From Planctomycetota bacterium (lineage in GTDB: Bacteria > Planctomycetota > Phycisphaerae > UBA1845), in NCBI GenBank assembly GCA_024275565.1, contig JAJRYY010000225.1, positions 1-35,869 on the forward strand: a DNA stretch of 35,869 nt, in the 5' to 3' direction. Below are positions 1 through 35,869 of this stretch, in pieces. Position numbers and translations under genes: made by a program. The notes beneath the pieces are model-generated. The model saw nothing but the letters and a program-made list of their open reading frames with translations. It did no database searches and was not told where the DNA came from. Numbering within the stretch: position 1 is the first letter of the stretch; every line of letters starts with the position of its first letter.

Positions 1-1479
1 CCGCAACTGGGGTCAGCCCATTGGGCGCGGTATCAGATCGTCGGGCTAATTGCCTGCGTGTCAGCTTCGATCATTCTGACGCTCCTGTCGTGGCGGCTGC
101 GTCCTCGTACCCATCGCTTGTGGTTTCCGCTGGTGATGCTGCTGAGTGTGATGGTCGGGGTTGTCGGAATCTTCACGGTGGCACCGGGTACGCTGGGTGC
201 AATCCGCTGGGAAATCACGCGGTTTCTGAACCCATCGATCGAAACAACAATCCAGGAGGTGCAACCACTTTTTTCGCTTGATGGCGCGTTTTCAATCGAC
301 CGTGCATGGCGCATGTTCACGACGAGCCTGTTCCTTGTCATACCCGCCATCGCCATGCTCCTCGCTTCGGTGATCCGGGGCGGGCGACCATCGCAGACGC
401 TGTTCCTCATCTGGACGCTGATCGTGTTGATCGCGACGTTGCAGCAAAATCGATATGCCTATTACGCTGCAACCAATGTAGCAATCCTGGCTGCAGCAGT
501 GACAGTCGAGCTGTTGCGATGGATCGGACATCGGCAAGCCCAACGGTGGAAATCGTGGCGAGGACCAGCAGTGTCGATATGTGGCACGCTGGCGTTTCTG
601 GGGCTGATCCTTCCCAATCTCTCACCATCCATTGCGATGGCAGGACGATCGGTCGGGATGCATGACGACTGGTTTTCTGCAATGGCCTGGTTGCGTACGC
701 ATACCCCCGAACCGTTCGGATCACAGGAATACTACAACGGGTTGTATGACGGGATGGCTGGCGATCTGGGCGCGTCGCGTCTGCCCGATTATTCGGTGCT
801 GAGCTGGTGGGATTATGGATACTGGATCATCAACGAAGGGCGTCGCGTACCCAATGCGAACCCCACGCAGGCAGGTGCGGGCGATGTTGCACCCTTCTTC
901 GTCGCCCAGACGGGCATGGAAGCATCGGAGATTGCAGCAAGCCTGGGTGCCCGCTACGTCATTCTGGATTGTCGAATGACCCAGTGGCGCGGGACGCATG
1001 ATACGGAAAACACCGGCAAGCTCGCATCGATCGCAACCTGGGCAGGAATAGATCCCGAGACCCTCTTTGAAACATATTACACCCGCTCCGAAGACGGAAT
1101 ATTGAAACCGGTCGTCGTCTATTACCCCGCATTTTATCGAACCATGTGTGTGCGGATGCTGTTGTTCGGGGGCGGAAAGGTCGTCGCCCGCAACACCACG
1201 GATGTCATCACCTTTGCGATCGAAACGGATGAAAATGGCAGAGAAATGAAGGTGATAGAAAAGGTGGAGCGGTTCGGGTCATATCTTCAGGCGGATCGAT
1301 TTGTGCGGCTGGCGGGGGATCGGTCGCGGCGGATCGCAGGCCTGGACCCATTGGTCACATGCGTGTCGCTGGATCGGCTGACACGGTTTCGCCAGGTATA
1401 TCAATCGCCGACAGTGGTGGCGTCCGGGGGTGGTCGATCAATCTCGTTCGTGCAGATATTTGAGTTCGTGCCCAGGTGA
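1..1479 (+). CDS. STT3/PglB/AglB-like oligosaccharyltransferase, C-terminal part
   Basis: The reading frame is open from base 1, so the gene begins left of the window; the GTG at 58 is only an internal codon. The visible 492 residues contain several hydrophobic segments and then a soluble C-terminal domain. That domain carries SVLSWWDYGYW, which holds WWDYG, the signature of the STT3 family that moves a lipid-linked glycan onto asparagine of secreted proteins. ARYVILD follows about 100 residues later, at a place where family members have a similar strand. The domain faces the periplasm in known members. The frame ends with TGA only 9 bp from the stop of the convergent cytochrome gene, so there is no room for a separate terminator. 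The family call rests mainly on WWDYG and the membrane-plus-soluble layout. The donor glycan and the targets cannot be read from this window. Confidence 0.85.
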   Translation, partial: PQLGSAHWARYQIVGLIACVSASIILTLLSWRLRPRTHRLWFPLVMLLSVMVGVVGIFTVAPGTLGAIRWEITRFLNPSIETTIQEVQPLFSLDGAFSIDRAWRMFTTSLFLVIPAIAMLLASVIRGGRPSQTLFLIWTLIVLIATLQQNRYAYYAATNVAILAAAVTVELLRWIGHRQAQRWKSWRGPAVSICGTLAFLGLILPNLSPSIAMAGRSVGMHDDWFSAMAWLRTHTPEPFGSQEYYNGLYDGMAGDLGASRLPDYSVLSWWDYGYWIINEGRRVPNANPTQAGAGDVAPFFVAQTGMEASEIAASLGARYVILDCRMTQWRGTHDTENTGKLASIATWAGIDPETLFETYYTRSEDGILKPVVVYYPAFYRTMCVRMLLFGGGKVVARNTTDVITFAIETDENGREMKVIEKVERFGSYLQADRFVRLAGDRSRRIAGLDPLVTCVSLDRLTRFRQVYQSPTVVASGGGRSISFVQIFEFVPR

Positions 1480-1488
1480 TCGAGGACG

Positions 1489-3966
1489 TCATCTGGGCGT
1501 TCTGGTGCTGGCATTGCGAAGCGTGGGGGCTGTCAGCAACGTTCGGGAAATCGTCCCGACATGGTAATTGTGACACAGAAGGCAGTTATCGCCTGCCTCG
1601 TCGGGGACGTGGCAGGTGGTGCAGACGGTGCGGTCCATGGGTTGAAAATTGCTTTCAAACGAGGCGTGCGGGTCGGGACTATTGAACGATGCGGCATCGT
1701 TTGCATCCGGGGCGAGTTGATGGCATTGATAGCAGCCATCGTCATCGAGCAGGGCGAAATGCGGGGCATGCGAGAACTGGGTGAAGCGGTGCCGATCCTG
1801 CAAAGGCCGGTATCCGGTCCAGTTTGACAATCGAGTCCCGCCTGGTGTCATGTCAAAGGTGTGGCACTTCCCGCAGGCGCCCGCAGACGTTCTCCGCGAG
1901 AGGGCGTCAAAAAGTAGTCGTGCAGGACCGGTCGGGGAACCGGTCGGGGCATCGGCCAGAACACCGGCGGTCAGGTCAAACCAGGCCTTCAGAAATCGAT
2001 CCGCATGCCCGGTCGGCTTATATCGGAGATGAAAATCAAATGCGTACCAGCCACCGGCTGCGACCCACCGGGAGGGTTCAATCCTCTCTGGCGTACTGAT
2101 TTCCGGTGCGGTATCCACGTCAGCATCACTGGCTGAAGCTTCGTCATCGTCCAGCAGATCGTCATCGTCCAGCAGATCGTCATCGTCGAGCAGATCGTCA
2201 TCGTCGAGCAGATCGTCATCGTCCAGCAGATCGTCATCGTCGAGCAGATCGTCATCCCCTCCAAGAAGATCGTCATCGTCATTGAGCAGTTCATCACCAT
2301 CGCCAAGCAGATCATCATCGCCAGCGAGATCAACGTCATCATCGAGCAGATCGCCGTCATCGAGTAGATCATCATCGAGCAGATCATCGAAATCCTCTGC
2401 CGTTTCGTTCGCATTACCCGGGTGGCCGTCGGAAACGGTCGTTGACGGTGGCAGACCAGGAATCGGCACACGCAAACCTGCAAGGTGTCGAGCGACCTCT
2501 GTGGTCAGGTCGGCGTCCCAACGTTCGATGGCAGACAACACAGTTTCGGAAGCAATCATATGAGTCAGATCAGACCACTGGTCATCGGGCAGACTGCGCC
2601 CAACGACAGACTCGATTCGTGCCCGCAACGCTTCATGGCCACCGAGGTCGAGGTCGTTAAGCAAGGTTTTGACAGACCACGCCAGCCGCTCGACCGCTTC
2701 CAGATCAGCCTCATCCGCATCGCTCAAATCAAGGAGGTCCATCCCGGAAAGGCGTTGCCAATCCGAAACGAAAAAGGGGTCAGACGAAAGCAGGAAGTAC
2801 ATCATGGGCGTCACGCTGCCTTCAGCAAACTCAGGCCAATGTCCAATCGGCACGTCGCGCTCGCGAAGCGTGTCAATGTCCAGACCCGGCATGTTGAGCA
2901 AGGAAAGCGTCTCGCGACGAATGTCAGATGTGTGGCATTCTGCACAGGTCCGATCAAAACTGTTGACGAGCATGTGTTGCCCAGCCGCATCCGCCTGATG
3001 GCAGGTTGTACAGGTATAACGCTCGACCGCACCCAGAACGCCCGATGTCGTGTCGGCAAAGTGCCTGGCGTGAGCGATGTGGTCAAATTGGATGCTCGTC
3101 CGACGCGTGTAAGGATAGCAGGAAAACTCGGGATGCCCCTGAGAGAAGCTTCGGAACTGCATTGCATGACAGGCTTGACACTGCGTACTGCCCATATCGG
3201 CGAGATTGACATCACTTCCGCGATGCTCCTTATGACAGGATGCACAGGCGATGTGCCCGTCAGCGGTTGTAGCGACGTGTGGGACGAGGTTGCCCAGTGA
3301 CAGCGGAAATGGCGCGTCTGATGACATGGCGGATGGCGCACCAGATCGATCTGCGCGAGACGCTGGATCCTGCGAACGTGCAAGGAGTGATTCACCATCC
3401 AGGCCATGCGGCGACAGGGCATTCCCGCCAAGATCATGGCAGCTTAGACATTGATCGCTTTGCTGTGCGTTGGGCGCTGAAGTCGCAACGGCTTCCAGCC
3501 ACGCAAACGGTTCAGTGATGGATGCACCATGGCAGGATTGGCAGGAAGGCTGCAGCGTCCCATGATGCGAGGTGAGCGGGCCGGGCGAGATCAGCCAGGA
3601 CCGCCGCTCAGTCGAGCTTAGTCCCAGAAGGATCGCACCGAACGCGACACAAATACACCACATCGACAGCAATCCCCGCCTGGCGCGAATACTCCGCACC
3701 GGTTGGCATTTCTGAATCGGGCAGCCGCACTGCCCAGCCGGGAGCGGACCCGCATCACATGGCCCTCCAGCGTTTGGCACGCGCGTGCATAACCAGCGAT
3801 CACCCTTGCGGATCGGGACACATTCGGACGTGGCGAGACAGTGACCACGATGGTCCGGACCGATGCGGCAGGGACGCCCCTCGCAGGTGTGCCCGCAAAC
3901 CCATTTCTGCGTCGGACGCTCGTACGCACTGGCGTCGAACGCATAATCCTGCAAACGCCGCATCAC
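1489..3966 (-). CDS. Membrane-anchored decaheme c-type cytochrome with Cys-rich N-terminus and DDDLLD repeat
   Basis: This 825-residue protein has ten CxxCH heme sites: six between residues 142 and about 370 (CQSCH, CLSCH, CASCH, CQACH, CTTCH, CAECH) and four near the C-terminus (CGKCH, CYQCH, CTTCH, CLLCH). There is no cleavable signal. A single hydrophobic segment at about residues 98-116 should leave the first 97 residues in the cytoplasm and the hemes in the periplasm. The cytoplasmic part has ten cysteines in two similar units of the form GxPCxxGPxxxGxC...CxPxR. Residues 526-609 are a D/L-only tandem array that separates the two heme groups. The start is GTG at 3966, overlapping the stop of the upstream cytochrome b fragment, or the ATG one codon later. 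It is the last gene of the electron-transfer island. Function is inferred to be electron transfer between the membrane cytochrome b and a periplasmic partner. It belongs to the loose cytochrome c3/c7-like group, and I know of no named homologue. Confidence 0.85.
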   Translation of the reverse strand: MMRRLQDYAFDASAYERPTQKWVCGHTCEGRPCRIGPDHRGHCLATSECVPIRKGDRWLCTRVPNAGGPCDAGPLPAGQCGCPIQKCQPVRSIRARRGLLSMWCICVAFGAILLGLSSTERRSWLISPGPLTSHHGTLQPSCQSCHGASITEPFAWLEAVATSAPNAQQSDQCLSCHDLGGNALSPHGLDGESLLARSQDPASRADRSGAPSAMSSDAPFPLSLGNLVPHVATTADGHIACASCHKEHRGSDVNLADMGSTQCQACHAMQFRSFSQGHPEFSCYPYTRRTSIQFDHIAHARHFADTTSGVLGAVERYTCTTCHQADAAGQHMLVNSFDRTCAECHTSDIRRETLSLLNMPGLDIDTLRERDVPIGHWPEFAEGSVTPMMYFLLSSDPFFVSDWQRLSGMDLLDLSDADEADLEAVERLAWSVKTLLNDLDLGGHEALRARIESVVGRSLPDDQWSDLTHMIASETVLSAIERWDADLTTEVARHLAGLRVPIPGLPPSTTVSDGHPGNANETAEDFDDLLDDDLLDDGDLLDDDVDLAGDDDLLGDGDELLNDDDDLLGGDDDLLDDDDLLDDDDLLDDDDLLDDDDLLDDDDLLDDDEASASDADVDTAPEISTPERIEPSRWVAAGGWYAFDFHLRYKPTGHADRFLKAWFDLTAGVLADAPTGSPTGPARLLFDALSRRTSAGACGKCHTFDMTPGGTRLSNWTGYRPLQDRHRFTQFSHAPHFALLDDDGCYQCHQLAPDANDAASFNSPDPHASFESNFQPMDRTVCTTCHVPDEAGDNCLLCHNYHVGTISRTLLTAPTLRNASTRTPR
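2141..2392 (-). repeat. 18-bp tandem repeat encoding DDDLLD units
   Basis: On the top strand the unit is close to GTCATCGTCSAGCAGATC. It is nearly perfect from 2141 to about 2260 and more degenerate from 2260 to 2392. It encodes residues 526-609 of the decaheme cytochrome as DDLLDD-type units, with occasional G, E or N. The reading frame is kept throughout. The high identity of the outer copies suggests recent slippage or duplication, and copy number may vary between strains. Confidence 0.9.
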
Positions 3967-4541
3967 CGGATCCCTCCATGAAAGGCGTACACCAGCAGGA
4001 CATGGAAAAACGAAAAAATGAGCAGGCTGTAGGTCGCGGGAATGTGCAGAAACAACCAGTATTTCAGAGCAGCCTGCCCAGCATATTGATAGTCCACATC
4101 ATCCTTAAGCTTGATTAGTTCTGTAATGTCAGCATGGACACAACGCTCGTCATCATTGAGATAGCGGTCCAGAGCAGCGAATTCGCCGAGCAGCGCATGC
4201 CGAGGCCTGTCAGATTCCAGAAGGTGCAGAGCAGTATGCCGGGGCGATTCAAAAAACCGGGCAAGACGCTGCTGGTAGAAATCAGCAAGGGTCGTGGAGG
4301 TGTTTTCCCGCGCAGATTTCAAAATGAGAGATTCGACATCCTCCCGCAGACATCGCAGGATGGTTGGAATACGCTCGAACAGAACTGCTTCTCCGCGACG
4401 CGTCAGGCGCGATGCAAGCCACCGGGAAAGTATCAACCCAGCAACCCCGCTGGCAGCCACAATCAGATACAGCACGAAGAGTACCCATTCCAGCGCACCC
4501 GTAGGAACGCCAAATCGCAGGTGCGACCCGAAAACCACCAT
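3963..4541 (-). CDS. Cytochrome b-like membrane protein, C-terminal part (downstream of in-frame TAG)
   Basis: This 192-residue ORF begins with ATG directly after the TAG that ends the previous ORF, in the same frame. It opens with FGSHLRFGVPTG, a membrane segment with SGVAGLILSR, then a long charged soluble stretch, and ends in a helix with KYWLFLHIP and FFHVLLVYAFHGG. Paired histidines in helices and the SGxxGLxLSR stretch are typical of di-heme cytochrome b-like subunits found with 4Fe-4S and cytochrome c genes. The preceding ORF supplies the missing N-terminal helices, so this is best read as the second part of one roughly 274-residue protein. TAG-ATG adjacency could allow reinitiation and a two-chain protein. 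Alternatively the stop is a mutation or a sequencing error. The GTGA overlap with the decaheme gene points to tight coupling in one operon. Confidence 0.75.
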   Translation of the reverse strand: MVVFGSHLRFGVPTGALEWVLFVLYLIVAASGVAGLILSRWLASRLTRRGEAVLFERIPTILRCLREDVESLILKSARENTSTTLADFYQQRLARFFESPRHTALHLLESDRPRHALLGEFAALDRYLNDDERCVHADITELIKLKDDVDYQYAGQAALKYWLFLHIPATYSLLIFSFFHVLLVYAFHGGIR

Positions 4542-4787
4542 CTAGAACAATCCCAGATACAGGTGGCACTGTAGCCAGGTAGACGCGGACAGCAGCGGGA
4601 TAAAAGGCAATTTTTTCCGCACATTAAACAGCGTCAGAAACAACATCAATACGAGAAGCGTCCAGCCGGAAAGGAAGTTGACATGATACAACGCCACCTT
4701 TCCGAACAGGTGGATCAGCAGAAACAAAGCCGAAACAACCACCACAAATGCAACCCCGACCAAACGTCTTGTAGCGTAGGACATCAT
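4542..4787 (-). CDS. Cytochrome b-like membrane protein, N-terminal part (ends at in-frame TAG)
   Basis: It encodes 81 residues starting MMSYATRRLVG. The ATG at 4787 overlaps the TGA of the upstream cNMP/Fe-S gene by 4 bp (ATGA), so I prefer it to the start at 4904, which lies inside that gene. There are two clear membrane helices (about residues 9-29 and 36-56) and the beginning of a third, WLQCHLYLGLF, which stops at TAG. Read through, that helix continues as MVVFGSH, which places two histidines exactly 14 residues apart in one helix. This is the spacing I recall for b-type heme ligands in this type of subunit. Alone, the 81-residue product would be an incomplete cytochrome. The probable role is quinol oxidation or reduction linked to the Fe-S and multiheme partners (inference). 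Confidence 0.7.
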   Translation of the reverse strand: MMSYATRRLVGVAFVVVVSALFLLIHLFGKVALYHVNFLSGWTLLVLMLFLTLFNVRKKLPFIPLLSASTWLQCHLYLGLF

Positions 4788-6676
4788 CGCTTCAACCACT
4801 CCGCAAGGGTGGGCAGACTGGACATATCGATCCGACGCATCGCATCGTGCGGACAGGCACGCTGGCAGGCAGGACCGCCAGGCTGATCCACGCACAGGTC
4901 GCATTTTGTCGCTTGTTGTATCGGTGTGTTAGAATGTTCGTCCAGAATAAATTGTCCGCTCTTGTCACGAATATCAACCATGCGAATATTGTGATAAGGA
5001 CAATTATTGGCACAAGTGGAGCAACCAATACAGGTCTGATCGTTGATGACCACCTGTCCGTCAAGTTGTTCACGGTGGATCGCTCCCGTCGGACAACCGA
5101 TCATGCAGACCGGGTCCGCACAATGCATACACGCGTTGGCGACCATCAGGTTTCGGTGTTGCAATCCATGACGGATGAAGCGGGGATTGTTGTCATGCGC
5201 ACCGGCACAGGCGCGGACACAGTCGTCGCAACGCGTACAGCGATCGGTATTGATAACCATCGTGGCAGTACCATTGATGAAACGCGTCTCTGTAAGAAAT
5301 TCGAGCAGATCGGCTCCAATATGATCAGCAGGGTCGCGACCGCCGCCCCCAATACCACTGCCTGCGTAGGGTCCAGGCGCTTCGATCGGTTCGGGCAGCA
5401 GATTCTCCGGCAAGGTCGGAAGCACATGTTTTTCCACGACAGACGTGGGGGCAAGCAGAATATCCACATACCCGATCGCGCGCAAGCTGTACTGAAATGG
5501 CACCTGTTCACCCGTCCGCCAGTTGTGTGCGATCTCCTCAAATCCAAACGTCCGACCGCGACCAAGGTAGCTGACCGTCCGATGCCCGTTGCCATACCGC
5601 TGACTCAACCGGGCAAATCCCGCTCGAATGATATACACCCCGTTCGGGTAGTGTCCCTCCTCAGCAATGATCGGTTCGTGCTCAAGGCGAACGGCTGAAC
5701 TCGCTTCCGCTACACTTTTATAAGACGCATACCAGTCGAAATTCCCGAAGGTCTGGAAAATCGTATGGTCCGCAACGTCGCGCGAGGCGCTGTCGTCGAG
5801 ATGGCTGAAAATCGGCGTGGCACGCATCTGAACCTTCAGGCTTCGTTCGCGATACATCCGGTCAATATGCTCACGCAGCGCGTCCGATCGACGTTTGATA
5901 TCCCGAAGACCCTGCCAGCGAATTTCGAGCAGTTCAGCCTCACCTTCAGAAAAAACCGTCGCGGTACGCGGCGTGCGACCCAGCGCGGCAATCTCCCCAA
6001 AGAGATCGCCCTCCTTCGCCTGACCAGAATAAAGCTGAAGCGTTTCGTGCTTGCTCAATATGGAAGCAACATCCTGCAGAAAAACACGCGCGTCAGCAGA
6101 GTCTCCATGACGACGCCCAATACGAGCATCTCCGCCCTGAAGAGAAACCACCGCACGCACCTCAGGATTTGAAGCATTTCGCCAAAGCTGAGACATCGCC
6201 CCGAACAACCCCTTACGCTTCGTGACAGCCCGACCAAGAACCGCAGCAGGTATCTGCGGACTGATGACAATACGCACACGCCCGGAAAGAATGAAAAATG
6301 CAGAGTTACCGTAATCCCCTTCACGAACCACAATGTCGCCGTTCTTCAGCGAGGTGATGCGCGTATCGTTTCGGATGATCTCGCGAAAAGGTACGGAAGA
6401 CGGAAAATGAGACGCGTCAATGTCGCAAAAGGGCCGAATACTCAGAACGCGATCCACATCAACATCCGACATGACACCAAACGGAACATCCCAGCGCCTG
6501 GGACGGGGTGCCCGCTCGCTCGCAGTCCGATCGCTCGTGCGACGCGGACTGCGACGACGATTGTTCTTCCGCCGCTCATCCCTCGGACGACGCGACGCAT
6601 GGTCAGAGTCCCGTCGGCGATCCCTCTTGCGGCGATCGCCACCCCTGCGCCCATCCTGTCCAGATCCGGTTGCCAT
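4784..6676 (-). CDS. cNMP-binding domain protein fused to a four-cluster ferredoxin
   Basis: This is a 630-residue soluble protein. Residues 1-60 are very rich in Arg and Asp/Ser and look disordered. A first cyclic-nucleotide-binding fold at about 100-255 carries FGEIAALGRTPRTATV, close to the phosphate-binding cassette of the family. A second, more degenerate fold lies at about 315-415. The C-terminal 155 residues hold four [4Fe-4S] motifs (CTRCDDCVRAC, CMHCADPVCMIGCP, CIGCSTCANNCP, and CDLC with CQRACP), as in DmsB/NrfC-type electron-transfer subunits. No signal peptide is present, so it should be cytoplasmic and may pass electrons to the membrane cytochrome b encoded next to it. The fusion suggests that electron flow is gated by a nucleotide ligand (inference). 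The ATG at 6676 follows the c554 stop by 3 bp, and the TGA overlaps the next gene by 4 bp. Confidence 0.88.
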   Translation of the reverse strand: MATGSGQDGRRGGDRRKRDRRRDSDHASRRPRDERRKNNRRRSPRRTSDRTASERAPRPRRWDVPFGVMSDVDVDRVLSIRPFCDIDASHFPSSVPFREIIRNDTRITSLKNGDIVVREGDYGNSAFFILSGRVRIVISPQIPAAVLGRAVTKRKGLFGAMSQLWRNASNPEVRAVVSLQGGDARIGRRHGDSADARVFLQDVASILSKHETLQLYSGQAKEGDLFGEIAALGRTPRTATVFSEGEAELLEIRWQGLRDIKRRSDALREHIDRMYRERSLKVQMRATPIFSHLDDSASRDVADHTIFQTFGNFDWYASYKSVAEASSAVRLEHEPIIAEEGHYPNGVYIIRAGFARLSQRYGNGHRTVSYLGRGRTFGFEEIAHNWRTGEQVPFQYSLRAIGYVDILLAPTSVVEKHVLPTLPENLLPEPIEAPGPYAGSGIGGGGRDPADHIGADLLEFLTETRFINGTATMVINTDRCTRCDDCVRACAGAHDNNPRFIRHGLQHRNLMVANACMHCADPVCMIGCPTGAIHREQLDGQVVINDQTCIGCSTCANNCPYHNIRMVDIRDKSGQFILDEHSNTPIQQATKCDLCVDQPGGPACQRACPHDAMRRIDMSSLPTLAEWLKR

Positions 6677-6679
6677 AAA

Positions 6680-7705
6680 TTAAGGCTTGGCCATCCCCTT
6701 GAAATCACCCTCACCCGGAAGCAGCGCATCGACAGCAGCAAACGCACCACCGTCATGGTTCGTCGCAAAACGCTGGGCAGCCGCCGATATCTTCTCAGCA
6801 GCCACCAGCAGTTGATCCTTGGCCTTCAGCGAAATACGCAATTTACCATCGGCCTTACGCGGCAACGCATCCAGAATCTCCTTGATCTCATCCACAGCAG
6901 CAACCGCATACAATGCCTCAACGTCAACCGCCGCCTTCTTCACACGCCGCGCCATAGCCTTCGCATACAACTTCCCCGAAGTCGCCTTCACAACACCACG
7001 CAACCCAAACTCCAGATCCAGCATCCGACCCACCATGTACAAAATACGCTTGCGGGCCTGAGTCGCAGGTCGATTGACCGCACCCTCAATGTAATTGTGA
7101 CGAACCTCACCCTGAGACCACGACAACAACTCAAAGCGACTCCCAGCCGGGTGACCACCCTTGTTCACCAGATCCTCAAACGGAACCGTATGACACCCAT
7201 AACAATTGGCAGCCACATTGTAGATGTTCGACGGTCGAATCATACCCGCCGACGCGCACGATTCCCATCGCGACTCACGATGCGACTCAGATTCAGTTTC
7301 CTTCGTCAAGCCCTTACCATAATCCTGATGAACATCGACCCACGCACGCGCAGGACCATGACAGCTTTCACAGGAAACACCCGAGACAGCCTTGACCTTA
7401 CCACCATCCGATTGACGTGAATAATGACACGTCATACAAAGACGCTCCGTCTTCATCCGCTTGATACCAAGCTTGTCAGCAATCTCGCGGGCCTTGTCAC
7501 GCTTGTGCATCTCGTAAAAAGTCTTGTAATGCCTCGTATCTTTCCACGTCGCATGTTCGGATTTGTGACACTCACCACAACGCTCCGCACCAACCACGTT
7601 CTCAGGATCATAAGCCCAGGCACCACCGGCAAAGAACAACGCGAACACCCAGCCAAACAAAAACGCCAGCTTCACCGTCATTATGCTTCGTTGATTCATC
7701 GTCAT
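6680..7705 (-). CDS. Exported tetraheme cytochrome c, c554-like
   Basis: This protein of about 341 residues has an N-terminal signal peptide: a hydrophobic core LAFLFGWVFALFF, then GGAWA as a likely cleavage site. It has four CxxCH sites (CGECH, CMTCH, CESCH, CYGCH). The first is followed by KSEHATWKDTRHYKTFYEMH, the C..CH...W..S.H arrangement typical of the cytochrome c554/multiheme family. The last third is Lys/Ala-rich, helical and free of heme sites. It should be a periplasmic electron carrier. I chose ATG 7705 because a GGTGA sequence lies a few bases upstream; GTG 7714 and ATGs at 7699 and 7681 are also possible and keep the signal peptide. A 17-bp tandem repeat lies just upstream. Codons here end mostly in G or T, unlike glutamate dehydrogenase on the same strand. 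Confidence 0.85.
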   Translation of the reverse strand: MTMNQRSIMTVKLAFLFGWVFALFFAGGAWAYDPENVVGAERCGECHKSEHATWKDTRHYKTFYEMHKRDKAREIADKLGIKRMKTERLCMTCHYSRQSDGGKVKAVSGVSCESCHGPARAWVDVHQDYGKGLTKETESESHRESRWESCASAGMIRPSNIYNVAANCYGCHTVPFEDLVNKGGHPAGSRFELLSWSQGEVRHNYIEGAVNRPATQARKRILYMVGRMLDLEFGLRGVVKATSGKLYAKAMARRVKKAAVDVEALYAVAAVDEIKEILDALPRKADGKLRISLKAKDQLLVAAEKISAAAQRFATNHDGGAFAAVDALLPGEGDFKGMAKP

Positions 7706-7741
7706 TGCGATCACCGTTCAAAAGAGTACACGTTCTCAGTC

Positions 7742-7809
7742 TTCCGCAACTGCCCCAATGTCGCAACTGCCTCAACAGCACGACTACTTCAACAACACGA
7801 CTGCTTCAA
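7742..7809. repeat. Four tandem 17-bp repeats between the reductase and c554 genes
   Basis: Four abutting 17-bp units lie at 7742-7758, 7759-7775, 7776-7792 and 7793-7809. On the transcribed strand they all start with TTG and share the form TTGRRGYAGTYGYG. The first two units resemble each other most, as do the last two. The array fills most of the 117 bp between the reductase stop and the c554 start. It could be a binding array, an RNA structure that sets c554 expression, or the product of neutral tandem duplication. Confidence 0.85.
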
Positions 7810-7822
7810 AAATCTGTCGATA

Positions 7823-9100
7823 CTACGCGTCGATTTCAACATCCCCTTCCGGCGCACAAATACACGCCAGACACGTTCCCGGTTCCGGCTTCTCGCCCGG
7901 CTCATTCGCATACGTCACCTTGCCCGCCTTGACAGCCACAAGGCACGTCCCGCAATTCCCCGCCCGACAACCCGAATCCATCGCAACGCCCTGCTCTTCC
8001 GCAAAATCCAGAAGCGTCCCGGAAGACGGCGTCCAGTCGCAAGTCCTGCCGGATTTGGCAAACGTCACCCGCATCGTCACCGCATGCGATGACGATGCAT
8101 CGGACGAATCCACTGCGGGCTTCTTCTTCACACTCGCAGGCCCGAACGCTTCAAAATGAACACTTTCATCAGGAACGCCCCAAGCCCGCAACCCATCTGT
8201 CAGCGCGGTCATCATCGGCGGCGGCCCACAGATAAAAAATGCATAATTGCTGGACGGTAGTACACGCTTGAACAGATCCACACTCACACGCTCAGCAAAG
8301 TCATAATCCTCGCCCTGAACATCGGCGCAACCAGGATCGCTGTAGCAAACCTGAACATGAATGTTCTCGAATTCACGATCAAGACGCTCAAGGTGTTCAC
8401 GCATGATGTGCTCATCACCATTGCGCACGCCATAAAAAAACCACACCTCACGCGTCTCACCACGATCCACGATCGCGTTCACCATGCTCAGCATCGGCGT
8501 CAGGCCGATCCCACCACCAATCAGCACCACAGGCTGCTGCCTCGTCATGTCCAGATAAAAATGACCCGTAGGCGCTTTGACATCGAGGATATCACCCTCC
8601 TCAAGTCGATCATGAAAAAACGTCGAGGAAAGACCGGACGGAGCATCGGGAGCATCCCGAGGAGGAAGCGCCTTCTTAATGCTCACGCGGTAATGATCCT
8701 CCCGGAAACAGTCCGACAGCGAATAACAACGGGTGACCGATTTCGACTGCCCCGGAATGCGGAGCAGAAACGTCAGATATTGACCCGGATGAAACGCTGC
8801 CAGCTTCTTCCCGTCGTGAGGAACGAGGTAAAAGGAACATATACCCCCACCCTCCATCACCTTCCGGGAAATCTCAAACTTACGCACACCATGCCAAGTC
8901 GCCTCAGAACAAAGCTGAACACGCCGCCGCTCAGACGTGGCAGCCGCAACACGCTCACCCAGCAACGCAAGCGACAACCGCCGCTGACCACCCTCATACA
9001 CAAACCGACGCCCCGATGACGCCACCAGAAGCAGCACCTGCAGGACAGCCGCTACCAGAATGACCGCCCCACCCCATTGCAAAATTGTGGTTGTGGACAA
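7823..9100 (-). CDS. Membrane-tethered FAD/NAD(P)H oxidoreductase with C-terminal plant-type [2Fe-2S] domain
   Basis: This 425-residue protein starts with one hydrophobic helix (about residues 9-28). An FAD-binding beta-barrel follows, with RCYSLSD at 124-130, then an NAD(P)-binding domain with GGGIGLTPMLSM and the terminal CGPPPMM. The C-terminal ferredoxin domain has C378-x4-C383-x2-C386 and a fourth ligand in GTCLAC near 410. This order (reductase, then ferredoxin) resembles Hcr-type and related NADH oxidoreductases and is the reverse of NqrF. It should take electrons from NAD(P)H and pass them to a membrane or ferredoxin partner. The start is a TTG at 9100 with AAGGG upstream; no better start precedes the helix. 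It lies between the barrel protein and c554 in the same transcription direction. Confidence 0.88.
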   Translation of the reverse strand: MSTTTILQWGGAVILVAAVLQVLLLVASSGRRFVYEGGQRRLSLALLGERVAAATSERRRVQLCSEATWHGVRKFEISRKVMEGGGICSFYLVPHDGKKLAAFHPGQYLTFLLRIPGQSKSVTRCYSLSDCFREDHYRVSIKKALPPRDAPDAPSGLSSTFFHDRLEEGDILDVKAPTGHFYLDMTRQQPVVLIGGGIGLTPMLSMVNAIVDRGETREVWFFYGVRNGDEHIMREHLERLDREFENIHVQVCYSDPGCADVQGEDYDFAERVSVDLFKRVLPSSNYAFFICGPPPMMTALTDGLRAWGVPDESVHFEAFGPASVKKKPAVDSSDASSSHAVTMRVTFAKSGRTCDWTPSSGTLLDFAEEQGVAMDSGCRAGNCGTCLVAVKAGKVTYANEPGEKPEPGTCLACICAPEGDVEIDA

Positions 9101-9147
9101 ATCCGTGACCCTTCACACGCACCCATAGCACACAATAAACACGCCGC

Positions 9148-9217
9148 GTTCCGCGCGCACTCCGGGCGGAACAGCACGATAAGTATAGAACTATCCTTCT
9201 ACCGGCCCGAATCGGGC
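9148..9217 (-). other. Two inverted repeats between the barrel-protein and reductase genes
   Basis: GCCCG/CGGGC (9205-9217, 3-base loop) overlaps the stop of the barrel-protein gene. GTTCCGC/GCGGAAC (9148-9172, 11-base loop) lies further on. Neither is followed by a T-run on the transcribed strand. They are more likely weak attenuators or 3'-end stabilisers than strong terminators. Confidence 0.4.
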
Positions 9218-10680
9218 TAAAACTTGAACAGGAATTCGATGCGTCCGCCATACATCGCATTCGTCTGCTCGCTGGCGCCTGCAAAAGCATCCAGTTGCAG
9301 GATCATATGCTGACCAAAAGCATGCTGATACCGCGCTGCAACGGCAGCCTGACCCGTATTGCTGTTGTCCGTATCCTTCCGACCGCCGATCTCCACGATC
9401 AACTGGCTCCGAAACCCAAACAGCCTCTGATATCCGATGCTGAGACCGTACGCATCGCTGGCCTGATTGCTCAGGGCAGACCCATAACGCCCGAGACCGA
9501 CAGCCGAATAGAGAATACCGGTACGCCCCAGCGGTCCGCCGGTGGCAGGGTCGCGGGCAGCCGACGAATATCGGTCGATCGCGTAGAACCCGTCGACATA
9601 CACAATGTCATCCGTGTGATGGGGTGTCCACGACACTTCGCCAAAGAACAGAATACCACGCGTGTTCTGATCCGATTCGCCCGTGGTGGGAAACGATCCG
9701 TTGACGCGGAAGGCTGTATTATAATGTCCGATACGCTGCACCGCACTGACGCCGGCATAAAACGCGTCACCCGTACCACCGGAATGCACATAGACAAAAT
9801 CCACGTCGATCGTACTGATCGGCAGGTCTGCCTGCGTGAACAATCCCCACAACTGAGCACGTTCATCATCGACATTGTTGCCCTGGAAGTTGTTGCCGCG
9901 ATGGACCTCGTTCCACGCATAAAACGTGGTCATCCGCAGATTGGAGGTTCCCGAAGGCAGCATCGTGTTTCGCACAAATCCGACGCCATCCAGGAAGTCA
10001 TTGATCATGATTCCTTCCTGAATGAAAATTGGCTGACGTCCGACACTGAACCCGATGTCCAGTCCCAGCGAATCGTCAAGGTCGAGATTCGGGAAGATTT
10101 CACCGAATTCCCCCTCAAAGAACAACGTCTGAATTTCACCGTTGAATTCCGTCTGCCAGTCGTTGTCGCCCTTGGGCTGGAGGTTGAAACTCGTGAAGCG
10201 ACCGTCCTGGTCCAGTGGACGAATCCCCACCAGCAACCGCTCCGTTCCGGTCAGGCGTAGCTCGAAGAACAGGTCGAGACGGTTGGTCCACTCGGAAAAC
10301 TTCGTATTCCCGTCGTCAAAGGATTGCAGTGCAGTGCGATACGTTCCGTAGACCAGCAGCGACGGTTGCCACACAGCGCCGGTCGGCAGTATAAAGCCCG
10401 GATCAATATTGCCCGTTCCCAGAAAGGGGGCACCCAGCTCGAGCAGCGGTTTGGGGCGTTTGGGAACCAGGTCGATCGCAAGCGGAATCGGCACGTCGGA
10501 AAAACGACTCGCACTCTTCTCCATATCGTCCTTGTGCTTATCGTTCCTGTGCTTGTCGCCATCGGAATCACCTCCGGCCACCGCCGATGTGACCATCCCA
10601 AGGAGTGTCAGCCCGACCACGAGCGCAATCCCCGAAGCGTTCCGTTTTTCCGTCTGGCGTCTGCCGTTTTTCCTCAGCAT
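9217..10680 (-). CDS. Outer-membrane beta-barrel (porin-like) protein
   Basis: This 487-residue protein has a signal peptide (basic start, then GIALVVGLTLLGMVTSAVAG). A short charged linker rich in D, K and H follows, then many alternating hydrophobic/polar strands with aromatic girdle residues. It ends in GGRIEFLFKF, with a C-terminal phenylalanine as expected for outer-membrane barrels recognised by BamA. It has no heme sites. Its place between a pentaheme cytochrome and the reductase/c554 genes suggests a role in moving ions, substrate or electrons across the outer membrane. A porin-cytochrome conduit is one possibility (inference). The ATG at 10680 has AGGAG about 12 bases upstream. Three 18-bp direct repeats lie in the leader. 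I cannot assign a named porin family. Confidence 0.8.
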   Translation of the reverse strand: MLRKNGRRQTEKRNASGIALVVGLTLLGMVTSAVAGGDSDGDKHRNDKHKDDMEKSASRFSDVPIPLAIDLVPKRPKPLLELGAPFLGTGNIDPGFILPTGAVWQPSLLVYGTYRTALQSFDDGNTKFSEWTNRLDLFFELRLTGTERLLVGIRPLDQDGRFTSFNLQPKGDNDWQTEFNGEIQTLFFEGEFGEIFPNLDLDDSLGLDIGFSVGRQPIFIQEGIMINDFLDGVGFVRNTMLPSGTSNLRMTTFYAWNEVHRGNNFQGNNVDDERAQLWGLFTQADLPISTIDVDFVYVHSGGTGDAFYAGVSAVQRIGHYNTAFRVNGSFPTTGESDQNTRGILFFGEVSWTPHHTDDIVYVDGFYAIDRYSSAARDPATGGPLGRTGILYSAVGLGRYGSALSNQASDAYGLSIGYQRLFGFRSQLIVEIGGRKDTDNSNTGQAAVAARYQHAFGQHMILQLDAFAGASEQTNAMYGGRIEFLFKF

Positions 10681-10695
10681 TGGCTTACGTTTCTC

Positions 10696-10751
10696 CTGAA
10701 CTTACCGTCCTGAGATCTTCTGAACTTACCATCCTGAACTTATCGTCCTGA
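10696..10751. repeat. Three 18-bp direct repeats in the leader of the barrel-protein gene
   Basis: CTGAACTTACCGTCCTGA (10696-10713), CTGAACTTACCATCCTGA (10720-10737) and CTGAACTTATCGTCCTGA (10734-10751) differ by one base each from the first. The second and third overlap by four bases. They fill the leader just upstream of the ribosome-binding site. On the RNA strand each copy carries AGGAYGR. They may be operator or RNA-binding sites, or a simple duplication. Confidence 0.85.
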
Positions 10752-10802
10752 GACGCCTGATGGATGCGACACAGGCGTGTGGACATGGAACGTCAACTCG
10801 TC

Positions 10803-12773
10803 TTACCAGAGTAAAATATGCCCGTTGCGGACCGCGTCCGCCACCTCGCGCGGGCTCATGAAATAGTCAAAACCGACGAGCTTGATCGCATCAATCAGGT
10901 TGACTGGGACCATGCCTGCAAACAGCTCGAGTTTGGCGGTGTAGGGTCCGACACCCGTGAGCTTTGAGGCTGACACGTGATAGGAAGCCCAGCGGTGATC
11001 GCCTGGGACGATGCTCTTTTTGTGCTTTCGCACCACGCGGGGATTTCCGATCAGGACCGTCGCAAACGTTGAGGGTCTCACGAAGGGCAACGGGTCGAGT
11101 GAGTAGTTGATTGGCAGCACCTGCTCCCGCTCGCCGCCTCGTGCATTTCGCGTCAGGAACCGGGATTGGAGAGTGAACAACTGCTTGTCCAGTGGTAGTT
11201 CACCATTGTGGACATATTTTGAGTGGAGGTCTCGCAGGTCTCCGTTCGGGTCGAGGTCTCCCGATTCCATCACGGTATTTCCCTGCCCGTCTTTCACGAC
11301 CACCCTCAGATAGATCAACCGTTCGCCATCGAAGCCCGTGGGGACGTTGTGTCCGTCCGTGCCGTTGATGACCTTGATTTTGAAGCGGAGGCCTTTCGCG
11401 TTTGCCTGCTGGATCACGACGTCTTCGATCTTGTATCCTACCTTCAAAATCTGTTCTCGCTGGGCTGCGATTTCGTTCAGGAGCGTCAGATTATCTTCGA
11501 TGATTGCCCGGGCTTCATATCTGTCGTCCACCGATCTCCATGCGGTTGGGAATTCGTGGTCTCCGGAGACCTTGTCTTCAAATGCGTCGGTCCCCCATCC
11601 GTCCTCATGTTGAAAATCGAGCCATTCTCTGATGGACGCGAGTGCGGCTGCCTTGTCGTTGTGGGGGAAAATGCCTGGGTGGATGATTGAATAATCCGGT
11701 CCGGCGAACATGTGGTTTGTTCGCTTGCGTGGTTTTGTGGGAACGCCGCTGACGATGGCAGCTGGTGCGATGTCATATCCTGATGCTATGCCGGGGATTT
11801 TTCCCATGTGGCAATCCTGACAGGTTTCGCCTCGCTGTGCGGATGGAGACTGTTTGTACTCGCTGAAAGCTTCCTCAAGGCGGAATCCGTTCAGGAGGTT
11901 CACATCGTGGCAGATTGCGCAGAATGCGGATGTATCGATCTGGGCGAGGTCGATGGCTTTTCCGTGTATCTCGACGCCGCCGCGCTGGTCCCTGCTTGTG
12001 ACGACCCGGTATTCCGGGCTGGCGATGACGCGTTGCAATTCTGCATTTCCTGTTGGGCCGTAGACCGGGTCGAAGATGTCGCCTTCGGGGATTGCGAGTC
12101 GTCCGCTGACTTTTCCGTATGGGCGGTCGAGTCGGTGACATGCGATGCAGGTGATACCCTCGCGTGAGGTTGGGTGTCGATCCATGTTGCTGCCGAAGAT
12201 TGGTTCGCCCATGTTCATGCCGACGGGGTTGTGGCATCTGATGCAGAAGTCGCCATTTGATCCGCTTGTGAAGAGGATCACTGCTCCCTGCATGGCATTG
12301 AAGATGGGACTCATCTGGGCGTATGCGTGGGCGGAGACGGACCACTCGCGGAAATGGTCCGGGTGGCAGTTGCGGCAGGTGAAGGCTGAGGGGTAGCGGT
12401 TTTCGGCGATCAGCTCTCCGTGTGCCTGGGCTGCTGCTGTGGCGACTTTCTGGTCTTCCGAGACTTCCGCCGTATCGTCGGCGGTACTTTTTCCGATGAG
12501 ATCATCGTCGCCGTCGAGCAGGTCGTCGTCATCTCCCAGGAGATCGTCGTCATCTCCGAGGAGGTCGTCATCATCTCCGAGCAGGTCGTCATCGTCGGCG
12601 GGTGGTGGATCCTGTGCTGGCTGACCTGGGTCAGACGTCATGCTGGATTCCGCCGATGTGTCTGGTGGTGCCGCGTGCGTTGGCCAGACGACCAGCAGCG
12701 CGACCGTTGCCATGGACAATGTCAATATAGATAGCAAGCGCTTCTGCGCCCCCACGGCGTATCGAACGGACAT
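10803..12773 (-). CDS. Exported pentaheme cytochrome c with DDDDLLG repeats
   Basis: This 656-residue protein starts at ATG 12773, preceded by GAGAGG at good spacing. The open frame extends upstream to 13172, but that part crosses an intergenic palindrome and has no signal peptide, so I exclude it. A signal peptide (residues 1-34, ending PTHA) is followed by an acidic array at residues 60-93 (DDDDLLG units). Five CxxCH sites come next (CRNCH at 133-137, CIRCH, CIACH, CAICH, CQDCH). The first is followed by HFREWSVSAHAYAQMSPIF, typical of the c554/multiheme family. The last 270 residues have no heme sites and look beta-rich, with an LIYLRVVVKDGQG strand. It should be periplasmic or surface-exposed. 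It lies 122 bp upstream of the barrel-protein gene and shares its acidic motif with the decaheme cytochrome 7 kb away. Confidence 0.85.
   Translation of the reverse strand: MSVRYAVGAQKRLLSILTLSMATVALLVVWPTHAAPPDTSAESSMTSDPGQPAQDPPPADDDDLLGDDDDLLGDDDDLLGDDDDLLDGDDDLIGKSTADDTAEVSEDQKVATAAAQAHGELIAENRYPSAFTCRNCHPDHFREWSVSAHAYAQMSPIFNAMQGAVILFTSGSNGDFCIRCHNPVGMNMGEPIFGSNMDRHPTSREGITCIACHRLDRPYGKVSGRLAIPEGDIFDPVYGPTGNAELQRVIASPEYRVVTSRDQRGGVEIHGKAIDLAQIDTSAFCAICHDVNLLNGFRLEEAFSEYKQSPSAQRGETCQDCHMGKIPGIASGYDIAPAAIVSGVPTKPRKRTNHMFAGPDYSIIHPGIFPHNDKAAALASIREWLDFQHEDGWGTDAFEDKVSGDHEFPTAWRSVDDRYEARAIIEDNLTLLNEIAAQREQILKVGYKIEDVVIQQANAKGLRFKIKVINGTDGHNVPTGFDGERLIYLRVVVKDGQGNTVMESGDLDPNGDLRDLHSKYVHNGELPLDKQLFTLQSRFLTRNARGGEREQVLPINYSLDPLPFVRPSTFATVLIGNPRVVRKHKKSIVPGDHRWASYHVSASKLTGVGPYTAKLELFAGMVPVNLIDAIKLVGFDYFMSPREVADAVRNGHILLW
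12492..12596 (-). repeat. 21-bp tandem repeat encoding DDDDLLG units
   Basis: About five 21-bp units encode DDDDLLG, DDDDLLG, DDDDLLG, DDDDLLDG and DDDLIG. They lie directly after the signal peptide and a Pro-rich linker of the pentaheme cytochrome. The unit length differs from the 18-bp array in the decaheme gene, but the encoded D-D-D-L-L core is the same. Confidence 0.9.
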
Positions 12774-12992
12774 AACAGAACCTCTCAAAGAAAACGAAAT
12801 GACAGCTCGCAACAGTCGCAACACTGCATAGCATCCGCGCCAGCGCAGTCTACGCCTGCATCGCCGCCGCAGCGCATTTGCCCGAGTCAGCGTTTCGGCG
12901 ACTTCGACACCTTTATTCTGTACGGCGTAGCGCGTCAAGAAAAACCTTTCGCCGGGATCACTGCCGGGGGCGTGTGTGTTATATTGAACGGC

Positions 12993-13012
12993 CACAGCCG
13001 GGGGCGGCTGTG
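12993..13012. repeat. REP-like palindrome (CACAGCCG / CGGCTGTG)
   Basis: An 8-bp perfect inverted repeat encloses a GGGG loop. Translated on the minus strand it reads AQPPPAV, a peptide familiar from spurious ORFs over dispersed intergenic repeats in planctomycetes and related genomes. That familiarity is from memory, not from a search. Confidence 0.6.
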
Positions 13013-13238
13013 CTACATACGCTTCCACGTTCACATCTCCGCCAACACTGTCACGAACCCCCGGGCATGTTTCCATGTATGACATCCGTTGTGATGTGGT
13101 ACTGCTGAGGTCTGTGTTCATGGTTCGTACTTTCGCGTTTTTTCGGTTGTCTGATTCGCTTTTTGTTTGCATGTGTCCCCTTAGCTCCTCTTCTATTTCA
13201 TATAACGTCCAGGGTGATCTACATTTTGGGGGTGGATG

Positions 13239-13254
13239 GGCGGTAAAACCCGCC
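13239..13254. repeat. Short palindrome (GGCGG / CCGCC)
   Basis: A 5-bp stem with loop TAAAAC is set in an intergenic region next to another palindrome. It is short and could be chance or part of a dispersed repeat. Confidence 0.35.
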
Positions 13255-13311
13255 TGGCGCTATCGTGAGGTGGGAAAAAAAATTTGAATTTTTTTTATTT
13301 GAGGTGTGCGC

Positions 13312-13355
13312 AGGTCCCTGAAGCGTCCCTGAGGCGTCCCTGAGGCGTCCCGAAG
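13312..13355. repeat. Four 11-bp tandem repeats
   Basis: Units at 13312, 13323, 13334 and 13345 are close to GCGTCCCTGAG. The two middle copies are identical and the outer ones diverge. The array lies 91 bp downstream of the glutamate dehydrogenase stop, beside an A/T tract. Confidence 0.8.
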
Positions 13356-13445
13356 TGCGCTGGGGCGAGCGTACGATTGCGGCTGCTGATATTGTCAGGC
13401 TGGCGGTGCTTTTGCGGCCGTATGGTCGCGTGTTTCTATGGCGGA

Positions 13446-14741
13446 TTAAGCTTTTGCGAAGTAGGTGCTTGTTCCCTGGGATGCGATTGCTTCTCCTATG
13501 CGCGTTAGTGCGTGGGTGTAGGCTGCTGTTCGCATGGAGATTTTGTGTTGCTCCATGATGGCGTAGACGGCGCCGAATTCGCGTGTCATGATTGTTTCGA
13601 GTTTCTGGTGTACTTCCTCGACGGGCCAATAGTATCCTGCCTTGTTCTGTACCCACTCGAAATAGCTGACGGTGACGCCGCCTGCGTTTGCTAATATGTC
13701 CGGGATGACCAGTTTGCCTGCTGCTGCGAGGATCTCGTCGGCTGTGCTTGTGGTCGGACCGTTTGCGATTTCGCACAACACGCCTGCTTTGATTCGTGAA
13801 ACGTTTTCTTCGGTGATCTGGTTTTCCATTGCGGCGGGTACGAGTATGTCGACGTCCAGTTCGAGCAGTTCTGCGTTTGTGATGGTGTCGGCTGGTACTG
13901 CCTCGCAGACTGAGCCTTCGCAGTAGACTGCTTTGAGCTGTCGGGTTTCATTTTTTGCGTGTATCAAGGATGGGACGTCGAATCCTGTTGCGTTGTAGAT
14001 TCCTCCGCGAGAATCGCTGACAGCGACGATTTTGTATCCGTCCTTGTGCATGAGGCGTGCGAAGTGCTGTCCGGCGTTTCCGAAGCCCTGTATTGCTACC
14101 GTGATTTCCGATGGTTTCCACTGTCTATGCTTTTCGAGCTGCTTGATGCAGTAGTAGGCACCTCTGCCTGTTGCGTCGTCTCGTCCGAGGCTTCCGCCGA
14201 GCGGGATTGGTTTTCCGGTGATGACGGCGGGTGTGTGCTGTCGTTTGATTTTTGAGTATTCGTCCATCATCCATCCCATGATCATTGCGTTTGTGTAGAC
14301 GTCGGGTGCTGGGATGTCTGTTTCGGGGCCGATGAAATCGGCGATCTGCTGGATGAATCCTCGGCTGAGGCGTTCGAGTTCGAGTTTGGAGAGTTCTTTG
14401 GGATTTACGACGATTCCGCCCTTTCCGCCTCCGTATGGGATGCCTACTACTGCGCATTTGCAGGTCATCCAGAATGCGAGCGCTTTGACCTCTTCGATGT
14501 TTACGTCTGGATGGTATCGTATGCCGCCCTTTGTTGGTCCGCGTGTATCGTTGTATCGGACACGCGCGCCCTGGAATACTCTGAGCGAGCCATCGTCCAT
14601 TCGCACGGGGATCGAGACCTGGAAGACTGCTTTTGGATATTTGAGTTTTTCGAGTGCTTCGGGATCGATGTTTGCGTATTCGAATGCCTTATCCAACCGC
14701 TTGATTGCGTCTTCAAAAATGCTGCCGTTCGATTCGGACAT
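13446..14741 (-). CDS. gdhA: Glutamate dehydrogenase (Glu/Leu/Phe/Val family)
   Basis: This 431-residue protein has the usual length of hexameric glutamate dehydrogenase. The N-terminal substrate domain has GGIRYHPDV and the catalytic-lysine motif PYGGGKGGI. The C-terminal Rossmann domain begins around [17 protein letters not shown]. It converts 2-oxoglutarate and ammonium to glutamate or the reverse. The residue that decides NAD or NADP cannot be judged safely here. The ATG at 14741 has GGGAGG upstream at good spacing. It is a single gene with no obvious operon partner. Codons end mostly in C or A, clearly different from the c554 and reductase genes on the same strand. Confidence 0.95.
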
Positions 14742-14912
14742 GGATATGCCTCCCAGGGTTTAGGGTTTTCATCGCCGATCCACTGGTGTGCGTCCAGATA
14801 TTGACGTGGATGTTTCTAGCGTGTGTTTCAATCCTAACATACCTTACTCAGTATGCCACCTCTGTGTTTTTCTGTCATGTGGGTCTCTGCGTGTATCCTT
14901 GTGTGTATTCTG

Positions 14913-14942
14913 TTGATTTTCTGGATTGGATTCTGGTAGGAT
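14913..14942 (+). promoter_or_regulatory. Possible sigma-70-type promoter of the NHL-repeat gene
   Basis: TTGATT (14913-14918) and TAGGAT (14937-14942) are 18 bp apart and lie about 54 bases before the start codon. Each matches four of six consensus bases. The region is T-rich, so chance matches are likely. Confidence 0.25.
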
Positions 14943-14995
14943 CATTCCGGCGAGGGTTGGTGGTTCTGTATTTCCATTTGGGCTGGAGAAATGTG

Positions 14996-16033
14996 ATGGG
15001 GTTTCGTTTGGGATTGTTTGTTGTTGTGGTGTTTTTGTCCGGGTCTGTTGAGCGGGTTTGTGGGGGTACGAATGCTCCTGATTTTGTTCTTGCGTGGGGT
15101 AGTCAAGGGACTGGTGAGGGGCAGTTTGGGGGGTCGCATGGGTTGGTTGTGGACGCTGCCGGGGATGTTTATGTGGCTGACACGTTTAACAATCGTATTC
15201 AGAAGTTCACGGGTGAGGGTGATTTTCTGATGGCGTGGGGTTCTGCGGGGTCCGGTCCGGGTCAATTCATGCATCCTCATGGGATTGGTATTGGTCCTGA
15301 TGGGAATCTTTTTGTTTCTGAGACTGGTAACAATCGTGTTCAGAAGTTTACGAGCGATGGTGTGTTTATCACGACCTGGGGATCGTTTGGTGGTGGTGAT
15401 GGTCAGTTTCAGCATAATCATGGTCTTGGTGTTGATGGTTCCGGGAATGTGTTTGTTGCGGATCGTACTCAGAATCGTGTGCAGAAATTTTCGAGTGATG
15501 GTACGTTCATCATGGCCTTTGGGACGACCGGGACGGGTGATGGTGAATTTTCTGGTGCGAATGGCGTGATTGTTGATGGTGAGGGGAATGTGTTTGTGGG
15601 TGACAGCAGTCCTCGGATTCAGAAGTTTACGAACGATGGTGTGTTTATTTTGTCGTGGGGGTCGGCTGGCGTGGGTGATGGTCAGTTTAATTTTCCGCGT
15701 GGATTATCGACGGATGCGATGGGGAATATTTATGTTTGTGACCGGAATGCTCATCGGATGCAGATGTTTACGGGGACTGGAGATTTTGTGGCTGGCTGGG
15801 GGTCGCTGGGTTCGGGTGCTGGTGAGTTCAATTTGCCTTATGCGATTCGTGCTGGGGCTGGTGGTGTTGTGTATGTTTCAGATTCGAACAATTTTCGGGT
15901 TCAGAAGTTTGCGTTTTTCGGTCCGGTGGTTCCGACGTCTTCGGAGTGGGGACTTGTGGTGCTTGGGTTGTTGCTGTTGATTTCCGGGACGATCGTGATG
16001 CGTCGCGGTGTTTCTGCGGTTGAAGTTGCGTAG
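14996..16033 (+). CDS. Secreted NHL-repeat beta-propeller with IPTL-type C-terminal sorting signal
   Basis: This 345-residue protein starts at ATG 14996 with GGAGAA upstream. The open frame reaches back to 14705 without a plausible start. A signal peptide (MGFRLGLFVVVVFLSGS) is followed by six NHL repeats of about 47 residues. Each repeat has a WGSxGxGxGQF turn, a strand such as GNVFVADxxxNRVQKF, and then a loop; together they would close a six-bladed propeller. The C-terminus is VVPTSSEWGLVVLGLLLL plus a helix and RRG, which matches the IPTL-CTERM arrangement (PxxSEWG, hydrophobic helix, basic tail). It should be processed and presented at the surface or outer membrane. Ligand unknown. The coding strand is strikingly rich in G and T. 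A strong terminator follows 52 bases after the stop. Confidence 0.85.
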   Translation: MGFRLGLFVVVVFLSGSVERVCGGTNAPDFVLAWGSQGTGEGQFGGSHGLVVDAAGDVYVADTFNNRIQKFTGEGDFLMAWGSAGSGPGQFMHPHGIGIGPDGNLFVSETGNNRVQKFTSDGVFITTWGSFGGGDGQFQHNHGLGVDGSGNVFVADRTQNRVQKFSSDGTFIMAFGTTGTGDGEFSGANGVIVDGEGNVFVGDSSPRIQKFTNDGVFILSWGSAGVGDGQFNFPRGLSTDAMGNIYVCDRNAHRMQMFTGTGDFVAGWGSLGSGAGEFNLPYAIRAGAGGVVYVSDSNNFRVQKFAFFGPVVPTSSEWGLVVLGLLLLISGTIVMRRGVSAVEVA

Positions 16034-16084
16034 TTTCTGGCGCGTCTGGGTGCCTGGGGAGAGGGTGATTTCTCTTGATTGAAT

Positions 16085-16130
16085 AAGGGCGACGGGGTCT
16101 GTGATGGACTCCGCCGCCCTTTGGTTTTTT
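16085..16130 (+). terminator. Strong intrinsic terminator between convergent genes
   Basis: A 15-bp stem (16085-16099 with 16107-16121, starting AAGGGCGACG) has two G-T mismatches and a 7-base loop. It is followed on the plus strand by TTGGTTTTTT. It ends the NHL-repeat transcript. The same stem may stop the convergent flagellin transcript, although the T-run on that side is weaker. Confidence 0.88.
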
Positions 16131-16156
16131 GTTGCGTGTTTGAACGTTTATGGTTT

Positions 16157-17629
16157 CTATCCGCCGAGTAGCGAGAGGACGTTCTGCTGCTGTGCGTTTG
16201 CGATCGCCAGGATGGACGTGCCTGCCTGGACGAGGATCTGTGCACGTGTCAAGTCGGTCGTTTCCTCGGCGAAATCGGTGTCACGGATGATGGATTCCGA
16301 AGCCGTCAGGTTTTCGATTGCGACCTGCAACTGTGTGATGTTTGGCTGGAGCTTGTTCCGCTCGAAGGCACCCAGTCGTCCTCGAAGTACGGACACTTCG
16401 GTGATGACCTGGTCTATGATTTTGGATGCCTGGTTGAAGTTTCCGGTGCGGAGTGCGTTTGGTTCGCCACTTTGCAGTTCGGAAAGGAAGCCGACGAGCC
16501 TGTTTCCGAGTTTGTTTGCCTGCATTGATTTGACGCCGATGGTTTCCTGCTGGTTCACGTTGACGCGTGGTCCAAGCTGGTATAGTGATCCGCCGCCGAT
16601 GATTTCGAAGCTTGTGTTGCTTGCCCCGAAGGTTGTGTCGAGTACGATATCGACGTTGAGGAGGAAGGATGAGAGCGACAGTTTGAGTCCGTCGCCCACG
16701 GTTGCCTTTCCGTTGATGGTTCCGACTGCGTCGCGGCCTTCCGTTCGTCCACCGCCTGATGTGGGATTGACGACCACCCCTGCCCTGTCTTCCAGCAGGA
16801 ATTCTCCACTATTCTGGAGGACAGTCACGCTGACGAATGCTTCCGAGCCGTATTCGACCGAGTTAAAGATGACGCCGGACGCAGTGGTCGGGTCGCTTGC
16901 GTCGGAATATCCGTTTGCAGATGCGACGACCCCTGTTGCTTCTGAGACTGTGTTGATGGAGTCTACGATCTGGTTTGTGGTTGCCGAGGCTGGGAATGAG
17001 AGCGTGATGATACCGTCCGGTCCCTGGAGGTCGATTGAGACAGCGGTCGTTCCGATCGCGCTTCCTTCGAATCGTAATTCGGCGCGGAGTGCGGACTGAC
17101 TTACGTCGAGTACGACGGGGATGAAGTCTCGTGATCCGAAGTTTGCTTCGAGGACATCGACGTCTGCGAGGAGAGTGTTGTTGACGCCGCTGGTGAAGTA
17201 GTCGAGTCCGCCATCGAGGAGTTTTTTTCCTGCGAATGTTGATGTGTTTGCGATTCGCGTGATGGAGTCGATGGCTGAGTCGATCTGCAACTGGTTTGCT
17301 GCGACTTCCTCGTCGGAGAATGCTCCCCGGTTTGCGGCTTCGACGACAAGTCCCTGGATGTCGTTCAGTAGTGATGAAATTTCGTTGAGGCCTGATTCTG
17401 TTGTTGCGATCACGTTGATCGCGCGTTCGGAGTTTTTGATCGCTTGTCCTACTGCTGATATTTCGGATCGCAAGCGTTGCGACACGATGAGACCTGCGGG
17501 GTCGTCTGCCCCTCGGTTGATTTTCAGTCCAGTTGACAATCTTTGCAACGAGACGCTCAGCGATCGCTGGTTACGTCCCAGTTGAAACCCTGCGGTGAGG
17601 GCGGGTATGTTTGAATTGATTCGACTCAT
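16157..17629 (-). CDS. fliC: Flagellin
   Basis: This 490-residue protein has the conserved N-terminal flagellin domain (MSRINSNIPALTA, LQRLSTGLKINRGADDPAGL, SERAINVIATTESGL). It also has the conserved C-terminal domain (LGAFERNKLQPNI, ENLTASESIIRDTDFAEET, ILVQAGTSILAIANAQQQNVLSLLGG). The middle holds a flagellin_IN-like segment (VSIDLQGPDGIITLSFP with QIVDSINTVSEATG). The ATG at 17629 follows the GGGAGG ribosome-binding site; the TTG two codons earlier is rejected. It forms the filament after export through the flagellar type III system. A putative sigma-28 promoter and a CsrA-type hairpin precede it. It is the last gene of the cluster, beside csrA and fliW. Confidence 0.97.
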   Translation of the reverse strand: MSRINSNIPALTAGFQLGRNQRSLSVSLQRLSTGLKINRGADDPAGLIVSQRLRSEISAVGQAIKNSERAINVIATTESGLNEISSLLNDIQGLVVEAANRGAFSDEEVAANQLQIDSAIDSITRIANTSTFAGKKLLDGGLDYFTSGVNNTLLADVDVLEANFGSRDFIPVVLDVSQSALRAELRFEGSAIGTTAVSIDLQGPDGIITLSFPASATTNQIVDSINTVSEATGVVASANGYSDASDPTTASGVIFNSVEYGSEAFVSVTVLQNSGEFLLEDRAGVVVNPTSGGGRTEGRDAVGTINGKATVGDGLKLSLSSFLLNVDIVLDTTFGASNTSFEIIGGGSLYQLGPRVNVNQQETIGVKSMQANKLGNRLVGFLSELQSGEPNALRTGNFNQASKIIDQVITEVSVLRGRLGAFERNKLQPNITQLQVAIENLTASESIIRDTDFAEETTDLTRAQILVQAGTSILAIANAQQQNVLSLLGG

Positions 17630-17650
17630 TTTCAATCCTCCCTGATTGAA
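17630..17650 (-). promoter_or_regulatory. Flagellin leader hairpin with CsrA consensus over the Shine-Dalgarno
   Basis: On the RNA strand a perfect 7-bp stem (TTCAATC / GATTGAA) encloses the hexaloop AGGGAG, ending one base before the flagellin ATG. The loop fits ANGGAN, and with its flanks fits the CsrA/RsmE consensus WCANGGANGW. The same bases are the Shine-Dalgarno. CsrA binding here would block translation of flagellin, and FliW would relieve it, as known for Bacillus hag. Confidence 0.75.
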
Positions 17651-17683
17651 TGTCCGGCGTCTTCTATTGCCTTAAGCCGGTTG

Positions 17684-17710
17684 ATTTCGCCCGTTCTGTG
17701 TGGCCTTTTA
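17684..17710 (-). promoter_or_regulatory. Candidate sigma-28 (FliA-type) promoter of flagellin
   Basis: On the minus strand TAAA (17710-17707) is followed by exactly 15 bases and then GGCGAAAT (17691-17684). The consensus is TAAA-N15-GCCGATAA; the -10 box matches five of eight. The predicted start would give a leader of about 45-50 bases that includes the CsrA hairpin. Confidence 0.45.
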
Positions 17711-17761
17711 TATTGGGGCGTAGCGTCATCGTTCCTTGTGGCGCGTTATTGGATATTGACT

Positions 17762-18046
17762 TTACTGTTTACGTTCATTTTGCGAGTGATTTTTTATACC
17801 GGAATTTGTATTTCCGATATTCGCATTACCGATTTTTGTGGGTTGGTTGAAATCGCCTGGTTCCATGCCAGCAGAGGCGAGGTTTTCGCGACGGATTGCG
17901 TCGTAGACCTCTTTTCTGTGAACGGGTATGGAATTGGGCGCAGATATGCCAAGCCTCACTTTGTCTCCGCGAATATCGACGATTGTGATTTCGATGTCAT
18001 CACCGATCATGATCGTCTCATCTCGCTGCCTGGATAGCACCAACAT
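17762..18046 (-). CDS. csrA: Carbon storage regulator CsrA
   Basis: This 94-residue protein begins [20 protein letters not shown], then [16 protein letters not shown] and [12 protein letters not shown], the full CsrA fold, including the C-terminal beta-strand arginine region used for RNA binding. After the usual end near residue 60 there is an extra tail of about 30 residues, rich in Asn, Gly and Ile. Long C-terminal tails on CsrA are known in FliW-containing bacteria, where FliW contacts this side. The ATG at 18046 has AAGGAAGG at good spacing. The neighbours are fliW upstream and flagellin downstream, the standard partner-switch set. Confidence 0.96.
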
Positions 18047-18055
18047 CCTCAGTTC

Positions 18056-18063
18056 CTTCCTTG
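18056..18063 (-). promoter_or_regulatory. Possible CsrA self-binding site over the csrA ribosome-binding site
   Basis: The RNA reads CAAGGAAG, which matches CANGGANG, and lies nine bases before the csrA start. It is part of the Shine-Dalgarno. No clear hairpin surrounds it, so the evidence is weaker than for flagellin. Autoregulation is inference. Confidence 0.35.
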
Positions 18064-18259
18064 GTTGTGGTGATTACGACGTAGTGAATTATGGGCGTGC
18101 GCTATCGGGGACGCTCCGGAATCGTTTCCTGGGGCGACTTGTCCGACGTTTTTATCACGCCGACGAGCAAACAAGGCGAATTGCGGTTTTCACCAGCGCC
18201 CTGTCGAGCACTGTGAAGTATACAGCATGAACCGCGTTGTGATCCACCCGCACGCGGGG

Positions 18260-18709
18260 TTATCCGGCGCTGCTCAATTCCACGCTTCTGGGCAGCCGCA
18301 TGAGGGGGTGACGCGTTGAAAAACGCTTGTCACTGAGCACAAGCTGCTTTGCCTGTCGCGTTTCGACGTTGACCACCAGTGGTCCCTGGAGGTTTCCGGT
18401 GAGCATTCCGTCGATTTTATTGACGATAATGAACACCTGGGCGTTCGCGGGGTCGTCCAATCCGATGGGGATCAGCTCCTCCGCTTTGACTGGGACCCTG
18501 TAATCTGGAACGAAGAGCCGGGGGTCGCATACGACGAAGGCGAGGTCATCGCGATCGACAGATTGCAGCCAATAGAACCCGCTGTCTTCACCGGTCTGGA
18601 CGAGCGCATACTCACGGTTGTCGGGGAACCCGAGGATGCCCTTGTCGCACCCGATCAACCGTGAATCGTCCACTTCTAAAGATCCAAAGCGCGACGTTTG
18701 AATAATCAT
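18260..18709 (-). CDS. fliW: Flagellar assembly factor FliW
   Basis: This 149-residue protein starts at ATG 18709 (MIIQTSRFGSLEVDD) with AGGAG eight bases upstream. Upstream frame to 18916 crosses a palindrome and is rejected. Family features are GILGFPDNREYALVQ, FYWLQSVDRDDLAFVVCDP, and NLQGPLVVNVETRQAKQLVL with a final short helix. FliW binds flagellin or CsrA. When flagellin is secreted, FliW is freed, binds CsrA and lifts its block on flagellin mRNA. A CCCGC/GCGGG hairpin follows the stop but lacks a T-run. csrA starts 213 bp downstream. Confidence 0.95.
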   Translation of the reverse strand: MIIQTSRFGSLEVDDSRLIGCDKGILGFPDNREYALVQTGEDSGFYWLQSVDRDDLAFVVCDPRLFVPDYRVPVKAEELIPIGLDDPANAQVFIIVNKIDGMLTGNLQGPLVVNVETRQAKQLVLSDKRFSTRHPLMRLPRSVELSSAG

Positions 18710-18846
18710 CGCGAAGCTCCTGAGGCCTGTCCATTGTCGATCGTGGTGATGGCTGTGTCGGTAACCCATGTACCGATCCCGCGCGACAAACCGTGCGGTC
18801 TTATGGAAGCAGCCATCGCGATACGCCGAGCACTCCGGCTGGGCGA

Positions 18847-18864
18847 CCCGGGTCTCCACCCGGG
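18847..18864. repeat. Perfect palindrome (CCCGGGT / ACCCGGG) between flgL and fliW
   Basis: A 7-bp perfect stem has loop CTCC on the top strand (GGAG on the flagellar RNA strand). It has no T-run and so is not a typical terminator. It may be a dispersed repeat, an RNA-processing site, or a GGA-loop element bound by CsrA (weak). Confidence 0.5.
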
Positions 18865-18964
18865 CGATCGTTGGTCGGTGTTTTCGATCCGGCCATATGA
18901 TCGAATTCCGATGCAAAATTGTCTGATTGTCTGTCGCGGTGTCTTCATGTTTTTCTCAATGAGG

Positions 18965-20899
18965 TTATCTGAGGAAGTCCAGTAGCGACAGATTTAATAT
19001 TTGTGAACCTGAGAGCAGCCCTGCCTGCAGGGCGGTCTGAGCTTGTTGAAATTCTGTGACGGCGACGGTGTAGTCGACTTCCTCGATATCTGAGAGGAAT
19101 GTCTGTGTTGCGAGGACTGCGTTTTCGGTTTGTATGACTCGGTCCTGAACGGTTCTTGCGCGTGCTCCGATTTTACCGTTTGTTCGTGTGAGTTCGCGTG
19201 ACATATCCTGGAGTCGGTTTGCGACTTCAGTGACCGCCCGTTCATCGTTGGAGATGAGTGCGTTTTCGAGTTCGACGAGGGCGTTGAGAACGCCTTCGGC
19301 TCGGACGGTGCTGACGTCTTTGCCCTGTGCGGTGATTTCCTCGCCGGTGGAGGCGGTGAGCAGTCCGAGGTCGTCGACTGCGAACGATCTTGTGTCTGCG
19401 CGGCCGATGTTCAGCAGTCCGTCGCCGCCGGTGTCGTCTGTGATGAGGAATCCGTTTCCGACGGTGGCGAGTGATGCTTTCACGCTGATGCCGGCTGTTT
19501 CGGCGGCGGTGTTGATGAGGGTGAGGATGTCTCCGACGGTGTTGGCGCCGTCGAGGTTGACGTCGAATGTCTGCCCATCCTTTGCGGTGATTCTGAGGTC
19601 TGGTTCACCTTCGAGGATTTCGACGCCCTTTCCGAAGTTCAGTGTGCTGAGTTGTGTTTCTTCGCGGAAGGAGCGCAGGCCGAGGGCGGCTGCGAGCGTT
19701 CCGCCATTTTCTCCGACCGCCAGCCTCGTCCCGGAGACCTGTCCGACGATCTGGATGCCCTTTCCGTCGGGGCTGATGTTGGCGTGGACGTTGATGTCTG
19801 CGGCGTTGATCTGGTTGATCGCGTCTTCGACCGTGACAGCTTCTGAGAGGTCGATGATGGCGACGTTTCCGCCGTATTCGATCCGGAATGTTTCGCCTTC
19901 TGGCAGTCCTTCGCCGGCGTTGAGGGCGGTGAGGGGTGTGCTGGAGGTGATCCTCGGGATGATGGAGATTGCTCTGGTCGGTGCCGGGTTTGCAGTGGAT
20001 CGGAGGATTCCGAGGTCTGAGGCGATTTTTCCGCCGTTTGTGTCCTTGATTTCAGCACCGCCGGTGGTGACTGACAACCCTGAGGATTCGATGGCGACGG
20101 AGAGTGTCATACCTGCATCACTGGCGGTGGTGTTGATTCGATCGACGACGTCACCGACAGTGTCTGCATTGGTGAGGTCAACCTGGAGCGTCTGGCCGTC
20201 GGATGTTTCGATGACGAAGGTGCCCTTGCGGATCCCCTGCAGGTTTGCGCCTGCGAGGTCTTCGAGCCGGGTTTGCGGCGTGAGCGATGGCGTGAGGTCG
20301 GCCGTGGGTCCGATGGTGGTTGTCAGGGCACCGAAGAGGATGTTTCCGGTGACATTGATCGGTTCTTCCTCGAACCGTGATACCCTTGCGAGCACGTCAC
20401 CGGTGTCTCCGACGTATGCGACGCCGCCGGATGCTGATACGAAGGGTGGGCGATCTGTGACTCTGCCACCGAAGATGTAGGATCCATTGAGCTGTTTGTT
20501 GCCGATGGTTGTGAGCTGGTCTCGGATGGAGGCGATGACGATGGCGTTGGACTCTCTTTCGCGTCCGTCGGATTGTGGTCCGATGCTTCCTGAGGCGATG
20601 GATTCTGCCTGTGAGAGCAGGTCGTTGACGTCTGTGAGTGCCGAGTCTGATGTTCCGAGGACGAGGTCGGCGTATCTGAGGTTTTTGAGGATTTGCTCCT
20701 GACGGGTGACCGACTCGGTGAAGCGGATGGATTTTGAGGCGGCGACGGGGTTGTCGGAGATTGTGAGATAGTTTCGTCCTGTCGCGAGCCTGGTTTGTGA
20801 CTGGAAGATGCTTGCGGTGTTCTGGCGCAAGGAGCTGAGTAGCTGCGAGGTTCGCAGGTTGAGTGTGACGCGTGAGAGATTGATGGGTGTGACTGCCAT
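18965..20899 (-). CDS. flgL: Flagellar hook-filament junction protein FlgL (HAP3), enlarged
   Basis: This 644-residue protein has flagellin-like ends: SQTRLATGRNYLTISDNPVAA near the N-terminus, and a C-terminal coiled domain with VQDRVIQTENAVLATQTFLSDIEEVDYTVAVTEFQQAQTALQA. These are diagnostic for FlgL. Typical FlgL is about 300 residues. Here the middle has at least three flagellin hook IN-type repeats (for example DTVGDVVDRINTTASDAG, AVTVEDAINQINAADIN and NTVGDILTLINTAAETAG). ATG 20899 follows the flgK stop by 29 bp. It joins hook and filament after export. Confidence 0.93.
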   Translation of the reverse strand: MAVTPINLSRVTLNLRTSQLLSSLRQNTASIFQSQTRLATGRNYLTISDNPVAASKSIRFTESVTRQEQILKNLRYADLVLGTSDSALTDVNDLLSQAESIASGSIGPQSDGRERESNAIVIASIRDQLTTIGNKQLNGSYIFGGRVTDRPPFVSASGGVAYVGDTGDVLARVSRFEEEPINVTGNILFGALTTTIGPTADLTPSLTPQTRLEDLAGANLQGIRKGTFVIETSDGQTLQVDLTNADTVGDVVDRINTTASDAGMTLSVAIESSGLSVTTGGAEIKDTNGGKIASDLGILRSTANPAPTRAISIIPRITSSTPLTALNAGEGLPEGETFRIEYGGNVAIIDLSEAVTVEDAINQINAADINVHANISPDGKGIQIVGQVSGTRLAVGENGGTLAAALGLRSFREETQLSTLNFGKGVEILEGEPDLRITAKDGQTFDVNLDGANTVGDILTLINTAAETAGISVKASLATVGNGFLITDDTGGDGLLNIGRADTRSFAVDDLGLLTASTGEEITAQGKDVSTVRAEGVLNALVELENALISNDERAVTEVANRLQDMSRELTRTNGKIGARARTVQDRVIQTENAVLATQTFLSDIEEVDYTVAVTEFQQAQTALQAGLLSGSQILNLSLLDFLR

Positions 20900-20928
20900 A
20901 GTTCTCTATCCGAGGTCTTATAAACTCA

Positions 20929-22656
20929 CTAACTCACCAAAGAGAGCAGCTCTGCAGAGAGCCGATCAACAACGCTGATAAATCTTGCCGCACCCTGGAA
21001 GGCGCGTTCATATTTGACGAGGGAGATCGCTTCCTCATCGAGGCTGACGCCGCTGACATTTTCCCGTTGTGCTTCAAGCGCTCCGAGGACGGACAGTGAC
21101 GCTTCTGCATTGTCTCTTGCCTGTGCGGACTCTACGGCGACGTCGGTCGTTACGGTGTTATAAAATTCGAGTATGGAAAGTCCGGAGAGGAGATCGCTGG
21201 AGGTGTCGGCAATTCCCGCGATGCGTCCGGCGTTTGCACCGTCTCCGATGAGGTTTACGGTGGATGCTGCGAATGCCAGTGGCTGGTCGGTGACGGTTTT
21301 GCTGACGCTGATATCGGCTGCACTGGACCCGGTGAAAAAGCTGTTGATGCCGAGTGCTGCCAGTGTATTCGAGGAATCGGTACGTTGTGTTTCGTTGTCG
21401 TGTCCGAATGTGAATGTTGCGTTGTCTGCAGCGGTGAAGACGAGTCGGTTGTCGACGCTGACGGTCGCGGTAAGGTCATCGACGGTCCGTGTGATGTCGT
21501 CTGCGAGCGATTGAAGCGTGGTGTCGTCGCCGATACCGTCGAGGTCTACTTCGATCTGGTATGAGCGTGATATGCCAGTGGTGTCGTCTGTGACGGAGAC
21601 GTAGAAGGATCCATTCTGGGGTGAAAATGGCAGCCCCGCCTGGGCGGAATTGAGGGCTGCATTGGGGTCTGCCACTGCGTAGGCGCTTGAGGTCTGTTTG
21701 AATCCGACAAGCCCCTGTCCGTCGGCGTGGACCTTGTTGACTTCGAAGATGACAGCCGATGCGAGCTGGTCGATTTCCTCGATTCGTGTGAATGCGAACT
21801 TCTCGCGTGCTGTGATGAGTCCGCCGATTTGCCCGCCGGGGTCGAGGACCTGAGAGTCGGTGTCGGCGAAGGCGATGTCGTCGCGCTGGAAACGCCCGTC
21901 GAGGCGTGAGTTTAGCGTGAGTCCCCGTGATACGCCGCCCTGAACGAGGAGTTCGTTTCCGAGGTAGACGTTCGCTGATCCGTTTGGTTGCTGGCGGACG
22001 TTGACGTTGACGAATTCCGAGAGGTCCTTGAGGAGTGCGTCCCGCTGGTCGCGCAGGGCGGAGGCGGGAGACCCGTTGGCTTCGGAGGTGACGATGTCGG
22101 TGTTGAGCTTCGCGATTTTTCCAGCGACGGCGTTGGCCTGCTCGACGAGCGCGTTGATTTCGTCATTGAAGGACTGCCCCAGTTCGCTGAGACTTCGACG
22201 CATGGTCTGCAGGGTGTTGGACAAAGAGACCCCTGCCGAGATGGCGAGATCGCGGGTTGCGGCGTCTGTGGGGGCGTTCTGGACCTCGCTGAGCTGATTG
22301 AAGAAGGTGTTGAGTCTCCCCTGGACATCCAGGCCTGTGATCGGGTCGTAGAGTGTTTCGACCTGGGCGACGGTGCGTTGCCGGGTCACTGCATTGTTGG
22401 CGGTTCCGATCGAGACGCGTATGCGGTTTTCGAGTGATTCGTCGATGTTTCGTTTGAGCGAGGTCAGGGCGACGCCGGCACCTGGACGCATGCCTTCGGT
22501 CAACGGTGTTCCGTTGATGGCAGACAGACCCGGCGTCTGCCTGGTGTAGTCGGCGTTTCCGGCGTTTGCGATGTTGTTACCGACGACCTGGAGCGCACTC
22601 TGGTATGAGAAGATGGCGCTGCGACCGACCTGTAACGCGGAGTTGATGAGTCCCAT
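20929..22656 (-). CDS. flgK: Flagellar hook-associated protein FlgK (HAP1)
   Basis: This 575-residue protein has the FlgK N-terminus (LINSALQVGRSAIFSYQSAL, VVGNNIANAGNADYTRQTP) and C-terminus (ISGVSLDEEAISLVKYERAF variant with VSGVSLDEEA, then FISVVDRLSAELLSLV). The central part is the usual variable outer domain. Length is within family range. ATG 22656 follows the flgN stop by two bases, which implies translational coupling with its likely chaperone. It is exported and sits between hook and FlgL. Confidence 0.95.
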   Translation of the reverse strand: MGLINSALQVGRSAIFSYQSALQVVGNNIANAGNADYTRQTPGLSAINGTPLTEGMRPGAGVALTSLKRNIDESLENRIRVSIGTANNAVTRQRTVAQVETLYDPITGLDVQGRLNTFFNQLSEVQNAPTDAATRDLAISAGVSLSNTLQTMRRSLSELGQSFNDEINALVEQANAVAGKIAKLNTDIVTSEANGSPASALRDQRDALLKDLSEFVNVNVRQQPNGSANVYLGNELLVQGGVSRGLTLNSRLDGRFQRDDIAFADTDSQVLDPGGQIGGLITAREKFAFTRIEEIDQLASAVIFEVNKVHADGQGLVGFKQTSSAYAVADPNAALNSAQAGLPFSPQNGSFYVSVTDDTTGISRSYQIEVDLDGIGDDTTLQSLADDITRTVDDLTATVSVDNRLVFTAADNATFTFGHDNETQRTDSSNTLAALGINSFFTGSSAADISVSKTVTDQPLAFAASTVNLIGDGANAGRIAGIADTSSDLLSGLSILEFYNTVTTDVAVESAQARDNAEASLSVLGALEAQRENVSGVSLDEEAISLVKYERAFQGAARFISVVDRLSAELLSLVS

Positions 22657-22658
22657 GG

Positions 22659-23225
22659 TTATCCGATGACCTCGAAAAGTTCTCTGTGCTTGGGTTTCGC
22701 GGATCGACCGTTGTCTGTGTATTCGCCTGTGGGCGCGTCTGTTGTGGTGAATGCGTCGAACACAACGCGGAGATGGCGAAGTACATCCTGTGTGACATTC
22801 TGGGTTATCTTGTTTGCACGCTGTGTTTCAAGGATGGCGATTCTCAATGAGAGGGCGCGATCCTGCAGTTTTGTGCGGATGGGTTCTGCCACCCGTTCTG
22901 CCAGCTTGCCAGCCGTAAGCGAACGGGCAGTCGCCGGGTCGATTCCAAACGATTTTCCGATGCGTTCCATGAGTTGTCGGCGTAGTCCGTTTTGTTCGTC
23001 GATCTGGCGTGTGACTTGTTCAGCGCGTCGGTCGATTTCTGCGATCGCTGACAGGTCAGCCTTCTTCATGCGGTCCAGTTTGTCCCGGATGAGACCGACG
23101 AGTTGCTTGTATAAAGCCTCCATGCGCTGCATGAGGGTGAGCAGGTCTTCAATGCGCGTGGTTGGCGTGATTCTCGCACTGACGCGTTTCCGCCTGGGTG
23201 CCATGGTTCTGTCCCTGGGGGTCAT
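22659..23225 (-). CDS. flgN: FlgN-like flagellar export chaperone
   Basis: This 188-residue protein is helical and charged throughout, with RIEDLLTLMQRMEALYKQLVGLIRDKLDRMKKADL followed by EIDRRAEQVTRQIDEQNGLRRQLM. This long coiled N-terminal region is typical of FlgN, which escorts FlgK and FlgL to the export gate. ATG 23225 overlaps the flgJ stop by 4 bp; a second ATG at 23204 is possible. Its place directly before flgK supports the call. No flgM precedes it, although flgM often does in other bacteria. Confidence 0.8.
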   Translation of the reverse strand: MTPRDRTMAPRRKRVSARITPTTRIEDLLTLMQRMEALYKQLVGLIRDKLDRMKKADLSAIAEIDRRAEQVTRQIDEQNGLRRQLMERIGKSFGIDPATARSLTAGKLAERVAEPIRTKLQDRALSLRIAILETQRANKITQNVTQDVLRHLRVVFDAFTTTDAPTGEYTDNGRSAKPKHRELFEVIG

Positions 23226-23596
23226 AGCGTAGTCTCCGGGAGTACGGGTGCGCTGTATTCGGGGAGTTTTGGCATATTGGCGTCGTAGTGGTTGATGGCG
23301 GCGTTGGCGAATCTGCTGACGATGGCTTCTGTTACCTGGTTTCCGGAGGATTTTCCGGTGCGTTCGATGAGGATTTGATCGAGCTGGTTCTGGAATATTT
23401 CCTCACCGCGTCCGCCATGCCCTATTTCACCCTTCAGACTGCTGGATCGTGTTGAGCGCATGAGCGGTCCGTAGAAGATCGCACCTGTGGCGCTGTTGAC
23501 TGCTTCGCGGAGTGGTGCGAGCGCAGCTTCCCGGTTTTTCGCGATCGTGTCCGCGTGTGTGACAGCTTTTGCAAGTTGCATGGTGATCGGATTCAT
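23222..23596 (-). CDS. flgJ: FlgJ-like rod-binding protein, single domain
   Basis: This 124-residue protein starts at ATG 23596 (MNPITMQLAKAV) with AAGGAG upstream, directly after the flgI stop. Upstream frame to 23785 overlaps flgI and is rejected. The segment FYGPLMRSTRSSSLKGEIGHGGRGEEIFQNQLDQILIERTG resembles the rod-binding part of FlgJ (the FxxxMxxSMR...GHGGxGExxF pattern). The C-terminal muramidase domain of enterobacterial FlgJ is absent, as in many other phyla. Its probable role is rod assembly in the periplasm. Confidence 0.8.
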   Translation of the reverse strand: MNPITMQLAKAVTHADTIAKNREAALAPLREAVNSATGAIFYGPLMRSTRSSSLKGEIGHGGRGEEIFQNQLDQILIERTGKSSGNQVTEAIVSRFANAAINHYDANMPKLPEYSAPVLPETTL

Positions 23597-23600
23597 ATCA

Positions 23601-24731
23601 TTACTCCTTGAAGACCAGTTTTGCGTGCAGGCTTCCAGTACGTTGCAACTGGACGAGAATCGCAATACGGTCCTCCACTGGGACTTTGATCTGGTTGAGT
23701 GCCTGGAGAAGATCGGAGACGCCTGCTGTTGCGGCATCGTCCGTGCTGACCGCCACAAACTGCTGAGTTTCGACGCGGAGTTCATCCGGGGCTGGTGGTG
23801 GTGTGCGGACGACGACGGTCAGCCCCTTCTGGGAGATGACCGCTGGTGATATCTGCGCTTCGCCGCTGACGACGATGGTTCCTGTCACACGGTCGATGGT
23901 GACGCGTGCTTCGTTGGGTGGCATGAGCGTGCTGAGTTCGGTGATGTCCCGGATCCATGAGGAAGGATCGTTCCGCTGGAACGGGGGTATCCACACCAGG
24001 ATATTTTTGGGGTCCGCCGCAAGGGCGACGCGTTCGACATCTGCTGCCAGAGAGAGTTCTGCATTAATTGCCTCTGCGATGGCAACTGAAAGCCCCCACC
24101 CAGCGTGGCTGTTGTCGAGGACGAGGGTGATATAGGTGTCACCTGGTTGAATCCACGAGTTGTCGAAAGGTAGTTCCCGTCCTGCGGCTGTGAATCCGAT
24201 GAGGACATCTTCCTGGATGAGTGCACCGCGTTCGATCAGGCCGACGGTTGGCGATGAGATGTCTGGCGTGCGGATCCCCCCCGAAGCGCGTGCGAACACG
24301 CGGGGAACATTGAGATCTTCGTACATCAGTGGGCAGGCGAGGAGGCGTCCCCCTGCCAGGCTTGAGGCGCTGCCGATCGCACTGACATGGACATCGATCC
24401 GATCGCCTTCGCGGACCCCGTTTTCGGGGATGATCGCTTCGATCATCACGATGGCGACGTTTTGTGTATCAGCCAGATCTTCCAGAGATGTGACGGGTGC
24501 AGCCATCTTGCCAAGCGCACCTGCGAGGGCGCGCATGGTAATTTTGTAGTCGTCCCCATCTCCGGTTCCATTCAAACCTACGACGAGTCCGGTACCGATC
24601 AGGTGGTTGACGCTCGGTCCTTTCAGGGACGCGATATCCCCGATTCGGACGGCCACTTCGCCCCTGGTTTCCAGGGTAGCGAGCGACACAACTGCGGCGA
24701 TGACTGCGATTGTATGTTGCATGCTTCGCAC
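23601..24731 (-). CDS. flgI: Flagellar P-ring protein FlgI
   Basis: This protein of about 376 residues has a signal peptide (TIAVIAAVVSLATLETRG) followed by VRIGDIASLKGPSVNHLIGTGLVVGLNGTGDGD, the FlgI hallmark. The C-terminus has VEDRIAILVQLQRTGSLHAKLVF. I chose GTG 24731 because AAGGAG lies 10 bases before it. An ATG at 24764 would overlap flgH, and an ATG at 24722 is further from the ribosome-binding site. It forms the periplasmic ring around the rod at the peptidoglycan layer. Confidence 0.95.
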   Translation of the reverse strand: MRSMQHTIAVIAAVVSLATLETRGEVAVRIGDIASLKGPSVNHLIGTGLVVGLNGTGDGDDYKITMRALAGALGKMAAPVTSLEDLADTQNVAIVMIEAIIPENGVREGDRIDVHVSAIGSASSLAGGRLLACPLMYEDLNVPRVFARASGGIRTPDISSPTVGLIERGALIQEDVLIGFTAAGRELPFDNSWIQPGDTYITLVLDNSHAGWGLSVAIAEAINAELSLAADVERVALAADPKNILVWIPPFQRNDPSSWIRDITELSTLMPPNEARVTIDRVTGTIVVSGEAQISPAVISQKGLTVVVRTPPPAPDELRVETQQFVAVSTDDAATAGVSDLLQALNQIKVPVEDRIAILVQLQRTGSLHAKLVFKE

Positions 24732-24745
24732 TTTGAACAGTCTCC

Positions 24746-25474
24746 TTAGATGGGGTTCAGCCAATCGAGCAGCTTGGTGGCCCAGCCACGCCGTGAGCCG
24801 TCCCGAACCGATCCTTCATGCTTGACGCTGATGTTTTTGTCCGCCATCTGTGTGCTGAGTACGGTGTTGTCTGCGGTGATGTCGGCACTGCGGGCGATGC
24901 CAACGAGTGTCATCACGCTGATCTCTTCATCGAATGTCAGCTTCGCACGTGCTTCGAGGAGGAGGTTTCCGTTGGGTTTGATGTCGACAATCTGTGCCGT
25001 AATGCGCGTGGTGAACCGGTCCTCACGTTCGTTGTCGCTAAGATTTCTGACAAGGGTCTTGTTTCTGAAGTCAACATTGGGCTGACCGTTTTTGAAGGTC
25101 GTCGCACCAAGCCCGCCGTCGATCGGTTTGAAAAATGCGTTCAACTGACTGTTGACATTGAAATCGCGTCTGGTCTGAATTTCCGCATCTGATTCATACA
25201 GTTTCTGCTCTCGAATGATGATCGTCACGAGATCGTGGACCTTGTACTTCTTCGGTGGTTTGACCCGGACAGCCGTGAGCGAGTGCTTTTCGAGCGTGGG
25301 ATTGCCACCGGGCGTGAGACGCGGATCGGTGGTGCTGCCTGGCTTGACCTGCTGCGTGGGGACATGACGCTTCCCGATGGATGAGGTCTGCGCCGATGCT
25401 TTTGGCGCTACCATTGAAACCATCAGTGCAGACACCACTAACACGATCAACTGAGGGCGATGGAACTGAATCAC
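24746..25474 (-). CDS. flgH: Flagellar L-ring protein FlgH, without lipobox
   Basis: This 242-residue protein has the FlgH core: KYKVHDLVTIIIREQ, then FKNGQPNVDFRN, RITAQIVDIKPNGNLLLEARAKLTFDEE, MTLVGIARSADITADNTVLSTQMAD. The signal peptide ends APKASAQ, which fits signal peptidase I. No cysteine lies near it, whereas classical FlgH is a lipoprotein. The L-ring here may be anchored another way. The ATG at 25474 overlaps the flgA stop by 4 bp. It forms the outer-membrane ring, which confirms a diderm envelope. Confidence 0.95.
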   Translation of the reverse strand: MIQFHRPQLIVLVVSALMVSMVAPKASAQTSSIGKRHVPTQQVKPGSTTDPRLTPGGNPTLEKHSLTAVRVKPPKKYKVHDLVTIIIREQKLYESDAEIQTRRDFNVNSQLNAFFKPIDGGLGATTFKNGQPNVDFRNKTLVRNLSDNEREDRFTTRITAQIVDIKPNGNLLLEARAKLTFDEEISVMTLVGIARSADITADNTVLSTQMADKNISVKHEGSVRDGSRRGWATKLLDWLNPI

Positions 25475-26598
25475 TTTGTTCCTCCCAGTGCAAGTGTCAA
25501 CGCTTCAGGTGCAGCAGACGCTCCTTGGATGCGTACCCGGCGATTGCCCACAACGACTGCGGACAGCGTGCTTTCCCGCCCGGAACCTGTCCGGATTTGA
25601 ACCACATCACCAAGTCTGCCGCCGCTGATGGCGCGGGCAGCCGTTTTCACATTGATATTTCCGAAGACCGAGATGAGATCAACCGTCTGGCCGCGATGGA
25701 CGAGCGGAACAGATTCGACATCCTTCATGCTGACCGTTGTGTTGATCTGGATGTATCGTTTTGCACGCTGCCCGACGACTGAAGCAAGAGAGGTCGCCGC
25801 GATTTTCTGTGCATCGTCGTAAGAGCGTGCGACCATCTTGACATCTTCACGGGTGATCGTGGCGTTCTGATTGATCGGATTGACCGCAACGACAACATCA
25901 ACGAGCAGCGTCTCAGCAACCACAAGCTGTACCTCTTGCAACATCTCGCCGTCACGAACAATCGCAACGTCAATCGTGGACATACGCCCGAGTGGGTGAT
26001 TCGAACGAAGACGTACCTCGAAGGTGTATTCGGGTTCAGACAGGTCCAGCGTTGCTCCGTCGGTTCTACCGAACTGAAGCTCGAGCGTTCCAGGATGATC
26101 GGGAAGGACGCTTTCGATGGCGTCCTGCACCGCATCCCGCAGGGTTCGTTTTGGAGACGTTTGTGCACCGGACGATGATTGTGCAGACTGTTGGGCATCT
26201 TGCGGATCGCGTGACGCCGGACGGGTGACGCGGGATTGTCGAGCGCCAGCAAGAATGACGCTCGCCAGGTTGCCACCACCCTTGCGAATGGCGCGCATGA
26301 CATCCTCTTCGCCAATGATGAGCGATCCACCCGGACGTGGCGAATTTGCGAGAAACGTACCATTGAGCGCGTCGAGGGTTTCCTTGTCAAAACCACGCAG
26401 CGTACAACAGTCTTCGAGGCGAATCGTCTCGGAACTGACCGTTGTGGTAGGCCAGAGGTGGACAGTCTGAGCATCAGAACTGAACTCGTCAGCCCAACCG
26501 CGTGTCGCCGTCATCGATGCACACACGGTGAGGGCGATGATGACCATGGACGCCGCCGATCGATTGTGTCTCAAAATGTTGCAATCCTTGCAAATCAC
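25471..26598 (-). CDS. flgA: Flagellar P-ring assembly chaperone FlgA
   Basis: The C-terminal 140 residues carry the SAF/ChapFlgA fold (VVVAVNPINQNATITREDVKMVAR, VVGQRAKRYIQINTTVSMKDVE, GQTVDLISVFGNINVKTAARAISGGRLGDVVQIR). A long N-terminal part includes FLANSPRPGGSLIIGEEDVMRAIRKG. I prefer GTG 26598 (375 residues), which has AGGAGG five bases upstream and a following signal peptide (SMVIIALTVCASMTATRGWA). The alternative ATG 26688 overlaps the flgG stop but has no signal-like start. It is longer than enterobacterial FlgA (about 220 residues). It acts in the periplasm in P-ring assembly. Confidence 0.88.
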   Translation of the reverse strand: MICKDCNILRHNRSAASMVIIALTVCASMTATRGWADEFSSDAQTVHLWPTTTVSSETIRLEDCCTLRGFDKETLDALNGTFLANSPRPGGSLIIGEEDVMRAIRKGGGNLASVILAGARQSRVTRPASRDPQDAQQSAQSSSGAQTSPKRTLRDAVQDAIESVLPDHPGTLELQFGRTDGATLDLSEPEYTFEVRLRSNHPLGRMSTIDVAIVRDGEMLQEVQLVVAETLLVDVVVAVNPINQNATITREDVKMVARSYDDAQKIAATSLASVVGQRAKRYIQINTTVSMKDVESVPLVHRGQTVDLISVFGNINVKTAARAISGGRLGDVVQIRTGSGRESTLSAVVVGNRRVRIQGASAAPEALTLALGGTK

Positions 26599-26687
26599 GT
26601 CAGCCTCCTGCCTTGTGATACTCCACTTCCGCACCGTCACCATCTGTCGCACTTCAACGATCACGCCATCGGGGCAACACGACCCCA

Positions 26688-27494
26688 TTACCTCCTGAGG
26701 TTGGCTACGATCTGAAGCGATTCGTCCGCCGTCTGGATCGATTGACTGTTCAACTCAAACGCTCTCTGTGTCAGAATCAGCTGAACGAGTTCGCGCACTG
26801 GATCGACGTTGCTCATCTCGAGCGAACCCTGGCGAATCGTGCCAAGCCCGTCCTGCTGCGGGTTACCAATGATCGGCGGTCCCGATGCAAGGTTGTCCAG
26901 CCAGAGGTTCTGACCAATCTGTTCCATCCCCTCAGGATTAACGAATCTTGCGAGTTGAATCGTCCCAATCGCGGATAGCTGCGTAGACCCCTGCTGGAGT
27001 ACGCTGATCTCACCATCATTGGCTATACTCGTTCGGATCGTGTCGTTCGGAATGTTGATCGCCGGTTCCAGAAGCGCGCCTTCGCTGTTGCCAAGCACAA
27101 TATTTCCCTGAGAATTCCGACCGAAATTACCCGCCCGAGAATAAGCGATCACTTCCGAACCGTTGTGGATGGTCCTCACCTGAAAAAAACCTTCCCCATC
27201 AATAAGTATGTCGAGCGGCTGATCGGTTCGATCCACCGAGCCTTGCGTAAACATCTGCTGCGTACCGCTGATGGCTGTCCCGAGACCAACCTGGATACCA
27301 TGCGGAATGGGTTCGTCCTGGACATTGAACACGCCTGGTTCACGCTTGATCTGGTAAAGCAAATCTTCAAAATTGACACGCGACCGCTTAAATCCAACCG
27401 TGTTGACATTCGCAAGGTTGTTCGCCAGAACATCAAGCTTCGTGTCCTGCGCCTTCATCCCCGTCGCAGCAGCGTGTAATGCAGTGACAGCCAT
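26688..27494 (-). CDS. flgG: Flagellar distal rod protein FlgG
   Basis: This 268-residue protein matches FlgG in length and motifs: TALHAAATGMKAQDTKLDVLANNLANVNTVGFKRSRVNFEDLLYQ, FTQGSVDRTDQPLDILIDGEGFFQV, and the C-terminal QGSLEMSNVDPVRELVQLILTQRAFELNSQSIQTADESLQIVANL. ATG 27494 lies 29 bp after the flgF stop. It is exported to form the distal rod. Confidence 0.97.
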   Translation of the reverse strand: MAVTALHAAATGMKAQDTKLDVLANNLANVNTVGFKRSRVNFEDLLYQIKREPGVFNVQDEPIPHGIQVGLGTAISGTQQMFTQGSVDRTDQPLDILIDGEGFFQVRTIHNGSEVIAYSRAGNFGRNSQGNIVLGNSEGALLEPAINIPNDTIRTSIANDGEISVLQQGSTQLSAIGTIQLARFVNPEGMEQIGQNLWLDNLASGPPIIGNPQQDGLGTIRQGSLEMSNVDPVRELVQLILTQRAFELNSQSIQTADESLQIVANLRR

Positions 27495-27523
27495 TGGGTA
27501 CTATCCTTTACATATAAAATGCA

Positions 27524-28288
27524 CTATCCGACTCTACCCAGGCGACTCACCGCCTGACCGATCGTCTGATCCTGCAATGTGATGAGTCGCGCATTCATTT
27601 CATACGCCCGCGAAATCATAATCATGTCCGACAACCCATTGATTGGGTTGGCTGTCGACATCTCGACATGTCCGGCGCGAATTTCGCTGGCAGATTTTTT
27701 CGGCTTGCTACCATGGTTCTTGTAAACATTCTCACCGAGCTTCACGAGCATGTTCGGATCGTCGAATTCTGCCACACCAAGACGAGCAATCGCCTGATCG
27801 TTCTGAATGATCTCGCCGATCTGTGTGACCGTGATCGCTCCATTCCTTGGATCGATTTTGATGGCTTCACCACCATCGTCGATCACCCGGAACCTGCTAC
27901 CACCAGATACCGCAACCAGATCGCCATTGGGATTAATATCAAAGCGACCATCACGCGTATAACGAAGCTCGTCGCCATCCTTCAACGTGAAAAACCCCTT
28001 CCCATACAGTGCGAGGTCAAGTGGTCGCTCGGTTCGATCGAGGTCGCCCTGTTGAAATGTCTGTATCGTGGGGCGAACCCAGGGACCACCAGTCATGTTG
28101 TCGAGAGTGCGGTCGCGGAAACGCCTGCCTCCAGGACTGCTGTTGCTCTCCATCACACGCTCGTGGACCACGGAAAGGTCATGCTTGAACCCGGTCGTCT
28201 GCGCGTTCGCAAGGTTGTTGGACGACAATGCCTGTCGATATTCGTTGACCTGCATACCCGCCGTTGATAACCAGAGTCCGTACGTCAT
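27524..28288 (-). CDS. flgF: Flagellar proximal rod protein FlgF (FlgF/FlgG family)
   Basis: This 254-residue protein begins MTYGLWLSTAGMQVNEYRQALSSNNLANAQTTGFK, has QQGDLDRTERPLDLALYGKGFF, and ends with IRAGHVEMSTANPINGLSDMIMISRAYEMNARLITLQDQTIGQAV. These are the axial-protein motifs. Its place directly before flgG and its length favour FlgF. A second FlgG-like protein cannot be excluded. The start overlaps the stop of a small ORF by 4 bp. Confidence 0.9.
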   Translation of the reverse strand: MTYGLWLSTAGMQVNEYRQALSSNNLANAQTTGFKHDLSVVHERVMESNSSPGGRRFRDRTLDNMTGGPWVRPTIQTFQQGDLDRTERPLDLALYGKGFFTLKDGDELRYTRDGRFDINPNGDLVAVSGGSRFRVIDDGGEAIKIDPRNGAITVTQIGEIIQNDQAIARLGVAEFDDPNMLVKLGENVYKNHGSKPKKSASEIRAGHVEMSTANPINGLSDMIMISRAYEMNARLITLQDQTIGQAVSRLGRVG

Positions 28289-28476
28289 GACGCGCTATGC
28301 TCCCAGTGTTCAGGGAAAGGGGTCTCGATAGGTTGAACAGGGTCGACCTGCGGAATGGAGATTCCAAGCGCAGCAGCCTCAATGGCAGCCTCCCGGATTC
28401 GCCGACCAAGATCGGTCCAGTCGTCAGCTTTCATTATGTCGGACATGACATTGAATCGTTTACGGTCTGACAGCAT
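28285..28476 (-). CDS. Small unknown protein at the head of the flagellar cluster
   Basis: This 63-residue ORF starts at ATG 28476 with GGAG eight bases upstream; a longer frame to 28557 has no better signal. The sequence is acidic and helical at first (KADDWTDLGRRIREAAIEAAALG), then Pro-rich (VDPVQPIETPFPEHWEH). There is no membrane segment or signal peptide. The 4-bp ATGA overlap with flgF argues that it is translated and belongs to the flagellar operon. I do not recognise a family. Confidence 0.55.
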   Translation of the reverse strand: MLSDRKRFNVMSDIMKADDWTDLGRRIREAAIEAAALGISIPQVDPVQPIETPFPEHWEHSAS

Positions 28477-28754
28477 GTACCCTGCTCCGTATCTGGCCTG
28501 ATCTATTCCTGGCCTGTTCCGCAATGCATCACCACCCGGCAACGCTGAACGATTCACGAATAGACACTTGCCATGCCAAACAATTCAGCACCACGCCAAG
28601 ATCGAATGCGCCGAAACCGTAAGTCACGAACAATGCAACACTTAGAGAATTATTGTAATTATGGTGTGGTCGAAATGAAGGCAGCCATCACACGGGCGAA
28701 TCGCGCAGAACGCAGCACAGCATCGCAGGTTTTGCCGATCCAGTTGCGCAAAGA

Positions 28755-28771
28755 GTGTCAAATAGTGACAC
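28755..28771 (-). terminator. Weak hairpin after murD
   Basis: GTGTCA / TGACAC form a perfect 6-bp stem with a 5-base loop, immediately downstream of the murD stop. It is followed on the RNA strand by TCTTT. The T-run is short. The rest of the 297 bp between murD and the small ORF shows no feature I can support; the promoter of the flagellar cluster is presumably there. Confidence 0.4.
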
Positions 28772-28773
28772 TG

Positions 28774-30354
28774 TCAACCAAGGACGATCCGTATGAATGC
28801 ATCGCCACGATGCTCGTAATTCAGGAATGTGTCATAACTTTGAAACCCCGGCGACATCACCACAACATCACCTGTAGATGCGACCTGGCGCGCTATTGCT
28901 ACGGCGCCCGCAAGGTCGGTCGCCTGATGAAGAATGAGCGATGCCGCCCTTTCAGTTGATGCCGCCTCCGCTGATGCTGCTATCACTCCTGTTGCTGCTA
29001 CCGCTGCTGTTGCTTTCATCGCACCATGCAAATCGTGCGCAACATCGCCAAAACAGATGACGGCTTTTGCGCATCCCGCAACCGAACGCGCAAAAGCATC
29101 CAGGGATTCCCCCCTTCCCATACCGCCAGCCAATAACACAATGGGGCGATCGAACCCAGTGAGCGCCTGTAGCACTGCACGCGTCGTCGTCGCCTTCGAG
29201 TCGTTGTAGTAATCCAAACCATCCACACGCGCGACCCATTGAAGGCGATGCCGCAACCCCTCAAAGCACTCAAGCCCCGCTTGAATCACATCCTCATCAA
29301 CCCCAACCGCTCGACATGCTGCGGCTGCACATCGCGCATTGAGCTGTGTGTGCGAACCCGGTATCCGCAACACATATGATACGTCATCGATCGTCGCATC
29401 CACGACGCGCAGGCATTGCGCCTTCGCCAGCCGTTCGATTTTCGGACGTACCTCAGGATCGTCCGTACCGACAATGACCGTACGTTCGTAATCGCCAGAA
29501 TCTCCACCAGCAGAACCGTCGTAGCCAGAGGTGTGACCAGCGGAAGCGAGGCCTGCTGGATCGAAGCCGGCAGAAGCGTGGCTGGCGGAACCATGGCCGG
29601 ATGTAGCGTGGCTGGCGGAAGCGTGGCCGGCAGGGGAAATCAAGTTCAGCTTTGCCTCCAGATACGATTCGTAAGTGACATGCCAGTCGAGGTGGTTCGG
29701 CCAGATTGCAGTGAAAACGGAAATATCGGGCCGTCGCTTGATCTGCGTCAGACTCGATAACTGGTAACTGGACAGCTCCAGCACGACGACATCCTCGGGC
29801 GTCATGTCCGATAACTCACTCAGCAGCGATCGACCTATATTGCCGCCAAGATACGATCGCCAGCGCGAATTGCCGCGGCGAGGCGCCTCATTGCTGCGGC
29901 GGAGGATTTCGTGGATCATGGAAACGACGGTGCTTTTGCCGGCTGTTCCGGTAACACCGATTATGCGGGCGGGGCATCGCTCCAGGAAGAGGTTGATCTC
30001 AGTGGTCCACGGGATACAGCGTCGCTTTATTTCGGCAAAAAATGCCGATCGCTGACGCTGCACGGACGGATTCACGACGACGAGGTCGCATCCGTCGAGG
30101 TCGCTAACACAATGCCCACCAAGGCGGTATTCGAGGCTCAGGTCCGATAATTCGTCAACGGATTTCCGCAATTCTTCTGCGTCTGCACAATCGGTGACCA
30201 GAACATGCGCACCCTGTTCCGCCAGGTAGCGAGCAGCACCCGCCCCGCCGCCGAATCGCCCGAGGCCCATGATGACTACGCGGCGCCCCTTGAACGATTC
30301 ATTGCCCAGTGACGATTCATTGCCCGGTGACGATTCGCGTTCCGACATTGACAT
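28774..30354 (-). CDS. murD: UDP-N-acetylmuramoyl-alanine-glutamate ligase MurD with repeat-derived insertion
   Basis: This protein of about 526 residues has VVIMGLGRFGGGAGAARYL (N-terminal Rossmann), the ATP-binding GVTGTAGKSTVVSM, IWPNHLDWHVTYESYLEAK, DDPEVRP, YYNDSKATTTRAVLQAL and LLAGGMGRGE, the Mur ligase set in order. It adds D-glutamate to UDP-MurNAc-L-Ala in the cytoplasm. Two parts are unusual. The N-terminus has a repeated GNES motif from an 18-bp duplication (30293-30328). Residues about 239-287 are a low-complexity insertion of H, S, A and G between the AKLNLI helix and the DDPEV strand. The usual family length is about 450. ATG 30354 lies just past the pyrF stop; no strong ribosome-binding site is seen. 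Confidence 0.93.
   Translation of the reverse strand: MSMSERESSPGNESSLGNESFKGRRVVIMGLGRFGGGAGAARYLAEQGAHVLVTDCADAEELRKSVDELSDLSLEYRLGGHCVSDLDGCDLVVVNPSVQRQRSAFFAEIKRRCIPWTTEINLFLERCPARIIGVTGTAGKSTVVSMIHEILRRSNEAPRRGNSRWRSYLGGNIGRSLLSELSDMTPEDVVVLELSSYQLSSLTQIKRRPDISVFTAIWPNHLDWHVTYESYLEAKLNLISPAGHASASHATSGHGSASHASAGFDPAGLASAGHTSGYDGSAGGDSGDYERTVIVGTDDPEVRPKIERLAKAQCLRVVDATIDDVSYVLRIPGSHTQLNARCAAAACRAVGVDEDVIQAGLECFEGLRHRLQWVARVDGLDYYNDSKATTTRAVLQALTGFDRPIVLLAGGMGRGESLDAFARSVAGCAKAVICFGDVAHDLHGAMKATAAVAATGVIAASAEAASTERAASLILHQATDLAGAVAIARQVASTGDVVVMSPGFQSYDTFLNYEHRGDAFIRIVLG
29497..29640 (-). repeat. Degenerate about 15-bp repeat inside murD
   Basis: Imperfect copies close to GCGTGGCTGGCGGAA (top strand) encode the S/H/A/G-rich loop of MurD. 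The frame is kept. The copies vary more than those in pyrF, so the expansion may be older. Confidence 0.7.
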
Positions 30355-30356
30355 TA

Positions 30357-31325
30357 TCACTTTACAAGCACGCCGACCTGATCGGCAAATTCCCGACATG
30401 CCCGACCGATGCTCTGCACCCAGTCGCTCGCCTGATCTTTCTCAAACGCGTAAATCACACTCCTTGAGGCTGCGATGAGGGCGCCCCTGCCATCGGAATT
30501 GAAGCAGGGAGCGACATCCTCCGCGGTGCGTCCTTGTGCTCCAAAGCCCGGGACGAGGAAAATGGCGTGTGGCATGCGATCGCGGAGTTTTCTCATCGAT
30601 TCCGCACCGTGCGGAGCAGCCACTGCTCCGATTGAGCTGTACCCTGACGCACCCACCAGCCCTGATCCCCATTCCTCCACCCGTTTTGCTACATGCTCGC
30701 ATACCGTTTCGCCATTATGCACCCGTAATCCCTGTACCTCAACTGCTGATGGATTGCTGGTCTGGACGAGCAGAAACAGGCCTCGACCAAATGTCTCAGC
30801 CGCGTCGATGAATGGTTTCAGGCCGTCGATTCCGAAATAGGCATTGAGCGTGACAGCGTCTGGAATGTGCTTCGGGGTGATCGCAGAGACCGATTCGAGC
30901 GGATCTGAGTCGGGCGGGCCGCATTTGGGCGGACCGGATTTGGGCGGGCTGGATTTGGGCGGATCACACAGGTGTGCTTGTGCATACATCTCGGCTGTAT
31001 GCCCTACGTCCGCCCGTTTGATATCCCCAATGACGAGCATTCCCAGTTCGTGGGCGTGGTGGACGAGTTCGTAATAGAGTGAGACGCCTGCCCCGAAGAA
31101 CACCTCGAAATAGGCGATGTTGATCTTGACGATCGGAGCGACCGGTGCGACTGCTTGCAGAACACCCATGCAATACGTCCGTACAGCACCAAGGGGGTCG
31201 TTCGGACCGTAATCCGTGAGAATATTAGCGGGGAGTCGATCCAGTCTCGGATCAAGCCCAACGCAGATGGGTGAGCCTTTTTCCTCGATCGCAGCCATAA
31301 GACTGTCCGCAAAATGTCGATCCAT
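30357..31325 (-). CDS. pyrF: Orotidine 5'-phosphate decarboxylase (type 2) with repeat-derived insertion
   Basis: This 322-residue protein has PICVGLDPRLDRLP, PIVKINIAYFEVFF, VIGDIKRADVGHTAEMYA (catalytic Asp/Lys cluster), DAVTLNAYFGIDGLKPF, LFLLVQTSNPSA, FLVPGFGAQG and GRGALIAASRSVIYAF. This is the set of the longer, type 2 PyrF. It makes UMP from OMP. Residues about 119-139 are a P/K/S/G-rich insertion (PPKSS, PPKSG, PPKCG, PPDSD units) between YAQAHL and DAVTLNAY, encoded by four 15-bp repeats. The ATG is at 31325. murD begins at its end in the same direction, so the two are probably co-transcribed. Confidence 0.95.
   Translation of the reverse strand: MDRHFADSLMAAIEEKGSPICVGLDPRLDRLPANILTDYGPNDPLGAVRTYCMGVLQAVAPVAPIVKINIAYFEVFFGAGVSLYYELVHHAHELGMLVIGDIKRADVGHTAEMYAQAHLCDPPKSSPPKSGPPKCGPPDSDPLESVSAITPKHIPDAVTLNAYFGIDGLKPFIDAAETFGRGLFLLVQTSNPSAVEVQGLRVHNGETVCEHVAKRVEEWGSGLVGASGYSSIGAVAAPHGAESMRKLRDRMPHAIFLVPGFGAQGRTAEDVAPCFNSDGRGALIAASRSVIYAFEKDQASDWVQSIGRACREFADQVGVLVK
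30910..30969 (-). repeat. Four 15-bp tandem repeats inside pyrF
   Basis: Units start at 30910, 30925, 30940 and 30955. The consensus on the top strand is TTGGGCGGRCYGGAT. They encode the PPKSx units in a surface loop of PyrF. Confidence 0.88.
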
Positions 31326-31391
31326 TCATACCTCCGACGAGTTGTTGAGTGTCCGGGGTGTTCTATCAGCCATTGATTGATGGGTGCGAGT

Positions 31392-31445
31392 GGCGGTCTG
31401 TCCGCCCCTGCCGTTGCAAACACACTGGCGGACAAGCCGCCAGTG
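31392..31445. repeat. Pair of REP-like palindromes between pyrF and rsgA
   Basis: GGCGG/CCGCC (31392-31406, 5-base loop) is followed by the longer perfect palindrome CACTGGCGG/CCGCCAGTG (31423-31445, 5-base loop). Neither has a T-run. The paired arrangement resembles a BIME. The translated shadow contains CHWRL-type peptides seen over dispersed repeats (recollection, not a search). Confidence 0.6.
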
Positions 31446-31460
31446 GCACCCGATTGTGGT

Positions 31461-31555
31461 CAAGCACCTGTCGTTTGAGTCAAGCGACTGTCGTTTGAGT
31501 CTCGACGATAGAATCGACTTAACCACTTGACACCGAACTTAACCATTTGGGACAA
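31461..31555. repeat. Two 20-bp-period duplications before rsgA
   Basis: CAAGCACCTGTCGTTTGAGT (31461-31480) is repeated with two changes at 31481-31500. A second pair with core CTTAACCAYTTG lies at 31516-31535 and 31536-31555, also 20 bp apart. They sit in the divergent pyrF/rsgA promoter region, right up to the rsgA start, and could be operator sites or plain duplications. Confidence 0.75.
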
Positions 31556-31562
31556 TCCTGCC

Positions 31563-32849
31563 ATGGGAAAACCCAAAAAGAAGCGTCCTGGTCAGAAAAA
31601 CCTCAAGCGCGTGGAGTTTCGCCAGAATCGCGAGAAGCCAAGCCGCCCGAAAGACTGGACCCGGCTGCACCGTGAGGACGATGCTGACACGCTGGATGCG
31701 AGCAGCAGTGAGCGTGTTGTGGCGAAGGGTGATCTGTCCCGTAAACGCACGGTTGTGGATGGATCAACCCAGGGTGCTGAGGATGCGCAGTGTCGCGATG
31801 GGACGATTGTGACGATCTATGGCGCTATCGCGGACGTGGATGATGGTGTGCGGGTTTGGCCTTGCACGATTCGCCGTGTTCTGCGGACGCGGAGCATTGG
31901 TGAGCGAAATGCTGTGACGGTTGGAGACCGGGTGCGTTTTCTACCGCCGTCGGACCGCGAGGGCGTTGAGGAGGAGGGGGTGATCGTTTCGGTGGCAGAG
32001 CGGAAGAGCGTGCTCAAGCGCGTCACCGGTCGTCGCGCGCATACCGTGGCTGCCAACGTCGATCAGGTCATTATCGTTGCCTCAGCCTACGCTCCCACGC
32101 CCAAGCCGCACCTGGTTGATCGCTACATTGTGGCTGCTTTGGCGGGGAATATGTCGCCGGTGATCTGTTTGAACAAGATCGACCTGGCTGAGGATGATGA
32201 GGTACGTTCGTTCCTGGCGATATACCAGTCGCTCGGTTACACGACGATCGGGACGAGCGCGACGACGGGTGCGGGTCTGGAGAAGTTCAGAAAGCTGCTC
32301 CTGGGGAAATCGAGTGTGCTGGCGGGTCAAAGTGGGGTGGGCAAAAGTTCTCTGTTGAACGCGGTGGATCCTACGCTGGATCTCGAGATTGGCCTGGTCG
32401 TGGAAGACACGCGCAAGGGGCGACACACGACGACGCGGTCGCGACTCATCAAGCTGGACAGGGATGCGTTGTCTGGTGGTGATTCGGATGGGAGCTGTTC
32501 GGATGTGGGTGATGCGGATGGGGTTGATTCTGCTGGGTGTGTTTCGGGAAGTGGGTGTGATTCGGAAAGTGCGATACCTGGTGGTGGGGCGTATGTGGTC
32601 GATACGCCGGGTGTGAAATCGTTTGATCTTGGGTGTGTTCCTCGGGCTGAGATTGAGCAATATTTTGTGGAGTTTGTGGAGCGTCTTCAGCATTGTAAAT
32701 TTGCCGATTGCACGCATACGCACGAGATCGAGTGCTCGATCATTGAGGCTGTTGAGAACGGCGAGATCGACCCTGGTCGTTACGAAAGCTATGTCCGCCT
32801 GTTTGAGGATGTTGATTTGCGTCCGCCGTCGCATCCCCCGCGCGTATGA
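31563..32849 (+). CDS. rsgA: Ribosome small-subunit GTPase RsgA with repeat-like insertion
   Basis: This 428-residue protein starts at ATG 31563 (MGKPKKKRPGQKNLKR). It has a basic N-terminus, an OB fold (DGTIVTIYGAIADV, GERNAVTVGDRVRFLPPS), and a circularly permuted GTPase with NKID (G4) before GQSGVGKSSLLN (G1), GRHTTTRSRL (G2) and DTPGVKSFDLG (G3). The zinc site is CKFADCTHTHEIEC. It acts in late 30S maturation. Residues about 304-343, between the HTTT segment and the DTPG strand, are a low-complexity insertion of G, S, D and C with uneven GGTGATTCG-like repeats. This is the third neighbouring enzyme with such a loop. No strong ribosome-binding site is visible. Confidence 0.95.
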   Translation: MGKPKKKRPGQKNLKRVEFRQNREKPSRPKDWTRLHREDDADTLDASSSERVVAKGDLSRKRTVVDGSTQGAEDAQCRDGTIVTIYGAIADVDDGVRVWPCTIRRVLRTRSIGERNAVTVGDRVRFLPPSDREGVEEEGVIVSVAERKSVLKRVTGRRAHTVAANVDQVIIVASAYAPTPKPHLVDRYIVAALAGNMSPVICLNKIDLAEDDEVRSFLAIYQSLGYTTIGTSATTGAGLEKFRKLLLGKSSVLAGQSGVGKSSLLNAVDPTLDLEIGLVVEDTRKGRHTTTRSRLIKLDRDALSGGDSDGSCSDVGDADGVDSAGCVSGSGCDSESAIPGGGAYVVDTPGVKSFDLGCVPRAEIEQYFVEFVERLQHCKFADCTHTHEIECSIIEAVENGEIDPGRYESYVRLFEDVDLRPPSHPPRV

Positions 32850-33059
32850 GAACCATGGGTCTTCCGCGCGGTATGCACCATGAGGGCATCGCGTGCTAAA
32901 CACCTATCGCATCGCCTCATCGCCCATACATTGGACACGGGCTCTGCCTGGCATTAGGCTGTCGTTTTGTATTCGTCTTGTCTTTGCAAATATCCTTCCC
33001 GCAGCAGTCCACCCCGAACTAGTGAAATTGGGAAGAGTGAAGAAGAGGAGCGCTTTGGA

Positions 33060-34055
33060 GTGATCAAACGCGTCGTCACTGGCACACTGGCTGTCCTGAC
33101 CCTCCTCGCGCTCGCATCATTGGACAATCGCATCGCCGAGCAGTCCTCTGAAATATGGTTCCTCCCCACCCTCCTCCGGCAGGGCAGTTTGATCCCCCTC
33201 GCCATCGTGGGCGTGATAATCCTCGGTATGGTCGAGATGATTCACATGCTCCGTGCTGTCGGGTTGAATCCGCACGCTCCAGTCGCATACATCGGGAGCA
33301 TGACCCTCGTCCTCTCGCCGTGGCTTATCGCGGGCGAAATCATTGGCGATGGCGTCACGGATGTCACGGCCAGCCTCGACTGGCAGATCATCTGGTTGAC
33401 AGCCATCACCTTGCTGGCAGCCATCGCCCACATCCGTCGCGGACCCTCGCCCACCGCGATCGCCGATGTCTCCGCAACGATGTTCCTCGTCGTTTATCTG
33501 GGATTATTGCCATCCTTCGCCGTTCACCTCCGCTGCGACTACGCCCTTGGCGACGCTGCCTATGGCGTGTGGGCACTTGTGATCGTCCTGCTCGTGACAT
33601 CATTTGCGGATATCGGTGCGTTGTATGTCGGTAAGGCGATCGGTCGCACGAAGCTGTCTCCGGCCATCAGTCCGGGCAAAACCGTCGAGGGATTCGTGGG
33701 AGGCCTGTTCGCTAGTGCAACCATCGCAGTCGCCCTGCACTATGTTGGCATTTCCGCCCAGCCCGATGCCCCATCCCTCGATACCGCTGGCGTGCGGTTT
33801 GGTCTTTTCGTCGTAGATGCGACCAACATCCTCATCCAGATGAAACCCTATCAGGCAGCGCTCTTTGGCCTGATTCTCGCCTTCGTGGGTCAGATCGGCG
33901 ACCTGTTCGAGTCTCTCTGCAAGCGGACAGCCAACATGAAAGATTCCTCCACGCTCGTCCCGGGTATGGGCGGCGTCCTCGACGTCATCGACAGCGCCAT
34001 CTTCGCCACGCCGGTCGCGTGGTTTCTGCTGACGCATGTCTGGAGCGTGCTGTAG
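33060..34055 (+). CDS. cdsA: Phosphatidate cytidylyltransferase CdsA
   Basis: This protein of about 331 residues has around eight membrane helices. The C-terminal half has DIGALYVGKAIGRTKLSPAISPGKTVEGFVGGL and GDLFESLCKRTANMKDSSTLVPGMGGVLDVIDS, the CTP-transferase signature, with M in place of the H of the classical PGHGG form. It makes CDP-diacylglycerol from phosphatidate and CTP at the inner membrane. I chose GTG 33060, which has GAGGAG nine bases upstream; the open frame back to 32967 is Ser/Lys-rich and not helix-like. It is not flanked by uppS or dxr here. Confidence 0.92.
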   Translation: MIKRVVTGTLAVLTLLALASLDNRIAEQSSEIWFLPTLLRQGSLIPLAIVGVIILGMVEMIHMLRAVGLNPHAPVAYIGSMTLVLSPWLIAGEIIGDGVTDVTASLDWQIIWLTAITLLAAIAHIRRGPSPTAIADVSATMFLVVYLGLLPSFAVHLRCDYALGDAAYGVWALVIVLLVTSFADIGALYVGKAIGRTKLSPAISPGKTVEGFVGGLFASATIAVALHYVGISAQPDAPSLDTAGVRFGLFVVDATNILIQMKPYQAALFGLILAFVGQIGDLFESLCKRTANMKDSSTLVPGMGGVLDVIDSAIFATPVAWFLLTHVWSVL

Positions 34056-34138
34056 CGTTGGATGACAGGGTGAAACCTTGATCGGTATGCGATGGACCGG
34101 CTATCATGGATCGTTGCATGGCGTGGTGATGCACACTT

Positions 34139-35131
34139 GTGGTGGTCCCTGTGGAGACATCGCCCAAAGCACAGGAAGGTACGGTACGAGATACAGTGGA
34201 TGTAAGCATTGCGATTGAAAATGACGCTACGGCCGGTGCTCTATTTGGCCCGAGCGATGTGAATCTACGTGTCATCCGAGCAGCTTTTGGCGTCCGCCTC
34301 GCCGCGCGCGACGGTGTCATTCGACTGTCCGGAGATTCCAGCGGTGTCAAAAAAGCAGCCGACGCGATTGGCATCCTGCAAAAAACACTCGGTAACAAAG
34401 GGGATCTTACCGAGAGCGATGTTGAGGAGGCGATCGCATCTGCCGCACAGTTCGAGGGTCCGGACGAAGAATCCGGGCTTTCCGTGCTGTTGCCCGGCGT
34501 GAAAATCGTCCCGAAGACACCGGGTCAAAAAGCATACATCACCGCCATCAAAGAAAATGATCTGACGCTTTGCCTCGGACCGGCTGGTTCTGGAAAAACA
34601 TACCTCGCCGTCGCGGTGGCAGCCTCATTCCTCAAGCGAAAGATCATCGACCGGATCGTCCTCGCCCGACCCGCCGTCGAAGCAGGTGAAAAGCTTTGCT
34701 ATCTCCCCGGCGACCTGAGCGCCAAGGTCAACCCCTACCTCCGCCCCCTCTTCGATGCCCTCAACGACATGATGGGCATCGACACGATCCGGAAACTGAT
34801 CGCCTCAGACGTCATCGAAGTCATCCCGCTGGCTTTTATGCGTGGTCGCACCCTCAACAAATCGGTCATCATTCTCGACGAAGCCCAGAACACCACACCC
34901 TCACAGATGCTCATGTTCCTGACGCGTCTCGGGACCGACAGCAAAATGATCGTCACCGGCGATGACAGCCAAAGCGATCTTACCCCCGGCCAGCGCAGTG
35001 GCGTTCTGGATGCGGTCAAACGGCTGGAGGGTGTGAAACGCGTGGGGGTTGTCCGGCTGGAAAAAACCGACATCTTCCGCCATCCGCTGGTGAAGCGAAT
35101 CGTCAGTGCATACGGCGACACTTCCCAGTAG
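34139..35131 (+). CDS. PhoH-like ATPase
   Basis: This protein of about 330 residues has an N-terminal KH-like part (DVNLRVIRAAFGVRLAARDGVIRLSG), then TPGQKAYITAIKENDLTLCLGPAGSGKTYLAV (Walker A), RPAVEAGEKLCYLPGDLSAKVNPYLRPLFDAL, SVIILDEAQNTT (Walker B), MFLTRLGTDSKMIVTGDDSQ and DIFRHPLVKRIV. This is the full PhoH/YbeZ set. Family members are linked to RNA metabolism, often with YbeY, which is not encoded in this window. The start is one of several GTGs (34139, 34142, 34151); no clear ribosome-binding site decides between them. Confidence 0.93.
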   Translation: MVVPVETSPKAQEGTVRDTVDVSIAIENDATAGALFGPSDVNLRVIRAAFGVRLAARDGVIRLSGDSSGVKKAADAIGILQKTLGNKGDLTESDVEEAIASAAQFEGPDEESGLSVLLPGVKIVPKTPGQKAYITAIKENDLTLCLGPAGSGKTYLAVAVAASFLKRKIIDRIVLARPAVEAGEKLCYLPGDLSAKVNPYLRPLFDALNDMMGIDTIRKLIASDVIEVIPLAFMRGRTLNKSVIILDEAQNTTPSQMLMFLTRLGTDSKMIVTGDDSQSDLTPGQRSGVLDAVKRLEGVKRVGVVRLEKTDIFRHPLVKRIVSAYGDTSQ

Positions 35132-35276
35132 ACATTGTCCCGGAAGCGCCCGTGGCTTTCGGATACCCATTGGAAACAAGTGCAAAGTCACAAGGGAATA
35201 CCCTTCAGGCATCAGATCCCATTCACCTGGGCATGGTGGGGATACTCATGACTCGTTGCCAATCGTGGCAGGCGTT

Positions 35277-35759
35277 TTAACCCACCTGGCCCAACACCCA
35301 TGCAACAAAATCTCGCAACGTGACGATGCCCAGGGGGGATAGATCATCGTCCACGACTGGCAGGCAGGACACCCGTTCCTGAACCATCAACACCGCTGCC
35401 TCCGTGATGGTTTTATCGGGTGAGATGGTAATCAGATCCCGGGACATGATCTGATGAACGCGTTTCTTCAGTGTGTTGAGATCCTGTGTACGCTCCATCA
35501 TCTCGTTGCCGACAAAGGGACTGACCACCTTCAAGATGTCCCGATCCGATACAACACCATGGACCCGGCCTTGCCTCAGGATGACGGCATGATGAAACCG
35601 TTCACGCTCAAATAGATGCTTCACAGTTAAGATCGAATCATCCATCTCGACGCAATGCGCTGGAGTTGTCATGATGTCCTGGACGCGAAGCTCTGAATGA
35701 TCGGCATGGAGTGGCTGTCTGGGACCATCCGTCGGAACCGGGGGTCGAGTCTGGGACAT
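35277..35759 (-). CDS. Tandem CBS-domain protein
   Basis: This 160-residue protein starts at ATG 35759 (MSQTRPPVPTDGP); a TTG six codons earlier is less likely. Two CBS domains follow: VQDIMTTPAHCVEMDDSILTVKHLF... VVSDRDILKVV, and VHQIMSRDLITISPDKTITEAAVLM... LGIVTLRDFV. There is no other domain, so it is a stand-alone Bateman module, likely a sensor of adenine nucleotides. Its partner is unknown. It converges on phoH with about 145 bp between, in which I see no gene. Confidence 0.88.
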   Translation of the reverse strand: MSQTRPPVPTDGPRQPLHADHSELRVQDIMTTPAHCVEMDDSILTVKHLFERERFHHAVILRQGRVHGVVSDRDILKVVSPFVGNEMMERTQDLNTLKKRVHQIMSRDLITISPDKTITEAAVLMVQERVSCLPVVDDDLSPLGIVTLRDFVAWVLGQVG

Positions 35760-35827
35760 GTGAATTTCCGTCCGCAATTTTCCAGGGGATCAGATTATCA
35801 GACCGCAATGGTAGCAAAATGTACAGT

Positions 35828-35869
35828 ATGACTCAATCGGATCAACCTCTCAGGCTCCCAGATTTCCAG
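35828..35869 (+). CDS. Possible start of a gene running out of the window
   Basis: An open frame begins at ATG 35828 (MTQSDQPLRLPDFQ), with another ATG three codons earlier at 35819, and reaches the window edge without a stop. It is divergent from the CBS gene. Too short to identify; no strong ribosome-binding site. Confidence 0.25.
   Translation, partial: MTQSDQPLRLPDFQ

What the first reader, a model, noticed from the sequence alone, without database searches (positions are those of the whole stretch)
1489..12773. Candidate undescribed electron-transfer island from NAD(P)H to multiheme cytochromes and an outer-membrane barrel
Seven same-strand functions lie together: pentaheme cytochrome, barrel protein, FAD/[2Fe-2S] reductase, tetraheme c554-like protein, cNMP-binding protein with four [4Fe-4S] sites, cytochrome b, and membrane decaheme protein. 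Several overlap by 4 bp or abut. Seen: 19 CxxCH sites, the cofactor motifs and the gene order. Known: DmsB-like Fe-S subunits and b-type cytochromes pass electrons between ferredoxin/quinone pools and periplasmic hemes. Inferred: one chain from NAD(P)H across the inner membrane and perhaps out through the barrel, gated by a cyclic nucleotide. I know of no named complex with this set.
Basis: partly seen in the sequence, partly recalled or inferred. Interest (0 to 1): 0.75.

Follow-up and report, generated by a model that had tools for sequence, protein, structure and literature searches.

The report
Cyclic-nucleotide-gated electron-export gene cluster
A likely planctomycete carries a seven-gene electron-transfer cluster whose iron-sulfur core protein is found in at least eleven bacterial phyla, and it is predicted to carry electrons from NAD(P)H across the inner membrane to cytochromes near the outer membrane, likely under control of a cyclic nucleotide; in this genome the membrane cytochrome b gene is interrupted by a stop codon.

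Summary
The seven genes and 19 CxxCH sites are real, and the set is a conserved module. Among 80 loci from named genomes, the cytochrome b gene (F) lies directly after the cNMP-Fe-S gene (E) in 78 of 78 with enough sequence, and decaheme G follows in 65 of 67. E occurs in 11 phyla.

A is related to pentaheme cytochrome c552. B is modelled as an Occ/AlgE-like barrel. F has four invariant histidines, enough for two hemes b. G has a Cys-rich segment before its membrane helix. E keeps the cNMP-binding cassette.

Three related genomes lack E. All three lack G's Cys-rich segment, and the two that also lack reductase C have lost a cytosol-side heme ligand of F. Cyclase genes touch the module in 4 of 25 loci, against 0.11 expected.

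Best reading: NAD(P)H to C to F to G to D to A/B, with E as a cNMP-controlled Fe-S subunit. Direction, gating and exit through B are inferred. In this genome F is broken by an in-frame TAG. Nine answered paper searches showed no account of the module.

The parts
10803..12773 (-). A: pentaheme cytochrome c (5 CxxCH), start chosen at a signal-peptide-like N-terminus; the ORF runs to 13172
9217..10680 (-). B: outer-membrane beta-barrel, Occ/OprD/AlgE-like
7823..9100 (-). C: FAD/NAD(P)/[2Fe-2S] reductase with N-terminal hydrophobic helix
   Evidence: Pfam, hydropathy
6680..7714 (-). D: tetraheme c554-like cytochrome (4 CxxCH)
   Evidence: PF13435 above cut-off; c554 structure match E 1.3e-15
4784..6676 (-). 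E: cyclic-nucleotide-binding protein with four 4-Cys Fe-S sites
5954..6001 (-). E: conserved cNMP phosphate-binding cassette (FGE...R.PR.AT)
   Evidence: conservation over 81 sequences
4853..5239 (-). E: four 4-Cys sites (residues 480-608)
3963..4787 (-). F: diheme cytochrome b, interrupted reading frame
   Evidence: four invariant His in 24 of 24 aligned relatives
4542..4544 (-). in-frame TAG inside F, between His75 and His89
1489..3966 (-). G: membrane-anchored decaheme cytochrome (10 CxxCH)
3706..3897 (-). G: conserved Cys-rich N-terminal segment, probably cytosolic
   Evidence: motif in 74 of 75 G proteins
3619..3675 (-). G: single predicted membrane helix
   Evidence: hydropathy

Best explanation
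The cluster is predicted to encode a trans-envelope electron-export module in which reductase C likely takes electrons from NAD(P)H, diheme cytochrome b F would carry them across the inner membrane, decaheme G and tetraheme D would pass them through the periplasm, pentaheme A with barrel B would hand them to an acceptor at the outer membrane, and Fe-S protein E would admit electrons according to a cyclic nucleotide. F's histidines fit two hemes b stacked across the membrane: His75/His248 on the cytosolic side and His89/His262 on the periplasmic side (inferred from spacing and the positive-inside rule). C and E would both feed the cytosol-side heme, and E would dock on the Cys-rich N-terminal segment of G. 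Shown: the parts, their conservation, and the correlated losses. Inferred: docking, direction, gating and the terminal acceptor.
For: F directly after E in 78 of 78 loci and G after E in 65 of 67 (the two misses, L048 and L050, do have G by profile). In 25 loci with 8 kb on both sides: C 24, D 23, F 25, G 25. Four invariant His in F. Three genomes without E (L134, L162, L163) also lack G's Cys-rich segment, and no E is found elsewhere in them, while two relatives with the standard locus have it. His75 is Gln only in the 2 of 92 scorable F proteins whose loci lack both C and E. cNMP cassette conserved. Cyclase gene at the module edge in 4 of 25 loci, 0.11 expected, Poisson P 5e-6. A-B pair in the same 6 of 198 class genomes.
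Against: No biochemistry. In this genome F is broken by a TAG. B resembles solute channels. L162 keeps C and F without E, and A-B-D-F-G exist without C and E, so neither E nor NAD(P)H input is obligatory for the periplasmic part. L134 and L163 are close kin, so their losses may be one event. 21 of 25 full-flank loci have no adjacent cyclase, and that test was made after the pattern was seen. Divergent sets L137-L143 have E' and F' without the Cys-rich segment.
Confidence: 0.5

Rival explanations
1. Periplasmic reductase: the inner part works as above, but A is the site where a small solute, brought in through channel B, is reduced in the periplasm. No electrons leave the cell.
For: B aligns with Occ/OprD/AlgE solute channels. 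A has many invariant residues beyond its heme motifs. A and B travel as a pair.
Against: A's only clear solved relative, c552, has no clear functional role (PMC11976967, passages). In L039 and L040 A-B is replaced by another barrel plus a large decaheme protein, which fits a cytochrome-porin unit better.
Confidence: 0.3
2. Inward flow: the module takes electrons from a periplasmic or extracellular donor and reduces NAD(P)+ in the cytosol.
For: Every part is reversible in principle; the sequence carries no direction. D resembles c554, which in ammonia oxidisers receives electrons (recalled).
Against: C is closest to reductases that spend NAD(P)H, such as flavohemoprotein and oxygenase reductases.
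Confidence: 0.2
3. Quinol-linked complex: F-G mainly oxidises membrane quinol, and C and E are regulatory or auxiliary.
For: Sets without C and E exist and lose the cytosol-side ligand His75, so another electron source must serve them.
Against: C is in 24 of 25 full-flank loci chosen by E, and His75 is kept wherever C or E is present. No quinone site was identified or tested.
Confidence: 0.2
4. For this genome only: the module is a decaying copy, inactivated by the stop codon in F (compatible with any reading above for intact relatives).
For: TAG at 4544-4542. Five of five other strong F matches in the class survey have no stop, and 52 of 57 other database relatives are 268-278 aa, that is unsplit.
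Against: E and B are open and so are the other genes as listed. One base changed by an assembly error in a draft of 236 contigs would look the same.
Confidence: 0.35

Closest known systems
CbcL/MtrH/MtoC inner-membrane cytochromes
   Same: Multiheme c part plus b-type heme ligands in the membrane, linking the inner membrane to periplasmic cytochromes (PMC6295460, section 10 read).
   Different: Those are single fused proteins, most with six membrane helices and three conserved His. Here b (F) and c (G) are separate, F has four invariant His, and C and E are added.
ImcH
   Same: Inner-membrane multiheme cytochrome with an N-terminal anchor (PMC6295460, section 11 read).
   Different: ImcH homologues have three membrane motifs (two exceptions with one) and an atypical CX3CH. 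G has one helix in the window protein and no CX3CH in 74 of 77.
Verrucomicrobial porin-multiheme cytochrome clusters (He et al. 2017, PMC5615132, section 12 read)
   Same: Barrel plus multiheme genes in related organisms; L073 has a 9-heme, an 8-heme and a c7 barrel gene beside C-D-E-F-G.
   Different: The paper leaves the inner-membrane step unnamed ('ET in IM') and does not mention cyclic nucleotides. I could not see its figure, so overlap with our genes is not confirmed.
Thermochromatium tepidum pentaheme cytochrome c552 family (for A)
   Different: A is longer, with an N-terminal acidic stretch in some members, and is paired with B.
DmsB-type four-cluster Fe-S subunits (for E)
   Same: Four 4-Cys sites and a neighbouring membrane cytochrome.
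   Different: E carries cNMP-binding domains, no hydrophobic helix was found, and it scores far below family cut-offs.
MtrCAB-type porin-cytochrome conduits
   Same: A multiheme cytochrome coded next to an outer-membrane barrel.
   Different: B's best rows are Occ/OprD/AlgE channels. G has only a weak profile match to 6r2q chain A, which I recall to be MtrA.

Membership tests
CbcL/MtrH/MtoC | multiheme c domain and b-type membrane domain in one polypeptide | tested here: not met
   F and G are separate ORFs in the window and in relatives.
ImcH | CX3CH motif next to the membrane part | tested here: not met
   0 in 74 of 77 G proteins, 1 in 3 of 77.
ImcH | three N-terminal membrane motifs | tested here: not met
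   one helix in the window protein by hydropathy; other members not scanned.
NqrF (for C) | curated NCBIfam nqrF score | tested here: not met
   108.3 bits, cut-off 295. [2Fe-2S] is C-terminal here; in NqrF it is N-terminal (recalled).
DmsB-type Fe-S subunit (for E) | four [4Fe-4S] sites | tested here: met
   16 Cys in four groups; clusters themselves not shown.
DmsB-type Fe-S subunit (for E) | curated TIGR02951 score | tested here: not met
   58.4 bits, cut-off 214.1.
Cyclic-nucleotide-binding proteins (for E) | cNMP_binding domain with phosphate-binding cassette | tested here: met
   PF00027 84.7 bits, cut-off 27.5; cassette conserved over 81 sequences. The motif's role is recalled; binding not tested.
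T. tepidum cytochrome c552 family (for A) | five hemes and common fold | tested here: met
ExtKL NCBIfam model (for A) | curated NF040886 score | tested here: not met
   31.7 bits, cut-off 250.
Cytochrome c554 (for D) | PF13435 gathering score | tested here: met
   51.9 bits, cut-off 20.8. The Nitrosomonas equivalog NF043010 is not reached: 50.2 of 400.
MtrB-type conduit barrel (for B) | MtrB fold | tested here: inconclusive
   best rows are Occ/OprD/AlgE; a family that is not listed is not excluded.
Porin-cytochrome conduit (for A-B) | cytochrome inserted in the barrel | not testable with these tools
   no complex prediction was available.

The most novel reading that the evidence does not exclude
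A cyclic-nucleotide-gated electron valve: a quinone-independent inner-membrane complex (C-E-F-G) that opens or closes the flow of NAD(P)H electrons to the cell envelope by direct binding of cAMP or cGMP to an Fe-S subunit, spread over eleven or more phyla and plugged into exchangeable outer-membrane cytochrome units.
Probability: 0.33. Interest if true: 0.88.

Novelty: new variant of a known kind. Interest (0 to 1): 0.7.

Why it matters
Three inner-membrane families are named as feeding bacterial extracellular electron transfer, all of them quinol oxidases or quinone reductases (PMC6295460, abstract). This would be another entry point, fed by NAD(P)H. It would also put a second messenger directly on an electron-transfer subunit rather than on transcription. 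E relatives are abundant: 4113 proteins at E <= 1e-30 among the 7996 candidates scored. It is a candidate for the unnamed inner-membrane step of verrucomicrobial porin-cytochrome clusters (PMC5615132). The natural losses make the roles of C, E and the Cys-rich segment directly testable.

Tried and rejected
MtrAB-like conduit as the default reading of A-B: not adopted, because B aligns best with Occ/OprD/AlgE channels. MtrB was not in the rows shown; that excludes nothing.

Recent wide horizontal transfer as the reason for the patchy spread (6 of 198 class genomes): not favoured. In the E tree (quick method) all phyla together need 11 changes where 10 is the least possible. Phyla follow submitters' titles, and 4 rows have no group.

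CbcL or ImcH membership of G: rejected. NqrF membership of C: rejected.

Structured RNA in the window: none at gathering threshold. Promoter-like sites were as frequent as in shuffles, 6 against 6.1, so co-transcription rests on spacing and synteny only.

Phylum-wide survey: two attempts gave no answer, so 198 genomes of the class were surveyed.

B against solved sequences: only designed TPR proteins matched, all within profile positions 19-135; I treat these as spurious. F: the two window fragments match no Pfam family; of 24 relatives 12 match DUF4405 weakly, best E 4.2e-5; one solved chain at E 0.14, taken as chance.

Cyclase count: L025 has a CHASE2-family match (733 bits) but no cyclase domain by my model, and L056 a weak one (33 bits); neither was counted. 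L036 was counted by its coordinates, since the frames overlap; the script's printed gap for it is an artefact.

Effect of the stop codon on the organism: could not be decided without reads.

Literature: nine answered paper searches. Those joining cyclic nucleotide with multiheme or decaheme terms gave nothing on this gene set; the one paper holding both cNMP-binding and decaheme (PMC4999443, passages) uses them apart. Passages of PMC6344600 and PMC10732223 describe other gene sets. Many subscription papers are not held.

Full report
What is there. The minus strand from 12773 to 1489 holds seven genes in one direction, here called A to G. They carry 19 CxxCH sites: 5 in A, 4 in D and 10 in G. 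Shuffling the residues of the same proteins gave at most 1 in 1000 trials, and 16 of 16 other window ORFs examined have none. E and F, and F and G, overlap by 4 bp; D and E are 3 bp apart. C has FAD, NAD and [2Fe-2S] domains after an N-terminal hydrophobic helix. E has cyclic-nucleotide domains and 16 cysteines in four groups.

The cytochrome b gene F runs from 4787 to 3963 but has an in-frame TAG at 4544-4542, between two conserved histidines. Of the six strong F matches in the class survey only this one has a stop. Of 57 other database relatives of the fragment, 52 are 268-278 aa long and five are shorter, 167-262 aa. L080 also has F in two overlapping frames. The genome is a draft of 236 contigs, so mutation and assembly error cannot be told apart.

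Conservation. A scan of named genomes with E found 184 relatives; the best 80 loci were kept. Profile searches on these gave F directly downstream of E in 78 of 78 loci with at least 600 bp of sequence there, and G in 65 of 67 with at least 2.2 kb; the two misses (L048, L050) do have G by profile. In the 25 loci with at least 8 kb on both sides, C occurs in 24, D in 23, F and G in 25, A and B in 12. Over all 80 loci the numbers are C 63, D 72, F 79, G 76, A 33, B 32, contig ends included. The loci were picked by E and the family models were built from the same loci, so these counts say what goes with E, not how common the module is. In the window's class 6 of 198 genomes hold E, 6 hold A and 6 hold B; A and B are in the same six, and five of these hold E, the own genome included. 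E rows fall in 11 phyla and follow phylum closely in a quick tree.

The outer parts are an exchangeable pair. Of the 13 full-flank loci without adjacent A-B, two (L039, L040) have another barrel-like plus decaheme pair, c7 and c13 (c7 is called a barrel from its look and a weak Alginate_exp match), and no A elsewhere. Of the other 11, 7 genomes carry A elsewhere and 4 do not. In seven A copies whose surroundings were fetched, from five of those genomes, B lies beside A in 6. The genome behind L136 has two A-B pairs on another contig.

How the inner part is built. F has four invariant histidines in 24 of 24 aligned relatives, in two pairs 14 residues apart, the usual layout of two hemes b across a membrane (established knowledge). 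The charged segments around its helices suggest that His75 and His248 lie on the cytosolic side; this is an inference. G has a Cys-rich segment before its helix in 74 of 75 proteins by motif. E keeps the FGE...R.PR.AT cassette; its role in cyclic-nucleotide binding is recalled.

Natural losses. Three genomes of one family carry sets without E. L134 and L163 are A-B-D-F-G and also lack C; L162 is A-B-C-D-F-G. Whole-genome searches found no E elsewhere in them, only generic ferredoxin matches, while two relatives of the same family with A do have E. In all three G lacks the Cys-rich motif (read from the N-termini printed; upstream cysteines in L134 and L162 lie in the part that overlaps F). In the two without C, F's His75 is Gln; with C present it is His. 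His75 is kept in 90 of 92 scorable F proteins. The simplest reading is that C and E deliver electrons to the cytosol-side heme, and that E sits on G's N-terminal segment. L134 and L163 are close kin, so this may be one event. Seven divergent sets (L137-L143) have E' and F' with all four histidines; six of them have a G' and none shows the Cys-rich segment, so that segment belongs to the window's type.

Link to cyclic nucleotides. Class III cyclase genes lie at the edge of the module in L005, L018, L036 and L080, 4 of the 25 full-flank loci. From the number of PF00211 matches and genome sizes 0.11 were expected, Poisson P 5e-6. L014, L143 and L144 add three more outside that sample; in L143 the cyclase lies between G and a D-like gene. 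The test was made after the pattern was seen, and 21 of 25 loci have none. The window itself holds no cyclase by this model; its genome has one PF00211 match, whose place was not listed.

Mechanism. The best-supported reading is NAD(P)H to C, to the cytosol-side heme of F, to the periplasm-side heme, to G, D and then A beside B, with E as a second, cyclic-nucleotide-controlled Fe-S input. The parts and their co-variation are shown. Direction, gating, docking and the final acceptor are inferred. Inward flow, a periplasmic reductase and quinol entry remain open; the stated odds overlap, since some readings share the same inner part.

Comparison. [quoted passage not shown] F and G meet neither the CbcL nor the ImcH definition. 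He et al. 2017 (PMC5615132, section 12 read) described verrucomicrobial porin-multiheme clusters with an unnamed inner-membrane step; L073 has a 9-heme c13, an 8-heme protein and c7 beside C-D-E-F-G. From the listings of nine answered queries I found no account of the E-F-G set; that is no proof of absence from print.

Noticed in passing
window 4542-4544 (-); also L080 11690-12384: In-frame TAG inside the cytochrome b gene of the window; in L080 the same gene is also in two overlapping frames.
   Followed up: partly
window 13446-14741 (-); L043, L065, L067: A glutamate-dehydrogenase-like gene (name recalled from the sequence, not scanned) lies next to the module in the window and in three other loci of different phyla. 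No chance estimate was made.
   Followed up: partly
A about 12400-12600 and G about 2000-2300: Both A and G of the window carry long acidic DDLL-type repeats. Three or more such repeats occur in 5 of 34 A and 3 of 77 G proteins; the window and L010 have them in both.
   Followed up: partly
P0085, P0090, P0105, P0112: Four of the 120 listed E relatives also carry an FHA domain (PF00498), a second kind of signal input.
   Followed up: no
L137-L143: A divergent kind of the module, with E', F', G' (10 hemes in one gene or 4+6 in two) and c13 or c7 genes in some, occurs in other genomes of the class.
   Followed up: partly
L163 2145-4079: The A gene of this E-less set is itself split by a TAG.
   Followed up: no
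L011, L013, L017, L022, L027, L033: In marine alphaproteobacteria much the same housekeeping genes flank the module; in L013 an A-B pair sits among them, in the others it does not.
   Followed up: no
window 58-1479 (+): An AglB-core protein (PF22627), possibly an oligosaccharyltransferase, ends 9 bp from the end of G.
   Followed up: no
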